Shown: positions 1 to 64,000, counted from the first letter of the stretch. The stretch: DNA of 64,000 bases from Deltaproteobacteria bacterium (GCA_029547805.1 JAKPOP010000003.1:186001-250000); one strand, 5' to 3'. Program-made: numbers and translations. The notes: generated by a model not told the origin, from the sequence alone.

Positions 1-1
1 C

Positions 2-1669
2 GGCGAGGCCTCGGACGCCCGGGGGCTCCCGGACGTGGCCCGTCCCACCCGGTCGATGCCTTCGGCGGCGGCAGCCGTTCCGAACCGGGCGGCCCAGGTC
101 CAGGAACCGGACCAGCCCCCGCCGCCTCCCGCGGCGCTCCGGGTCCCCGAGACCTGGTACGTCCTCCGAAAAGGGGTCCGCAGCGGCCCCTTCGACCGGG
201 AGTCCCTCCTGCGGCTGCTGGTCGAGGGCCAGATCCTCCCATCCAGTTTCGTCTGGCGTCCCACGATGGCCTCCTGGCAGCGAATGGAGGGAGTCCCGGA
301 ACTGGCGGAACTCGTTCGGAAGTTCCTGGAGTCGCCCCGGGGGCCCGCGGCAACCCCCGCCGTCCCCCGGACCACACCCGATTCCCGGGCAAGTCCTCCA
401 CCGCCACCCTCACGGATTCCCGGTCCGCCTCCGGCACCTCCGGCTCCCCGGGACACGGCCCCGATTCCCTCGGCACCCGAGGAGACGCCCCCTCCCCTGC
501 CCCCGAAGGCCCGGGAATCGGGCCGCCCATCTCCCCTGGGCACGGGGCCCTCGGCGGGAGGCCGCCTGGCCGACGACCTCTTCCTGGACCTTTCGCGACC
601 CACCATCGACCTTCGACGGGCATCGGAGATCCAGCCCGAGGAGCCCGAGCAGGTCCCTCGCCAGCGCATGCGGCCCCTGTCTTCCCAGGCCCCCCGTCCC
701 TCGGCTCCTCCCTCCCAGGCGACCCCGCCTGCCAGGCCCCGGACCACCGAGTCCGGGTCCTCGGACGAGATGCCCCTGTTCCCCGACGAGTGGATGGGGC
801 ACGAGGGAGAGGCAGGACCCGACCTGGTGGTCCAGGTCGCCCCACGGGCCCAGGTTCCCGTCGCCCCGGACCCCCACATGGGCGTCCGAGACTTCAGCGT
901 GATGATCCGGCACCTGGGACGGAAGGACCGCCGTCGAAACCTCACGGTGGCCATCGTGGCGGGGGGCATCCTGCTGGTCGCCGGTGGCGGGCTGCTCGCC
1001 TGGACCTGGTTCTCGGGTCCCAAGGGGGGAGCCCTTCCCATCGAGGAGGCCTCGGCCCACGCTCCCAGGTTCGAGACGCCCCCTCCGGCCGAGGCCCCGC
1101 GCCCCCGTGAGTTGCCGCGCATCTCGTTGCTGGAATCGCCTCCCGACCCCTCCCTGGCGGGAGGACGGCCCCGCCCCTCGGGGGCCGAACCCCCGTCTCC
1201 CGGGAGTGGTCCCCGAGTCGAAGATCCCCTTCCCAGGGCGCCGGTGCCGCCGCGCCTCCCGGAGGCCGTCGACGAGGAGGTCCGGAAGGACGCGGCCCGC
1301 TACGGCTCCCTCATCGCCCGGGTCGAGACGGGCCGCCGGGAGGACGGTCCCTCCTCCGATGCCCCGAAGACCCTGGAGACGATCCCTCGAACTCGGATGA
1401 ACCAGGAACTGATGAATGAGTTCCTGGAGAAGAAGCACCGGCGGTTCGAGGCCTGCAGGACCCAGATGAAGAAGCCCCACGAGGGGCAGATCCTGGTAGG
1501 GATCGCCTTCGAGGTCACGGCGACGGGACAGGTGCAGAACGTCCAGGTGGTCCCGAAGAACGGCATCTGGGACGGCAACCTCACCCGGTGCATCCGGGAG
1601 GTGATCCTGGAATGGGCCTTCCCGCCTCAGCCCGAGACGATGTTCTACCAGACGAGCCTGATGCTCTGA
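2..1669 (+). CDS. AgmX/PglI-like GYF-domain membrane protein (5' end outside window)
   Basis: The reading frame is open to the window edge. The first possible start inside is a GTG at 35, but homologous proteins usually begin with a zinc ribbon before the GYF domain, so the true start is probably upstream. Counting from 35, a GYF_2-type domain (WYVLRKGVRSGPF at about residue 41) is followed by a long Pro-rich linker, one membrane helix near residues 305-327 (nt 950-1012), a second Pro-rich stretch, and a C-terminal domain with conserved spaced Cys of the AgmX/PglI type (about residues 455-544). In myxobacteria AgmX/PglI proteins are tied to gliding motility, but many paralogues have unknown roles. 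The C-terminal domain is TonB-like in layout and would lie in the periplasm. Confidence 0.8.
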   Translation, partial: GEASDARGLPDVARPTRSMPSAAAAVPNRAAQVQEPDQPPPPPAALRVPETWYVLRKGVRSGPFDRESLLRLLVEGQILPSSFVWRPTMASWQRMEGVPELAELVRKFLESPRGPAATPAVPRTTPDSRASPPPPPSRIPGPPPAPPAPRDTAPIPSAPEETPPPLPPKARESGRPSPLGTGPSAGGRLADDLFLDLSRPTIDLRRASEIQPEEPEQVPRQRMRPLSSQAPRPSAPPSQATPPARPRTTESGSSDEMPLFPDEWMGHEGEAGPDLVVQVAPRAQVPVAPDPHMGVRDFSVMIRHLGRKDRRRNLTVAIVAGGILLVAGGGLLAWTWFSGPKGGALPIEEASAHAPRFETPPPAEAPRPRELPRISLLESPPDPSLAGGRPRPSGAEPPSPGSGPRVEDPLPRAPVPPRLPEAVDEEVRKDAARYGSLIARVETGRREDGPSSDAPKTLETIPRTRMNQELMNEFLEKKHRRFEACRTQMKKPHEGQILVGIAFEVTATGQVQNVQVVPKNGIWDGNLTRCIREVILEWAFPPQPETMFYQTSLML

Positions 1670-1683
1670 CCCGGGAGGATGCC

Positions 1684-2268
1684 ATGAGGCCCCTCGTCTT
1701 CGCCTGGCTCTGGATCGCGGTCTCTGTCGCGGGGATTCCCTGGGCCCGGGCCGAGGGAACCATCCGGAAGGAGATGACCTTCCTGGGATTCACCGAGGAC
1801 GGATCCCGCTTCCTGCTGCAGATCCACGATGCCAACACGGGGGACTCCCTCTCGTTCCGATCCGTGGAAACGGGCAAGGCGGAGAAGACGATTCCCGTCG
1901 AGTCCCCCGGGGACCTGGAGCCCGCCGTCGCGAAGGCCAGGAAGTCCCTCCGGATCCGGGACGCCGGGGTCGAGGGTCCGACATCCCCCGACGGTCGCTA
2001 TACCCTGATCCTGGTTCCCAAGGGGCCCCGGACCCAGATCCGGGTCCTCCGGGGGGAACGACAGGCCGTCCTCCAGACGCTGGACGCGAGGGGCGGCGGC
2101 GACGGTCCGATCCAGTGGATGCTCAAGAGCGTCCACTGGTCCAGCGACGGCAGGAGTCTCGTCCTGCTCCTGCACCGGAAGGAGCCGGGGATGGTGGCCC
2201 TGGACACCGATCAGGCGATCTCCCTCCGGTTCATGCCCTCGGAACTGCAGTTCGGAGCGACCCCATGA
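1684..2268 (+). CDS. hypothetical secreted protein with propeller-like blades
   Basis: A 194-residue protein whose start at 1684 follows a GGGAGG ribosome site, so the longer open frame from 1588 is not used. The first 22 or so residues (MRPLVFAWLWIAVSVAG then an Ala-rich cleavage site) form a signal peptide. Two segments, LGFTEDGSRFLLQI and SVHWSSDGRSLVLLL, look like WD40/TolB-type propeller blades, but the protein is too short for a full propeller. It lies 14 nt downstream of the AgmX-like gene and its stop overlaps the next start (ATGA), so the three genes are probably co-transcribed. No family is recognised and the function is unknown. Confidence 0.75.
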   Translation: MRPLVFAWLWIAVSVAGIPWARAEGTIRKEMTFLGFTEDGSRFLLQIHDANTGDSLSFRSVETGKAEKTIPVESPGDLEPAVAKARKSLRIRDAGVEGPTSPDGRYTLILVPKGPRTQIRVLRGERQAVLQTLDARGGGDGPIQWMLKSVHWSSDGRSLVLLLHRKEPGMVALDTDQAISLRFMPSELQFGATP

Positions 2269-2420
2269 TCCCGCGCCGGCGACCCGGTGGACCGCCCCCC
2301 TCGCCTCGTGCCATGTGGATCCGCGCCCTCTTGTTGCTGCTGGTCCTGGCCGCCGTGGTCTGGTTCCAGACGGAGGTCGGTTCTGGCGCCGCCGGTTGCC
2401 TGGCCCTGTTCGGACGTTGA
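2265..2420 (+). CDS. 51-residue single-pass membrane peptide
   Basis: A short frame starting at an ATGA overlap with the preceding gene, which favours translational coupling. It encodes an Arg/Pro-rich N-terminus (about 20 residues), one hydrophobic helix (ALLLLLVLAAVVWF), and a short tail ending CLALFGR. The positive-inside rule would place the N-terminus in the cytoplasm. It has no recognisable homology to me and could be a small partner of the AgmX-like complex encoded two genes upstream. The overlap and membrane segment are the only support, so it could also be a chance frame. Confidence 0.5.
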   Translation: MIPRRRPGGPPPSPRAMWIRALLLLLVLAAVVWFQTEVGSGAAGCLALFGR

Positions 2421-2446
2421 GATTCTCCCGGGAAAAGGGGTATCAT
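2417..2446 (+). promoter_or_regulatory. sigma70-type promoter for lipoprotein gene at 2476
   Basis: TTGAGA at 2417-2422, an 18-nt spacer and TATCAT at 2441-2446. Transcription would begin near 2453, leaving a short leader with a purine-rich ribosome site before the ATG at 2476. The -35 box overlaps the stop of the small membrane peptide gene. Confidence 0.5.
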
Positions 2447-2475
2447 CCGTCGGCCTTGGTTGCGAGGATGGGGGC

Positions 2476-4578
2476 ATGGGCACGTTCCGTCGAGGCATCG
2501 CGTTTCTCCTGCTGGCGGCGACCTCCTGCGGGGGCGGCCAGACCGCTCGTTTCCCCCGGATCGAACTGGACCCGCCAGAACTGGAGGCGCAGATCGACGC
2601 CGAGTACTCGCTGGTCATCCGGAACACCGGCGATTCACCCCTGACGCTCACCGAGGCCCCCTCCCTGACCTTCCAGGGATGCGCGGACGACCCCGAGGGA
2701 CTCTTCACGCTGGAATACGACACGCCCCGGACGTTCCCCCTCCAGATGGCCCCTCGGGGCTCCGAGGCGGACTGGCCCGACCTGCCGACCTCCCTGGGGC
2801 TGCGCGTGGTCTACCACCCGGCGCCGGGCGACTGTCCCCGGTCGGCCGTGATTCACATCGCCAGTGACGACCCGGACCGCCCGGTCCTGGAGGTCCGGCT
2901 GCAACTGATCAGCGGGGAGCCCCACCTGGAGGCCGAACCCTCGCCGCTGGACCTGGGCTATGTCCCGGAAGGGGAACGGCAGGAAGGGTTGTTGACCTTG
3001 CGAAACACGGGCCTGGGGGACCTGCGCATCTCCGGGGTGGGCTTCCTGGGCAAGGAGGGGTTCTACGTGCAGTGGAAGTGCCCCCGGACCGACGGGTCCA
3101 ACCCGGATGCCTGGCTCCCCATCGGCCCCAAGACGACGACGATCGACGACGCCGTCTGCGCCGAGGAGATCCTGATCCCCCGCAACACGGCCTTCTCGGT
3201 TCCGGTGAAGTACCAGGCCATGGACGACCAGCCTGCCCGGGCGACGCTGTCGTTCTACTCCAACGACCCGGAATTCGACGCCGGCAAGGGCGAGGCCCTG
3301 GAGGTGGAACTGCGAGCCAACGTCGGCGGGCCCTGCCTGCGCCTGATTCCCTCGCCGGTGGATTTCGGCGGCGTGGTCGCCCCGGGGGCCAAGCAGGTCA
3401 CCGCCCGGATGACCTCCTGCGGGGACCAGGACGTGGCCGTGACCTCCATCACGCTGGACCCGGCCGGCAGCGCCGACTTCCAGTTGGATCTCTCGAACCT
3501 CGGGGCGTTCAATGCCGCGAATCCCCTCGTCCTGGGCCCTGGAGAGACGTCCCGGGAGTTCGTGATCCGCTTCCTGCCTCAGACCGTGGACAAGGACCCC
3601 ACGGGCGCCGTGGTGCCGGATACCTCGACACTGCTCATCGCCAACAACTCCCCGGCCCAGGTCCTCAAGGTGCCCGTGAAGGGACTCGGAGTCGAGGCCC
3701 AGTGTGCGAAGTGCCAGTTCACGATCCGTTCCGGGGCCAAGGTCCTGGACGACAATGCCTCTGTCGAGCCCCTGACGGTCCTGAACCTGACCGACGAGTC
3801 CTTCGACCCGACCGACCCCCTGGCCGGCGGCGGGATCGTAAAGCGCCTGTGGAGCGTGGCCCAGCCCCCGGGATCGGTGGAGAACTTCCACCCCTCGCCC
3901 TACCTGCCGGAGACGAACTTCGCCTGCAACATCGTCGGGGAGTACGTCTTCACCCTGACCGTCGAGAACGCCCAGGGCTGCAGCGACACCTGCAGCAAGA
4001 CCATCCTGGTGTCCCCGCCACAGGGCATCCATATCGAACTGACCTGGAACACCCCGGCGGACCCGGACCAGTCGGACCAGTGCAGCCCTGGGATCCAGTG
4101 CGGCGCGGACATGGACCTCCACGTGGTGCACCCCTACGCCCATGGCGACGTGCTGGACCCCCAGGGCCAGACCTATGGCTACTTCGACGACGACTGGGAC
4201 TGCTACTGGGCCAACGCCCACCCGGTCTGGGACCTGCAGCACGCCTCGGACCCCCTCTACCAGCCCAACCTCGACCGGGACGACACCGACGGCGCCGGGC
4301 CCGAGAACTTCACCTATCCGATCCCTCCCAAGGACAAGTGCTTCCGGGTCGGGGTGCACTACTTCGACGACCACACCTTCGGTCGGTCCTATCCGACCAT
4401 CCGGGTCTTCCTGGACAGCGCGACGCCCATCTACGAAAAGACCCTCTCGAAGGGGATGAACATGCTGGACATGTGGGACGTCGGCCGGGTCTGCTACTGG
4501 GACACGGAGCAGCCCTTCCAGCCGTCCACCCGGAGCAACGGGGATCCGGTGGTCATCTCCAACTACAAGTCCCCCTGA
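2476..4578 (+). CDS. lipoprotein with Ig-like (ASPM/choice-of-anchor type) domains
   Basis: A 700-residue lipoprotein. The start at 2476 gives a signal peptide ending LAATSC with lipidated Cys18. Two or three repeats begin with the pattern seen in ASPM/DUF1573-like Ig folds (an NTG-containing strand, as in LVIRNTGDSPL and LTLRNTGLGDL; later ANNSPAQ). A PKD-like segment follows near residues 420-510. The C-terminal 190 residues (CGADMDLHVVHP, then Asp/Trp-rich loops) resemble YfaP/DUF2135-type domains. It is probably exposed on the outer membrane surface and may bind ligand or other surface proteins. It has its own promoter and is followed 22 nt later by another lipoprotein. Confidence 0.8.
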   Translation: MGTFRRGIAFLLLAATSCGGGQTARFPRIELDPPELEAQIDAEYSLVIRNTGDSPLTLTEAPSLTFQGCADDPEGLFTLEYDTPRTFPLQMAPRGSEADWPDLPTSLGLRVVYHPAPGDCPRSAVIHIASDDPDRPVLEVRLQLISGEPHLEAEPSPLDLGYVPEGERQEGLLTLRNTGLGDLRISGVGFLGKEGFYVQWKCPRTDGSNPDAWLPIGPKTTTIDDAVCAEEILIPRNTAFSVPVKYQAMDDQPARATLSFYSNDPEFDAGKGEALEVELRANVGGPCLRLIPSPVDFGGVVAPGAKQVTARMTSCGDQDVAVTSITLDPAGSADFQLDLSNLGAFNAANPLVLGPGETSREFVIRFLPQTVDKDPTGAVVPDTSTLLIANNSPAQVLKVPVKGLGVEAQCAKCQFTIRSGAKVLDDNASVEPLTVLNLTDESFDPTDPLAGGGIVKRLWSVAQPPGSVENFHPSPYLPETNFACNIVGEYVFTLTVENAQGCSDTCSKTILVSPPQGIHIELTWNTPADPDQSDQCSPGIQCGADMDLHVVHPYAHGDVLDPQGQTYGYFDDDWDCYWANAHPVWDLQHASDPLYQPNLDRDDTDGAGPENFTYPIPPKDKCFRVGVHYFDDHTFGRSYPTIRVFLDSATPIYEKTLSKGMNMLDMWDVGRVCYWDTEQPFQPSTRSNGDPVVISNYKSP

Positions 4579-4600
4579 GTCGGCCGGGCCCGGAGGCGCC

Positions 4601-5560
4601 ATGCGTTTCCTCGGAATCGCCTTGGGATGCGGTTGCATCTGTCTGGCGCTGTCCTGTGGGGGATCCTCGGGGGATCAGGGCGACGCCTGGTCCGAGATCC
4701 CGGTGGTGATCTTCCCGGACACGGGCTCCCGCGACCCCGGGACCACGAACGACCCGGGGACCGTGGACCCTGGCGTCGGGGACCCGGGATTCCCCGGCGA
4801 CCCTGGCAGAGACCCGGGACACGACCCCGGCGCCCCGGACTCCGGTTCCTGGGACCCGGGATCGGCGGACCCGGGGACCTGGGACCCGGGCGGGGGGTGG
4901 GACAGCGGCCCTCGGGACACGGGCTGTGTCCGCAACTGCACGAATCGCCAGTGCGGAACCGACGGCTGCGGGGGGTCCTGCGGCCAGTGCACGCCTCCCA
5001 CCCAGTGCCTGTCCTTCCAGTGCGTCTGCACCCCGAACTGCAGCAACCGATCCTGCGGGGACGACGGCTGTGGGGGCACCTGTCCTCCGGGCTGCCCCGA
5101 AGACCGCCCCTGCGCCCCTGAGGGCAAGTGCATGGGCTTCGGCGTGACCGGGTCCTGCCCCAAGTCCACCACCGCCGAGTGCGACGCGACCTACGAGCCC
5201 ATCGGCGGGACCGGTTCCTCGAACAGCGACATCCTGGACCTCTACCCGTCCTCCTGTGGCGGCGTGATGGCCCACGGCCCCGAGCGGGTCTACCGGATGG
5301 TGCCGGATACGACGGGGACCATCACGGTGACCTTCTCGCAGACCACTCCCCCAGGCCAGTCCTTCCTGCAGGTCTTCGTGCTGCGGGGAAAGGACTGCCT
5401 GACGACCTCCTGCATCCAGGCCGGGAAGGGCACCTTCAACGTCGCGGTGGAGGCCGGGCAGACCTACTGGTTCGTGGTGGATGCGGACGTGAACAACACC
5501 GGGATGTTCCGCCTCTTCCTGGACTGCGACTGGTACACGCCGCCTCCACAGGACTACTGA
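4601..5560 (+). CDS. Cys-rich lipoprotein with DPG linker and PPC-like C-terminal domain
   Basis: A 319-residue lipoprotein with lipobox LALSC (Cys19) followed by Gly/Ser, preceded by a GGAGG ribosome site. Residues about 28-105 are a low-complexity DPG-rich linker. Two Cys repeats follow, CGTDGCGGSCGQC and CGDDGCGGTC, of the kind common in myxobacterial surface proteins. The last 150 residues form a beta-rich domain (GPERVYRMVPDTTGTITVTF, later QTYWFVVDADV) like the bacterial pre-peptidase C-terminal (PPC) fold. The 3' end overlaps the convergent transketolase gene by 7 nt. It is likely a surface lipoprotein; the substrate or partner is unknown. Confidence 0.8.
   Translation: MRFLGIALGCGCICLALSCGGSSGDQGDAWSEIPVVIFPDTGSRDPGTTNDPGTVDPGVGDPGFPGDPGRDPGHDPGAPDSGSWDPGSADPGTWDPGGGWDSGPRDTGCVRNCTNRQCGTDGCGGSCGQCTPPTQCLSFQCVCTPNCSNRSCGDDGCGGTCPPGCPEDRPCAPEGKCMGFGVTGSCPKSTTAECDATYEPIGGTGSSNSDILDLYPSSCGGVMAHGPERVYRMVPDTTGTITVTFSQTTPPGQSFLQVFVLRGKDCLTTSCIQAGKGTFNVAVEAGQTYWFVVDADVNNTGMFRLFLDCDWYTPPPQDY
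4709..4918 (+). repeat. degenerate DPG-coding tandem repeat (linker)
   Basis: A run of irregular repeats of GAC-CCG-GG(N), encoding DPG separated by a few residues, inside the lipoprotein gene at 4601. It provides a flexible spacer between the lipid anchor and the Cys-rich domain. Such tracts are prone to length change by slippage. Confidence 0.6.
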
Positions 5561-7599
5561 TCCCCGGAAGATGGCATCCCCTTGCGGGACCGCCACCAGT
5601 CGGCGACCCGCCGGGCGATGGCCTCCGGGGTGAAGCCGTATTCCCGGGCCAGCACCTCTGCCGGGGCGCTGTCCCCGTAGCGGTCCAGACCGATGGGGAG
5701 GCCGTCACTCCCGACCCACTTCCACCAGCCCATCGTGGACCCGGCCTCCAGGGCGACCCGGGGCACGTCGTCGGGACAGACGGCCTTCTTCCAGGCGTCC
5801 GCCTGGACCTCGAATCGCTCCAGGCAGGGGATGGATGCCACTCGGACTGCCAGGCCCTCCATGGCCTCCAGTCGATCGGCGGCCTGAATCGCCAGGGAGA
5901 CCTCCGATCCAGTGGCCAGGAGGACCAGATCCGGCCGCCCTCCCGGGGCCTCCCGGAGGACGTAGCCGCCGCGTCGAATGGCATCGAGGCCCACCCCTTC
6001 CGGACGGGAGAGGGCGGGAACCTCCTGCCGGGTGGTGACGATGCAGGTCGGTCCCCCTTCCAGGGCCTGTTCCCAGGCGACGGCCACCTCCAGGGGGTCC
6101 GCCGGGCGGTGGACCTTCATCCCGGGGATGCCCCGAAGGGCCCAGAGGTGCTCCACCGGCTGGTGGGTCGGGCCGTCCTCCCCGACCTGGTAACTGTCGT
6201 GGCTGAAGATGAAGACGACCGGGAGGCGCATGAGGGCCGCCAGCCGCAGCGCCGGCACCAGGTAGTTCGAAAAGACCAGGAAGGTCGATCCGAAGGGACG
6301 GAACGGGCCGGCCAGGGCCATCCCGTTCACGATGGCCCCCATCGCGTGCTCCCGGATGCCGAAGTGGAGATTCCGACCCGACCGGTCCGAGGCCGAGACG
6401 TCCCCGGCCCCCTCGATTCGCGTCTTGTTCGAGGGCGCCAGGTCCGCGGACCCGCCCACCAGGGCCGGGACCTCCCGGGCGACCACCTGGAGGGCCCGGT
6501 GACACTGGTCCCGGGTGGCCTTGCCTGCCAGGGGGCCCACCTCGGTCACGATCCGATCCGCCAGGCCCAGGGGGATCCCCGTCCGATGAAACTCGTCCCA
6601 GCGTCGGGCCTCCTCGGGGTGTTCCCGTCGCCACGTTGCGAACCGGACCTCCCACTCCTCCCGGAGGCGCGTCCCCCGGTGGCCGATCGACCGACCGAAC
6701 TCCGCCACGTCTCCAGGAACGAAGAACATCCGGTCCCGGGGCCATCCCAGTCTCTCCCGGGTGGCCTCGACCTCCCGAGGACCCAGGGGCGCGCCGTGGG
6801 TCTTCGGAGACCCCTCGAGCGTCGCCGCTCCACGGCCGATGACCGTCCGAAGCACGATCAGGGAAGGCCTGTCCTCTTGTCCGCAGGCCGCCTGGAGCCC
6901 AAGGTCCACCTCCTCGGCCGAGTGCCCGTCCACCTCCTGGACGAACCACCCCTGGGACTCGAATCGGCGCCGGATGTCCTCGGACAGGGCCAGGTCCGTG
7001 GCCCCCTCGATGGTGACCCGGTTGCTGTCGTAGAGGCAGACGAGGTTGCCCAGGCGGAGGTGCCCGGCCAGGGAGGCCGCCTCGTAGGAGATCCCCTCCA
7101 TCAGGTCGCCGTCGCCGGCCAGCACGAAGACCCGGTAGCCCACCGGGAACTCCCCGCCGGACTGGACCCGGGCCGCCAGCATTCTTCCGGCCAGGGCCAT
7201 TCCAACGCCGTTGGCGAATCCCTGCCCCAGGGGGCCCGTGGTCGTTTCGACCCCCGGGCAGACCCCGCGCTCCGGGTGTCCCGTTGCCCGGCTTCCCCAC
7301 TGGCGAAAGCGACGGATCTCCTCCAGGGGCAGGTCGAACCCCACCAGATGCAGCAGGGCATACTGGAGCATCGAGGCGTGTCCCGCCGACAGCACGAAGC
7401 GGTCCCGATCGACCCAGTCGGGGCGGGTCGGGTCGAAGCGGAGATGCCGGGCCCAGAGGACCAGGGCCGCCTCGGCCATCCCCATCGGAGCCCCGGGATG
7501 ACCGGACCGGGCGGCCTCGACGGCATCCACCGCGAGCATCTGGATCGTCCGCACCGTGCGGGTCCACAGGTCCTCGTTCGGGAAGTCGATTGCGTCCAT
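5554..7599 (-). CDS. tkt: transketolase
   Basis: A 681-residue thiamine-diphosphate enzyme that moves two-carbon ketol units in the non-oxidative pentose phosphate pathway. The start at 7599 is chosen over 7644 because GGAGAGG lies just before it and the mature sequence begins in the usual way. Seen motifs are SGHPGAPMG near the N-terminus, the cofactor motif GDGDLMEG followed by a conserved Asn (SN in LYDSN), GIREHAMGAI and the C-terminal domain. Length is as expected for the family. It is the last gene of panB-panC-tkt, 25 nt after panC. Its 3' end overlaps the convergent lipoprotein gene by 7 nt. Confidence 0.95.
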   Translation of the reverse strand: MDAIDFPNEDLWTRTVRTIQMLAVDAVEAARSGHPGAPMGMAEAALVLWARHLRFDPTRPDWVDRDRFVLSAGHASMLQYALLHLVGFDLPLEEIRRFRQWGSRATGHPERGVCPGVETTTGPLGQGFANGVGMALAGRMLAARVQSGGEFPVGYRVFVLAGDGDLMEGISYEAASLAGHLRLGNLVCLYDSNRVTIEGATDLALSEDIRRRFESQGWFVQEVDGHSAEEVDLGLQAACGQEDRPSLIVLRTVIGRGAATLEGSPKTHGAPLGPREVEATRERLGWPRDRMFFVPGDVAEFGRSIGHRGTRLREEWEVRFATWRREHPEEARRWDEFHRTGIPLGLADRIVTEVGPLAGKATRDQCHRALQVVAREVPALVGGSADLAPSNKTRIEGAGDVSASDRSGRNLHFGIREHAMGAIVNGMALAGPFRPFGSTFLVFSNYLVPALRLAALMRLPVVFIFSHDSYQVGEDGPTHQPVEHLWALRGIPGMKVHRPADPLEVAVAWEQALEGGPTCIVTTRQEVPALSRPEGVGLDAIRRGGYVLREAPGGRPDLVLLATGSEVSLAIQAADRLEAMEGLAVRVASIPCLERFEVQADAWKKAVCPDDVPRVALEAGSTMGWWKWVGSDGLPIGLDRYGDSAPAEVLAREYGFTPEAIARRVADWWRSRKGMPSSGDQ

Positions 7600-7624
7600 C
7601 ACGTCCTCTCCAGGAGGTGGTTGA

Positions 7625-8485
7625 CTAGACAACCGGACCCGCATCGGGGGTCACTTCCAGGTTGTCGATCAGTCGGGTGCTCCCCAGGCGTGCCGCGGCG
7701 GCGATCAGCAGCGGCACCCGGGCCACCGGGAGGTCCTCCAGGCTCCACGGATCACAGAACGCCAGGTAGTCCACCTGGAACCCCGCGTCCTCCAGGACCC
7801 GGATGCCCTCCTCCCGGAGGATTTCCACGTCGCCCTCCCCCCGACGAACCCGGTCCCCGAGGGCCCGGAGGACCCGGTAGAGGGTCGGTGCCCGCATCCG
7901 CTCCTCGGGGGACAGGTAGAGATTGCGGGACGACATCGCCAGGCCATCCTCCTCCCGGATGGTGGGGTGGCGGACGATGCGGACCCCCAGGTCCAGGTCC
8001 GACACGAGTTGTTCGATGACCCGCACCTGCTGGTAGTCCTTCTGGCCAAAGACCGCCAGGTCCGCCCGGGAGGCCGTGAAGAGCTTGGTCACGACCAGGG
8101 CCACCCCTCCGAAGTGGTGGGGACGGGACAGGCCGCAGAGGTGCCTGGGCAGGCGGTCCAGTTCCACCCGGGTCTGGAACCCCGGGGGATACATGTCCTC
8201 GACCCCGGGGGCAAAGACCACGTCCACGTCCAGCCCCTGGAGCATTCCCAGGTCTCGATCCAGGTTCCGTGGATACCGGGCGAAGTCCTCGGAAGGGCCG
8301 AACTGGGTCGGATTCACGAAGATGCTGACGATGACCCGGTCCGCCTCCTTCCGGGCGGCCCGGACCAGGGCCAGGTGCCCTTCGTGGAGGGCGCCCATCG
8401 TCGGAACCAGCCCGACGACCCACCCCTGGCGATGCCATGCATCGGACCGTTCCCGCAGTCTTCCCGGTTCCCGAATGACCTCCAC
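7625..8485 (-). CDS. panC: pantothenate synthetase
   Basis: A 286-residue enzyme that joins pantoate and beta-alanine with ATP in the last step of vitamin B5 synthesis. It shows the nucleotide-binding signature PTMGALHEGHLALV near residue 29, FVNPTQFGPSEDFARYPR, GQKDYQQ and the KMSKS-like loop AMSSRNLYLS. It lies 9 nt downstream of panB. No panD (beta-alanine supply) is in this window. Confidence 0.96.
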   Translation of the reverse strand: MEVIREPGRLRERSDAWHRQGWVVGLVPTMGALHEGHLALVRAARKEADRVIVSIFVNPTQFGPSEDFARYPRNLDRDLGMLQGLDVDVVFAPGVEDMYPPGFQTRVELDRLPRHLCGLSRPHHFGGVALVVTKLFTASRADLAVFGQKDYQQVRVIEQLVSDLDLGVRIVRHPTIREEDGLAMSSRNLYLSPEERMRAPTLYRVLRALGDRVRRGEGDVEILREEGIRVLEDAGFQVDYLAFCDPWSLEDLPVARVPLLIAAAARLGSTRLIDNLEVTPDAGPVV

Positions 8486-8494
8486 GGTGCCTCC

Positions 8495-9295
<801 letters not shown>

Positions 9296-9321
9296 CTCCC
9301 ACCTCCCAGCCGGGCGGCGCG

Positions 9322-9350
9322 AGGGTAACCCAGGGACCGCCTCCGGACAA
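9322..9350 (-). promoter_or_regulatory. promoter for panB-panC-tkt
   Basis: Read on the minus strand: TTGTCC, 17 nt, TACCCT. Transcription would start about 20 nt before the panB ATG. On the opposite strand, TAGGCT at 9375-9380 could be the -10 box of the MaoC gene, but its -35 (TTCCCT) is poor. Confidence 0.42.
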
Positions 9351-9408
9351 GTTCCCTTCCCCGGCGGGACGGCGTAGGCTTCCTGCACACCCATGGGGAG
9401 AAGGTGCC

Positions 9409-9825
9409 ATGACGGTGTTCTTCGAGGACCTCGAGATCGGCCGGTGGGCAGAGTTCGCAAAGACCTTCAGCGAGGCGGACATCACGATGTTCGCCGGGGT
9501 CAGCGGCGACCACAACCCGGTCCACGTGAACGAGGAGTACGCCCGGACCACCCGCTTCGGCGGGCGCATCGTCCACGGGGCCCTGACGGCCTCGCTGATC
9601 TCGGCGGTGCTGGGAATGCAGATTCCCGGGACGGGGACCATCTATCTCTCCCAGACCCTGCGGTTCCTGGCGCCGGTGCGCCTGGGGGACACGGTGACGG
9701 CCCGGGCCACCGTGAAGGCCCTGGACCCGGCCCGGAAGCGGGTCACCTTCGAAACGGTCTGCCGGGTCGGGGATCGGGTGGTCCTGGAGGGGGAGGCGGT
9801 GGTGCTGGCCCCGAGCCGGGCTTGA
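9409..9825 (+). CDS. MaoC-like (R)-specific enoyl-CoA hydratase
   Basis: A 138-residue hot-dog fold hydratase. The catalytic pair lies in the motif [18 protein letters not shown] (Asp and His of the GDxNPxH type), followed by [15 protein letters not shown]. Family members hydrate 2-enoyl-CoA to (R)-3-hydroxyacyl-CoA, feeding polyhydroxyalkanoate synthesis (PhaJ) or acting in acyl-CoA metabolism. A PHA-system protein is encoded at 38799, but the two are far apart. The start has a GGGGAGAAGG ribosome site. The gene ends 4 nt before the end of the convergent Cys-rich gene. Confidence 0.9.
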
Positions 9826-9829
9826 TGCC

Positions 9830-10951
9830 TCAACGGCGACGCCGGGGGCGCCACGTCCGGATCGCCAGTCCCATGGCCGCGAGGGCCCAGGGAATCCCGG
9901 CGAGGGGAACCGGGCGGGTCCCGCTGGCGCAGCCACCACGCGCGGAAGAATCCCCCGGGGTCGGGACGCAGGACCCATACAGGAGTTGTTGTCCCGCCGG
10001 GCATCGCACCGGAGGGACCGCGTCTTCGGAGTCGCCAGCCGGAGGAGGGGTCTCCGCTGCATCGCCCGAGGAACCTGAGTCCTGGCCGTCCGTCGGGTCC
10101 GGGGACTCGCACTTCCCTGCCCGGCAGACCAATGGAACCTCGCAGACCCCGCAGAGGCCGCCGCATCCGTCGTCCCCGCAGTCCCTGCCCTGGCACCAGG
10201 GCACGCAGGACTCGCCTTCCTCCAGGCAGATCCCCCGGGCGTCGCAGGTCATGCCCCGGGGACAGACCCCACAGTAGCCGTCGCAGCCGTCGGGGCCGCA
10301 CTCCTTGCCGTCGCAGGCGGGATGGCAGACCTGGGGAGCCTCGCATCGGCCGTCCTTGCAGAGGGCCGTATCGGGACACGTGCCGCAGGTGCCTCCGCAA
10401 CCGTTGTCCCCGCACTCCCGTCCGCTGCAGTCCGGGGTGCAGTCCGGCAGGGCGCAGGCCCCGTCCTTGCAGGTCTTCCCCCCGGAACAGGTCCCGCAGG
10501 ACCCGCCGCACCCGTCGTCGCCGCATTCCCGGCCCAGGCAGGTGGGCTGGCAGGCGCCCTCACATCGGCCCTGGACGCAGGTTGCCCCTCCGTAGCACGA
10601 CCCGCAGGACCCGCCGCACCCGTCGTCGCCGCACTCCCGGCCCAGGCAGTCGGCCAGGCAGGGCGCCGGGATCGCCGGGCAGGAATCGGCCCCGACTCCC
10701 ATGAGCGTCCCGCACTGGTAGCCCATCAGCATCACGTAGCCGCAGTCGGCGAAAAAGCACTCCTCCATGCAGAGGACGCCCCCGTCGCACCAGTACCGGT
10801 AGGCGCCGTCCTTGCAGCAGCCTTCGGCGGGAACAGCCCCGCAGTCGTCTCCCACCTTGACTCCGAAGTCCCATTCGCAGTCCGCACCGGCCGGAACCGG
10901 AAGGGCCCACAGACCGACCACGATCCACCAGGTCGGGGGAATTCTGGACAA
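9830..10951 (-). CDS. Cys-rich surface protein with CGDDGCGG repeats and MYXO-CTERM-like tail
   Basis: A 373-residue secreted protein starting at a TTG codon at 10951, with GAGG just upstream. Residues 1-23 are a signal peptide. Five consecutive repeats of about 35-40 residues each carry CGxDGCxGxCGxC with further paired Cys (about residues 95-285), suggesting a rod of small disulfide-bonded domains. The tail has a Cys (GGCASG), a hydrophobic helix (IPWALAAMGLAI) and a terminal RPRRRR. This is the architecture of MYXO-CTERM sorting signals, although the motif is not the most typical form. The function is unknown; a repetitive surface adhesin or scaffold is one possibility. Confidence 0.82.
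   Translation of the reverse strand: MSRIPPTWWIVVGLWALPVPAGADCEWDFGVKVGDDCGAVPAEGCCKDGAYRYWCDGGVLCMEECFFADCGYVMLMGYQCGTLMGVGADSCPAIPAPCLADCLGRECGDDGCGGSCGSCYGGATCVQGRCEGACQPTCLGRECGDDGCGGSCGTCSGGKTCKDGACALPDCTPDCSGRECGDNGCGGTCGTCPDTALCKDGRCEAPQVCHPACDGKECGPDGCDGYCGVCPRGMTCDARGICLEEGESCVPWCQGRDCGDDGCGGLCGVCEVPLVCRAGKCESPDPTDGQDSGSSGDAAETPPPAGDSEDAVPPVRCPAGQQLLYGSCVPTPGDSSARGGCASGTRPVPLAGIPWALAAMGLAIRTWRPRRRR
10125..10650 (-). repeat. tandem repeats coding for CGDDGCGG modules
   Basis: Five imperfect copies of a unit of roughly 105-120 nt. Each contains the recognisable core CCGCANCCGTCGTCNCCGCA on the plus strand (the reverse complement of the CGDDGCGG coding sequence). Copies differ mainly in the spacer between Cys pairs. 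Confidence 0.75.
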
Positions 10952-10981
10952 GGCACGCCTCGCAATTTCGGAACCAACCGG

Positions 10982-11010
10982 ATTTTAGTCGGAGATCGAC
11001 TCGGGGTCCA
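10982..11010 (-). promoter_or_regulatory. promoter for the Cys-rich surface protein
   Basis: On the minus strand: TGGACC, 17 nt, TAAAAT (five of six -10 matches). It is one of the best -10 boxes in the window. The predicted start lies about 25 nt before the TTG start codon. Confidence 0.5.
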
Positions 11011-11053
11011 TCCGGTCCCGGTCCCCCCGGGCCCGAGAGTGGACGCTGCCTGC

Positions 11054-11083
11054 TGGACCTGACGGCCGCCTTCCGGCTAGACT
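11054..11083 (+). promoter_or_regulatory. promoter for carbamoyltransferase
   Basis: TGGACC at 11054-11059, an 18-nt spacer and TAGACT at 11078-11083. The predicted leader is about 20 nt and contains the GGAGG ribosome site of the gene at 11110. Confidence 0.4.
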
Positions 11084-11109
11084 CGCTGCACCTTCGGGCG
11101 GAGGCGTCG

Positions 11110-12807
11110 ATGAGGGTCCTGGGACTGAACTTCAGCAACGACGCAGCGGCCTCTCTGGTCGTGGATGGCCGGGTGGTGATGGCGGTCCAGGAGGAACGCT
11201 TCCGGCGCGTGAAGCATTACGCCGGCTTCCCCGAGGCCGCCATCCGGGCCTGCCTGAAGGCCGGCGGGCTCCGGCTGGCCGATCTCGACGCGGTGGCCTT
11301 CTTCTGGAATCCCGGCATCCACGCGGCCACCCCCTCCTGGCGCCAGAGCACCGTGCCCAGGCACCACCTGGAGTTCCTCTTCGACGTTCCCAACCACCTG
11401 CTGCCCCAGTGGGGTTCCCCGCCGGAGGTCATGGAGCAGGTCTTCCACGCACCCGGACGCAGGCCCCTGCGCATCTACTACGTCACGCACCACCTGGCCC
11501 ACGCCGCCGCGGCCCTCTTCACGTCGCCCCATCAGGAAGCCGCGATCCTGACCCTCGACGGGTATGGGGAACGGGACTCCTCGGTCCTGTGGCAGGCCAG
11601 GGGCACCACCTTCGAGCGCCTCTGGACCCAGGAGTACCCCCACAGCCTCGGGGCCTACTACGCAGCCATCAGCCAGTACCTGGGCTTCAAGCCCAACAGT
11701 GGCGAGGGCAAGGCAATGGGCCTCGCATCCTACGGCCGCCCCCGCTTCGTGGACGAATTCCGCAGGATGCTCCGCCTGACCTCGGACGGATTCGAACTGG
11801 ACCTCTCCTACTTCCAGTTCTTCGTGGAGCGCCCCACCCGCTTCTCCCAGAAGATGGTGGACCTCCTGGGGGAGCCCCGAGTCCCCGAATCGGAGATCAC
11901 CGAGAGGCACCAGGACCTGGCGGCCTCGATGCAGGCGGTCTTCGAGGAGGCGGTGATGCACCTGGCCCGGATCGCCCGGGAACGGACCGGGGCCCGGGTC
12001 CTCTGCATGTCCGGCGGCGTCACCCTGAACTGCCTGGCCAACGGACGGCTGGTCCGGTCGGGCCTCTTCGACGACCTGTTCTTCCAACCGGCCTGCAGCG
12101 ATGCGGGGGCCGGTCTCGGGGCAGCCCTCTACGTCAGCCACGTCCTGGGTCAGGTCCCCAGGGCCCCGGCCCTGCTGCTGGATTACCTCGGCCCCCGGCA
12201 CTCGATGGACGAGGTGCTGGACACGCTGGACAAGGGAGGCATCCCGTTCCACCGTGTTCCGGATCCCTACGAGGCTGCCGGTCGGCTCCTGGCCCGGGGC
12301 TTCATCGGGAGCGTCTTCCAGGGTGCGGCGGAGTTCGGTCCCCGGGCCCTGGGGAACCGGAGCACCCTGGCGGACCCCCGCCCCGCGGAGATGAAGGACC
12401 GGCTCAACGCCCGCGTGAAGTTCCGGGAGCCCTTCCGGCCCTTCGCCCCGTCGATCCAGGCCCACCGGGCGCCGGACTACTTCGAGGGATGCACCTTCAG
12501 CCCCTTCATGCTCCGGGTCCACCCCACGCGCCCGGAACGGCTCCCAGAGGCCCGGGCGGTGACCCACGTCGATGGAGGCGCCCGCGTCCAGACCCTGGAG
12601 CGGGAACAGAACCCCCGATACTACGACCTCATCGAGTCCTTCCGGCGGGAGACGGGCACCCCCCTGGTGCTCAACACCTCCTTCAACATCCGGGGGGAAC
12701 CCATCGTGAACAGCCCCGCCGATGCGGTGAAGTGCTACCTGACCACCGGGATGGACTTCCTGGTGCTCGAGGACGTCCTGCTCGTGAAGAACCCGTCCAT
12801 CCTGTGA
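11110..12807 (+). CDS. carbamoyltransferase (NodU/CmcH/TobZ family)
   Basis: A 565-residue enzyme of the family that transfers a carbamoyl group from carbamoyl phosphate, through carbamoyl-adenylate, to a hydroxyl of a sugar, antibiotic or nodulation factor. It begins with the family signature LGLNFSNDAAASLV and QEERFRRVKH. The metal-binding HHLAHAA motif is at about residues 127-133, followed by LTLDGYGERDSS. The C-terminal part has EFGPRALGNRS and FREPFRPFAPS. Both domains appear intact. Neighbours (mutS, a Cys-rich protein) do not form a biosynthetic cluster, so the acceptor is unknown; a surface polysaccharide or a secreted metabolite are possible. Confidence 0.9.
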   Translation: MRVLGLNFSNDAAASLVVDGRVVMAVQEERFRRVKHYAGFPEAAIRACLKAGGLRLADLDAVAFFWNPGIHAATPSWRQSTVPRHHLEFLFDVPNHLLPQWGSPPEVMEQVFHAPGRRPLRIYYVTHHLAHAAAALFTSPHQEAAILTLDGYGERDSSVLWQARGTTFERLWTQEYPHSLGAYYAAISQYLGFKPNSGEGKAMGLASYGRPRFVDEFRRMLRLTSDGFELDLSYFQFFVERPTRFSQKMVDLLGEPRVPESEITERHQDLAASMQAVFEEAVMHLARIARERTGARVLCMSGGVTLNCLANGRLVRSGLFDDLFFQPACSDAGAGLGAALYVSHVLGQVPRAPALLLDYLGPRHSMDEVLDTLDKGGIPFHRVPDPYEAAGRLLARGFIGSVFQGAAEFGPRALGNRSTLADPRPAEMKDRLNARVKFREPFRPFAPSIQAHRAPDYFEGCTFSPFMLRVHPTRPERLPEARAVTHVDGGARVQTLEREQNPRYYDLIESFRRETGTPLVLNTSFNIRGEPIVNSPADAVKCYLTTGMDFLVLEDVLLVKNPSIL

Positions 12808-12858
12808 GTTCTCCCTCGGGGCGCCGCCCCTGGAGCCTCCCGGGGACCCCGGATCCGA

Positions 12859-12887
12859 TTCCGTTCCGTCCCACTTTCCGATAGCAT
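12859..12887 (+). promoter_or_regulatory. possible promoter giving a leaderless mutS transcript
   Basis: TTCCGT, 17 nt, TAGCAT at 12882-12887. Only 9 nt separate the -10 box from the mutS ATG, and no purine-rich ribosome site precedes that ATG. The match is weak at -35. Confidence 0.35.
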
Positions 12888-12896
12888 CGCCGCGCC

Positions 12897-15554
12897 ATGG
12901 GCGCCGAGACCACCCCCTCGATGCAGCAGTACCTGGCCGCGAAGGCCGAACACCCGGACTGCATCCTGCTGTTCCGGATGGGGGACTTCTACGAGACCTT
13001 CTTCGAGGACGCGGTGGAGGTCTCCCGCCTGCTGGACCTCACCCTGACGTCCAGAAACAAGGACGACCCGAACCCCATCCCGATGGCCGGCGTCCCCTAC
13101 CACGCCCTCCACTCCTACCTGCTCCGGTTGCTCGATGCAGGGCGCAAGGTCGCCATCTGCGAGCAGATGGAAGACCCCCGGCAGGCAAAGGGACTGGTCC
13201 GGCGGGAGGTCGTCCGGGTCGTCACCCCAGGGGTGCTGCTGGATACCGAGATCGAGGACCCCGGCCGTCCCAATCACCTCTTCGTGGTCCTGCCCGAGGG
13301 GTCCGGTTTCGCCCTGGCCGTCGTGGACGCCTCCACCGGGGACTTCCGGGGAGCGGTCCTGCCCTCTCGGGACCTGTTGCTGGAGGCCCTGCACCGCCTG
13401 GCTCCCCGGGAACTCCTGGTACCGCCGGGCGGCCTGGCCCCCGACGTCCTCCCGGCAATGCCGTCCCTGGCCCACAGCGCCCTGGAAGAGGCCGACCTGC
13501 TCGAGGATCGCCTGCCGGCGGACCTGTTGCCCCTCCTGCCGGATCGGGAACCGCACCCGGGCCTTCGACGAGCCGCGACGGCCCTGCTGTCCTACCTTGG
13601 CCGGACCCATCCGGCCCTCCGATCGACCATCCGGCCCTTCCGGCCGCTCTGGGTGTCGTCCACCGCCCGGCTGCCTCCGACGACCGCCCGGAACCTCGAA
13701 CTGATGGAATCGGCCCTCGGAGGCCGCCAGGGGCCCTCCCTGCTGCGCACCCTGGATCGCACCCGGACCGCCATGGGAAGCCGCCTGCTCCGGTCCCGGC
13801 TGCTGGCGCCCCTGACCGACCTGGAGGAGATTGGACGGCGCCTGGACCAGATCGAGGCCCTGGTCCGAACCCCCCTCGCCCGGGAGGCGATCCAGGAGGC
13901 CCTCCGGGGGGTATCGGACATCGAACGCATCCTGACCCGGCTGGCGGCGGGGGCCGGCAACGCCCGGGACCTTCGGGCGGTGGCCCGGGGCATCGAGGCG
14001 CTACAGGCCGCCGCCCGGGTGGTCCGGGAGGCATCGATCACGGCCCTGGACGAGGCGACTCGGATCCCTCCGACCCTGCCGGACCTTGCGGTGGGTCTGC
14101 TGGCCACCTTCGTCGAAGACCCCCCGTCGACGGTGAAGGACGGAGGGCTCGTCCGGCGCGGCATCCGTCAGGACCTCGACGAGGCCCTGGACATGGCCGA
14201 GAACGGCCGCCAGTACATCGCCCGCTACGAGGCCCAGGAACGGGCGCGCACCGGCATCGCCACCCTGCGCATTCGCTATCACCGGGTCTTCGGATACACC
14301 ATCGAGGTCAGCCGGTCCCAGGCGGACCGGGTTCCCCCCGAGTACCAGCGACGACAGACGCTGGCCGGTGCGGAGCGCTACACGACCCCGGAGTTGTCCC
14401 GGCTGGAGGACCAGGTGGCCACCGCCGAGGAGCGATCCCGGGAGATCCAGCAGGCCATCTTCGAGGAGTGGCGGAGTCGGATCCTGGCCGCCCGGTCGGA
14501 GGTTCAGGCCCTGGCGGACTCGCTGGCCCTCCTGGACCTCGCCGCGGCGTTGGGGGAGGTCGCCCAGCAGCACTCCTGGTGCCGCCCGGTCGTCCACTCG
14601 GGACGGGAGATCCACCTCCGGGAGGCCCGCCATCCCCTGGTGGAGGCGTCCCTTCCGCCCGGGACCTTCGTCCCCAACGACATCGACCTGGACGGGGTCC
14701 AGACCACGATGATCCTCCTCACTGGCCCCAACATGGCGGGCAAGAGCACGGTGATGCGGCAGGTGGCCGTCGCGGCCATCCTCGCCCAGGTGGGGTCCTT
14801 CGTCCCGGCCCGGGAGGCCCGCCTGGGAATCGCCGACGCCTTCTTCACCCGGGTGGGGGCGATGGACGACCTGGCCTCGGGCCGCAGCACCTTCATGGTC
14901 GAGATGAGCGAGGTCTCGGAGATCCTGTCCAGGGCCACCGACCGAAGCCTCGTGATCCTGGACGAGATCGGCCGGGGCACCTCGACCTTCGACGGCGTCG
15001 CCATCGCCTGGGCCGTGGCGGAGCACCTCCAGGAACGGATCGGCTGCCGCACCTTCTTCGCGACCCACTACCACGAAATGACGGACCTGGTCCGGGTCCT
15101 GCCTCGGGTTCGGAACCAGTCGGTCGCGGTGAAGGAGTGGGGCGGAGAAGTCCTCTTCCTCCGGCGCCTGGTGGACGGCCCGGCGAGCAAGTCCTATGGG
15201 ATCCAGGTGGCCCGGCTGGCGGGTCTTCCGGGGGAGGTCCTGGCCCGGGCACGGGAGGTCCTGGCGAACCTCGAGTCGGTGGAACTGGATGCCACGGGCC
15301 GTCCCGTGCTGGGGCGCAGCCGGAGGCAGGCGTCCGCCCGGAGGACCGTCGTGGCCCAGATGGACCTCTTCGGGACCCCATTGCCCGACGACCCGGGCCC
15401 CGCTCCCGTCGATCCCCTGGTCCATCGTCTGGCGCGTCTGGACCCGGAACGACTGACCCCCCTGGAGGCGATCCAGGCATTGAGCGACCTCGTGACCGAG
15501 GCCAGGAAACGAGTTCCTCCGGCAGCCCCGGAGGACATCGAAGGGAGGACCTGA
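12897..15554 (+). CDS. mutS: DNA mismatch repair protein MutS
   Basis: An 885-residue mismatch-recognition ATPase that starts post-replicative repair. The N-terminal mismatch reader has the conserved Phe-x-Glu in MGDFYETFFEDA (about residues 29-40). The lever and clamp regions follow. The ATPase has Walker A TGPNMAGKSTVMRQ (about residue 615) and LDEIGRGTSTFDG. Length is typical. The next gene starts 1 nt after its stop, so mutS leads an operon with the RibBX-like protein and an MMPL transporter. No Shine-Dalgarno sequence is visible before the ATG. mutL is not in this window. Confidence 0.97.
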   Translation: MGAETTPSMQQYLAAKAEHPDCILLFRMGDFYETFFEDAVEVSRLLDLTLTSRNKDDPNPIPMAGVPYHALHSYLLRLLDAGRKVAICEQMEDPRQAKGLVRREVVRVVTPGVLLDTEIEDPGRPNHLFVVLPEGSGFALAVVDASTGDFRGAVLPSRDLLLEALHRLAPRELLVPPGGLAPDVLPAMPSLAHSALEEADLLEDRLPADLLPLLPDREPHPGLRRAATALLSYLGRTHPALRSTIRPFRPLWVSSTARLPPTTARNLELMESALGGRQGPSLLRTLDRTRTAMGSRLLRSRLLAPLTDLEEIGRRLDQIEALVRTPLAREAIQEALRGVSDIERILTRLAAGAGNARDLRAVARGIEALQAAARVVREASITALDEATRIPPTLPDLAVGLLATFVEDPPSTVKDGGLVRRGIRQDLDEALDMAENGRQYIARYEAQERARTGIATLRIRYHRVFGYTIEVSRSQADRVPPEYQRRQTLAGAERYTTPELSRLEDQVATAEERSREIQQAIFEEWRSRILAARSEVQALADSLALLDLAAALGEVAQQHSWCRPVVHSGREIHLREARHPLVEASLPPGTFVPNDIDLDGVQTTMILLTGPNMAGKSTVMRQVAVAAILAQVGSFVPAREARLGIADAFFTRVGAMDDLASGRSTFMVEMSEVSEILSRATDRSLVILDEIGRGTSTFDGVAIAWAVAEHLQERIGCRTFFATHYHEMTDLVRVLPRVRNQSVAVKEWGGEVLFLRRLVDGPASKSYGIQVARLAGLPGEVLARAREVLANLESVELDATGRPVLGRSRRQASARRTVVAQMDLFGTPLPDDPGPAPVDPLVHRLARLDPERLTPLEAIQALSDLVTEARKRVPPAAPEDIEGRT

Positions 15555-15555
15555 C

Positions 15556-16695
15556 ATGCCCATCTCCATCGAGGACGCCCTGCAACGCCTCCGGCAGGGC
15601 CGGATGTTGATCCTGGTCGACGACGAGGACCGGGAGAACGAGGGGGACGTGGTCGCCGCGGCGGCGTCGATCACCGCGGACCAGATCGCCTTCATGGCCC
15701 GCCAGGCCCGGGGGCTGATCTGCGCGGCCCTGGCCCCCGAGATCTGCGATCGCCTGGGGTTCGAGCCGATGACCCGCCAGAACACCGCCCCGCATGGCAC
15801 GGCCTTCACGATCAGTGTCGACGCCCGGGAAGGGGTCCGGACCGGGATCTCGGCCTCCGAACGTGCCCACACGATTCGGCTGATGACCGATCCGGCCGCA
15901 GGACCGCGGGACTTCGTCTCCCCCGGCAACGTCTTCCCGCTCCGGGCGGTCCCGGGGGGCGTCCTGGTCCGGACCGGGCAGACCGAGGGGTCGGTGGACC
16001 TCTGCCGACTGGCCGGCGTCGGCGCCGCAGGAGTCATCTGCGAGATCCTGAGGGAGGACGGCACCATGATGCGCATGGCCGAACTGGAGAAGTTCGGCGA
16101 GGCCCATGACCTCCCCATCGTCACGGTGGCCGACATCGTGTCCTACCGTCTCCGGAACGAGACTCTCATCCGACCGGTGGCCTCGGCGGACCTCCCGACG
16201 GACTTCGACGACTTCCGGGTCCACGCCTTCACCACGGACTTCGACGGACGCGCCCACCTCGCCCTGGCCCTGGGCGACCTCTCGACTCCCGAACCGGTGC
16301 TGGTGCGAGTGCACCGGGCCAACTTCCCCGGGGACCTCTTCACCTTCTCGACGCCACCCAGGGGCCATCCCGAGGTGGAGCGGGGCCTCCAGGCCATTTC
16401 CAGAGAGGGCCGGGGGATCTTCCTCTACCTGAACCGCGAGGAGACGGGCGAGGACCTCCTCCGCTCCCTCGCTCGACTGGTCCCGTGTCGGGAGCCCACC
16501 CGGCAGGTGGAGAAGGCGATGGGACAGGACTCCCAGGTGAACTTCCGGGACTTCGGGGTCGGTGCCCAGATCCTGCGCCACCTGGGAGCCCAGCGGATCC
16601 GGGTCCTGACGGATCACCCGAAACACTTCGCCGCGATGACCGGGTTCGGACTCCAGGTCGTGGAGTTCGTCCCGATGGCCCAGGAGGCAGGATGA
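15556..16695 (+). CDS. RibBX-like protein: DHBP synthase domain plus degenerate GTP cyclohydrolase II domain
   Basis: A 379-residue protein with the RibB-RibA arrangement. The N-terminal part keeps DDEDRENEGD (residues 22-31), the acidic loop that binds ribulose-5-phosphate and metal. The normally conserved PGHVFPL and GHTEA motifs, however, read PGNVFPL (Asn125) and GQTEG (Gln142). The C-terminal part keeps the fold signature GAQILRHLG but has lost all three zinc-binding Cys of GTP cyclohydrolase II (VHRANFPGDLF replaces the VHSECLTGD-type motif). It also lacks the catalytic EGRGIG-type motif (REETGED instead). Such RibX domains without cyclohydrolase activity are known in Proteobacteria. 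The first domain may still make the four-carbon riboflavin precursor, but the His changes make this uncertain. Confidence 0.88.
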   Translation: MPISIEDALQRLRQGRMLILVDDEDRENEGDVVAAAASITADQIAFMARQARGLICAALAPEICDRLGFEPMTRQNTAPHGTAFTISVDAREGVRTGISASERAHTIRLMTDPAAGPRDFVSPGNVFPLRAVPGGVLVRTGQTEGSVDLCRLAGVGAAGVICEILREDGTMMRMAELEKFGEAHDLPIVTVADIVSYRLRNETLIRPVASADLPTDFDDFRVHAFTTDFDGRAHLALALGDLSTPEPVLVRVHRANFPGDLFTFSTPPRGHPEVERGLQAISREGRGIFLYLNREETGEDLLRSLARLVPCREPTRQVEKAMGQDSQVNFRDFGVGAQILRHLGAQRIRVLTDHPKHFAAMTGFGLQVVEFVPMAQEAG

Positions 16696-19160
16696 TGCCG
16701 GGATCCCCTGGAAGCCGCCTTGGGCGAGCCCTCGACGCCTGGATGAACCTCTGCTCCCGGTACCCGGGCCGGATCCTCCTGGGCGCCCTGGTCTTCGGGG
16801 TCCTGGCGGGATGGACCGCCTCGGGGCTCAGCCTGCATTCCGACTTCATCGAACTCCTCCCCACCGACTCCCCGTCGGTGCGGAACCTCGAGCGCCTGAA
16901 GACCCAGGTGGCCTCCTATTCGACCCTCGTCGTCGCGATGGAGTGTCCGGACCTCGAGGCCTCCAAGCGCTTTGCCGACGACCTGTCCCGCCGCCTCCGG
17001 ACCTGGCCCCGGGACCGCATCTGGGCCGTGGACGACAACATCCGTGAGATCCGGGAGTTCTACTCCCGGAACCGCTACCTCTACGCCGACCTGGAGGACC
17101 TGGTGGACTTCCGGGACCGGCTCCGAAAGCGCATCCAGGAGGAGACCGAGGCCCAGGCCTTCGAGTCCCTGGACGACTCGCCGGCCCCTCGGACCGACCT
17201 GGGAATCGAGGCCCTGAAGGCGAAGTATGACCGAAAGGTCCGGGAACAGGATCGCTACCCCGACGGCTACTACGTCACCCCGGACCGTTCCCTGCTGGCC
17301 ATCTTCATCCGGCCGCCCTCCGGTTCCTCGTCCTTCGAGGCCAACGAGCGCCTGGTCCAGGACGTCCAGCGAGAGATCGACGCCCTGGACCCCTCGTCCT
17401 ACCACCCCGAGATGCGAATCGGCATGACGGGTGACATCAAGACGGGGCTGGAAGAGCGGGAGGCCCTGGCATCCGATGCCCGCTTCATCTCGATCCTCTG
17501 CCTGGTCCTGATCTGCGGGGTCATCGTTGCCTACTACCGGAGCCTTCGGTCCCTGCTGGTCATTGGCACCCCGATGCTGCTGGGACTGCTGGGGGCCCTG
17601 GCCGTGGCCCGGATGGCCATCGGCTACCTGAACACCGCGACGGCGTTCCTGGCCAGCATCATCGCGGGGAACGGCATCAACTTCATGATCATGCTGGCCG
17701 CACGATTCTTCGAGGAGAGCCGCAAGGGTCATGACCGGGACGTGGGCACGCTGCTCCGGGCCTCGGTCCGGGGCACCCTGGAAGGGACTGCGGTGGCGGC
17801 GGCCGGGGCGGCGATTGCCTACGGGTCCCTGTCCCTGGCGGGCTTTCGGGGCTTTCGCCAGTTCGGAATCATCGGTGGAACTGGGATGGCCCTCTGCTGG
17901 ATCGCGACCTTCCTGGTTGGCCCGGCCCTGATCGCCCTGCTGCACCGGATGCGGCCCCTGGAGGTCACCCGGGAGAGTCGGCACCCCATTTCCTCGCGGG
18001 TCGGGTCGGTGGTTGCGAGGCATCCTCGTTGGATCCTGCTGGCGGCGCTGCTCCTGTCGGCAGGGGCGATCCTGGCGATCCTCCCCTGGTCCTTCGACCC
18101 CTTCGAGTACCACTTCCGCAACCTGCGGAACCGGGAGAGCATCGAGCGGGGCTCGGCAAAACTCTCCCGCCGGGTGGACAAGATCTTCGACCTGCCCACC
18201 TCCCCGACCCCGGTCGTCCTGGACCGGGCCGAGTCGGCCCCGGTGGTGAAGGCGGCCATCCTCGCGTCCCCGGACTTCCGGTCCGTCATTGGCGGCGTGA
18301 AGACCCTCCAGGAGGTCCTTCCCACCCGCCAGGAAGAGAAACTGGCCGTCCTGGCGGAGATCCGGGCCCTGATCGACCGCAAGATCGACTTTCTGTCCCC
18401 CGAGGACCGGGCGGAGGTGGAGCGGCACCGTCCCCCGGAGGACCTTCGGGTCCTGACCCTGGACGACATCCCCGAGATGATCGCTCGCCCCTTCACCGAG
18501 GCCGACGGGACCCGAGGCCGGGTCCTCTACGTGTATTCCCACCCCAGCGAAAGCCTCCTGGACGGGAGGTACCTGTTGAAGTTCGCGCGGTTCCTGCGGA
18601 GCATCCAGGTCCCCGGCGTCGAGTTCTACGCCGTGGGACAGCCCCTGGTCTTCGCCGACATGATCGCCGCGGTGCTCCACGACGGCCTCCGGGTGACCCT
18701 TGCATCGGCCCTGGCCGTGGCCCTGTTGCTGGTCGTCGCCTTCCGATCCGCCTCGGCGGTGGCGACGATCCTCACCAGCGTGCTGCTGGGCACCCTCTGG
18801 ATGGTCGGCCTCGCCGCCCTGTTGGGTCAGAAACTGAACTTCCTGAACTTCGTCGTGTTCCCGATCACGCTGGGAATCGGTGTCGACTACGGGGTCAACA
18901 TCTTCTCCCGCTACCGACAGGAGGGGCCCGGGCGAATCCGGGAGGTGATCCAGTCCACAGGAGGGGCCGTGGTGCTGACCAGCAGCACCACCATCCTGGG
19001 CTACGCCACCCTGATCACCTCGACCAACATGGCCCTCCAGTCCTTCGGCATCATCGCGGACCTGGGGGAGTTCGCCTGCCTGGCGACCTCCGAACTGGTG
19101 ATGACCGCACTGCTGGTCTGGCGACACCAGGGGCGATCGAGTGCTCCGATCCGCGGCTGA
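16692..19160 (+). CDS. MMPL/RND-family transporter (HpnN-like)
   Basis: An 822-residue inner-membrane protein. The start at 16692 overlaps the previous stop and follows GGAGGCAGG. After helix 1 (ILLGALVFGVLAGW) comes a large periplasmic loop beginning SDFIELLPTDSPSVRNLERL, typical of the RND/MMPL group that includes the hopanoid exporter HpnN. A cluster of five or six helices (about residues 260-430), a second periplasmic loop and a second helix cluster (about residues 670-810) follow, giving the usual duplicated topology. It probably moves lipids or other hydrophobic molecules to the outer membrane. Its linkage to mutS and ribBX seems operonic but not functional. Confidence 0.88.
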   Translation: MMPGSPGSRLGRALDAWMNLCSRYPGRILLGALVFGVLAGWTASGLSLHSDFIELLPTDSPSVRNLERLKTQVASYSTLVVAMECPDLEASKRFADDLSRRLRTWPRDRIWAVDDNIREIREFYSRNRYLYADLEDLVDFRDRLRKRIQEETEAQAFESLDDSPAPRTDLGIEALKAKYDRKVREQDRYPDGYYVTPDRSLLAIFIRPPSGSSSFEANERLVQDVQREIDALDPSSYHPEMRIGMTGDIKTGLEEREALASDARFISILCLVLICGVIVAYYRSLRSLLVIGTPMLLGLLGALAVARMAIGYLNTATAFLASIIAGNGINFMIMLAARFFEESRKGHDRDVGTLLRASVRGTLEGTAVAAAGAAIAYGSLSLAGFRGFRQFGIIGGTGMALCWIATFLVGPALIALLHRMRPLEVTRESRHPISSRVGSVVARHPRWILLAALLLSAGAILAILPWSFDPFEYHFRNLRNRESIERGSAKLSRRVDKIFDLPTSPTPVVLDRAESAPVVKAAILASPDFRSVIGGVKTLQEVLPTRQEEKLAVLAEIRALIDRKIDFLSPEDRAEVERHRPPEDLRVLTLDDIPEMIARPFTEADGTRGRVLYVYSHPSESLLDGRYLLKFARFLRSIQVPGVEFYAVGQPLVFADMIAAVLHDGLRVTLASALAVALLLVVAFRSASAVATILTSVLLGTLWMVGLAALLGQKLNFLNFVVFPITLGIGVDYGVNIFSRYRQEGPGRIREVIQSTGGAVVLTSSTTILGYATLITSTNMALQSFGIIADLGEFACLATSELVMTALLVWRHQGRSSAPIRG

Positions 19161-19266
19161 CCCGGCCGGTGGACGCCGGGACCCCTGGAAGCGGGATCCG
19201 GGCGGAAAGGCGCATGGGGCCGGCAGGTTGACTCCGGTACATCGGTGAGTGTCCCCGATTGCAGGA

Positions 19267-19296
19267 TTGCCTTCGGGAGGGCTTTCCAGGTAGCAT
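19267..19296 (+). promoter_or_regulatory. promoter for the FHA-GGDEF/PilZ pair
   Basis: TTGCCT, an 18-nt spacer and TAGCAT at 19291-19296. A start near 19303 would leave a 22-nt leader that includes the ribosome site GGAAGGGACG before the ATG at 19326. Confidence 0.48.
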
Positions 19297-19325
19297 CGGT
19301 GCGAACCTGGTTCCCGGAAGGGACG

Positions 19326-20204
19326 ATGGACGACCGCACGACGCGCATCACCACGATCCGGAAGATGATCGCCGACATGCCCCTGGGCACCGAGTGTCTG
19401 GTGGTGATCTACGGGTCGGGAATCGGCCGCAAGTACGACCTCTTCGAGGAGGAAGTCACCATCGGGCGGGACCCGGAGAACACCATCGTCCTGAACTCCG
19501 ACGCCGTCTCCCGGCGGCACGCCCGCGTCGAGAAGGTCGGCGACGCCCGATACGTGACGGACCTGGACAGCACCAACGGGACCTACATCAACGACATCCC
19601 GATCCGTCGCGCACGGCTCCCCAGCGGGGCCTTCCTCAAGATCGGCGACACGATCTTCAAGTACCTGACCGGCGATGACCTGGAGGCCGCCTACTACGAG
19701 GAGATCCACCGCATGGCGGTCACCGACGGCCTCACCCAGGCGGCCAACAAGCGGGCCATGGACGAGTTCCTGGAGCGGGAGATGTCCCGGGCCCGGCGGT
19801 ACAACCGGAACCTGGCCGTCCTGATGATGGACATCGACCACTTCAAGGACGTCAACGACACCCACGGCCACCTGATCGGGGACCAGGTGCTCCGGGAACT
19901 GGTGGCCGTGGTCCGCCCCCGGATTCGCCGGGAGGAGCTTTTCGCCCGATACGGCGGCGAGGAGTTCGTGGTGATCCTCCCGGAGGCGGACATCCAGTCC
20001 GCCCGGGAACTGGCGGCCACCCTCCGGTCGCTGATCGAGGACCACCTGATCGTGCTGGAGGGTCGCACCCTGCGGATCACCGTGAGCATCGGCGTGGGCC
20101 AGTTCCAGCCCGAGGTCCACCGGTCCCCCCAGGACCTCTTGAAGGAGGCCGATCGCAATCTCTATGCGGCGAAGGCCGCCGGGAGGAATCGCGTTCATGG
20201 CTAG
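19326..20204 (+). CDS. diguanylate cyclase with N-terminal FHA domain
   Basis: A 292-residue cytoplasmic protein. Residues 40-113 form a forkhead-associated domain (TIGRDPENTIVL, SRRHARVE, DSTNGTYIND) that would read phosphothreonine on a partner. Residues 130-290 form a GGDEF domain with active-site GGEEF (210-214), so it should make cyclic di-GMP from GTP. The product-inhibition site, normally RxxD ahead of the motif, reads RREE (201-204), so feedback inhibition may be weakened. Its stop overlaps the start of the PilZ gene. Input is probably a Ser/Thr kinase, a common design in myxobacteria, but no kinase gene is nearby. Confidence 0.93.
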   Translation: MDDRTTRITTIRKMIADMPLGTECLVVIYGSGIGRKYDLFEEEVTIGRDPENTIVLNSDAVSRRHARVEKVGDARYVTDLDSTNGTYINDIPIRRARLPSGAFLKIGDTIFKYLTGDDLEAAYYEEIHRMAVTDGLTQAANKRAMDEFLEREMSRARRYNRNLAVLMMDIDHFKDVNDTHGHLIGDQVLRELVAVVRPRIRREELFARYGGEEFVVILPEADIQSARELAATLRSLIEDHLIVLEGRTLRITVSIGVGQFQPEVHRSPQDLLKEADRNLYAAKAAGRNRVHG

Positions 20205-20775
20205 TCCGTCTTCCCCTTCGAGCCCCTCCAGCGGCGCGGCGGTCAACGAGACCTACATCGGGAGCCTCTTCGACTGCATCCGGGCCCTCCGGAAGGCCGA
20301 GCAGGAGGCCACGACCCCCTATGGCCGTGGCGACCCGATCCTGGCCACCCGCATCAAGGAACTGCGGACCTACCGGGACGTCCTGCTCAAGCAGGCCGCG
20401 ACCCAGAAGCCCCGCATGACCCTGACCGAGAAGAAGAACGAGGAGGCCTCCTACGACATGGCCCTGGTCTTCCCTTCGGGACTGTTGTTCTACGAGGCCC
20501 TGGACCTCTCCCTGTCCAAGGGGGGCCTCTTCGTGAAGACCGACCAGATCCTCCCCATCGACACCGTGGTGGACCTCAAGTGCACGATCGAGGAGGAGCA
20601 GATCGAGTTCCGGATCCAGGGGAAGGTGGTCTGGATCAATCCCCGGGAGACCGCCGGGAGACCCGCAGGGATGGGCCTGAAGTTTCCCCGAATCACCAAC
20701 ATGCAGCGGCAGATGTTGCTGGACTTCCTGTCGGGCGAGATCCCCCTGGCCGCCCTGGCCCACATGGGAGACTGA
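20197..20775 (+). CDS. PilZ-domain protein
   Basis: A 192-residue protein starting inside the end of the cyclase gene (8-nt overlap, ribosome site GGGAGG). After a Ser/Pro-rich start and a helical region, residues about 95-185 form a PilZ beta-barrel containing LDLSLSKGGLFVKT, which matches the D/NxSxxG motif. The paired Arg motif RxxxR, expected just before the barrel and needed for cyclic di-GMP binding in most PilZ proteins, is not visible. It may be the myxococcal PilZ subtype that works by protein contact. The overlap with a diguanylate cyclase strongly suggests a common pathway. Confidence 0.85.
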   Translation: MASPSSPSSPSSGAAVNETYIGSLFDCIRALRKAEQEATTPYGRGDPILATRIKELRTYRDVLLKQAATQKPRMTLTEKKNEEASYDMALVFPSGLLFYEALDLSLSKGGLFVKTDQILPIDTVVDLKCTIEEEQIEFRIQGKVVWINPRETAGRPAGMGLKFPRITNMQRQMLLDFLSGEIPLAALAHMGD

Positions 20776-20800
20776 GATCCCCTGTTCGAGCCCCGCCGGA

Positions 20801-22363
20801 TCAGAAGCGCGCCCGGGCGAGAATCGTGAAACCGAAGGCGTTCGGGTCCTGGAACTCGCGCTGGGACTGCCGCTCGCCCGTGGGGTCGATCACGAGGCGG
20901 GTCAGGTTCTCGTCCCGGACGTACTGGAAATTCCCCAGCAGGGCGAAGAACTCCGACAGATCCCACTGGAGCCCCACCCGCAACTGGTAGATCGGAACCG
21001 CCCCGAAGCCCGTGGGAAGGCGGTCCCGCCGCGTCGCGTCCCGGATCACCTGGACCGTCCGAGGGTTCGTGGTCTCGAAGGTGGCCGGGAACTGGATGCC
21101 CCCCGTCAGGAAGGGCATCACGTGCTGTTTCTCGAAATACCAGTCCACGGTGGCCGCCACGAAGTACTCGGGCGAGGCCTTGGTCCCCGTCTCCGGCAGG
21201 GCCACGAAGGGGGTCAGGCTCGGGACGTTCTGCAGGATGTACTCGAGGTTCCGGATCAGCCCGATGGCCTGGGCCCGGAGGTGGTCCCACTTGAACTTCA
21301 ACTGCACCGCCCCCGCGTAGGCCGGCTGGAGTTTCGTGCTGCCGTAGCGGTCCAGGTTCTCGAGGCGCTGGACCAGGTAGTTGAACTCGCCGGACACGGA
21401 CCAGGAGAACTTGCCCTTCTGGTACTTCTCGCGCCACCAGTCCACGACGTTCACGTCGGGATCGGACCGGTAGAGCATGTAGTCCACCGAGGTCTGGATC
21501 GGGAGGCCCTGGCGAATCGTCAGTCGGCCGGACCCTCCCAGGGTGTAGACCTTGTCCCCGATGAGTTCCTTCGTGCGGCTGAACGTCCCCTGCTGGAACC
21601 ACCCGAATCCCAGGTCCAGGCGGACCCACTCGTAGAGGTCGATTCCGAGCCCCGCCAGCACCCCGTAGTTGGTCTCCTGGACCGTGATCTCCTCGGCGTC
21701 GGCGGACCCCAGCTGGACCACCTGGCTCACCCGGGCCGTCTTGAGCCCGACGTATCCCGAAAGGGCCACGTTCTTCCCGGCGTCTCCTCGGACGTCCACC
21801 TTGAACCCTGGCGCCGGGCCGGTCTTCCGGCTGCTGAAGATGTTTCCGCCGCCCCAGGAGATGTCCCAGAGGTAGCCCAGGCGGAACCGCTCGGTGTCGA
21901 AGGGGAAGAAGGTCAGCCCGATGTAGTTCCGGTCCGGCGCCGCGGCATTCCAGGTCCAGGCCGCCCGGAGGTAGGTGCCATCGTCCCGGAGCACGTCGGT
22001 GACCCGGGGGTTCGTGCCCTCCATCAGGGACCCCAGGTCCAGTTTCAGCACCAGGCCCGCCTCCGTGGTGAGGCCCGTCAGGAACCCGGGCATCTTCTTG
22101 TAGAGCACGATGTGGGTCAGGTTCTCCCGGCCCTTGGTCTTGGTGTCCAGATTGTCCATGAAGAGTTCGTAGCCCTTCCGGTCCCCGATGCCGGGCAAGG
22201 GGCTGTCGGGGACCTTCTCGCCGGACTTCCGGGCCACGTCGTCGTCGCCGAAGGTCCAGGTGATCCGGGTGTCCATGAAGTCCCCGGCGAAGGCCGGCAT
22301 CGGCAGCAGGGCCACCAGTCCCAGGGCGAGGAGCCGCCAGATTCCGATCGAAGGTCTTGTCAT
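20801..22363 (-). CDS. outer-membrane beta-barrel protein, unknown function
   Basis: A 520-residue protein with a clear signal peptide (IWRLLALGLVALLPMPAFA) and many alternating strands, ending in an aromatic residue (ILARARF), as outer-membrane barrels do. The start at 22363 follows GGAGGAACC and overlaps the upstream gene's stop by 4 nt (ATGA). An early segment (GYELFMDNLDTKTKGRENLTHIVLYKKM) is conserved-looking but I do not recognise it. It is the last gene of the operon with the OB-fold lipoprotein and the 5'-nucleotidase, so it could be the uptake channel or surface anchor of that unit. This role is inferred only from position. Confidence 0.72.
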   Translation of the reverse strand: MTRPSIGIWRLLALGLVALLPMPAFAGDFMDTRITWTFGDDDVARKSGEKVPDSPLPGIGDRKGYELFMDNLDTKTKGRENLTHIVLYKKMPGFLTGLTTEAGLVLKLDLGSLMEGTNPRVTDVLRDDGTYLRAAWTWNAAAPDRNYIGLTFFPFDTERFRLGYLWDISWGGGNIFSSRKTGPAPGFKVDVRGDAGKNVALSGYVGLKTARVSQVVQLGSADAEEITVQETNYGVLAGLGIDLYEWVRLDLGFGWFQQGTFSRTKELIGDKVYTLGGSGRLTIRQGLPIQTSVDYMLYRSDPDVNVVDWWREKYQKGKFSWSVSGEFNYLVQRLENLDRYGSTKLQPAYAGAVQLKFKWDHLRAQAIGLIRNLEYILQNVPSLTPFVALPETGTKASPEYFVAATVDWYFEKQHVMPFLTGGIQFPATFETTNPRTVQVIRDATRRDRLPTGFGAVPIYQLRVGLQWDLSEFFALLGNFQYVRDENLTRLVIDPTGERQSQREFQDPNAFGFTILARARF

Positions 22364-23877
22364 GGTTCCTCCGTAGTCCGCACGCGGACGCACGCCGTCG
22401 CGGCCGATGGCGGATCGCCTTCCCGGGTCAGGTCGTCCTCGCACCTCGGCTCCAGGATCCAGGGCTTCGGTTTCAGGAATGACAGGTTGCGCAAGGTGCC
22501 GGTCACCGCCGACAGGTGCCGCGGCACCGTCGGGTCGAAGGGGTCGAAGGAGGGCACCGAGTCCCGGCTCGACACCCACAACTTGACCCCTCCCGGGCCG
22601 CCCACCCGAACGGGCCACTGGCCGTAGTCGTGGTACTGGGTCAGTTCCAGACAGAGGGGATTCGCGTCGCAGGACTCTCGGCACTGGCACTCGGAGTCGC
22701 ACGTGTTGGTGCCGTAGTCCCGGAAATTCACGGCGCCGTCCCCGTTCTGGTCGCAGTTCACGAAGTCCCGATCCGGGTCCGGCAGGTCCACGTCCCGGAC
22801 CCGCACCAGGGCCGCCTCCAGGGCCTCCATCGGCAGGGAACCCTTCCCATTCAGCGTCGTCGCATCGAGCGGCGCCGGTTCGGGAATCGGGCAGACATCC
22901 CGGGCCGGGTCCCAGGGAACCAGCCGCCAGGTGGGGAAGTTCATCTCCGTGAACCCGTAGAACTCGCTGAGGATCCCCTGGACCATCGCCAGTCGGTCAC
23001 AGGGCCGGACCACGATGGACTGCTGCGTCGAGCAGGCCAGGCTCTCCTGTTCGTCCTCCTGGCAGTCGGGAATGCTGGTGGGCGTGTTGAAGGAGAAGAC
23101 GAAGAGGTGGTTGTAGCCCCTTCCGGCCGTGTCGGCGATGTCGGTCACGTACATGCCATCGGAGGTGACCCGGGTGACCACCAGATCGCCTCGCTCCACC
23201 GTGACGTTCTCCCCCGCGAAAGGCGACTGGGACGCAAAGCCCTGCACCTCCGCCAGGGAGGGATTCTGGAACTGGATCGGCACCGACACCCCGGCGGCCC
23301 CGGAACCGGCGTCCTCGCTGTCATCGGTGCCATCGAGGCACCCGGGGTCGCCGCCATCGATCAGGCCGTCGCCATCGTCGTCCTGGCCGTTGGAGCAGGC
23401 CGCCACCTGGCCGATGCGGGTCCGGGGAACGAATCCCACGTCCGTCGCCCAGACATGGGTGGTCCCGAAGGCCGCCGTGAGAACCATCTCGATCCCTTCC
23501 CGGTGCCCCCCCTCCAACAGCACGTCGTTTCCGCCCACTCCCGTTCCGGGCACCAGGGTCACCTTGCCGGGCCGGGCCGAGACCCGGACCCATCGATCCG
23601 CCTGGACCCGCCCGGATCCGTCGGCGGCCTGGACCTCCAGGTCCAGCACCAGCCGAAGTCCCCGGGTCACGTCCGAGGGGTCCGGCATCGGCAGCGGCTC
23701 CGTGGGGCTCCCCAGGGACCCGTCATCGACCCGTCGCACGGAGACCCGAATCCCCGCGACCTCCTGGTTCCACGGCCGCACGACGTCCTGCTGGCAGGCA
23801 GCCGCCATCCCGATCAGGACGACGACCCCTCCCCGGCACCACCTGGCCCCTGGTCTCGACAAGTCCCCTTCCTCCAT
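22360..23877 (-). CDS. lipoprotein with NDDGDG-type motif and OB-fold (YhcR/ExeM-like) domains
   Basis: A 505-residue lipoprotein; lipobox GMAAAC (Cys28). After a 170-residue N-terminal part comes CSNGQDDDGDGLIDGGDPGC, a Ca-type repeat found in many myxobacterial surface proteins. Next is a segment (AEVQGFASQSPFAGENVTVE, then VTRVTSDGMYVTDI) that resembles the OB-fold domain attached to extracellular nucleases such as ExeM and YhcR. A second such fold may lie at the C-terminus (LSAVTGTLRNLSF), separated by another Asp-rich Cys segment. No nuclease active site is visible. It lies between the 5'-nucleotidase gene and the outer-membrane protein gene, with overlap or near-contact on both sides. 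Confidence 0.72.
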   Translation of the reverse strand: MEEGDLSRPGARWCRGGVVVLIGMAAACQQDVVRPWNQEVAGIRVSVRRVDDGSLGSPTEPLPMPDPSDVTRGLRLVLDLEVQAADGSGRVQADRWVRVSARPGKVTLVPGTGVGGNDVLLEGGHREGIEMVLTAAFGTTHVWATDVGFVPRTRIGQVAACSNGQDDDGDGLIDGGDPGCLDGTDDSEDAGSGAAGVSVPIQFQNPSLAEVQGFASQSPFAGENVTVERGDLVVTRVTSDGMYVTDIADTAGRGYNHLFVFSFNTPTSIPDCQEDEQESLACSTQQSIVVRPCDRLAMVQGILSEFYGFTEMNFPTWRLVPWDPARDVCPIPEPAPLDATTLNGKGSLPMEALEAALVRVRDVDLPDPDRDFVNCDQNGDGAVNFRDYGTNTCDSECQCRESCDANPLCLELTQYHDYGQWPVRVGGPGGVKLWVSSRDSVPSFDPFDPTVPRHLSAVTGTLRNLSFLKPKPWILEPRCEDDLTREGDPPSAATACVRVRTTEEP

Positions 23878-23883
23878 TCCGGT

Positions 23884-26343
23884 TCAGGGCGGCAGCAGTT
23901 GCAGGCGCCCGTCCTCGGCGATCCCGTTGGTCCCGTCGATGCAGGCCGTCTGTCCGCAGGCCAGCCAGACCGCCTGGTGCTGCCGGCAGCGGCACTCGGC
24001 CCCCTCCACAGCGTCCACCGACAGGTCCTGGCAGCGCTGGTCGAACTGGGCCGACAGGTCGTTCACGCAGGAAGCCAGCACGCAGCGGCCTCCTCCCGGA
24101 CACTCGGCCAGTTCCTGGCAGGTGGCCCCGTCCCAGGAGAGGCGCCCGTCACAGGAGCACCGGTAGCCCGAAGGGCACCCCCCCTCCCCTTCCCCGTCCC
24201 GAGTGCAGGCCCGGAGGTCCCCGCAGGGACGCCCCCCGCGCAGGAAGTCCATCAGGGCGTCCCGCTGCGGCACCCCCGTGTTGATCTGGGTCGTGTTCCG
24301 CTTCAGCACCATGAATCCCGACCCGCCCTTGGCGATGTAGTCGTTCACGGCCACCGAGTACTGCGAGTCCAGTTGCAACGCCTCGCCGTTGATCCGGATG
24401 TCCAGGGCGCAGCCCTCGGCATCGGGCCGCTGGACGGGCCAGGCCGCCGGCCGCCGGGACAGGTCGCACCGACCGCACTGGAGCAGCGCCCGAACCCCCG
24501 CCACCTGGGCCTGGGCCTGGCATCCCCGGCTGGAGGACCGACGAGCCACGTAGTCGAACAGTTCCACGACCTCGCGTCCCGAGAGGTACATCTTCGTGAT
24601 GCTGTTCTCGAAGGGAAAGACGTTGTAGAGGACGTCCACGGTCACCGGACCGGCGTAGATGTCGGACCGGATCCCCAGGCTGTTGGTCAGGGCGAAGTCC
24701 GTCTCGACGCCCTTGCGGCGCTGCATGGCCGCAGCCACGGCATTCCCGAGCGCCGAGTCGCCTCCCACGGTGCCGAACCGCTTCGCATCGGTCGGGGCGT
24801 ATCCCAGGACCTGGTCCAGGGGCACGGCCTCCTTGAGGACGTCCACGTAGGGCTCGAGGAGTTCCTCGATCACCCGGTCCCCGGGAACCCGCGCATCGAC
24901 CGGCAGAACCTGGTAGCGGAAGGAGGCGATTTCCCAGTCCTGGGTCCGCTGCCTGCCCCCGGTCGCCTCACTGCCGTCCAGCGCGTCCACGCACTTCGGG
25001 TCCTCCAGGTCCGTCCGCCCATCCCCGTCGTTGTCCACCCCGTCATCGCAGGGGGACGCCTGACGAAAGACCGCATCGAAGTCCCCGACGTACTTCGCGA
25101 AGGCCCCCGAGTGGGCCAGGGGAACCTTCCGGGGTGGCGGCAGGCGCAGGCCCATCTTCCGGGCCAGCGAAAAGCAGGCCCCCGCGACCTGATCCTCGGC
25201 GAAGGCCCCAATCGCATCCTCCCGAGTCCCCGTTCCCAGGGCGTCGATGGACGCCGGTGCCGCCGGGACCGACGACAGGGCCTCGATGCAGGCCTGTCGC
25301 CAGACCGGGCGGTCCCGAACCGGCAGGACGCCCCCGGTCACCTCCGGGACCCGGTCCACCAGGCGGGCCATCTCCGGCAGCAGGTCGTCACAAAGGGCCG
25401 TGACATCGGCCGACGAGGACCGCCGCAGCAGCGCCTCCCGCCAGATCCCGGACAGGCCCTTCACGCAGGCCGCGTCGAAGTACCGCGTCACCACCTCGTA
25501 GTGGCAGGACTGCCCATCGAGGACCTCCTTCGGCGGGTTCAGCACGATGTGGTGGTGCCCTCCCAGGACCAGGTCCGCGCCGGAGATGCACGGGATCAGG
25601 CGCTCATCCTCCGAGAGGCCCAGGTGGGAGGCGATGATGATCACGTCCACGTGGGGCCGCAGCAGATCGATGTAGAACTGGGTCGTCTCGGCGGCGTCCA
25701 TCGGGGTGATTCCCAGGGAGTTCGGCGACTCCACCAGGGAGGACATGCTGGAGGTGTTGCCCAGTCCGATCACGGCCACCCGGAGCCCCTGCAACTGGAA
25801 GACGTGGTAGGGCATCACGAGGTCCGACAACGGCGGCGCGGTCGGGGACAGGGGCGGAGAGATCAGGTAGTTGGCCGCCAGCACCGGAAAGGACGCGAAG
25901 CGGGCGATCCGGTCGGCCACGTTGGGTTCGCCGGCATCGAACTCGTGGTTCCCGATCGTCATCACGTCCACGCCGATCCGCGAGAGGGCGAGCATCTCCA
26001 CCTCGCCCTGGAAGACGTTGAAGATCGGGGCCCCCTGGAAGACGTCCCCCGTGTCGATGTGCAGGCTGCGATCGGCACGCTGCCGGATGGTCCGCGAGAG
26101 GTGGGCGATGCGTGCGATGCCCCCGAAGGGCCCGTTCTCGTCGGCCAGTCCCAGGGTCTTGTCGGTCTGGGCGACCTTCATCGGGTAGGGAAGCAGTCGT
26201 GAGTGGATGTCCGTGGTATGGACCAGGACCACCCGAACGTTCTGCCCCTCCAGGTCGGGCTGGGTGGTGGTGACCTGGCAGGCGACCGCGCAGGCCGTGA
26301 CCAGCATCGCCAGGATTCCGGGCCAACGATTCCTCGGCGCCAT
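23884..26343 (-). CDS. 5'-nucleotidase/metallophosphoesterase lipoprotein (UshA-like)
   Basis: An 819-residue exported protein. The start at 26343 is preferred because of the well-placed promoter and a GGGA sequence; 26352 is an alternative. The signal peptide ends AVAC (Cys22), so it is probably lipidated. Metallophosphoesterase motifs are complete: TTDIHS, GDVFQG, GNHEFD, a SHLG motif and GGHHH. The C-terminal 5'-nucleotidase domain (residues about 490-690) has GNAVAAAMQ and FPFENSITKMYLSG. Between the two lies CDDGVDNDGDGRTDLEDPKC, a Ca-type insert, and a Cys-rich tail of about 110 residues follows. It should release phosphate from nucleotides outside the cytoplasm. It leads a three-gene operon. 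Confidence 0.9.
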   Translation of the reverse strand: MAPRNRWPGILAMLVTACAVACQVTTTQPDLEGQNVRVVLVHTTDIHSRLLPYPMKVAQTDKTLGLADENGPFGGIARIAHLSRTIRQRADRSLHIDTGDVFQGAPIFNVFQGEVEMLALSRIGVDVMTIGNHEFDAGEPNVADRIARFASFPVLAANYLISPPLSPTAPPLSDLVMPYHVFQLQGLRVAVIGLGNTSSMSSLVESPNSLGITPMDAAETTQFYIDLLRPHVDVIIIASHLGLSEDERLIPCISGADLVLGGHHHIVLNPPKEVLDGQSCHYEVVTRYFDAACVKGLSGIWREALLRRSSSADVTALCDDLLPEMARLVDRVPEVTGGVLPVRDRPVWRQACIEALSSVPAAPASIDALGTGTREDAIGAFAEDQVAGACFSLARKMGLRLPPPRKVPLAHSGAFAKYVGDFDAVFRQASPCDDGVDNDGDGRTDLEDPKCVDALDGSEATGGRQRTQDWEIASFRYQVLPVDARVPGDRVIEELLEPYVDVLKEAVPLDQVLGYAPTDAKRFGTVGGDSALGNAVAAAMQRRKGVETDFALTNSLGIRSDIYAGPVTVDVLYNVFPFENSITKMYLSGREVVELFDYVARRSSSRGCQAQAQVAGVRALLQCGRCDLSRRPAAWPVQRPDAEGCALDIRINGEALQLDSQYSVAVNDYIAKGGSGFMVLKRNTTQINTGVPQRDALMDFLRGGRPCGDLRACTRDGEGEGGCPSGYRCSCDGRLSWDGATCQELAECPGGGRCVLASCVNDLSAQFDQRCQDLSVDAVEGAECRCRQHQAVWLACGQTACIDGTNGIAEDGRLQLLPP

Positions 26344-26369
26344 CGCGACCATCCCGCGATCGACGGCGC

Positions 26370-26399
26370 AGCATAGGAGGACAGCGCCTGTCTTGTCAA
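26370..26399 (-). promoter_or_regulatory. promoter for the nucleotidase operon
   Basis: On the minus strand: perfect TTGACA, 18 nt, TATGCT. Transcription would begin near 26363, giving a leader of about 10-20 nt and supporting a start codon at 26343 or 26352. Between here and the next promoter at 26511 I see nothing else. Confidence 0.6.
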
Positions 26400-26510
26400 C
26401 GAACTCCACGCGTGCAGGGACCACTTGAGAATCCGGGGCACCGGGGACCGGATCCGCTCGAATGCCGGTTCGTACAGGGTCAGAACGGGGTGACAGCCGT
26501 CTTTCCGGGC

Positions 26511-26539
26511 TTGCAATGCCTTCTCGGTTCCGGTAGTGT
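26511..26539 (+). promoter_or_regulatory. promoter for the 109-residue protein gene
   Basis: TTGCAA, a 17-nt spacer and TAGTGT at 26534-26539. The leader to the ATG at 26653 would be about 107 nt, longer than usual in this window; I see no hairpin or riboswitch signature in it. Confidence 0.4.
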
Positions 26540-26652
26540 TGATGCGTTCAGCGGTCGTTCTTCGTTGCACCGCCGATACCCCTTGCATGCGGCATCCGGG
26601 CCTGGACCCGGAGGGCCCCCCGACCCGTCGGGAAGAGGAGAGGACGCCTGCC

Positions 26653-26982
26653 ATGGCACTGAAGACCTTCGAGTTCGCCACCCCACACGGCCGCATCGGT
26701 TCGCTGGTGATGGTCCCGGGCACGCCGCCGGAGTACTTCTGGACCGGTCGCAACGAGGTCCCGAAGGAGATCCGGGACGCCCTGACCCAGGGCCTCCGGG
26801 ACCCCGAGACCGGCAAGCAGGTCGCCGGCGACAAGGGAGAGGAGTTCCTGGAGGTGCTCCAGCTGGAGTTCGCGCGCGGACGGCACCTGGCGGGCCGCAA
26901 GGGCATTCCACTGGCCTCCCTTCCCCCGAACGCCCGCAAGATCGCCTACACCCCGGGCGTCGCCGGCTGGTTCCGCGACTGA
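26653..26982 (+). CDS. hypothetical 109-residue cytoplasmic protein
   Basis: The start at 26653 (MALKTFEFATPHGRIGSLVM) follows GAGGAGAGGA; the frame upstream to 26536 is judged non-coding. The protein has no signal peptide, membrane segment or Cys. It mixes Lys/Glu-rich helix (DKGEEFLEVLQLEFARGR) with a basic C-terminal stretch ending VAGWFRD. I do not recognise a family. It is transcribed in the same direction as the PEGA protein gene 42 nt downstream, and may share its transcript. Confidence 0.6.
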   Translation: MALKTFEFATPHGRIGSLVMVPGTPPEYFWTGRNEVPKEIRDALTQGLRDPETGKQVAGDKGEEFLEVLQLEFARGRHLAGRKGIPLASLPPNARKIAYTPGVAGWFRD

Positions 26983-27024
26983 AGTCGTGGCAGACTTGAG
27001 CCCGGACATGAAGGGGTCCAGGCG

Positions 27025-28281
27025 ATGGTCATCCCCCGACTGGCGGTCTCGTGGTCGATCCTGCTGCTCCTGCCGGCACCGGTGCTCTCCCAGGCCCCTG
27101 CGTGCAGGCAGCGATCCATCGCCCTCGTCTTCAATGGAGAGGACTCGGCCGCCTTGACCGAGATCCGCCACGAGGTCGAGGATCAGGTCGCCCGAAACGC
27201 CTGCTACCGGATGATCGACTCGGTCCTGCTGCTGGAGGCCGGCGTCTCTCCGGCCCAGACCTTGATGCAACAGGGCCTGGACGCCCTGGACCGGGGGCTC
27301 GGAGAAGTGGAGGAGATGCGCCTGGAGAAGGCTGCCCCGATTCTCCGGGAGGCCGTCGAGTCCCTGGGGCGGTCGTTTGCCCTGCTGGCCCATCCGCGTC
27401 CGCTGGTCCAGGCGCTGCTGGCCCTGGGAGGAGTGCTGGCGGCCACCGGAGACCCCAGGGGCGCCCGGGAGGCCCTGATCGGCGCCTTCCATCTGGACCC
27501 CGAGGCCCGGGTCGAGGACGTTCTGGTCCTGCCGGAGGCCCTGGAGGCCCAGGAGGTCGCCCGGCGCGTGCTGGCGGCCGGTCGTACCGGCAGCCTGCTC
27601 GTGGACAGCAACCCTCCCGGAGCGGAGGTCTGGATCGACGGGACGTACCGGGGTCCCGCTCCCTGGGACGAACCCACCATCGGGACGGGCCTCCACGTCG
27701 TGAGCCTCCGCCTTCCCGGCTGGGAGCGGAAGAGCCTTCTGGTTCGGGTCCCGGACCAGGGGTCCTCCTCGGTGACGGGGGCCGATGCCCGCCTGACCCC
27801 GGCACGACGGCGCCCCTTGATGGAAAGCGCAAAGGCCAAACTGGCACGGTCCGGTCCCGAACGGGACCCCACCGGGGGCATCGAGGACCTGAAGGCCCTC
27901 TTCCTGACGGACCTCCTGCTCGTGGTGGACCTGACGCCCGAAGGGACCCACGCCTCCCTCTGGGACCTCCAGACCATGGACCGGGTCTGGAAGGACTTCG
28001 AGGCCCAGGCCCTTTCGGGCGACTCCGTGAGCCGGGGGGCCATCGTGGCGCTGGTGATGTCGGCCTTTCGGACGGATCAGGCCCGCTTCCAGGTGGCCGA
28101 GAATGCGGCCATCGCCCCGAAGCGGAAGGCCGGCATCGTGAACCGCTGGTGGTTCTGGACGGCCATCGGCGTCGTGGCGGCCGGGGCCGTCACTGCCGGG
28201 GTCCTCCTGGGACGGCCCGGGTCATCCCATCCCGACGGCCTCTCCCGGGACGGGTCCGGTTCCGTGATCATCCGCTTCTAG
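27025..28281 (+). CDS. PEGA-domain membrane-anchored protein
   Basis: A 418-residue exported protein with a signal peptide (SILLLLPAPVLSQA). Residues about 25-185 are helical and may contain TPR-like pairs. A PEGA domain follows (SLLVDSNPPGAEVWIDGTYRG, about residues 190-215), the small beta-domain common on myxobacterial surface proteins. Near the C-terminus a helix, WWFWTAIGVVAAGAVTAGVLL, gives a membrane anchor, with a short tail ending SVIIRF. This layout is common in gene neighbourhoods with TPR proteins, as here (next gene 20 nt downstream). It probably takes part in envelope assembly or stress sensing, though no specific role is known. Confidence 0.82.
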   Translation: MVIPRLAVSWSILLLLPAPVLSQAPACRQRSIALVFNGEDSAALTEIRHEVEDQVARNACYRMIDSVLLLEAGVSPAQTLMQQGLDALDRGLGEVEEMRLEKAAPILREAVESLGRSFALLAHPRPLVQALLALGGVLAATGDPRGAREALIGAFHLDPEARVEDVLVLPEALEAQEVARRVLAAGRTGSLLVDSNPPGAEVWIDGTYRGPAPWDEPTIGTGLHVVSLRLPGWERKSLLVRVPDQGSSSVTGADARLTPARRRPLMESAKAKLARSGPERDPTGGIEDLKALFLTDLLLVVDLTPEGTHASLWDLQTMDRVWKDFEAQALSGDSVSRGAIVALVMSAFRTDQARFQVAENAAIAPKRKAGIVNRWWFWTAIGVVAAGAVTAGVLLGRPGSSHPDGLSRDGSGSVIIRF

Positions 28282-28301
28282 CGGTGCAGAAGGGGAAGCC
28301 C

Positions 28302-29213
28302 ATGGGGAAGTTCGCGATCTGGATCCTGCCCGGGATGCTGACACTGGGCCTTGCCGGGGGCGTCGCCTTTGGCCAGGCCCCGGCCAACGAGGACCCGACT
28401 CCCGCGACCGACTGGTTCCGCCTGGGAGCCGCCGAACTGGCCGCCGGCTCGGTGGATCGGGCCATCGAGGCCTACCAGAAGGGGGTCGCGGCCCGGCCGG
28501 AGGTCCGGGAGGGCTGGTACAACCTCGGAATCGCCTACGGGCGCAAGCGGGCCCTGACCAAGGAGGCAGAGGCCTACCAGAAGGCCCTGGAGATCGACCC
28601 CGACTACGGCAACGCCTGGTTGAACCTGGGTCTGTGCCATCTGGAATCGGGGCAGTACGACAAGGCGGTCGAGGCCCTGGAGCGGCTGGTGGCACTGGAG
28701 CCTCAGGCCCAGGACGGCTGGCTGGCCCTGGGCTCCGCCCAGATGGCCCGTGGGGAGTTCCAGAAGGCCGCCGAGGCCTTCCAGCGCGCCGCCACGAACG
28801 ACCCGAAGGCCGCCGATCCCTGGATTCACCTGGGCCTGCTGCGGATGCGCCAGGCCGAGAAGGCCTCCCGGACCGCGGACAAGGACCCGCTGTTGGAGGA
28901 GGCCCTCGGATTCTTCCAGGAGGCCCTGAACCGCGACGGGACCAGGGCTGTCGCGTGGTACAACCAGGGTGTGGTTCTCCATCGCCTTGGGCGATGGGAC
29001 GAGGAGATCCAGGCCTACCAGAAGGCCCTGGAACAACAACCCGACCACGCGGCGAGCCTCTTCAACCTGGCCACGGCCTACTCCACCCGGAATCGCCGGG
29101 AAGAAGCGATCCAGACCTGGAGGCGCTACCTCGAGGTCGCTCAGAAGGACCCTGGGGAGAAGTCCTTCCTGGAGGCCGCCCGCAAGGAGATCCGGCGCCT
29201 GGGAGGCGAGTAG
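28302..29213 (+). CDS. exported tetratricopeptide-repeat protein
   Basis: A 303-residue protein with a signal peptide (LPGMLTLGLAGGVAFGQA). Six or seven TPR units fill the rest, with clear copies such as AIEAYQKGVAARPEVREGWY, AEAYQKALEIDPDYGNAW and IQAYQKALEQQPDHAA. It would act in the periplasm as a protein-protein adaptor. It follows the PEGA-domain gene by 20 nt and probably shares its transcript. No enzyme domain is attached. Confidence 0.88.
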   Translation: MGKFAIWILPGMLTLGLAGGVAFGQAPANEDPTPATDWFRLGAAELAAGSVDRAIEAYQKGVAARPEVREGWYNLGIAYGRKRALTKEAEAYQKALEIDPDYGNAWLNLGLCHLESGQYDKAVEALERLVALEPQAQDGWLALGSAQMARGEFQKAAEAFQRAATNDPKAADPWIHLGLLRMRQAEKASRTADKDPLLEEALGFFQEALNRDGTRAVAWYNQGVVLHRLGRWDEEIQAYQKALEQQPDHAASLFNLATAYSTRNRREEAIQTWRRYLEVAQKDPGEKSFLEAARKEIRRLGGE

Positions 29214-29389
29214 TCTCCAACACGAAAACGCCTGGAAACCGGTTGTCCCTCTCCCTGCGACGATTCCGCGGTCCCGATCCGGGATTCCCGGGCCGGTTGG
29301 ACCTCCGTCGGGTCCCGCCCCTCCCGCAGCCCCTTGACCCCGGCGCCTACATGCACAAAGTGTGCCTGGTCTGACAAGAGGAAGTCGGC

Positions 29390-31978
<2,589 letters not shown>

Positions 31979-31991
31979 CCCCGGTTCCCGG

Positions 31992-33197
31992 TCAGGATCG
32001 CCGGGTCCTCCAGGCGGCGACCGCCTCCACCAGCAGGTCCATCGCCCGGCGGAGGTCCTCTTCCCGGAGCACGTAGGCGATGCGCACCTCCTCGACCCCC
32101 TGCCCCGCGGTGGCATAGAAGCCGTTGCCAGGGGCCACCATCACCGTCTCGCCGTCCCGTTGGAACTCCCGGAGCAACCACGAGGCAAAGGCATCGCCGT
32201 CCCCGATGGGAAGTCGCGGCTGGACGTAGAAGGCCCCCTCGGGGACGTGGCAGCAGGCGTCGGGAATGCGGCGCAGGCCCTCCATCACGACGTCCCGGCG
32301 CCGACGGTACTCGGCGATCATCGGCGGGACCACCTGCCGCACCAGCCGGTACCCCTCGGCGGCGGCGTACTGTTCCAGGGTCGGAGGGCACAACCGGGCC
32401 TGTCCGAACCGCAATGCCGCATCCAGGATCGCCTCGTTGCGGGTCACCAGGAAGCCGATGCGGGCCCCGCAGGCGGAAAAGCGCTTGCTGATGCTGTCGA
32501 TCAGGATCGCCCGGTCCAGTGCCCCCAGTCGTGCCGCCGCCTCCAGGACCCCCGTGGGCTCCTGTCCGTCGTAGCAGAACTCCCGGTAGGCCTCGTCCCC
32601 GATCACGAAGAGGTCCCGCTCGAGGGCCAGAGAGACCAGGACATCCACCTCGTCCCGGCGCAGCACCGCTCCGGTGGGATTCCCGGGGGAGGACCAGAGA
32701 ATGGCCCGGGTCCGGGGAGTCAACAGGGCCTCGATGGTCTCCCGGGGGGGCAGGTGGAAACCGTCCTCCACGCGGGTGCGAACCGGTACCAGTCGGACCC
32801 CCAGGATCCGGGCGAATCCGGCGTAGTTGGTGTAGAAGGGCTCGAAGACCACCACCTCGTCGCCGGGGTCGCAGACCGCCGCCAGGGCGAACAGGATCGC
32901 CTCGCTGCCTCCCACCGTGACGAGCACGTGGCGTTCCTCGACGGGCATCCCCAGGTCCTGGAGATAGCGGGCCATGGCCTGTCGGGCCACCGGGAGGCCT
33001 GCCGAGGGGCCATAGGGCAGCACGGGGTCCGGAAAGTGGCGCATGGCCTCCAGCATGGCCGGAGGCGTGGGGATGTCCGGCTGGCCGATGTTCAGATGGA
33101 AGACCCGGATGCCCCGGGCCTTGGCCTGGTCCGCCAGGGGGGTCAGGCGGCGAATGGGCGAGGCCGGCATCTCCAGGGCGCGCTGCGAAACCGTCAT
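31992..33197 (-). CDS. pyridoxal-phosphate aminotransferase (class I/II)
   Basis: A 401-residue aminotransferase of fold type I. The cofactor Lys lies in SISKRFSACGARIGF. Other landmarks are the N-terminal LNIGQPDIPTPP, VGGSEAILFAL, SPGNPTGAVL (binding Asn) and GDEAYREFCYDG (Asp and Tyr). It belongs with aspartate or aromatic aminotransferase-like proteins; the amino donor cannot be told from sequence alone. It has its own promoter just upstream and lies convergent to clpB with 13 nt between the stops. Confidence 0.92.
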   Translation of the reverse strand: MTVSQRALEMPASPIRRLTPLADQAKARGIRVFHLNIGQPDIPTPPAMLEAMRHFPDPVLPYGPSAGLPVARQAMARYLQDLGMPVEERHVLVTVGGSEAILFALAAVCDPGDEVVVFEPFYTNYAGFARILGVRLVPVRTRVEDGFHLPPRETIEALLTPRTRAILWSSPGNPTGAVLRRDEVDVLVSLALERDLFVIGDEAYREFCYDGQEPTGVLEAAARLGALDRAILIDSISKRFSACGARIGFLVTRNEAILDAALRFGQARLCPPTLEQYAAAEGYRLVRQVVPPMIAEYRRRRDVVMEGLRRIPDACCHVPEGAFYVQPRLPIGDGDAFASWLLREFQRDGETVMVAPGNGFYATAGQGVEEVRIAYVLREEDLRRAMDLLVEAVAAWRTRRS

Positions 33198-33227
33198 GGG
33201 ACAGGATCCTCCGAACGGGCCGGGGCG

Positions 33228-33257
33228 ACTCTATTCCCGGCGACGTTGCAAGTGCAA
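33228..33257 (-). promoter_or_regulatory. promoter for the aminotransferase
   Basis: On the minus strand: TTGCAC, 18 nt, TAGAGT. The leader is about 25 nt and holds the GGAGGAT ribosome site. Confidence 0.45.
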
Positions 33258-33260
33258 GAG

Positions 33261-33286
33261 CCCTCCCGCTTCCATTCCTGGGAGGG
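33261..33286 (-). terminator. inverted repeat after murJ
   Basis: CCCTCCC at 33261-33267 and GGGAGGG at 33280-33286 form a 7-bp perfect stem with a 12-nt loop, about 40 nt past the murJ stop. There is no T-run, so factor-independent termination is uncertain. Confidence 0.35.
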
Positions 33287-33325
33287 ACATTCGCATGCCG
33301 GATCCCGGGGCCCTGTCCCCAGGAC

Positions 33326-34951
33326 CTACGAGTGGGACTGCCCACGGTGGAAGCGACGCCGGAGGATGCCCAGGAACTCCTCCAGCTCGGGACTCCCGAG
33401 GCCCCGGGCCACGAGTCCGTAAAGCCCGATGGCGAGGAGGATCACCGGGATGAGCCGGACGGCCAGGGCCGCCCCCCGGACTCCGTCCAGGAAGCCCGCA
33501 GCGGCAATCCCCCAGACGACCACGCCCATGGCCACCGTGGCGACGGAGGTCCGCCCCAGGCTGGCCAGGATCGCCCGGATTCCCATCCGTCCGATCCGGA
33601 CCCGCAACAGCCACCACAGCATGAGGACGTTGAGCGCCGCCGCCAGGGAACCCGCCAGGGCGATCCCCCCCTGCCGGAGCGGTCCCGAGAGAAGAAGGCA
33701 CAACAGCCCGTGGACCAGCATCACAATGGCCGCGACCCACGTCGGCGTCCGGAGGTCGTGCATCGCGTAGAAGACCTGAACCACGTTTCGCTGCAGCGCC
33801 ACGAAGAAGATCCCCGCCGCGTGAAACTGCAGGGCGAAGACGGTCATCCCCGTCGAGGCATCGTCGAACCTCCCGTACTGGAACAGGACCCGGACGATGG
33901 GAGTCCCGAGCAGGATCAGGCCCACCGTGGCCGGAAACGTCACGAAGGCCAGCAGGTTCACCGAGAAGCCGAAGGTCTCCTTCACCTCGGACCACTGCTG
34001 CCGGTGCACCTGCTCCGACAGCGTCGGAAGCAGCACCGTGGCCACCGACACTGCGAAGACGCCCAGGACCAGTTCCTGGAGCCGAAGGGAGTATTGGAGG
34101 GAGGCCACCGATCCCGGGTCCAGGTGGGCCGCGATGACCTGGGAGATCGTCACGTTGATCTGGTAGATGCCTGCCGAGAAGACCCCGGGGAGGAGGATGC
34201 GGCCCACCTGCCACACCGCCGGGTCCCGAACCCCCGACAGCGTGGGACGAAAGGTGATGCCCTGGCGCCGGAGGAAGGGGATCTGGAAGGCCAGTTGCAG
34301 CACGCCCCCGGCCAGGAATCCCACCGCCAGGGCCCAGGCGGGGTTCGGAAACCAGTCATGGAAGAAGACCACGCCGGCGATGCTTGCCCCGGACAGCAGC
34401 ACCGGGGAGAAGGCCGAGGGTCCGAAGACGTGGAAGGAGTTCAGCGTCGCCTGGATGATCGCCGCCACGGACACCAGGAAGAGATAGGGGAACATCACCC
34501 GGGTCAGGCCGATGGTCAGTTCGACCTTTCCGGGGACCTCGTGGAAGCGCCCGGCGAACAGGACGTCCACCAGGGGTCCCGCGGCCAGGATGCCCAGCAT
34601 CGTGACCCCGACCATCAGGACCACGAACAGGGTCATGAAGCCCCGGTAGAACTGCTGGAGTCTCTGGGGATCCGCGTCGGCCCGGAGCCCGGTGAAGACC
34701 GGGACGAAGGCGGCGGTCATGGCCCCCTCGGCGAAGAGCCGACGCAGCATGTTGGGAATCGTGGCGGCGATCCCGAAGGCATCGGATTCCATTCCGGTGC
34801 CCAGGTAGTAGCCCCGGACCTGCTCCCGGAGCAACCCCACGACCCGCGAGAGAACCGTGAGGCCGCTGGTGACCAGCGTGGACCGCAACAGGGCTCGGTG
34901 CCTGCCCTGGGTCTCCGTGGACCTCGACGCCCCCCCTGCCTCCGCGGCCAC
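33326..34951 (-). CDS. murJ: lipid II flippase MurJ
   Basis: A protein of about 541 residues. No ATG lies in a sensible place; a GTG at 34951 with GGGGGT ahead of it gives the usual length, so this start is chosen over the long open frame to 35140. The sequence shows about 14 membrane helices and family landmarks such as TVLSRVVGLLREQVRGYYLG, IPNMLRRLFAEGAMTAAFVP and VQVFYAMHDLRTP. MurJ flips the lipid-linked peptidoglycan precursor across the inner membrane. It is the last gene of the run kamA, CBM9 lipoprotein, mazG, murJ. Confidence 0.93.
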   Translation of the reverse strand: MAAEAGGASRSTETQGRHRALLRSTLVTSGLTVLSRVVGLLREQVRGYYLGTGMESDAFGIAATIPNMLRRLFAEGAMTAAFVPVFTGLRADADPQRLQQFYRGFMTLFVVLMVGVTMLGILAAGPLVDVLFAGRFHEVPGKVELTIGLTRVMFPYLFLVSVAAIIQATLNSFHVFGPSAFSPVLLSGASIAGVVFFHDWFPNPAWALAVGFLAGGVLQLAFQIPFLRRQGITFRPTLSGVRDPAVWQVGRILLPGVFSAGIYQINVTISQVIAAHLDPGSVASLQYSLRLQELVLGVFAVSVATVLLPTLSEQVHRQQWSEVKETFGFSVNLLAFVTFPATVGLILLGTPIVRVLFQYGRFDDASTGMTVFALQFHAAGIFFVALQRNVVQVFYAMHDLRTPTWVAAIVMLVHGLLCLLLSGPLRQGGIALAGSLAAALNVLMLWWLLRVRIGRMGIRAILASLGRTSVATVAMGVVVWGIAAAGFLDGVRGAALAVRLIPVILLAIGLYGLVARGLGSPELEEFLGILRRRFHRGQSHS

Positions 34952-35066
34952 CGAGCGACCCCCGGAACACCGACGGCGCAAGCATACCTTGGAAGACCGG
35001 AAGACGCCCAGTGGACGCGATGATGCGACACGTCGAGGCCGGGCCCGTTCGCGGCAACGGGGAGGA

Positions 35067-35894
35067 TCACTCGCGGGTCGGGGGCGGATCGGCAGGAAAG
35101 AGGGGAGCCTCCATTCGCTTCGCCTCCTCCCAGAGGGCATCGAGGGTCGCCAGGGGGGTTCCGGGGAGGGGCAGGCCCTGCTCGGCGGCCCGGGCCTCCA
35201 GGTACTCGAACCGCGTCTTGAACCGGGCGAGCATCGACCGCAGCGCGTCCTCGGGGTCGATGGAGCGCAGGCGGGCCAGGTTCACCACCGTGAACAACAG
35301 GTCGCCGATCTCCTGGCGGACGGCCTCCTGGGAGCCGCTTGCCAGGGCCTCCTTCAACTCGGCCACCTCCTCGTCCAGTTTCGCCACGGCTCCCGAGGGT
35401 TCGGGCCAGTCGAACCCGACACTGCGCACCTTCTCCCCAACCCGGAGGGCCATGAGCAGCGCCGGCAGGTTTCCCGGGACGCCCGCCAGCACCCCCTTCC
35501 CTTCCCTGCGCTTGCCCTTTTCCCACCGGTCCAGGGCCTCCTCGGCGTCCTGGGCCCGGCTCTCCTGCCCGAAGACGTGAGGATGGCGGGCCACCAGTTT
35601 CCGGACCGCTCCCCGGCAGACCTCCGCGATGTCGAAGGCGCCTCGCTCCTCCATGATCCGGGCCTGGAACAGGACCTGGAGCAGCAGGTCTCCCAGTTCC
35701 TCCCGGAGGTCGTCCGGGTCGTGCTTGTCGATGGCCTCGACGACCTCGTAGGCCTCCTCGATGACGTAGGTCTTGAGGGTCTCGAGGGTCTGGGCCCGGT
35801 CCCAGGGACATCCGTCGGGAGCCCGCAGCCGTTCCATGAGGTCCACGAAGGCCAGGAAGGCCTCCGCCCTCTCCCGTCGTCGCTCGGAATCCAT
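35067..35894 (-). CDS. mazG: nucleoside triphosphate pyrophosphohydrolase MazG
   Basis: A 275-residue protein with two MazG domains in tandem. The first has CPWDRAQTLETLKTYVIEE and EELGDLLLQVLFQARI; the second has QEIGDLLFTVVNLARL. Both keep the acidic helices that bind magnesium, so both may be active. MazG hydrolyses nucleoside triphosphates and helps limit (p)ppGpp or damaged nucleotides. The start at 35894 has GGGGAG ahead of it. It is 64 nt downstream of the CBM9 lipoprotein gene. Confidence 0.94.
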   Translation of the reverse strand: MDSERRRERAEAFLAFVDLMERLRAPDGCPWDRAQTLETLKTYVIEEAYEVVEAIDKHDPDDLREELGDLLLQVLFQARIMEERGAFDIAEVCRGAVRKLVARHPHVFGQESRAQDAEEALDRWEKGKRREGKGVLAGVPGNLPALLMALRVGEKVRSVGFDWPEPSGAVAKLDEEVAELKEALASGSQEAVRQEIGDLLFTVVNLARLRSIDPEDALRSMLARFKTRFEYLEARAAEQGLPLPGTPLATLDALWEEAKRMEAPLFPADPPPTRE

Positions 35895-35958
35895 CACGGG
35901 CTCCCCCTCGTTGGAGAAACGTCGCCCGGTCGACCGGCCGATCCCGTGGGGATTCGTC

Positions 35959-37374
35959 CTACTTCCTCGGAGCCGTCCCCTGGATCTGGTGCTGCAGCAC
36001 CCGGGCGGTTCCCGGCGAGACGGGCGCCGGCCTGGGGGCCTTGAGGGCCTCCAGAGACCCAGGCGCCACCTGGATCTGGGCCGGGGCCCGTCCGGCTCCG
36101 GGAGCCGCCTCCGAGGAGGACGCCTCCGCCGGGCCGGCCACCAGCCGTAGCACGCCGGCCTTCGACAGGTCGTGGAAGTCCCCCTCGGCAGGGGAGAAGG
36201 CCTGAGCCCCGGTGACCTTCCCATCCGTCGCCTGGATCCGGAAGAGGTTCAGGCGGACCTCGTCCCCGACCGCCGGAGCCTTCCCGAACTCCGGCAGGGA
36301 CGTCCAGGGAATCGCCATCTCGACGGTCCAGGGCATCCCCTTGTCCCGGGGCCCCTCGAGGGCCGCCGTCTTCATGCCGGGCACGTTGTGACTGCGGGCC
36401 TGGTGCCAGTCCGGCTGCCGCCGGGACTGGAACAGCGCGTCGAACACCACGTTGTTCGGGGAGACCTGGATCTCCAGGTAGTCCTTTCCGTCGGCCTTCG
36501 GGTCCAGATAGACCTCCACCACGTCGCCGTTCCACAGTTCGTCGTCCCGGTCGCGATAGGGACTCGAGATCTGGTCATCCTGGCAGTCGAATGCCAGATA
36601 GAGGGCCTGATCGTCCCAGAGGGCCTTCACCGCGGTCCCCTGTCCCGCCGGGGCCGGTCCACCGCCCGCGGCCTGCAGTTTCACCGGGATCGCCCGGGTC
36701 CAGGCCTCCTCGTCGAGCCGCCCGTCCACCGCGATCGCCCCTGCCGCCGGCAGCACCTGGAGGACCGCCGGAGCCCTGGGAGGCGCGTCCTTGCCCTCCA
36801 GCCGGAACTGGAGCACCCGGACCCGATCCTGGCCATCGTTCTGGACCTCCCCCTTGTTCGAGATCGGCATTCGGTCCCCACCGCCCCGGGCCTGGTAGAT
36901 CTCCTCGCTGAAGAGGCCTCCCCACAGAACGCCCTGGCCCGTCTTCGCCTCGGGGTCCAGCGTGACCTTCTGGATGTCCCGGATGACCTCCCCCGGCTTC
37001 CACTGGGAAACCGGGTACAACTCCTGGACCGGAACGTGATCCAGCACCATCCGCTTGCCCCCCGGGAGTTCCAGGTGTCCGAAGACCTTCCAGTCCCCCG
37101 GCGTGGCCTGGAGGCACTCCCAGTACCAGGTGATGGTCACCTCCGTGCCGGCCCGTGGGGTCTGCGGTTCCATGTCGGCCCCCAGGAGCCGAATCCGCCC
37201 ATCGAAGACCGCCCCGGACGGGAACTGGGGGGCCGGTTTCTCCTTCAGGATGTCCGCGGCGATCCGGGCCTGCTGGTCCTTCGTCAGGATCACCCGGACC
37301 GGTTTCCGGCAGGCCCCGACGAGGAGCAGCAATCCGATGGTCCACAACAGTGCGATGCGTCCCGCCTTCCTCAC
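35959..37374 (-). CDS. lipoprotein with CBM9-like sugar-binding domain
   Basis: A 471-residue lipoprotein starting at a GTG that overlaps the kamA stop (GTGA). The lipobox is LLVGAC (Cys22). The first 170 residues are a separate beta-rich domain with no recognised family. Residues about 210-390 match the carbohydrate-binding module 9 fold of surface proteins (AAGAIAVDGRLDEEAWTRA; LYLAFDCQDDQI; NGDVVEVYLDPK; TVEMAIPWTSL). A Pro/Ala-rich tail follows. CBM9-like domains bind sugars in xylanases but are widespread as stand-alone surface domains of unknown ligand. Confidence 0.82.
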   Translation of the reverse strand: MRKAGRIALLWTIGLLLLVGACRKPVRVILTKDQQARIAADILKEKPAPQFPSGAVFDGRIRLLGADMEPQTPRAGTEVTITWYWECLQATPGDWKVFGHLELPGGKRMVLDHVPVQELYPVSQWKPGEVIRDIQKVTLDPEAKTGQGVLWGGLFSEEIYQARGGGDRMPISNKGEVQNDGQDRVRVLQFRLEGKDAPPRAPAVLQVLPAAGAIAVDGRLDEEAWTRAIPVKLQAAGGGPAPAGQGTAVKALWDDQALYLAFDCQDDQISSPYRDRDDELWNGDVVEVYLDPKADGKDYLEIQVSPNNVVFDALFQSRRQPDWHQARSHNVPGMKTAALEGPRDKGMPWTVEMAIPWTSLPEFGKAPAVGDEVRLNLFRIQATDGKVTGAQAFSPAEGDFHDLSKAGVLRLVAGPAEASSSEAAPGAGRAPAQIQVAPGSLEALKAPRPAPVSPGTARVLQHQIQGTAPRK

Positions 37375-38546
37375 GGCTCACCTCCCGAGTGGGGGTCCTG
37401 GACCGGTTCATGGTAGGTGTGGAGCGTCCGGCGGAAGTTCCGGATCACGACCTTGGACTGGTCCCGCTCCACGATGTACTCCGGCAGCAGGGGCACCTTT
37501 CCGCCGCCCCCGGGGGCGTCGATCACGTACTGGGGCACCGCCAGTCCGCTGGTCCAGCCCCGAAGCCCCTCCATGATCTCCAGCCCCTGTTCGATCGTGG
37601 TCCGGAGATGGCTGTTTCCCCGGGTCATGTCGCACTGGAAGATGTAGTAGGGGCGCACGCGCATCATCAGGAGGCGCTGGTTCAGGTCCCGGACCGTCTG
37701 GACCGAGTCGTTGACCCCCTTCAGCAGCACCATCTGGTTCCCCAGGGGGATTCCCTGGTCCGCCAGCAGGGAACAGGCCCGGAAGGCCTCCCGGGTGCAC
37801 TCCTTCGGGTGGTTGAAGTGGGTGTTCACGAACAGGGGCGCGAAGGACCCCAGCATCCGGGCCGTCTCGGGGGTGATCCGGTGGGGCATCGTCACCGGCG
37901 TGCGGGTTCCGACCCGGAGGATCTCGACGTGGGAGATGCGCCGGAGTTCCCCCAGGAGCCCGGCCAGCCGGTCATCGCTCCACGTCAGGGGATCCCCGCC
38001 GGAGACAATCACGTCGCGGACCGCGGGCGTCCGGCGGATGTAGTCGATGCCCTGTCGAATCTGGTCCTCGTTGGCCGCCGTGGCAGGGTCCGCCACCTTC
38101 CGCTTCCGGGTGCAGTGCCGGCAGAACATGCCGCATTCCTGGGTGACGTAGAACAGCACCCGGTCGGGGTAGCGGTGGGTGATCCCGGGAACCGGCATGT
38201 CCCGTTCCTCGGCCAGGGGGTCCTCCATGTCCCAGGGGTCCACGTGCATCTCGGCCCGGCGGGGCGTGGCCTGGAGCCGCACCGGACACCCGGGGTCGTC
38301 GGGGTCCATGAGCGCGGCGTAGTAGGGGGTGATGCCGATCTTGAACAGGTCCCGGCCTTCCTCGGCCCCCAGGACCTCGTCCTCCGAGACCCGGATCACC
38401 CTCCGAAGCCCGTCCAGGTCCACCACGCGGTTGCGCATCTGCCATCGCCAATCGGTCCACTGTTCCTCGGGAACGTCCCTCCAGGGCCCCCGCGGCGCCG
38501 CCGGGAACCGTGCCAGGATGGACTCCGGCATCGCTCGAATGCTCAT
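37371..38546 (-). CDS. kamA: lysine 2,3-aminomutase
   Basis: A 391-residue radical SAM enzyme that converts L-lysine to L-beta-lysine. It holds the iron-sulfur motif CGMFCRHCTRK, the SAM segment SGGDPLTW and the cofactor Lys in APGGGGK. Both substrate-binding Asp of true lysine mutases are in place (QCDM and IDAPGG), which argues against the EF-P enzyme EpmB. The start at 38546 has GGAG 7 nt upstream. No ablB acetyltransferase is near, so the fate of beta-lysine (osmolyte, antibiotic part or catabolism) is open. Confidence 0.92.
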   Translation of the reverse strand: MSIRAMPESILARFPAAPRGPWRDVPEEQWTDWRWQMRNRVVDLDGLRRVIRVSEDEVLGAEEGRDLFKIGITPYYAALMDPDDPGCPVRLQATPRRAEMHVDPWDMEDPLAEERDMPVPGITHRYPDRVLFYVTQECGMFCRHCTRKRKVADPATAANEDQIRQGIDYIRRTPAVRDVIVSGGDPLTWSDDRLAGLLGELRRISHVEILRVGTRTPVTMPHRITPETARMLGSFAPLFVNTHFNHPKECTREAFRACSLLADQGIPLGNQMVLLKGVNDSVQTVRDLNQRLLMMRVRPYYIFQCDMTRGNSHLRTTIEQGLEIMEGLRGWTSGLAVPQYVIDAPGGGGKVPLLPEYIVERDQSKVVIRNFRRTLHTYHEPVQDPHSGGEP

Positions 38547-38607
38547 GTCGTGCTCCGTTACCCTGTTCGCCTCCACCGGGAAGGCCGACCCGCGACCGGC
38601 CGGCGGC

Positions 38608-38637
38608 AGTATAGAGCAGATCCCCGGATCGGCGCCA
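38608..38637 (-). promoter_or_regulatory. promoter for the kamA operon
   Basis: On the minus strand, TGGCGC, 18 nt, TATACT (five of six -10 matches, weak -35). The leader would be about 55 nt. The rest of the 252-nt gap to 38799 holds TTGACC at 38745-38750, a possible -35 for the PHA-system gene, without a convincing -10. Confidence 0.42.
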
Positions 38638-38798
38638 CCCCGGGAAGAACGTCCCTCCGGGCGAATGTCGGGGGGATGACGCCGCTTCCGGACCCTCGTC
38701 CCCAGGAAGGTCGTCCCCAGGGGCGTCCGAGTCCCGGGGCACCCTTGACCAGGAAGGCGCCAGGTGCGATCGTTCTGCTCCGGCATGGGAGGTTCCCG

Positions 38799-39089
38799 AT
38801 GGCGGACAAGACCTATCGTTTTGGTCATCGCCTGGGCGGCGAGGAGGCCCGACGACGCATCCGTCCCGTCGTGGAGGACCTCTGCCGCACCTACGGCCTG
38901 AACCTGGAGACCCCGGCAACGGACCGTCTGTCCCTGACCCGGTCCGGCGTCACGGCGGACGTGGCCATCGGGGATCAGGAGGTCGCCGTCCGGGTGGAAC
39001 TGAACTGGTTCCTGGAGAAGTCGATCCGGAAACAGGTCGAGGACCGCCTCCACCAGTTGTTTCCCGAGGTCCTCAAGAGCCCCGATTGA
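38799..39089 (+). CDS. polyhydroxyalkanoic acid system family protein (PHA granule region type)
   Basis: A 96-residue protein starting at 38799 with GGAGGTTCCCG upstream. It begins with the hallmark pattern of this small family (YRFGHRLGGEEARRRI) and has a central TADVAIGDQEVAVRVELNW and a C-terminal basic helix. The family is found next to polyhydroxyalkanoate synthesis genes in several bacteria; its biochemical role is not known. No phaC or phasin is in this window. Confidence 0.8.
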   Translation: MADKTYRFGHRLGGEEARRRIRPVVEDLCRTYGLNLETPATDRLSLTRSGVTADVAIGDQEVAVRVELNWFLEKSIRKQVEDRLHQLFPEVLKSPD

Positions 39090-39093
39090 CCCG

Positions 39094-40137
39094 TCACTCG
39101 CACCGCGGGCTGGCCTCCCCCGATCCCGAGTGGGGCCGGGCGACATCGGTCTTCCGGGCGGTGATCTCGAACATCCGGTCGATGGCCCGGCGAGCACGAG
39201 TCGCCACCTCCTCCGGCACCTCGACCACCTGGTCCGGTCGCGGCGACTCCAGGACCTGCAAGACGTTGCGCAGGTTGACCCGTTTCATGTGGGGACAGAG
39301 GACGCAGGTTCCGAGGAACCGCTTGCCCGGGAATTCGGCCCGGAGGCGGTCCGCCAGCCCGCACTCCGTCACCAGCATGAATTCCTGGGCGTCGCTGTCC
39401 CGGACATAGCGCACCATGTCGCCGGTGCCTCCGGCCAGGTCCGCGAGGCGGACCACCTCCTCCGGGGACTCGGTGTGGACCAGCACCTTCATGGAAGGGT
39501 GCCGTGCCTTCCAGTCCAGCAGGGTCCGGGGGTCGAAGGTCTCGTGGACGATGCACCGGCCAGAGTATCCGATGACCCGCTTTCGGGTCAGGGCCTGGAG
39601 GTTTCGGGCCATGAAGCGGTCCGGCAGGAAGACGACCTCCTCCTGGGGAACCCCTTCCACCACCGCCAGGGCATTTGCCGAGGTGCAGACGACATCACAC
39701 TCGGCCTTCACCTCCGCCGAGGTGTTCACGTAGCAGACGAAGGCCGCTTGCGGGTGCTGCTCCCGAAGACGCCGCACGTCATCGCCGGTGATGGACTCCG
39801 ACAGGCTGCATCCGGCCTCCGGGGCCGGCAGCAGCACGGTCCGGTCCGGGGAGATCACCTTGGCCGTCTCGCCCATGAACCGGACGCCGCAGAAGACGAT
39901 CACCCGGGCATCGGTGTCCCGGGCGATGGTGGACAGCCCCAGGGAGTCCCCCCGGTGGTCCGCGACGCCGAACTGGACCTCCGGGGTCATGTAGGAGTGG
40001 CCCAGGATGACCGCCTGCCGCTCCCGGGCCAGGGCGCGGATCCGGAGGGTCAGGGGCGCCAGTCGTTCGCACTCCCGGCGGGACCATCCCAGGGGCGACA
40101 GGTGACCGACGAGCCGTTCCGTCTCGGGTCCCAGCAT
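39094..40137 (-). CDS. nadA: quinolinate synthase NadA
   Basis: A 347-residue iron-sulfur enzyme that condenses iminoaspartate and dihydroxyacetone phosphate to quinolinate on the way to NAD. The start at 40137 has GGAGG upstream and is far shorter than the open frame. Family landmarks are ILGHSYMTPEVQFGVADHRGDSL, VNTSAEVKAECDVVCTSANA and GTCVLCPHMKR, which contribute the cluster Cys. nadB and nadC are not in this window. It is convergent to the PHA-system gene with a 4-nt gap, and divergent from the Skp-like gene. Confidence 0.95.
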   Translation of the reverse strand: MLGPETERLVGHLSPLGWSRRECERLAPLTLRIRALARERQAVILGHSYMTPEVQFGVADHRGDSLGLSTIARDTDARVIVFCGVRFMGETAKVISPDRTVLLPAPEAGCSLSESITGDDVRRLREQHPQAAFVCYVNTSAEVKAECDVVCTSANALAVVEGVPQEEVVFLPDRFMARNLQALTRKRVIGYSGRCIVHETFDPRTLLDWKARHPSMKVLVHTESPEEVVRLADLAGGTGDMVRYVRDSDAQEFMLVTECGLADRLRAEFPGKRFLGTCVLCPHMKRVNLRNVLQVLESPRPDQVVEVPEEVATRARRAIDRMFEITARKTDVARPHSGSGEASPRCE

Positions 40138-40161
40138 GAGTGCACCTCCACTGTCCGACCC

Positions 40162-40190
40162 ACGATAGCGACGCCCCCAGGCCCGGTCAA
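40162..40190 (-). promoter_or_regulatory. promoter for nadA
   Basis: On the minus strand: TTGACC, 17 nt, TATCGT. The leader is about 18-20 nt with GGAGG in it. Confidence 0.55.
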
Positions 40191-40269
40191 CCGTGCCGCC
40201 GGAAGAATCCCGGATGACGATGCGGACGGCCGACGGACCCGAAGGGGAATCTCGTCGGCCCCCTGGGGT

Positions 40270-40298
40270 TTGACATTCCCCGGAGATTCGGCCAGCAT
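40270..40298 (+). promoter_or_regulatory. promoter for the Skp/rhomboid/TMTC-like run
   Basis: Perfect TTGACA at 40270-40275, 17 nt, then CAGCAT (weak -10). A T-run at 40308-40313 follows in the leader. Confidence 0.4.
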
Positions 40299-40326
40299 TT
40301 CTCGCCTTTTTTGATCTGGAGGATCG

Positions 40327-40839
40327 ATGCGCCGCTTGTCCCTGATGCTGATGGTCGCCATCCTGGGAACGAGCCTCCCCTCGTTCGCCCAGGCAATCAA
40401 GATCGGGTTCGTGGACCTGCAGGCGGCCCTGGCCCAGACCACCGAGGGAAAGGCCATCAAGGCGAAACTGGAGCGTCTGCTGCAGCAGAAGCAGAAGGAC
40501 TTCGACAAGATGCAGGAGGAGGTCAAGCGCCTGAAGGACGAACTGGAGTCCCAGGGCGCGATGATGCGGGAGGACCTCCGGAACAAGAAGCTCCAGGAGT
40601 ACCAGAGAAAGATGGTGGAACTCCAGGAGTTCTACATGAACAACCAGAAGGAGCTCCAGGAGGAGGAGGCCCGCCTGGTGAAGCCCCTGATGGACCGGTT
40701 CGAGAAGGTGCTGGCCCAACTGGGCAAGGACGAGGGCTTCACGGTGATCTTTCCGGCCGCGACCATCCTCTGGGGCCAGCCTGCCCTCGACCTGACCCAG
40801 CGACTGGTGCAGATGATCAACGCCGGGGCCGGAAAGTAA
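40327..40839 (+). CDS. OmpH/Skp-family periplasmic chaperone
   Basis: A 170-residue protein with a signal peptide (MLMVAILGTSLPSFAQA) followed by IKIGFVDLQAALAQT, the usual first strand of the family. A long basic and acidic coiled coil occupies residues about 45-135 (KLERLLQQKQKDFDKMQEEV onward), and a short C-terminal strand segment closes the body. Skp trimers hold unfolded outer-membrane proteins in the periplasm. bamA and lpxD, its usual neighbours, are absent here. A rhomboid protease gene starts 21 nt later. Confidence 0.9.
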   Translation: MRRLSLMLMVAILGTSLPSFAQAIKIGFVDLQAALAQTTEGKAIKAKLERLLQQKQKDFDKMQEEVKRLKDELESQGAMMREDLRNKKLQEYQRKMVELQEFYMNNQKELQEEEARLVKPLMDRFEKVLAQLGKDEGFTVIFPAATILWGQPALDLTQRLVQMINAGAGK

Positions 40840-40860
40840 CACCACCGCGGGGGCTCCCCG

Positions 40861-41556
40861 ATGGCTCCGTCCACGACTCCTTCCTGGCGATCCTCCTGGA
40901 GGGAAGGCACGGACCGCCTGCGGGGAGCGTTCCGCGGGCTGCCGACCGTGACCCGGGCCGCCCTGTTGACCCTGGGGGCCTCCTACGTCCTGTTCCTGGT
41001 CCTGGCGATGCTGATCGAGGGGGGCTGGCCCGTGCTGGAGCACTGGCTCGCCCTGACCCCGAACCGCGTCCACCTGCGGCCCTGGTCACTGATCACGATG
41101 GCCCTGCTGCACCGGGACCCCATGCACCTGCTGTTCAACGTGCTGGCCCTCTGGAGCCTGGGGCCCCACGTGGAGCGGTCCCTGGGAGGCCGGCCCTACG
41201 GGATCCTGATGCTGGCGAGCACCCTGGGCGGTTCCCTGCTCTATGCCCTGACGGGCCTGCTGCTGCAGCCGGGAACGCCGGCCATCGGCGCCAGCGGCGG
41301 GATCCTCGGGGTCCTGTGCGCCTTTGCCCTGCTCTTTCCCCGTTCGGAACTGCAGTTCTTCTTCGCAGGGCGAATGGCGGCCCGGCATCTTCCCTGGGTC
41401 CTCCTCGGGGTGGATCTGATCCTCCGACTGGCCGGGATGCCGATCGCCGTCTTCGCCCATGTCGGAGGCATGATCGGCGCATGGGCCTACCTTCGCCGCC
41501 CCTGGACCCCCGGGGGTCGGCAGCAGATCCGGCGCTTCCTGGACAGGATCCGATGA
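40861..41556 (+). CDS. rhomboid-family intramembrane serine protease
   Basis: A 231-residue protein with about six membrane helices. The catalytic pair is visible: Ser145 in GASGG and His200 in FAHVGG. The HLLFN motif (residues 89-93) supplies the oxyanion Asn. It cleaves membrane proteins near their transmembrane helices. The next gene starts at its stop (ATGA overlap), so the two are co-translated. Confidence 0.93.
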   Translation: MAPSTTPSWRSSWREGTDRLRGAFRGLPTVTRAALLTLGASYVLFLVLAMLIEGGWPVLEHWLALTPNRVHLRPWSLITMALLHRDPMHLLFNVLALWSLGPHVERSLGGRPYGILMLASTLGGSLLYALTGLLLQPGTPAIGASGGILGVLCAFALLFPRSELQFFFAGRMAARHLPWVLLGVDLILRLAGMPIAVFAHVGGMIGAWAYLRRPWTPGGRQQIRRFLDRIR

Positions 41557-43115
41557 CCCCCGCCGCTGCCCGGTCTCCCTCTCGCCGTGGACTCCAGGCC
41601 CTGCTGCTGGTCCTGGCGGTGGCCGCCGCCTGGGGTGTGGCCCTCCGGGACGACTTCGCCTGGGACGACACCTATCTGGTGCGGGACAACATCGAGATCC
41701 GGTCCCTGGATTCCATTCCGACGTTCTTCCTGCGCCCCTGGGCTTCGGGGACCGACTACGCCCTGGGGGCCCGGCAGAACGCGACCTACTTCCGCCCGGT
41801 GGCCCTGGCCTCGATGGCCCTGGACCACGCCTTCTTCGGCGGGGCCGCCTGGGGATACCACCTGGGCAACCTGTTGGTCCACCTGGCCTGCGTCCTGCTG
41901 CTCTGGAGCCTCGGAAACCGATGGCGAACCCTCCTGGACCTGCCGCCGTCGCTGCCCTGGGTCGTGGCCCTGGCCTGGGCCATCCACCCGGTGCATGCCG
42001 AGGCGGTCCATCTGGTCTCCTATCGGACGACGCTCCTCTCCACGCTGGCAGTGCTGGGGGTCCTGCGTCTCTCGCTTCCCGGGGATCCTCAGGAAGGCCC
42101 GGTCGAGAGGGCCCTCCGGATCGGGGCCCTGCTGGGTTGCTGGACCCTTGGACTCCTCTCGAAGGAGACGGCCGCCGTGGGGCTTCCCCTGCTGGCCGTC
42201 CAGGACGGATTTCTTCGCCGCCTGTCGCCCCGGCGGGTCCTCGAGGTGTACGTCCCGCTGCTGGCGATGCTGGCCCTGTGGTGGTGGTATCGCGGTCAGG
42301 TGACGGCCCCAGGGATCTATTCCTGGTTCGAGGGTCTGACTCCCTTCCAGTCCGCCCTCATGGTTCCTCGGGTCTTCTTCCTGTACGTACGCCTGGTCCT
42401 GATCCCCTGGCCCCTTTGCCCCTTCTACGACTGGAGCGTCCTGGGGGTGCCTCGGTCCCCCTGGGAACCGGACATCCTGGCCGGCCTCGTGTTGCTGGTC
42501 CTGCTCCCCGCGACCGCCATCGCCACCTTCCGCCGGGCCCCCGAGGTCTCCCTGGGCCTCTCGTGGTTCCTCGTGGCCCTCGCTCCGGTCTCCCACCTGG
42601 TCCCCTTCTTCGATGCGGCCGGGGAACGCTTCCTGCACCTGCCCCTGATCGGGGCTCTCTGGGCCGTGGTCGCCGCCGGATGGCGGGTCCCGGCGCCGGG
42701 CCACCGGCGGGTCCTGGCGGTGGTCCTGGCGGTCCTGGTGGCCGGGGGCCTGGCCCTGTCGGTCCGCCGGGGACTCGAGTGGCGCGACAGCGAGACGGTC
42801 CTGAAGGCCTCGGTCCGGGACTTTCCGGACTCGGTCTCCGCCTGGCTGGGCCTGGGGCGTCTCTACCTGGGTGACGATCGCCCCGCGGAGGCGGTCCCGG
42901 CCCTCGAGCAGGCCCGGGCCCTCGCGCCCGCGCTCCCGGTCGTCCACGGCCTTCTGGCGGCTGCCGAGGCCCTCTCGGGGGACCTCTCGGGCGCCCGCCG
43001 GACCCTGATCGTCGCCCCCCCTCCGCCCCAGGGCCTCCCCTCGGCGGCCGAGATCGCCCGCCAGGAGGTCACCCGGGCGGGACGCACGAACCTCCTGGCC
43101 CCCATGGGGTTGTGA
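41553..43115 (+). CDS. polytopic membrane protein with C-terminal TPR (TMTC-like)
   Basis: A 520-residue protein with about 10-12 membrane helices and a C-terminal soluble part with a TPR-like pair (SAWLGLGRLYLGDDRPAEAVPALEQARALAP). The first loop has an acidic pattern (FAWDDTYLVRDN) as in GT-C glycosyltransferases and the eukaryotic TMTC O-mannosyl proteins; the family in bacteria is largely uncharacterised. It overlaps the rhomboid gene by 4 nt. It may glycosylate an envelope protein or lipid. Not certain: a plain membrane TPR protein would look similar. Confidence 0.78.
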   Translation: MTPAAARSPSRRGLQALLLVLAVAAAWGVALRDDFAWDDTYLVRDNIEIRSLDSIPTFFLRPWASGTDYALGARQNATYFRPVALASMALDHAFFGGAAWGYHLGNLLVHLACVLLLWSLGNRWRTLLDLPPSLPWVVALAWAIHPVHAEAVHLVSYRTTLLSTLAVLGVLRLSLPGDPQEGPVERALRIGALLGCWTLGLLSKETAAVGLPLLAVQDGFLRRLSPRRVLEVYVPLLAMLALWWWYRGQVTAPGIYSWFEGLTPFQSALMVPRVFFLYVRLVLIPWPLCPFYDWSVLGVPRSPWEPDILAGLVLLVLLPATAIATFRRAPEVSLGLSWFLVALAPVSHLVPFFDAAGERFLHLPLIGALWAVVAAGWRVPAPGHRRVLAVVLAVLVAGGLALSVRRGLEWRDSETVLKASVRDFPDSVSAWLGLGRLYLGDDRPAEAVPALEQARALAPALPVVHGLLAAAEALSGDLSGARRTLIVAPPPPQGLPSAAEIARQEVTRAGRTNLLAPMGL

Positions 43116-43185
43116 TGCCCCCGGCGCCGTGTTCCGGAATCCTGCCGGGACATCTCGTCCCACCGAGGCGTCGCCGGTCTCCCGA

Positions 43186-45135
<1,950 letters not shown>

Positions 45136-45163
45136 CGAGGGTTCCCTTCCCGGTCCCGGCGGG

Positions 45164-46996
45164 TCATTCCACCGTGACGGACTTGGCCAGATTTCTGGGC
45201 TGGTCCACGTCGGTCCCCTTCAGGTCCGCGACGTGGTATGCGAACAGCTGCAAGGGGATCGTGGCCACCAGGGGCGTCACCAGGGGTGGGCACTCGGGCA
45301 TTCGCAGGATGTCGTCCACCCGGTCTGCCAGGTCCATGTCCCCGGTCCCGATCAGGGCGCACAGGCGCCCGTTCCGGGCCCGGACCTCCTCCAGGTTGCC
45401 CGCGGTCCGGGCATACCAGGGCCCCGGCGGGACCAGCACCAGGGTCGGGAAGTCCTCGTCGATCAGGGCGATGGGCCCGTGCTTCATCTCCCCGGCGGAG
45501 TACCCTTCCGCGTGGATGTAACTGATCTCCTTCAGTTTCAGCGCCCCCTCGGTGGCGACGGGGTGCAGGATGCCCCGGCCCAGGTAGAGCATGTGCCGGA
45601 AGTGCTGGTAGCGCCGGGCCAGCATCCGAACCTCGACGTTCTCCCGCAGGGTCTCCTCCATCCATCCCGGGACCCGGAGCAGGTCCGTGACGTGGGCCAG
45701 GACCTCCTCGGGAGACAGGACGCCCCGGGCCCTCCCCAGGGCCAGGGCCAGCAGGTAAAGGGCACCGATCTGCGTGGTGAAGGCCTTCGTGGAGGCGACA
45801 CTGATCTCGGGTCCCGCGTGGGTGTAGAGGACCCCCTGGGCCTCCCGGGCCAGGGACGAGGCCACGACATTGCACAGGGCCAGCGTCACCGCCCCGGCCT
45901 CCCGGGCCGCCCGCTGGGTCCGGATCGTGTCCAGGGTCTCCCCGGACTGGCTGATGCTCACGAAGAGTTCCCCGGGATGGAGCAGGGAGACGTCCGGGTC
46001 GTACTCGCTGGCCAGATGGACCTCCACCGGAAGCCGCGCCAGTCGGGTCAACAGGAACCTCCCGACCTGGGCGGCATGGTGGGAGGTCCCGCAGGCCGCC
46101 AGGTGCACCCGCCGGACGCTGGCCAGCAGGTCCGGCGTCGGTGCCCCCTCCTCCAGCAGCACATCCCCCCGCTCCAGGGAGACGCGCCCCCGGAGGGTAT
46201 CGATGAAGGCCCGGGGCTGCTCGTGGATCTCCTTGAGCAGGAAGTGCTTGAAGCCGCCCTTCTCGGCCACCGCCGGACTCATGTCCAGCACCAGGCGCCG
46301 TGCCTCCACCGGGCGGCCCGAGGCCACGTCGACCACCTGGACCTCCCCCGCGGTGACCAGCGCCGCCTGACCGTCCTCCAGGACCAGCACCTCCTGGGTG
46401 AAGCCCAGCAGGGCGGGAATGTCCGAGGCGATCATCTGCTCCCGATCACCGATGCCGATCACGAGCGGCGACTGGGACCTCGCCACGAGGATTCGATCCG
46501 GCTCCCCCAGGTGCATCACGGCAATGGCATAGGACCCCTGGACCCGACGCAGGGCCTCGAGCACGGCCTCCATCAGGCCCCGCCCCCGGCGCACCTCCCG
46601 GTCCACCAGGTGGCTCAGCACCTCGGTGTCCGTCTCCGACTGGAAGACGGCCCCCTCGGCCTTCAAGGCGTTGCGGAGGGTCAGGTGGTTTTCGATGATC
46701 CCGTTGTGGACCAGCACCACATCCCCGGCGCGGTGGGGATGGGCGTTCTGCTCACTGGGCCGTCCGTGGGTGGCCCACCGGGTGTGCCCGATCCCCGTTC
46801 GTCCCTGGAGGGGCGCCTCCTGGACCAGGGTCTCCAGGTTCCGGAGTTTCCCGGTGGCGCGGCGCACCTCGAGGCCACCCTCACCGATCACCGCGATGCC
46901 CGAGGAGTCGTAGCCCCGGTACTCCAGACGCCTCAAGCCATCCAGCAGGATCCCGACGCAGGGCCGGGAACCGACGTAACCGACGATCCCGCACAT
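45164..46996 (-). CDS. glmS: glucosamine-6-phosphate synthase (isomerizing)
   Basis: A 610-residue enzyme that makes glucosamine-6-phosphate from fructose-6-phosphate and glutamine, the first step to cell-wall and lipopolysaccharide amino sugars. The N-terminal glutaminase has catalytic Cys2 (MCGIVGYVG), RRLEYRGYDSSG and GHTRWATHG. Two SIS isomerase domains follow, with ACGTSHHAA, SQSGETLDT and C-terminal QPRNLAKSVTVE (catalytic Lys). Its start overlaps the upstream gene's stop by 1 nt, which rules out a glmS ribozyme leader at this place. Confidence 0.97.
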   Translation of the reverse strand: MCGIVGYVGSRPCVGILLDGLRRLEYRGYDSSGIAVIGEGGLEVRRATGKLRNLETLVQEAPLQGRTGIGHTRWATHGRPSEQNAHPHRAGDVVLVHNGIIENHLTLRNALKAEGAVFQSETDTEVLSHLVDREVRRGRGLMEAVLEALRRVQGSYAIAVMHLGEPDRILVARSQSPLVIGIGDREQMIASDIPALLGFTQEVLVLEDGQAALVTAGEVQVVDVASGRPVEARRLVLDMSPAVAEKGGFKHFLLKEIHEQPRAFIDTLRGRVSLERGDVLLEEGAPTPDLLASVRRVHLAACGTSHHAAQVGRFLLTRLARLPVEVHLASEYDPDVSLLHPGELFVSISQSGETLDTIRTQRAAREAGAVTLALCNVVASSLAREAQGVLYTHAGPEISVASTKAFTTQIGALYLLALALGRARGVLSPEEVLAHVTDLLRVPGWMEETLRENVEVRMLARRYQHFRHMLYLGRGILHPVATEGALKLKEISYIHAEGYSAGEMKHGPIALIDEDFPTLVLVPPGPWYARTAGNLEEVRARNGRLCALIGTGDMDLADRVDDILRMPECPPLVTPLVATIPLQLFAYHVADLKGTDVDQPRNLAKSVTVE

Positions 46997-47520
46997 CAGA
47001 GCCTCACGAACCAGAGGTCGTCCCTCCGGGTCAGGTGGAGCCGCATCGTGAAGACCTGCCGCCCCTCAGGGGTCTTCAGGGCCAGGGTCGCGGTGAGGTC
47101 CGCCTCCCCTCCCAGGCGTCGGACCCCGACGCCGATCACCTGCCCCTCGGACAGGACATCCCGGACCTCGGGATGCTCGCGAAACGTCCGGGCCAGGAGC
47201 CACTCGAAGAACCGCTCCTTCTGGACCGACGTGATCTCGGCCGGGTCCTGGCGCTCGAAGAACGTCTCCCCGTCCCGGCGAAACAGCGGGTCCGAACCCA
47301 TCCGGTCCAGGGCCGCAGACTTGAGCACCGCCAGGTCCTCGGGCCAGACCCGCCGGGCCGCCGACTGGACGTCCCCCTTCCGGAGATCCCCCAGGTATCC
47401 GAAAAAGGCCGCCTTGACCTCGGCCTGCATGGGGTCGTGGACCGCCACGGACAGCACCACCGAGGTGCCCGCCAGGACGGCCAGGGCGGCCAGGACCACG
47501 GAACGAGGGATCGACAGCAT
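46996..47520 (-). CDS. hypothetical membrane-anchored protein
   Basis: A 174-residue protein with one N-terminal hydrophobic helix (VVLAALAVLAGTSVVLSVAV), likely an uncleaved anchor or a signal peptide, and an alpha+beta body outside the cytoplasm. The body resembles small NTF2-like or DUF4878-type folds in pattern (helix, RRVWPEDLAVLKSAAL, then strands ending RDDLWFVRL), but I cannot name it. It sits 6 nt after the pentapeptide gene and directly before glmS. Confidence 0.68.
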   Translation of the reverse strand: MLSIPRSVVLAALAVLAGTSVVLSVAVHDPMQAEVKAAFFGYLGDLRKGDVQSAARRVWPEDLAVLKSAALDRMGSDPLFRRDGETFFERQDPAEITSVQKERFFEWLLARTFREHPEVRDVLSEGQVIGVGVRRLGGEADLTATLALKTPEGRQVFTMRLHLTRRDDLWFVRL

Positions 47521-47526
47521 CGCGTC

Positions 47527-48516
47527 TCAGTCCAGTTCAATCTTCTTGATGCGCTCGTACGTCTCCCGGGGTTCCGGCACGGGGGGCCGGGGACGATCGA
47601 TTCGTTTCTCCGGCAGGACGGGGGTCGGAGGCGGCGCGGGGGGAGCCGGGCGTTCCGCTGGAGTCTCGACAGGGGGAACCGCCGGGTCCTGCCGGGGAAC
47701 CGGGTCCCCGGGCGGGTCCCTCCCCAGCACGTAGGCCAGCAGGAGCCCGTGGGCCAGGGGCAGGAGCAACTCCTGGCTGGATCCCAGGAAGGCCAGCACC
47801 GCCCCCTCCCCTTCCCCACGAGGCACGGTCGCCTGGGCGATCGCCTCCCGCGTCCGGTCCTCGATCCCGACCCGGGGCGTCGGGCAGTCCACCATCCGCA
47901 TCCCCTGGAGGTCCGCCCCCTCCAGGTTCGCATCCTCGAGCCGGGTCCGGACCAGCAGGGCATCCCGGAAGGACGCGCCGGCCAGGTCCGCGCCCCGGAG
48001 GTCCACGTCGACCAGCACCGCCCCCCGAAAATCCGCCCGGGTCAGCACGGCGTTGCCCAGGCGCCGGTGCACGAACCGGGCCTTCACCAGGACGCCGCCG
48101 GCGAACCGGGCCCCGTAGAGGTCCGAGGCATCGAACTGCGGGGCCACCAGGGTCGCACCCTCGAAGTCCCCGTTTGCCAGCGAGGTCTCCTCGAACCGGA
48201 CTCCCAGCAGGTCGGCCTTGCGGAACGAGACCTCCGGAGCCTCGCATCCCCGGAAGAGGCAGTCCTCGAGCCGGGCCTGGTGCCAGCGCGAGCCGCGCAT
48301 CCTGGCCCCGACGACCTCCGATCCCCGACAGAGAACCCCCCTCAGGGAGACCCCTTGAAGGTCGACCTCCTGCCACTCGGCCCCGTCGATCCGGACCCCG
48401 TCCAGGGGCCAGGCCGTCAGTTCCATCCGGCGCACGAGGCACCCCGAGAGGTCCCGTGCCCCGAGGGCCTTCTCCAGGTCCGTGATCGTCTCGATGCGCC
48501 GCTTCCCCTGGCTCAT
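47527..48516 (-). CDS. pentapeptide-repeat protein
   Basis: A 329-residue protein. The start at 48516 has GGAGAGGTCC before it. Residues about 15-215 hold pentapeptide repeats, A(D/N)LxG type, with clear copies such as ADLAGASFRDALLV, LEDANLEGADLQG and ADFRGAVLVDVDLRG. A C-terminal part of about 110 residues has a hydrophobic stretch (LPLAHGLLLAYVLG) and a Pro-rich tail (TPAERPAPPAPPPTP). No signal peptide is seen, so it should be cytoplasmic. Pentapeptide helices can mimic DNA and inhibit gyrase, or serve as scaffolds; which applies here is unknown. It lies 16 nt after the first gene of the run. Confidence 0.85.
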   Translation of the reverse strand: MSQGKRRIETITDLEKALGARDLSGCLVRRMELTAWPLDGVRIDGAEWQEVDLQGVSLRGVLCRGSEVVGARMRGSRWHQARLEDCLFRGCEAPEVSFRKADLLGVRFEETSLANGDFEGATLVAPQFDASDLYGARFAGGVLVKARFVHRRLGNAVLTRADFRGAVLVDVDLRGADLAGASFRDALLVRTRLEDANLEGADLQGMRMVDCPTPRVGIEDRTREAIAQATVPRGEGEGAVLAFLGSSQELLLPLAHGLLLAYVLGRDPPGDPVPRQDPAVPPVETPAERPAPPAPPPTPVLPEKRIDRPRPPVPEPRETYERIKKIELD

Positions 48517-48532
48517 CCGGACCTCTCCTCCC

Positions 48533-49102
48533 TCACGGCAGCGGAACCCGGACCTCGGTGGGGCCGACCTGGGCCGGGCGCCGGGCCACGACGTCCGCCT
48601 GGGACTCGAATCCCTCCTGGGGGGTCCATCCGAGGACCCATGTCCGGTGGCCCGTCTGCAGGGGCTCCCCCGGTCCCTGGGTGGGCACGAGGCCATGGAG
48701 GACCAGCAGGGGCCGCTTCCCCTTGACCACGGACCATTTCAACTGGAAGAAGGTCGGCGTCTGGATGCTCGGCTCCACTGCGTCGTCGATCCCGTCATCG
48801 ACGAACGAGTCGAACTCGATCCACTCCCCGTCGAGGACCAGCAACCGATTCACCGGCCCCAGCGCCCGGCCCTTCTCGTCGGCCTCCGGGAGGTCCATCC
48901 CCAGCACCAGCAACTGGAACCCCGGGCCGAAGCCCGGCAGGTCCTGGCGGGACGCGAGTTTCCATCCCCGCCCCGAAAACTCCCGGACCACGAAGCGGTG
49001 ACGCGTCTCCCCGGCGTCCGGACGTTCCTGGGCCGCCCCGGGCCCGGACGCCCATGCGGCCAGCATCGCCATCGCCCCCAAGACCCTGATGCCCGACGTC
49101 AT
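48533..49102 (-). CDS. hypothetical secreted protein
   Basis: A 189-residue protein with a signal peptide (RVLGAMAMLAAWASGPGAAQ) and a beta-rich body. The start at 49102 follows GGGGAGATGGG. The body includes FQLLVLGMDLPEADEKGR and a central segment with several acidic residues (EWIEFDSFVDDGIDDAVEP). I recognise no family. It is the first gene of the run that continues with the pentapeptide protein, a membrane protein, glmS and a helicase. Confidence 0.66.
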   Translation of the reverse strand: MTSGIRVLGAMAMLAAWASGPGAAQERPDAGETRHRFVVREFSGRGWKLASRQDLPGFGPGFQLLVLGMDLPEADEKGRALGPVNRLLVLDGEWIEFDSFVDDGIDDAVEPSIQTPTFFQLKWSVVKGKRPLLVLHGLVPTQGPGEPLQTGHRTWVLGWTPQEGFESQADVVARRPAQVGPTEVRVPLP

Positions 49103-49116
49103 CCCATCTCCCCTCT

Positions 49117-49134
49117 CACCCCGAATCAGGGGTG
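49117..49134. promoter_or_regulatory. palindrome, possible operator
   Basis: CACCCCGAATCAGGGGTG: perfect 6-bp arms (CACCCC/GGGGTG) around a 6-nt centre. It lies between the -10 box (49137) and the start codon of the secreted-protein gene, covering the likely transcription start. A repressor bound here would block that operon; the adjacent WYL regulators are candidates. Confidence 0.42.
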
Positions 49135-49136
49135 TG

Positions 49137-49165
49137 ATTGAAGCACGTTCGCATTCACGAGGCAA
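49137..49165 (-). promoter_or_regulatory. promoter for the five-gene run to the helicase gene
   Basis: On the minus strand: TTGCCT, 17 nt, TTCAAT. It is the only good promoter upstream of glmS, because the gaps inside the run are 28 nt or less. Confidence 0.48.
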
Positions 49166-49200
49166 CGGGTGGCGCGCGGCGATCCGCGTCCCCGGCCCGG

Positions 49201-49230
49201 TTGACAGGCGCCGCCCTTCCTTCCTAGCAT
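49201..49230 (+). promoter_or_regulatory. promoter for the WYL regulator pair
   Basis: Perfect TTGACA, an 18-nt spacer and TAGCAT at 49225-49230. The leader of about 28 nt contains the perfect ribosome site AGGAGG (49254-49259). Confidence 0.6.
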
Positions 49231-49264
49231 TGCGCCGATCCCGAACCCCATCCAGGAGGCCCCC

Positions 49265-50329
49265 CTGATCGACACCCGTCGGACGCCACGAACGCGAATC
49301 CTGTCGCTGCTGGCCCTTCTTTCCCGGAGCCGGAAGCCCCTCTCGAGGGCCGAGATCCTGCATCGGCTGCGCGAGTTCTATCTCCCGGGAGGCCGCTCGA
49401 GGGCGGGCGACGATCCCACGATTTCGGAGAGCATCCGGCGGAAGTTCAGTCGCGACATCGAGTTCCTCCGCTCCCTCGGCTACCCGATCACCGCCCCGGA
49501 GAGCGAGAACGGGGAGGACGGCTACCAGTTGGAGAGTCCACCGCGGGATTCCGACGAACGGCTCTCGCCGGAGGACCTCGAGACGCTTCGCCTCCTGGCG
49601 GCGATCGGCCGCAAGTTCCAGCGGTCGCCTTCCGACGAGGCGCTCCGGATGGTCTTCGCTCGCATCGAGGCCCTCGCCCAGCAGGTCCCGGCGGACCGTG
49701 GCAACGACCCCGTGATCTTCTCCCTGCAGGAACTCGAAACGCCCGTCCTCGCCCCCACGGTCTCCCAGGACGTGCTGCTGTCGGTGACCAGGGCATTGCG
49801 CGAAGGGCGGTCCCTGTTGCTGCACTATCAGTCCGCCCACGCCCATGCGCCCCGGCGACGCAGGGTGGACCCCTGGGGGCTCTTCCAGAAGGCCCGGGTC
49901 TGGTACCTGATCGGGTGGTGCCACCTGCGGAGGGATCGTCGGATGTTCGCCTTGCACCGGGCCGATGCCGCCAAGGTCCTGGAGGACCCCCTGGCAGTGC
50001 CCAGGCCGGTGGACTTCTCCCTGGCCCACTGGGCCTCCCGGGAGTCCTGGGAACTCCCGATGCACGACCCCATCGAGGTCACCCTGGAACTGGACGAGGT
50101 CGCTGCGGGGCTCCGCCAGACCCGGTTGCGATCCGGCGAGGCCTCGCTCCAGGGCCCCGACGGGACCTGGCAGGTGCGGGTGCGCGTCACCAATCTCGAA
50201 CCCCTGATCGGCCTGATGCTGAGCCTCTGGGGCCATGGGCGGGTCCTGGCCCCGGCCGACGTCCGTTCCCGCTTCGAGGCCACCGTGGATCGCCTGATCC
50301 GGGACCACGCCGAGGAGAGTCCCCGATGA
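49265..50329 (+). CDS. WYL-domain transcriptional regulator (first of pair), CTG start
   Basis: The frame begins with CTG at 49265, 5 nt after a perfect AGGAGG and 28 nt after the predicted transcription start. No ATG, GTG or TTG lies between the upstream in-frame stop (49202) and 49265, and the next usable start (TTG at 49529) would cut off the DNA-binding domain. From CTG the protein is 354 residues: an N-terminal winged helix-turn-helix (TRILSLLALLSRSRKPLSRA, then REFY and a typical recognition helix), and a central WYL domain (LLLHYQSAHAHAPRRRRVDP, VWYLIGWCHLRRDRRMFALH) with a C-terminal extension. WYL proteins sense nucleic acids or nucleotides in several known cases. The stop overlaps the next start (ATGA). 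Confidence 0.82.
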   Translation: MIDTRRTPRTRILSLLALLSRSRKPLSRAEILHRLREFYLPGGRSRAGDDPTISESIRRKFSRDIEFLRSLGYPITAPESENGEDGYQLESPPRDSDERLSPEDLETLRLLAAIGRKFQRSPSDEALRMVFARIEALAQQVPADRGNDPVIFSLQELETPVLAPTVSQDVLLSVTRALREGRSLLLHYQSAHAHAPRRRRVDPWGLFQKARVWYLIGWCHLRRDRRMFALHRADAAKVLEDPLAVPRPVDFSLAHWASRESWELPMHDPIEVTLELDEVAAGLRQTRLRSGEASLQGPDGTWQVRVRVTNLEPLIGLMLSLWGHGRVLAPADVRSRFEATVDRLIRDHAEESPR

Positions 50330-51264
50330 ACGACCTGCAACGGGAGATCATCTCGTCAACGATGATGCTGTGGCATCTCAAGAAGGCCGGAAGGCCCATG
50401 TCCATCAGGACCCTGGCACGACGGGTCCACCTCTCCGAGGACGATGCCCGCCGCATCCTGAGCGGCCTGAACATGGTCCGGTCCGGCGACGATCTCTACG
50501 AGTACGTGGACGTCCTGGTGGAGGGGGATCGGGTGGAACTGGGAGCGGACCTCTCCCAGCGGCTGGAACGGGGCACGATGGTGCTCTCCCACGAGGAGTT
50601 CCTGGCCCTGGTCCAGGTCATCCGGGCCATGGAGCAGGCCCGCACGGGCGTGACACTGAGGTCTTGCATGCCCCTGCTGCGGCGCCTCGTCCGGACCGTT
50701 CGCCCCGGGGAGGACCTCCCGGTGGATATCCACGCCGATCCCCTTCCGGAGGCCTGGGTCCCGGTCCGAAACGTCGCCCTGCCTCGACGGCATGTCCTGG
50801 AGATGGACTACTGGACCCTGAGCCGGGACGAGGTCGGGCGACGGGAGGTGGTTCCCCTGCGGTTCCTGAAGGACGGCGAGCACTGGCACCTGAGGGCCTG
50901 GTGCCTCTTCCGAAAGGATTTCCGGACCTTCCGTCTGGACCGGGTGGTCCGCTTCCGGGACACGGGACGCAGGTATCGGGAGCCGATTCCCCGGGACGAC
51001 GATTCCCATCCTGCCAGGAACCGCGAGGCCCGGGTCCGATTCGACCCCGACGTGGCCTCCTGGGCCCGGGAGCGGTTTCCCGACGCGACGGTCCTTCCCG
51101 ACGGTTCCCTGGAGGCGTTGATCCCCTTCACCTCGGAACTCCTGTTCGCCGCCTGGATCCTCTCCATGTCGGGACATGCCCGGGTGCTGGACCCCGAGGA
51201 CGTGCGGAGGCGGATCCGGGACCGCCTTGCCGAGGCCTTCGGCCGCGATGGCGCCTCGATTTGA
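50326..51264 (+). CDS. WYL-domain transcriptional regulator (second of pair)
   Basis: A 312-residue regulator starting in an ATGA overlap with its partner. It has an N-terminal helix-turn-helix (SIRTLARRVHLSEDDARRIL), a linker, a WYL domain (VLEMDYWTLSRDEVGRREVV, HWHLRAWCLFRKDFRTFRLD) and a C-terminal extension. The two-gene layout recalls PafB-PafC, a DNA-damage-responsive WYL pair of Actinobacteria, where the two form a heterodimer. Whether that applies here is not known. No Pup-proteasome genes are in the window. Confidence 0.88.
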   Translation: MNDLQREIISSTMMLWHLKKAGRPMSIRTLARRVHLSEDDARRILSGLNMVRSGDDLYEYVDVLVEGDRVELGADLSQRLERGTMVLSHEEFLALVQVIRAMEQARTGVTLRSCMPLLRRLVRTVRPGEDLPVDIHADPLPEAWVPVRNVALPRRHVLEMDYWTLSRDEVGRREVVPLRFLKDGEHWHLRAWCLFRKDFRTFRLDRVVRFRDTGRRYREPIPRDDDSHPARNREARVRFDPDVASWARERFPDATVLPDGSLEALIPFTSELLFAAWILSMSGHARVLDPEDVRRRIRDRLAEAFGRDGASI

Positions 51265-51289
51265 CGCCTCGGTGTTCCTCGGCTAGGCT
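51261..51289 (+). promoter_or_regulatory. promoter for the outer-membrane protein at 51318
   Basis: TTGACG, a 17-nt spacer and TAGGCT at 51284-51289, overlapping the end of the second WYL gene. Predicted transcription start is near 51296. Confidence 0.58.
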
Positions 51290-51317
51290 CCCCTCGGCCA
51301 TGATGGCGGGGAAAGGG

Positions 51318-53171
51318 ATGACAGGCACCCTCCGGTGGACTTGGGCCTTCCTCGTGGTCGCCGCGGTGGCCCGGGCCGAGACTCCCCCTCCGGAGGCTTC
51401 CGGGGCGACACCTCCGGGGGCGACTGGGGAGGAGCCCCTTCCGGGCGTGGACGACCTCCTGGGACAGCGTGCCGACGAGGCGGTTCGGAACTGGTCGACC
51501 CTGCCTCCGCAGGATGGGCCCTCCCGCACCTTCCCGTGGTTCGAGCACCACGGCTATTTCCGGTTGCGAATCGACGGCTACTGGCGTCCCCACCTGGGCA
51601 CCGAGGCCATCGCGAACGGGGCCACGGTGAACACCTCGGCCTACCGGCCGCCCCTCAATGCCAACGTAACCAACCACGACCCGGGTCAGGACTGGATCGG
51701 CGGTGCCAACATGCGCCTGCGGTGGGCCCCGGTGCTCCATGTCTCCCCGCGGATCGAGGTCCAGGCGGAGGTGGACGTCCTGGACAATCTGGTCCTGGGC
51801 AGCACCCCCGATGCCGACCCGGATCGGGCCGACGCCCCGCTGCCGATCTACTCCCGGAGTCAGGCCCCGGCCTCGGCCACCCGGCTGGGCGGGCGGGACC
51901 CGGTCACCGTGAAGCAGGCCTTCGTGTCCTGGACGCCGTTCCTGCCCAAGGATGACCGCGGCTTCCTGTTGCGCCTCTCCGGAGGCCGGATGGCCCGGCA
52001 GTGGGGCCTGGGCATCCTCGAGAACGCCGGCCGGGACCTCGACTCCGACTACGGGACCTACCAGGACCGGGTGAACCTCCTGGCCCGCATCGGCGGCATC
52101 TACACCGAGGTCGGCTACACGTGGGTCGCCTCCGGTCCCAACACGATGGACCCCTCCCAGCCCTACGGCGAGACCCACGACCTCTCGAACGCCGACGACG
52201 TCTGGGACCTCTCGCTGGCGATCTTCCGCCGTCCCGACACCGAGGCAGAGAAGCGCAAGCGCTACCGGGACCTGGTCGTCCTGAACCGCCCCGTCGTGGA
52301 CGGTGGCGGGTACCTCGTCTTCCGGCGTCAGAACCTGGACGTGAAGCCCGCCATGGACGGGTCCATCACCGCGATGCCCACGACCCCCTATGACGAGGTC
52401 GCCCTGGAGAAGCGAAACGGCTGGATGTTGACGCCGGACGTCTGGCTTCGCCTGGAGTGGAAGCCGTCCCTGAAGGAACACGTTCGCATCGAGGCGGAGT
52501 TCGCCGGCGTCTTCGGCCACATCCAGAACGTGCCCCGCTTCCGCTACGACTCCGGGTCCTCGTCCTGGCAGGCCGACGGCTCGGCGCCGCTGGACATCCG
52601 GTCCTTCGGCGGAGCCCTGGAGGGGGAATACGTCCGGGGCCCCATCTCCACGGGTCTCTACGCGGGCTTTGCCACGGGCACCGCTGCCCCCTGGTGGGGC
52701 TGGCGGGACCGGAACAACGTCACGACCAACCGGGGCCTCCAGTCCCTGCGGTCGTTCTATTTCCACCCCGACTACCGGGTGGACCAGCTGCTGTTCCGAA
52801 ACGTCGTCGGGACCATCACCAACGCGTGGTATGTCAAGCCCTTCGTCCAGTATGACCTCTTCGAGGGGGACCGGGATGCCCTGGCAGGGCGCCTCGAGGT
52901 CCTCTACGGTCGGGCGTTCGAGGCCCGGGCGACGCCGGGGGGCAAGGACCCGAACCTGGGCGTCGAGTTGCTCGTCCGCCTCTTCTACGAAGAGAAGGGT
53001 GCCTTCTACGCGGGCCTGGACTGGGCGACCCTGTTCCCCTTCGACGGCCTGGACCTCCCGGCGACCTACGGCTGCCCCGAGGACGGCAGCGGCAACCTGA
53101 CGGCCTGCCACGCCGCCCGGAACGCCCGCTGGTCGATGGCGGTCCGGGGCCGCTTCGGGGTCATGTTCTGA
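51318..53171 (+). CDS. outer-membrane protein, TIGR04551-like
   Basis: A 617-residue protein. Three in-frame ATGs (51300, 51303, 51318) are possible; the third has GGGGAAAGGG directly ahead and gives a normal signal peptide (TLRWTWAFLVVAAVARA). The body has many amphipathic strands and ends in an aromatic residue (FGVMF), as outer-membrane barrels do. The segment GGRMARQWGLGILENAGRDL is characteristic of a myxobacterial family (TIGR04551) of unknown function. The pattern suggests a large porin-like barrel. It sits between the WYL pair and the pilin operon with its own promoter. Confidence 0.78.
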   Translation: MTGTLRWTWAFLVVAAVARAETPPPEASGATPPGATGEEPLPGVDDLLGQRADEAVRNWSTLPPQDGPSRTFPWFEHHGYFRLRIDGYWRPHLGTEAIANGATVNTSAYRPPLNANVTNHDPGQDWIGGANMRLRWAPVLHVSPRIEVQAEVDVLDNLVLGSTPDADPDRADAPLPIYSRSQAPASATRLGGRDPVTVKQAFVSWTPFLPKDDRGFLLRLSGGRMARQWGLGILENAGRDLDSDYGTYQDRVNLLARIGGIYTEVGYTWVASGPNTMDPSQPYGETHDLSNADDVWDLSLAIFRRPDTEAEKRKRYRDLVVLNRPVVDGGGYLVFRRQNLDVKPAMDGSITAMPTTPYDEVALEKRNGWMLTPDVWLRLEWKPSLKEHVRIEAEFAGVFGHIQNVPRFRYDSGSSSWQADGSAPLDIRSFGGALEGEYVRGPISTGLYAGFATGTAAPWWGWRDRNNVTTNRGLQSLRSFYFHPDYRVDQLLFRNVVGTITNAWYVKPFVQYDLFEGDRDALAGRLEVLYGRAFEARATPGGKDPNLGVELLVRLFYEEKGAFYAGLDWATLFPFDGLDLPATYGCPEDGSGNLTACHAARNARWSMAVRGRFGVMF

Positions 53172-53296
53172 TTCGGCGCCGTCGCAAGGATTTCCCCCCT
53201 GTGAATCGATTTCATACCTGGAGGGCGCCGGTGCGGTTCGATGTCTTCGTTCTTTCGCATTTCCAGCAGGTTGCAACCCGTCGCAAAACGTCTTTC

Positions 53297-53313
53297 CAGG
53301 CACATTTGTTGCA
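53297..53313 (+). promoter_or_regulatory. sigma54 (RpoN) promoter for the minor-pilin operon
   Basis: CAGGCACATTTGTTGCA has GG at -24 and GC at -12 with exactly 10 nt between, and the flanking CAC and TT bases of the RpoN consensus. A start near 53324 gives a 24-nt leader to the ATG at 53348. Upstream, CCGTCGCAA occurs at 53179-53187 and again at 53278-53286; these could be activator (PilR/NtrC-type) sites. Confidence 0.68.
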
Positions 53314-53347
53314 GCCGGTACCCGCTGGTTCCCGGAGGGGGTGGCCG

Positions 53348-53950
53348 ATGACCCGTCGTGGCCCGGCAGCCGGCTTCACGCTGGTGGAACTGATGGTGAC
53401 CGTGGCGATGATCGGCGTGCTGGCCGTCATCGCCATCCCCTCGGTGATGGAGGCCATGCAGAAACGGGAGGTGGTCCAGGCCTCCCAGGCGGCCCTGGAC
53501 CTGGTCGAATATGCCCGGGTGCAGGCCGCCGCCCGAAATCGCGCCTACGCCATCCGAGTCGCCGTCGCGTCGGGGGGCACCGCCGGTGGACGGATCCAGT
53601 TGTGGGAGAACACGACCTCGTCCTGCTTCGGCTTCAACGCCGTGGGCCCGGGGGGAGAGACGGCCCGGATGGTCCGGGAACTGGACCTGGCGGCATCCTA
53701 TCCCACGGTGGTCCTCTTCGAGGTCCAGCCCCAGGACCTGCCCAACTCCCCGCTCTGCATCAAGCCCGACGGCCGGGTCTTCCAGGTGATCAACGACGCC
53801 ACGGCCGTGATCATCCCGTCGGGGGACCGTTTCGCCGGCGGGGATGCCCGGCTCCGGTTCCAGCGGCTCAACAAGGTCGGGCGACGGGAGGGGCCGGTGC
53901 ATGCCCTGGCCATTCCGTTCAACGGACTCGCCCGAGTGGTGGTGGAATGA
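53348..53950 (+). CDS. minor pseudopilin, FimU/GspH-like
   Basis: A 200-residue type IV pilin-like protein. The start at 53348 places a short basic leader (MTRRGPAAG) before a standard prepilin cleavage site, G|FTLVELMVTVAMIG, with Glu5. A globular beta-rich head with two Cys follows. Minor pilins of the FimU type start the pilus tip complex. It is the first gene of a tightly overlapped run (pilin, PilV-, PilW- and PilX-like, PilY1) behind a sigma54 promoter, so the open frame upstream of 53348 is not coding. Confidence 0.88.
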   Translation: MTRRGPAAGFTLVELMVTVAMIGVLAVIAIPSVMEAMQKREVVQASQAALDLVEYARVQAAARNRAYAIRVAVASGGTAGGRIQLWENTTSSCFGFNAVGPGGETARMVRELDLAASYPTVVLFEVQPQDLPNSPLCIKPDGRVFQVINDATAVIIPSGDRFAGGDARLRFQRLNKVGRREGPVHALAIPFNGLARVVVE

Positions 53951-54606
53951 TGGCACGGCGCCTCCAGGATCTGGCCCCTTCGATGCCTTCCCGGCCCCGG
54001 CGGGCCCTCCCCCGGGGCTACACGCTCGTCGAGGTCCTGGTGGTCATCGCCGTCACAGTGGTGGGGTTCCTGGCCCTCACGCACCTCCAGACCTCGGTGC
54101 TGAAGGCCAACGAGAATGCCTGGAACATGACTGGCGCCGTGCGGCTGGCCACCCACGTCCAGGAGACGATCCGCTCCGAGGCCCTCCGGTGGTACAACGA
54201 CACCTACAACGGGGCCGGCGGAGTGGCCCAGAACGACTTCCTCTATCTCCGATGGGTCGGCCCCCCGAACCTGAACGGCACCTCGGGATGGCGATCCGCG
54301 GGGTTCTACCCCGAAGGGACCCCCTTCGCCCTGGTGAACCAGGTGGGGATCCAGCAGGCCTGGGATGCAGGGGTGCTGCGCCATCTCCCCGGGGATCGAA
54401 ATGCCCGGTATTGCGTGGAATACCGCCTGACCTGGCTCGTGCCGGACTACCTGATCCGGTCCGAGGTCCGAGTGATGTGGCCTCGCCCCGGGTCCCGGGC
54501 CGGGCTCTACGACTCCTGCCCGGCGGACATGGCGAACCACCCCGAGGACGTGTTCGCGATCACGATTCCTGCAACGGTGATGAAGAATGTCTTCGTGTCT
54601 CCATGA
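53947..54606 (+). CDS. minor pilin, PilV-like
   Basis: A 219-residue prepilin starting in a 4-nt overlap with the FimU-like gene. The leader of about 24 residues ends RG|YTLVEVLVVIAVTVVGFLAL, with Tyr at +1 and Glu at +5. The head domain has features of PilV proteins (DPTTH-like beginning is absent). PilV helps prime pilus assembly with PilW and PilX. Confidence 0.85.
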   Translation: MMARRLQDLAPSMPSRPRRALPRGYTLVEVLVVIAVTVVGFLALTHLQTSVLKANENAWNMTGAVRLATHVQETIRSEALRWYNDTYNGAGGVAQNDFLYLRWVGPPNLNGTSGWRSAGFYPEGTPFALVNQVGIQQAWDAGVLRHLPGDRNARYCVEYRLTWLVPDYLIRSEVRVMWPRPGSRAGLYDSCPADMANHPEDVFAITIPATVMKNVFVSP

Positions 54607-55753
54607 TGTCGGGGCCACCTGCGCCGGCCCCCACCGGCCTCGCCTGCCCGCCAGCGCGGGGCTGACCCTGCTGGAGGTCCTGATTGCCGGCGCGGTGTCG
54701 ATGATCCTGATCGTGTCGGTCTATGCGGTCTATTCGGCCAGCAGCCGGGGCTACCAGGTCCACCGGCAGGTGCTCGGGGCCCAGCAGCAGGTCCGCTTCG
54801 GCATGGACCAGTTGGTCCGGGACGTGTCCCTGGCGGGATTCCTGGGCACCCCCGACTCCCAGGCGGACCCCAACGTCTGCCCCAAGCCCGCCGGGAGGCT
54901 TCGGGGCGTCGTGATCCAGGAAGGCGGCCCCACGAACGGGAATCCCCGGCTGGTTCCCCAGTCCATCACCCTCTTCGGGGCCTTCTGGAGCCAGGTCATC
55001 TATTTCTCCGAGAGCGCCATCGGAAACCAGGTGGTGCTCCAGTCCGGGGCCACGGGGGCCCCCTTCCCGGCCACCGAGGAGGAGTTCGACCGCATCTTCA
55101 CCCCGGGGCGCTTCCTCCGGATCGTCAACGCGGACCAGTTCGAGATGTACGTCCCGATCCAGAACGCCAGTTTCCAGAACCGCCTGATCACCCTCCAGTC
55201 CCCGCTGCCCACCGCGGTGCCGCCGGACTTCTGCGGCGTCCAGGGCCTGGGCGTGGGGCTGGAGGTGAACGTGGTGGGCTACGTGCGCTATTCCCTGCAA
55301 CTGGACCCTGGCGAACAGGGCAAGGTGGACCTGATCCGGGAGGAGATCGACGGGTCGGACCCCGCCCTGGCCCGGGTGGTGAACCGGTCCGCGGTCCGGG
55401 TGGCCGAGTACGTCGCGGATCTCACCTTCCTGGACTTCACCCTGGACGTGGACCGGACCCGGCGACAGCCGACCCTGCAGGTCCTGGCCAGCCTGGAGGA
55501 TCTCCAGGCCACCGGCAACCAGTTGCTGGACCTCAGCGACGCAGCGAGGCCTCAGGACCTCCGGGCCGTGACGGTCATGCTGACCACCCGGACCCAGGAG
55601 GAGGACGAGTCCTTCCCCTTCGTGGCCCGGGCCACCCGAAACGACCCCCTGGACTCCTACGAGGTGGACCCCGCGATGCGGGGTTCGGCCCGGACCGTCA
55701 CGATGGCCCAGCGGGTGACCCTGCCCTCCTTCGCCGTGAGGAACGTGAAATGA
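54587..55753 (+). CDS. minor pilin, PilW-like
   Basis: A 388-residue prepilin. The start at 54587 lies inside the end of the PilV-like gene (20-nt overlap); no other ATG precedes the pilin helix. The cleavage site is ASAG|LTLLEVLIAGAVSMILIV, with Leu instead of Phe at +1 and Glu at +5. The large head (about 330 residues) is typical for PilW. It contains four or five Cys, which may form disulfides. Confidence 0.83.
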   Translation: MSSCLHDVGATCAGPHRPRLPASAGLTLLEVLIAGAVSMILIVSVYAVYSASSRGYQVHRQVLGAQQQVRFGMDQLVRDVSLAGFLGTPDSQADPNVCPKPAGRLRGVVIQEGGPTNGNPRLVPQSITLFGAFWSQVIYFSESAIGNQVVLQSGATGAPFPATEEEFDRIFTPGRFLRIVNADQFEMYVPIQNASFQNRLITLQSPLPTAVPPDFCGVQGLGVGLEVNVVGYVRYSLQLDPGEQGKVDLIREEIDGSDPALARVVNRSAVRVAEYVADLTFLDFTLDVDRTRRQPTLQVLASLEDLQATGNQLLDLSDAARPQDLRAVTVMLTTRTQEEDESFPFVARATRNDPLDSYEVDPAMRGSARTVTMAQRVTLPSFAVRNVK

Positions 55754-56334
55754 GGCAGGACCTTCGTGCCCCGGTCTCGACGCATTCCGTGGCCCCGTCC
55801 GGCGGCTACATCCTGATCGTCGCGATGCTGGTCCTCCTGGCCCTGACCAGCCTCGGGATCGCCGCGGTCGAGGTGGCGGCCAATCACCTGAATCTGACCG
55901 GGAGCGTGCGCATCGCCCAGGTCGCCCGCACGATCGCCGCCTCCGGGGCCGAGGGCACCATGGCCTTCGCGGGCATGAACCCCTCGGGCTTCACGCAGTT
56001 CGTGGCCGCCCAGAACGGCCTCGTCCAGATGCGGGACCTTTCGGCCGGCTTCTACGACACCTCCACCGACGGCAGCGGGTCCTTCGGGCGGGAGGCCGTC
56101 ACGATGAACACCGCGTTCTGGCAGAGCCGCATGACCTCGGCGGTGACCACCCACCGGGCCCCGGGCTTCGGGGTCGGCGAATACTGCTTCCGGCGGTACA
56201 TCTCGGAGACCGAGGCGGTCTTTCGGAACGACCTGGCGCCCGGGAGCCCCAATGCCCAGACCCTGACGATCGATCGGGACGCCCAGGCCCGGGCAATGGC
56301 GGCAATCTTCGTCGGGCCCGTGGGGTGCCCATGA
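55750..56334 (+). CDS. minor pilin, PilX-like
   Basis: A 194-residue protein starting in a 4-nt overlap with the PilW-like gene. Its N-terminus SGG|YILIVAMLVLLALTSLGI has the pilin helix but no Glu at +5, which is the mark of PilX/GspK-type tip subunits. The head ends with one or two Cys. Together with the FimU-, PilV- and PilW-like proteins it should form the tip-priming complex that carries PilY1. Confidence 0.85.
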   Translation: MRQDLRAPVSTHSVAPSGGYILIVAMLVLLALTSLGIAAVEVAANHLNLTGSVRIAQVARTIAASGAEGTMAFAGMNPSGFTQFVAAQNGLVQMRDLSAGFYDTSTDGSGSFGREAVTMNTAFWQSRMTSAVTTHRAPGFGVGEYCFRRYISETEAVFRNDLAPGSPNAQTLTIDRDAQARAMAAIFVGPVGCP

Positions 56335-59300
56335 GGTGTGCGATGAAACTCCCCCTGCTGCCGTCTTACGGCCTGTGGGTCATGTCCCTGGCGGTCTTCC
56401 TGGTCCCGGGGACCTCCCGGGGGCAATCCCTGCCGGCCCACGAGGTGAAGCCCATCGTCCTGATCCTGCTGGACACCTCCGGCTCGATGGAGTACGACGC
56501 CGACCAGCCGGGAGTCGAGACCGGGGACAACGACGGGTCCCTGACCCCGCCGGTCTGTGCCGGGGTCGGCAACTCCGGGAAGAGCCGCTACATCGTCGCC
56601 ACCGAGGTCCTCACGGGGACCTTCGCCAACTACGAGTGCGCGATCCAGGACCGGTCCAACAACGCCGTCCCCCCCTGTCCCCGGGAGGACTGTCCCTACC
56701 CGGTGCCCCACATCGTGCCCCTGGGGACCCAGGCCGCCGATGGCCTGATCGATCGCAACGCCTACGACTTCAAGTTCGGCGTGATGACCTTCGACACGAA
56801 GGCCTCCCCGTCGACCGACGCGTCGGGCGGGTACTCCTACGGCCCGGAACAGGGGGTCAACTACGGCGCCCGAAACGCCACGGCCCCCACCGGGCCCATG
56901 GTGATCCCCAGCGCCTCCGACGACTCGGCGGACGTCTTTGCAAGGAACCAGGAGGTCCAGGCCTCGATCCTCTCGGTCATTCCCGTCGGGGGGACCCCCA
57001 TCGCCCCCCTGCTCTACGACGCCCGGTACTTCTTCAGCACCCACCCCTCGATCCTGAACGACCCCTTCCGGACCTGCCGGCCCAAGAGCGTGGTGCTGAT
57101 CACCGACGGCCGGGCCAACCTGGGCGAGGGGTCGAACCCCTACCAGGACTCGGTCCGGGAGGCCCAGTTGCTCCGGGAGATGGGCGTCTCGGTCTGGGTC
57201 ATCGGCTTCAAACTGGCCGACGGGGTCAGCAGCCTCGCGGAGGCCATCGCCACCAACAACGGCACGCTGGACCTGCCCTACTTTCGGGCCGACAACAGCG
57301 TGGACCTGGTGAAGGCCTTCTCCCAGATCCTGGGCAATCTGGCCGTGGCGACCCAGTCCCGGACCCGGGTGGTCGTCACCTCCGAGACGGGCAATCCCCT
57401 GGACGTCCAGTACCAGTTCAACGCCGCCCATGCCAAGGTGCCCTACCCCGGGGGCTCGGGATTCGTGCCGGGTCTTCGCCAGGGGATCATCGAGCGATCG
57501 GTCTATCAATGCGGCGTCAACGAGGCCCGGCCCAACGAGGCGGGGCTCGCCCTGGTGCAACGCATCTCGGACCTGCTCAACGCCCGCATGGACACGGACC
57601 GGGACCTCTACACCTGGGTCGGGGGAACCCGGGAGCGCTTCGAGGCATCGAATCCGAACCTGACCGCCGCGGCCCTGGGGGTCCCGGGCCCGGGCCAGCC
57701 GATCCCGGACTTCAGCCGGGACCCCGTCACCGGTCTCTGCCGCACGGGCTTCCTGTCGGGGTCCTATGACCAGAAGGTCACGGCCTGGCGCCAGAACCTG
57801 ATCGACTACGTCCGGGCCGCCGACGTCTCCTGCCGGGCCGGTTACAAGACCGGGGCCAGCGACCACGGGACGCCGGTGGTCCAGGGACGCCTGCAGGACA
57901 TGGACCTGATGATCCCCTCGTTCAAGCTCTTCCGGGACCAGATCGCGAACCGGGACGTGGTCCTCTACCTGCCGACCCACGACGGGATCCTCCACGCCTT
58001 CCGGGTGGATCGGCCCAATGGCGCCGTCGAGGACCCCGACTGGGGACGGGAACTGTGGGGCTTCCTGCCGAATCACATGCTGGACTCGCTCCAGCAGTTG
58101 CCCGACGGGAAGCGGACCCTCCTGGACGGCAGTCCGGTGCTCAAGGACATCATCCTGAGCCGGAGTCGTTCGACCCTGACCACCGAGGGGGCGGCGGCCT
58201 GGCGGTCCATCCTGCTCTTCGGGGACCGGGAGGGAGGACGGGGCCTCTCGGCCCTGGACGTCACGGACAATCAGCGGGACAACTGGTCGGTCCTCTGGGA
58301 GGTCTCGGCCACCAAGGGCCGATGCCTCGGGGGCTTCCCGACCTGCAATCCCGGTGGCCCTGCCCTGTTCCAGAACGACTTCAGCCTCCTGGGGTGGTCC
58401 TTTGGAAAACCCGAGATGGGGGTCGTCCAGGTCTGTCCCGGAGGCGCCACCTCCTGCCTCCAGAGCAATCTGGAGGAGGTCGCCATCGCGGTGGTCCCCG
58501 GGGGCAGCGGCAAGAACCTCGCCCCCGGCGCCGGGCGCGTCGTCTATGTGATCCGGCTGGACACCGGTGAGAAACTGGCGGAATTCCGCAGCGGCCAGGC
58601 CAACGTGGACTCTTCCTGCGGAGGGACCAACCAGTTGATCGACTCGGACCTCGTGGGCCATTTCACCTGCTACAGCACCTTCCCGGGCACCTTCCTGTCC
58701 CGCTGCTACCTGGGAGACGCCGCGGGACGGCTCTGGCGCCTGGAGATCGGCTCCCCTGGAATCCCGAACTGGAATCTGGCCCTCTTCTACGACCCCTATG
58801 CGTCCGTGACGCCGTTGCCGGCCCTGGACGACCCGCGACGGGCCCCGGCCTACGAGGCCCCCTCCCTGGCCCTCCAGCCCGGGACGAACCGCCTCGTGAT
58901 CGTGTATGGCGCCGGGGACATGGACCATCTGGACAACACGACCCAGATCTCCTTCGTCGCGAGCCTCCAGGAGTCCATCGAGCAGTACCCCCTGAGTCCC
59001 GAGCCCGACCGGACCTGCTCCCCCTGGAACGACGCCGTCTGCCGGAAGGTCCACGCGGGCCGTGGCATGCAGGTGGGACCCACCGTGCTCTGGAAGAAGT
59101 TCCTGGGCTACGACGCCTCCTGGAACCTCGAGGCCGGGGCCCTTCCGGGGGAGCGCCTCATGGGAGCCCCAGTGATTTTCGGAAGCGGCGCCTATTTCAC
59201 GACCTTCGCCCCCTCCCTGGACAACCCGTGCCTCGCGGGGATCGGGCGGCTCTATGGGGTCGCCTTCGACCGCCATGACGCCACCTGCCAGGACCTGGTG

Positions 59301-59654
59301 GGCATTCTGCCGGACCCCAACGACCCCTTCCACTATCTGGTGTCCTCCCGCCTCGGGGAGACGACCAACGCCGGGGCCATCCCCTACGGGCTCACGGTGG
59401 TGGGTCGACCGGCCTGCCTCCAGGGGACCTCCATCGGGAGCAGCCCGCCTCCCTCCGGGAGCTCGGTTGCGCCCTTTGCCTCCTTTGCGGCCCCCGCCCC
59501 GACCCTGGTCGTCCAGACGGGAGTCTCGACCGAGCCCCCTTCCGAACAGCCGACCCAGGGGACCACGACCCGGATGATCCACCAGGTGACCCGGTCCATC
59601 CGGCGAGCGATGGAATCCCTGTCCGTGTCCTCCTGGGGCGTCCTCCAGGACTGA
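56331..59654 (+). CDS. pilY1: PilY1-like pilus tip protein with VWA domain
   Basis: An 1107-residue exported protein. The ATG at 56331 overlaps the previous stop (ATGA); a second ATG at 56343 has a better ribosome site (GAGGT), so either may be used. After a signal peptide (SLAVFLVPGTSRGQ) comes a VWA domain with a complete metal site (ILLDTSGSM; ITDGRAN), then the conserved C-terminal PilY1 propeller (NRDVVLYLPTHDGILHAFRV, GRELWGFLPNHML, FGDREGGRGLSALDV). PilY1 sits at the pilus tip and acts in adhesion and surface sensing. The C-terminal 70 residues are Pro/Ser-rich. pilE, which follows in Pseudomonas, is absent; tRNA-Gln comes next. Confidence 0.9.
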   Translation: MRCAMKLPLLPSYGLWVMSLAVFLVPGTSRGQSLPAHEVKPIVLILLDTSGSMEYDADQPGVETGDNDGSLTPPVCAGVGNSGKSRYIVATEVLTGTFANYECAIQDRSNNAVPPCPREDCPYPVPHIVPLGTQAADGLIDRNAYDFKFGVMTFDTKASPSTDASGGYSYGPEQGVNYGARNATAPTGPMVIPSASDDSADVFARNQEVQASILSVIPVGGTPIAPLLYDARYFFSTHPSILNDPFRTCRPKSVVLITDGRANLGEGSNPYQDSVREAQLLREMGVSVWVIGFKLADGVSSLAEAIATNNGTLDLPYFRADNSVDLVKAFSQILGNLAVATQSRTRVVVTSETGNPLDVQYQFNAAHAKVPYPGGSGFVPGLRQGIIERSVYQCGVNEARPNEAGLALVQRISDLLNARMDTDRDLYTWVGGTRERFEASNPNLTAAALGVPGPGQPIPDFSRDPVTGLCRTGFLSGSYDQKVTAWRQNLIDYVRAADVSCRAGYKTGASDHGTPVVQGRLQDMDLMIPSFKLFRDQIANRDVVLYLPTHDGILHAFRVDRPNGAVEDPDWGRELWGFLPNHMLDSLQQLPDGKRTLLDGSPVLKDIILSRSRSTLTTEGAAAWRSILLFGDREGGRGLSALDVTDNQRDNWSVLWEVSATKGRCLGGFPTCNPGGPALFQNDFSLLGWSFGKPEMGVVQVCPGGATSCLQSNLEEVAIAVVPGGSGKNLAPGAGRVVYVIRLDTGEKLAEFRSGQANVDSSCGGTNQLIDSDLVGHFTCYSTFPGTFLSRCYLGDAAGRLWRLEIGSPGIPNWNLALFYDPYASVTPLPALDDPRRAPAYEAPSLALQPGTNRLVIVYGAGDMDHLDNTTQISFVASLQESIEQYPLSPEPDRTCSPWNDAVCRKVHAGRGMQVGPTVLWKKFLGYDASWNLEAGALPGERLMGAPVIFGSGAYFTTFAPSLDNPCLAGIGRLYGVAFDRHDATCQDLVGILPDPNDPFHYLVSSRLGETTNAGAIPYGLTVVGRPACLQGTSIGSSPPPSGSSVAPFASFAAPAPTLVVQTGVSTEPPSEQPTQGTTTRMIHQVTRSIRRAMESLSVSSWGVLQD

Positions 59655-59707
59655 CGGGTTCCGGCCCCTCTCTGCAATCCCGAATTCATCGCCGCGTCCC
59701 TCCAGGC

Positions 59708-59736
59708 TTGCCGTGGGTGTCATTCGATGGTAAACA
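59708..59736 (+). promoter_or_regulatory. possible promoter for tRNA-Gln
   Basis: TTGCCG, 17 nt, TAAACA. It would start transcription about 10-12 nt before the tRNA. The -10 match is weak. Confidence 0.35.
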
Positions 59737-59754
59737 AGGCGACCGTTTGGCGGC

Positions 59755-59825
59755 TCTCCGGTCGTCCAAGGGTAGGACACAGGACTTTGGTTCCTGGAAT
59801 CGGGGTTCGAATCCCTGCCGGAGAA
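59755..59825 (+). tRNA. tRNA-Gln, anticodon TTG
   Basis: All four arms pair. The acceptor TCTCCGG/CCGGAGA is perfect (59755-59761 and 59818-59824) and 59825 is the discriminator A. The D stem is GTCC/GGAC. The anticodon stem is CAGGA/TCCTG with loop CTTTGGT, reading CAA. The T arm is CGGGG/CCCTG (one G-U) with loop TTCGAAT. CCA is not encoded, since the next bases are CCG, so it must be added. The gene lies between pilY1 and a TPR gene, both on the same strand. Confidence 0.93.
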
Positions 59826-59884
59826 CCGGAGGCCGGACCGGGGGCGCCGGCATCCACAAGGACCTTTCGCATATCGAGGAAGCC

Positions 59885-60673
59885 ATGGCGGGACGCAAGA
59901 AGGACCGGGTCACCAAGGAGGAACTCAAGGGACCCGACGAGTTCCAGGAGTCGATGGCCAAGGTGGCCGAGTTCTTCCGGCTCTGGGGGGGATGGATCGG
60001 GGCCGGGGTCGGTCTGGTGCTGATCGGCATCACGGCCGGAATCCTGCTCCACCGCATGGGCGAGAGCCGGACCATCGATCGGGCCCGGGACTGGAGTCGC
60101 GCCATGGAACCCCTGTCTCAGGCCGAGAAGCAGGCCTCGGAGGCCCAGGACCCGGAGGCGGAGAAGGCCTCCCGGGACCGCGTCCCGGCCCAGGCCCGGG
60201 AGACGCTGGCCCGGCTGGACGCCTGGATGGCCAAGGGCCTGCCGGGATCGATGAAGGCCTCCGCCCAGTTTGCACGGGGTGCGGCGGCCCTGCGGGCCGG
60301 GGACTGGTCGGTGGCCCGGGAGGCCTTCCGGGCGTTCCTGGATGCCGATGCCGGAAGTCCCCTGGCCTGGCTGGCCAGGGAGGCCTTCGGGATCGCCAGC
60401 GACCTCGCCGGCCAGCGGGCCGACGCCGAGAACGGCTTCCTCGAGATGTCCAAATCCGACAGCAGCCTGGCCCGGGCCACGGCCTGGCTGCACCTGGGGG
60501 ACCTCTATCACCCCCTCCTGGCGACATCGCCTGGGGAGACCGGCAACGCCAGCAAGGCCCGGGAGCATTACCAGAAGGCCCTGGAGGCCGTTTCAGGCCC
60601 CGAGGATTCCCTCCCCGTCGCCCAGTTGCTGGTCCGGCGGCTCGTGGAGGAACGCCTCGTGTCCCTTCGCTGA
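59885..60673 (+). CDS. membrane-anchored TPR protein (YfgM-like)
   Basis: A 262-residue protein: a basic, acidic-rich N-terminal region (MAGRKKDRVTKEELKGPDEF), one membrane helix (WIGAGVGLVLIGITAGILL), and a periplasmic TPR-like helical domain. The pattern matches YfgM (DUF2133/TPR_21), an ancillary SecYEG subunit that helps periplasmic chaperones. The next gene encodes a PQQ-type propeller like BamB; yfgM and bamB are neighbours in many bacteria, which supports the assignment. Confidence 0.82.
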   Translation: MAGRKKDRVTKEELKGPDEFQESMAKVAEFFRLWGGWIGAGVGLVLIGITAGILLHRMGESRTIDRARDWSRAMEPLSQAEKQASEAQDPEAEKASRDRVPAQARETLARLDAWMAKGLPGSMKASAQFARGAAALRAGDWSVAREAFRAFLDADAGSPLAWLAREAFGIASDLAGQRADAENGFLEMSKSDSSLARATAWLHLGDLYHPLLATSPGETGNASKAREHYQKALEAVSGPEDSLPVAQLLVRRLVEERLVSLR

Positions 60674-60695
60674 TCTCTTGATTCGGGAGGCCCCG

Positions 60696-61853
60696 ATGCG
60701 CCTCCGGGCCCGATTCACCGTCTCGTGGGCGATGGTCCTGCTGGCCTGGGTTCCAGCCCTGGCCCAGACGACGGCCCTTCCGCCCCCGTCCTCCACCGGA
60801 TTCGAGGTGCCTGGCGGCTGGCTGGGTCCCGCCTGGGGCGTGGAGGTCTATGACGACGAGATGTTCGCCCTGAGTCCCCGGGACCCGGGGGAATGCCTGG
60901 CCCTGGCCGATCCGGAACTGGTGGTCTGCGGAACCAAGAAGGGGCTTCTGGTCGCCCTCGCGACCCACGATGGGTCCGAGGTCTGGAGCCGTACCTTTCC
61001 GGGGTCCTTCCGGGGAAGGCCCGTTCCGGCGGCCGACGGTTCCCTCTTCGTGGCAGGAGGCGACGGCTGTCTCCATCGCCTGGATCCCCGGACCGGTGTC
61101 TCCCGCTGGGAGAAGCCCTACTGCGTCCCCTCCCCCTTCGTGGGGGAACCGGTCCTGCTGGGCAACATCCTGGTGGCGATGACGATGACGGAACAGGTCC
61201 ACGGCATCGACGCCCTGGCCCGAGTTCCCATCTGGAAGTTCGAGGAGGGGCTGCCGAGGCTGCTGGCCAGCGAGGGAACCGCCTCTCCCGTGGCCGTCGG
61301 AAACGACGTGCTGGTCGGGCTCTCCACGGGGTTCCTGGTCCGCCTCTCGGGGGACACGGGCAAGCCGGTCTGGTCCGTGAACCTCGGGACCGACGTCCAG
61401 GGGGCGCCCGACGTCGATGCGACGCCGGTGGTCCGAGACGGCATCGCCTACACGTCCTCCTTCGGCCGCGGCCCCGTGGCGGTCCAGGTCCGGGACGGAA
61501 CGGTGGTCTGGCGCGGTTCGGAGTACGGAGCCACCCAGGCCCTGGTGACGGACACCCTGGTCCTCGTCGGGACCGCCGAGGGAACCGTGGTCGCCCGCAG
61601 ACGTTCCGATGGCCAGCCTGCCTGGCGCGCCCGTCTCTCGACCTCGGCGGTCGGTTCCCCGGTCCAGGTCGGGCGACGGGTCGTGGTCTCCGGTGGCCGC
61701 GGGCTCTGGTTGTTGGACCTGCGGACCGGGCGGCCCCTGGATCACCTCTCGATGCTCTGGGGCATCGAGGGGACTCCGACGGTGCTCGGCAACCGGGTCT
61801 TCTTCGTGGGGAACGGCGGCACGATCCAGGCGGTGGACGTCCTGGTGCCCTGA
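60696..61853 (+). CDS. PQQ-like propeller protein (BamB-like)
   Basis: A 385-residue exported protein with a signal peptide (VSWAMVLLAWVPALAQ) and repeated blades such as GTKKGLLVALATHDGSEVWS, GDGCLHRLDPRTGVSRWE and STGFLVRLSGDTGKPVWS. The repeats match the PQQ/BamB type of eight-bladed propeller. There is no lipobox Cys, unlike classic BamB. It follows the YfgM-like gene by 22 nt (ribosome site GGGAGG), as bamB does in E. coli. It probably serves outer-membrane protein assembly, but a quinoprotein or other role cannot be excluded. Confidence 0.82.
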   Translation: MRLRARFTVSWAMVLLAWVPALAQTTALPPPSSTGFEVPGGWLGPAWGVEVYDDEMFALSPRDPGECLALADPELVVCGTKKGLLVALATHDGSEVWSRTFPGSFRGRPVPAADGSLFVAGGDGCLHRLDPRTGVSRWEKPYCVPSPFVGEPVLLGNILVAMTMTEQVHGIDALARVPIWKFEEGLPRLLASEGTASPVAVGNDVLVGLSTGFLVRLSGDTGKPVWSVNLGTDVQGAPDVDATPVVRDGIAYTSSFGRGPVAVQVRDGTVVWRGSEYGATQALVTDTLVLVGTAEGTVVARRRSDGQPAWRARLSTSAVGSPVQVGRRVVVSGGRGLWLLDLRTGRPLDHLSMLWGIEGTPTVLGNRVFFVGNGGTIQAVDVLVP

Positions 61854-61879
61854 GGGGCCGTCGACTGGAATCCCGAGGA

Positions 61880-61909
61880 TTGCCCTACCCGCACCAGGGC
61901 TCTTTTCAT
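61880..61909 (+). promoter_or_regulatory. possible promoter for Cys-rich lipoprotein
   Basis: TTGCCC, 18 nt, TTTCAT; an overlapping TAGAAT (61909-61914) is an alternative -10 with no good -35. The leader contains GGAAGGAGGAGG before the ATG at 61955. Confidence 0.38.
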
Positions 61910-61954
61910 AGAATCCCTGCGGGTCGGGTCGGTTCAGACACGGAAGGAGGAGGC

Positions 61955-63394
61955 ATGAGGCGTTGCATCCTGTGGGCGGCCTGTCTGACGGCCGTCGCGT
62001 GCGGAGGGAGTTCGGGTGGTTCCAAGGACACGGCGGCGCCTCCCGAGGATGTCCCCCTGATCCAGGACCTGTCGATCGGGGACGGTTCCTCGGACCCCGG
62101 CGTCGTGGACACGGCCCCGCCCCGGGAGTGCGCCACCGACGACGACTGCATCGCCCTCAAGGGAGAGAACTTCGCCTGCGACTGCATCGGCAAGTGCATC
62201 GAGGTTCCGGATTTCAACACCGCGAACGGCTGCCGCGAGGACAAGAACTGCGGGTCCGAGGCCTTCTGCGACGAATGCACGAAGACCTGCCAGCCCCTGC
62301 TGCCGGCCTGCGCCCCCTGCTCCTCGGACCGCCAGTGCGCCGGCGAGATGTCCCATTGCGTGGAGACCGTGCAGCTGGCCGGAGTCGCCGTGAGCCTCGG
62401 AGAGAAGGTCTGCGCCCCATGGTGCCCCCTCTCCACCGGCGCCTGCGCCGTGGAGGGGTCGGTCCCCGGGTCCTACGCCTGCGCGCGCATCGAGGGCGAC
62501 ACCCGGAACGGCGTCTGCGTACCCCAGTCCCTGAACTGCGGCAACGTCCCCGCCCGATGCACCGACGACAACCAGTGCGGCCCGAAGGAGAAGTGCTGGC
62601 CCGACCTGAAGACCTGCGGATGCCGGGACGCCCTCTCCTGCGCCTTCGGCGAGGCCTGCCACCCCACCACGCACCGCTGCGTCCCCGGGTGCACGAGCGA
62701 CAACGAGTGCGGATTCCAGAAGGTCTGCAACGCGGGGCTGTGCCAGAACGCGTGCACGGGCTCCCTGGCCGACGGCAACATCCAGGGATGCGACGACCCC
62801 GTGCCCCTGGAGGGCAAGCAGTGGGACTGCGTGGACGGTCACTGCATCGTCCCGGGGATGTGCTTCTCCCCCGTGGACTGCCGAGAGCCGGAGACCTACT
62901 GCGATGCCGGGAGCAAGACCTGCGTCCCCGGTTGCCTGATCGACTTCGACTGCAAGCAGGCGGCCAAGATCTGCGACACCGCCGGCCGCGTCTGCATCGA
63001 CCGCGGATGTCAGGGCAACTACCAGTGCGGCTGCGGCCAGGTCTGCAACCTCCAGACCAACAAGTGCGAAACGGCCCAGGGCAAGTATTGCGAGCCCTGT
63101 GACCAGCAGCAGGGGGAGGATGCCTGCGGCGACAAGTCGATCATGTGCATCGGCTTCAAGGACCCGAAGACCAACGAGGACAAGGGTTCCTACTGCATGC
63201 CCCCGTGCAGTCCTGACCCCGAAAACCCGTGCCCCCAGGGCTGGCAGTGCCGGGAAATCCAGGACCAGAACGGGGTGCCCCAGGGCAAGGTCTGCATCCG
63301 GTTCTGCTACCAGAAGGTCGCCGGGGGCTGCGCGATGGGGGATGCGCCGGACCAGCCCCCAGGCGGCGATGCCACCTCGACCCCGGACCCGTGA
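61955..63394 (+). CDS. Cys-rich lipoprotein with EGF-like/disulfide modules
   Basis: A 479-residue lipoprotein. The lipobox is LTAVAC (Cys16) followed by GGSSGGS, and a strong GGAGGAGG ribosome site sits before the ATG. The body holds about 55 Cys arranged in small disulfide knots of the Dickkopf/EGF kind found in myxobacterial proteins. Repeated patterns are C-(T/S)-(D/S)-(D/N)-x-(D/E)-C-G/I (TDDDCIALKG, TDDNQCGPKEKC, TSDNECGFQKVC) and DCKQAAKICD. No enzyme motif is visible. It is probably exposed at the surface, and it has its own promoter. Confidence 0.82.
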   Translation: MRRCILWAACLTAVACGGSSGGSKDTAAPPEDVPLIQDLSIGDGSSDPGVVDTAPPRECATDDDCIALKGENFACDCIGKCIEVPDFNTANGCREDKNCGSEAFCDECTKTCQPLLPACAPCSSDRQCAGEMSHCVETVQLAGVAVSLGEKVCAPWCPLSTGACAVEGSVPGSYACARIEGDTRNGVCVPQSLNCGNVPARCTDDNQCGPKEKCWPDLKTCGCRDALSCAFGEACHPTTHRCVPGCTSDNECGFQKVCNAGLCQNACTGSLADGNIQGCDDPVPLEGKQWDCVDGHCIVPGMCFSPVDCREPETYCDAGSKTCVPGCLIDFDCKQAAKICDTAGRVCIDRGCQGNYQCGCGQVCNLQTNKCETAQGKYCEPCDQQQGEDACGDKSIMCIGFKDPKTNEDKGSYCMPPCSPDPENPCPQGWQCREIQDQNGVPQGKVCIRFCYQKVAGGCAMGDAPDQPPGGDATSTPDP

Positions 63395-63421
63395 TCCCCT
63401 CGTCCCTGCATTCCAGGGCCG

Positions 63422-64000
63422 TCAGTCCTCGAACCACGGCCCCCGACGAACGAGGAACTCCCAGCCGCCGCAAGACGCCGTGACCTCTCCGGGACCCCCG
63501 GGCCAGGCCACGGGGACCACGCAGGTCTTCGGTCCGCCGCTGCCGCCGCGATTCCTGGCGGGCCTGGGCCGTTCCCGGGGCTTTCCGCTTCCCGGCTCCT
63601 CGGGACCGTAGGAGGTCACCAGGTCCGGGAGGGCCTGGGCCAGCACCGCGTCCTGACCCGGGAATCCCTCTGCCGGACGAACCGGATCGGTGTCGCCCCA
63701 CCGGGTCGCCGCCTCGACCTGGACCCGCAACGTGACGGGGAGGGGACGGCGGGATGCCAGTCGGATCCGATGGAAGAAGACTCGACCCAGGGAGGCCTCC
63801 CGGCAGGACCGGGCCATCCTCCGGTGTCCCATCCAGACCTCCAGGCAGGCCGTCGGCCGTCTCCGGAGATCCTCGGGCCAGGACTGCAAGGTCACCGGAC
63901 CCAGGACCATCCGGGCCCCGTCGCCCCGCCCCCGACCGGCGGGAGGCGTGTCAGAGGGCCCCTCCCGGGCCATGGCCTGGGGGACCAGCAGGAACAACGC
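63422..64000 (-). CDS. hypothetical secreted protein (5' end outside window)
   Basis: The frame is open to the window end. Its last hydrophobic residues (ALFLLVPQAMA, nt about 63968-64000) look like the end of a signal peptide, so the start codon lies beyond the window. The visible 190 residues have a basic, Arg-rich middle and mixed beta character; one stretch (MVLGPVTLQSWPEDLRRRPT) begins the mature part. I recognise no family. It is convergent to the Cys-rich lipoprotein gene with a 27-nt gap. Confidence 0.6.
   Translation of the reverse strand, partial: ALFLLVPQAMAREGPSDTPPAGRGRGDGARMVLGPVTLQSWPEDLRRRPTACLEVWMGHRRMARSCREASLGRVFFHRIRLASRRPLPVTLRVQVEAATRWGDTDPVRPAEGFPGQDAVLAQALPDLVTSYGPEEPGSGKPRERPRPARNRGGSGGPKTCVVPVAWPGGPGEVTASCGGWEFLVRRGPWFED

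Follow-up and report, generated by a model that had tools for sequence, protein, structure and literature searches.

A conserved operon encoding a lipoprotein 5'-nucleotidase, an OB-fold lipoprotein and a probable outer-membrane barrel in Myxococcota

In the genome of a Deltaproteobacteria bacterium, three consecutive genes encode a lipoprotein 5'-nucleotidase, a lipoprotein with a predicted double OB-fold module and a probable outer-membrane β-barrel, referred to here as NUC, LIP and BAR, and this operon is retained in about a third of the sampled genomes of Myxococcota. The genes are located in a window of 64,000 nucleotides, which is the whole stretch of DNA that was analysed (G000:C25:186001-250000; genome size 4.08 Mb). 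We tentatively propose that NUC, LIP and BAR form an outer-membrane unit for the scavenging of nucleotides or oligonucleotides, a reading for which the arguments on the two sides are close to balance.

Operon structure and conservation in Myxococcota

All three genes are encoded on the minus strand. NUC (P0001, 819 aa; 23884..26343) is separated from LIP (P0002, 505 aa; 22360..23877) by a gap of 6 nt, and LIP overlaps with BAR (P0003, 520 aa; 20801..22363) by the four nucleotides ATGA, which confirms the three-gene operon first noticed from the sequence alone. An in-frame ATG at position 26352 is a possible alternative start of NUC. The good promoter that had been claimed for the operon is also borne out, as a putative sigma-70 type site is formed by the -35 element TTGACA (26394..26399, minus strand) and the -10 element TATGCT (26370..26375, minus strand) with a spacer of 18 nt; each of the 8 upstream regions of close relatives that were aligned has TTGACA, and a TA-rich -10 hexamer follows 17 to 18 nt after it. 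Regulation via a Pho box was considered and dropped, as no Pho-box-like element was evident by eye in the aligned promoter region, in which only the -35 and -10 elements are conserved. The operon is followed by a convergent gene for a PilZ-domain protein (window positions 20164-20775); downstream PilZ-type neighbours on the opposite strand recur in close relatives only.

Conservation was assessed in a sample of 379 genomes of Myxococcota. The BAR profile detects a homolog in 128 and the LIP profile in 118 of these genomes; 117 genomes possess both (Fisher P about 1e-83, phylogeny being ignored), and in 114 of them, LIP and BAR are encoded on one contig at a distance of at most 4 kb. In a set of 40 regions anchored on LIP, NUC, LIP and BAR are adjacent, in that order and on one strand, in all regions save at contig ends. 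To avoid a choice based on LIP, another 40 regions were anchored on BAR, most of them in different families; three of these are cut by contig ends, and 35 of the 37 testable loci have the three genes in the same order on one strand. The remaining two loci (L137 and L144, family f36) contain BAR alone, with neither NUC nor LIP beside it, and together with G323, they make up three f36 genomes that keep BAR and in which the LIP profile finds nothing. Adjacent genes of the set mostly overlap or are separated by very little sequence; among 39 loci, the reading frame of NUC runs into that of LIP in 27. Gene trees calculated for 72 loci show distance correlations of 0.84-0.88 and have 45-49 of 69 splits in common; thus, the set is mostly inherited together across the phylum, to which the species history contributes as well. 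Co-inheritance alone does not prove that the three proteins form a complex. No fourth gene conserved across all loci was found, and searches of plasmids revealed no relative of BAR and, for NUC, only ordinary nucleotidases.

Several lineages carry extra OB-repeat proteins with one to four ExeM-type units, some of them with a visible lipobox, the genes of which separate LIP from BAR or directly precede NUC (L113:2575-3507, L116:8172-11609, L118:3-2657, L129:7888-9363, L136:5040-6704 and L145:8441-9979). The L116 protein lacks a nuclease domain but includes two lamin-tail stretches, and a lamin-tail gene adjoins NUC in L114. In family f30 (L120, L127, L146 and L147), LIP is followed by a tandem pair of BAR genes.

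Properties of NUC, LIP and BAR

NUC is composed of a metallophosphatase lobe (aa 38-275; PF00149, 3.8e-9), a C-terminal substrate lobe (about aa 497-697; PF02872, 1e-25) and a Cys-rich tail (aa 707-801), and its closest solved structures are 5'-nucleotidases. An acidic double-disulfide repeat, which resembles a calcium loop, is inserted at aa 431-460 (24964..25053, minus strand; NF033662, E 9e-7, under the curated cut-off). The metal ligands D45, H47, D100, N132, H240, H263 and H265 and the His-Asp dyad H133/D136 are invariant in 34 of 34 family members, so that both domains and all these residues of a 5'-nucleotidase are present; however, NUC scores 152 bits against the UshA equivalog NF007109, whose cut-off is 600. 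N554, R559, F578 and F677 of NUC correspond to CD73 N390, R395, F417 and F500. The base-clamping Phe pair and the equivalents of N390 and R395 are retained in the family, and NUC also possesses the equivalent of R375 besides that of R395. The complete set of phosphate-binding Arg residues of the CD73/UshA substrate site is, however, not found: no Arg occupies the column of CD73 R354 or UshA R379 among the family members tallied, and the NGGGIR motif reads N[ST][LT]GIR. The sequence-only reading had assigned every UshA-type motif plus a lipobox to NUC; the lipobox is confirmed, whereas 'every' goes slightly too far in view of NGGGIR and the R354/R379-type Arg. Since this Arg is lost, the substrate of NUC may differ from AMP; judged from its sequence, NUC probably hydrolyses phosphoesters in nucleotide-like compounds.

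LIP starts with an Ig-like β-sandwich domain (aa 39-148; 23434..23763, minus strand), followed by an acidic double-disulfide repeat (aa 157-188; 23314..23409, minus strand), which is recognised by NF033662 in 30 of 34 members, and a predicted double OB-fold module of the ExeM/YhcR type (aa 206-485; 22423..23262, minus strand). The second OB half harbours a Cys-rich, EF-hand-like insert, NCDxNGDG (aa 374-410; 22648..22758, minus strand), with the conserved columns C375, D376, G381, C399, C403 and C409 and weak matches to EF-hand and dockerin models. A relative of LIP with 81 percent identity is present in Myxococcota bacterium. In agreement with the lipid anchors predicted for the first two proteins, the lipobox cysteines Cys22 of NUC and Cys28 of LIP are invariant in the family alignments.

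No Pfam match over the cut-off was obtained for the LIP protein of the window. The structures of LIP and BAR were predicted from an input of four sequences, which resulted in weak models; for LIP, the mean pLDDT is 42.6 and the β-sandwich domain is the sole confident part (block pLDDT about 55-86). Because of this weak model, Foldseek returned no LIP match below 0.001, with only weak hits of the N-terminal domain to other β-sandwich domains, and the assignment of the OB folds rests on profile comparisons, which do agree with the OB segments proposed earlier. With the LIP family profile, a match was obtained to the N-terminal portion of an endonuclease/exonuclease/phosphatase (EEP)-domain protein, PDB 9sf8/9sf9 (E 2e-5), and six family members match the ExeM/NucH model NF033681, of which LIP has the OB-fold module, but neither the C-terminal EEP domain nor a score over the cut-off. 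In hhalign comparisons, LIP matches 12 Myxococcota ExeM-type proteins over the OB region with a probability of 96.6, while 20 column-shuffled profiles reach at most 0.5 percent, which rules out a chance match. The comparison with 14 OB units of neighbouring lipoproteins reaches a probability of 98.2 (E 3e-14) and spans aa 206-485; therefore, LIP holds one complete double OB module. An EEP domain was not matched in any of 34 LIP members, and the ExeM alignment ends before the nuclease part, as anticipated for a protein without a catalytic nuclease domain. LIP accordingly shares its double OB module with the ExeM/NucH DNases, but not their catalytic EEP domain. An OB fold in the second protein and a gene order conserved beyond its own genome were the two points on which the sequence-only reading had been staked, and both are found. 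In ExeM, the corresponding region, which consists of two putative OB folds, is required for nuclease activity and was proposed to contact the substrate (PMC6085458).

The family-wide loss of the R354-equivalent Arg and alteration of NGGGIR would also fit an alternative in which NUC acts on other phosphoesters such as UDP-sugars, cyclic nucleotides or cofactor nucleotides, and LIP binds glycans or a polyanion, the operon thereby serving surface sugar or cofactor processing. UshA-type enzymes are promiscuous, and OB folds bind oligosaccharides as well as oligonucleotides. However, the OB module of LIP is of the specifically nuclease-associated ExeM type, the neighbouring genes bear lamin-tail and further ExeM-type OB domains and NUC retains the base-clamping Phe residues; we therefore consider this alternative unlikely. 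The calcium-loop-like repeats and Cys-rich stretches of NUC and LIP would suit extracellular adhesins, and the operon might encode a matrix or adhesion unit, in which LIP binds extracellular DNA of a biofilm or of prey remains, while the trimming of nucleotides by NUC serves signalling or detoxification instead of nutrition. This explanation gives no reason for a porin-like barrel to be so strictly linked and seems very improbable.

BAR has a signal peptide, 17 predicted strands (about 16-18, the count being uncertain) and an aromatic C-terminus, all of which are expected for an outer-membrane β-barrel, although the model is of low confidence (mean pLDDT 47.7, pTM 0.53). The C-terminal residue is F, and nearly all relatives end with ARF or ARY. 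Foldseek matches of the 520-aa protein are led by outer-membrane barrels, with maltoporin and Opd/Occ porins at the top, which is consistent with the barrel-like protein with an aromatic end described before. No named family of Pfam or NCBIfam fits BAR; Pfam matches among its members are weak, barrel families being the most frequent. Because of the weak model, BAR was assigned to the barrel class only, and it is probably an outer-membrane barrel of an unnamed family. A pore lined with Arg residues for phosphate was considered as well; with 59 basic and 58 acidic residues, the charges of BAR are in balance and give no support for it. In large-genome families (e.g., L049, L055 and L062), BAR has a long Pro/Ala-rich N-terminal extension, which is absent in the family of the window.

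The segment comprising aa 29-110 of BAR is highly conserved. These roughly 80 residues are located largely ahead of the barrel strands, and one barrel is strictly linked with two lipoproteins; along with the Pro-rich N-terminus found in some lineages, this could indicate that BAR does not serve as a nutrient channel, but as an export or display device, which delivers the two lipoproteins to the cell surface or retains them at this site, similar to Slam or LptD/E-type pairs. However, the three f36 genomes keep BAR without a match to the LIP profile, two of their loci have neither NUC nor LIP beside BAR, and the Pfam search of BAR did not reveal a domain such as TPR. We regard this alternative as improbable.

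A possible route for nucleotide scavenging

For the scavenging unit that we prefer, a location at the outer membrane is suggested by the residues at position +2 of the lipoproteins, as Lys was found there in only one NUC and one LIP. In M. xanthus, Lys at +2 is the signal for inner-membrane lipoproteins, and two 5'-nucleotidases are among the outer-membrane lipoproteins (PMC3222651). Therefore, the outer membrane is favoured for NUC and LIP. We infer that both may face the cell surface, that nucleotides may be the substrate and that BAR may act as a channel in a physical complex with them. LIP would use its double OB module to retain nucleotides or pieces of nucleic acid at the membrane, and NUC, anchored beside it, would strip the 5'-phosphate from nucleotides that nucleases from other loci have set free. 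BAR could then pass the products, nucleosides and/or phosphate, over the outer membrane, or keep both lipoproteins in place.

No nuclease gene is present within the operon; cleavage of the polymer would be supplied from elsewhere, with EEP-domain proteins of the own genome as a possible source. This genome contains eight EEP-domain matches, several of them in proteins with lipoprotein-like N-termini. Four such unlinked proteins on other contigs (L162, L164, L166 and L168), some of which have acidic linkers, are candidate secreted nucleases or phosphodiesterases. Contig C11 encodes another nucleotidase (L002), which is shorter and has an N-terminus resembling that of a lipoprotein.

The scavenging reading is based on the kept gene order, the invariant catalytic residues, the ExeM-type OB module, the additional OB and lamin-tail proteins, the +2 residues and the EEP proteins of the own genome. 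Counted against it are the operon without a nuclease, the loss of the Arg, the weak barrel model and the absence of a sign of phosphate regulation, as well as the fact that sugars and proteins are further ligands of OB folds. The interpretation offered by the sequence-only reading is thus partly supported, and the function is plausible. Full-length ExeM exceeds the cut-off in 10 of the 379 genomes (L149-L158), none of which possesses BAR; such a distribution has a chance of 1.5 percent if phylogeny is ignored, and might mean that one system has replaced the other, or might simply follow phylogeny. In a bolder form, the three proteins would be a dedicated, apparently TonB-independent complex of Myxococcota, in which surface LIP captures nucleic acid, surface NUC removes phosphate and BAR, a barrel of a new family, imports the product directly, thereby replacing one-chain ExeM-type nucleases; we consider this rather unlikely.

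Myxococcota are known for predation and the degradation of other cells. The operon provides a functional context for two protein families without a Pfam or NCBIfam name. If the scavenging reading is true, it would represent an outer-membrane route to nucleotides and extracellular nucleic acid, with parts of ExeM-type DNases acting as separate anchored proteins.

Comparison with known systems

No description of a NUC-LIP-BAR unit was found in a limited search of the open-licence literature, which is weak evidence of novelty. NUC shares the two-lobe architecture (PF00149 and PF02872) and the invariant metal and dyad residues with UshA and CD73, but differs from them as it is a lipoprotein with a large insert containing the acidic repeat, a Cys-rich tail and no R354/R379-type Arg. 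The partnership of a barrel with a surface lipoprotein, as in XusA-XusB and SusC/D-type systems, serves as a working analogy, and XusA is one of many Foldseek matches of BAR; neither BAR nor LIP matches the Pfam families of SusC, SusD or TonB receptors. In Ca. Izemoplasmatales, loci for DNA degradation encode a nucleic acid-binding/lamin-tail protein colocated with DNA-degrading genes and transporters (Wasmund et al. 2021, PMC8289736). These monoderm loci differ from the NUC-LIP-BAR operon in having a nuclease domain, other transporters and no outer-membrane barrel.

The closest relationship of LIP is with the ExeM/NucH DNases (NF033681), such as ExeM of Shewanella oneidensis and Xds of Vibrio cholerae, with which it has the double OB module in common, and some NUC-LIP-BAR operons also contain lamin-tail domains. 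In contrast to these enzymes, LIP lacks the EEP catalytic domain, is a separate lipid-anchored chain and is partnered with a nucleotidase and a barrel. In YhcR, a nucleotidase part is present in addition and the protein is one wall-anchored chain. YhcR of Bacillus subtilis is a nuclease with OB folds of the type found in LIP (PMC4118848). A fusion of OB folds, nuclease and nucleotidase in one chain is not found here, where the parts are separate outer-membrane-type proteins and a nuclease is missing. The earlier idea that the parts of YhcR are split and anchored agrees with the separate genes and the conserved lipoboxes. Read most simply, the operon has the non-catalytic parts of DNA-feeding proteins of the ExeM/YhcR type as separate anchored proteins, which would work together with a nucleotidase and an outer-membrane barrel.
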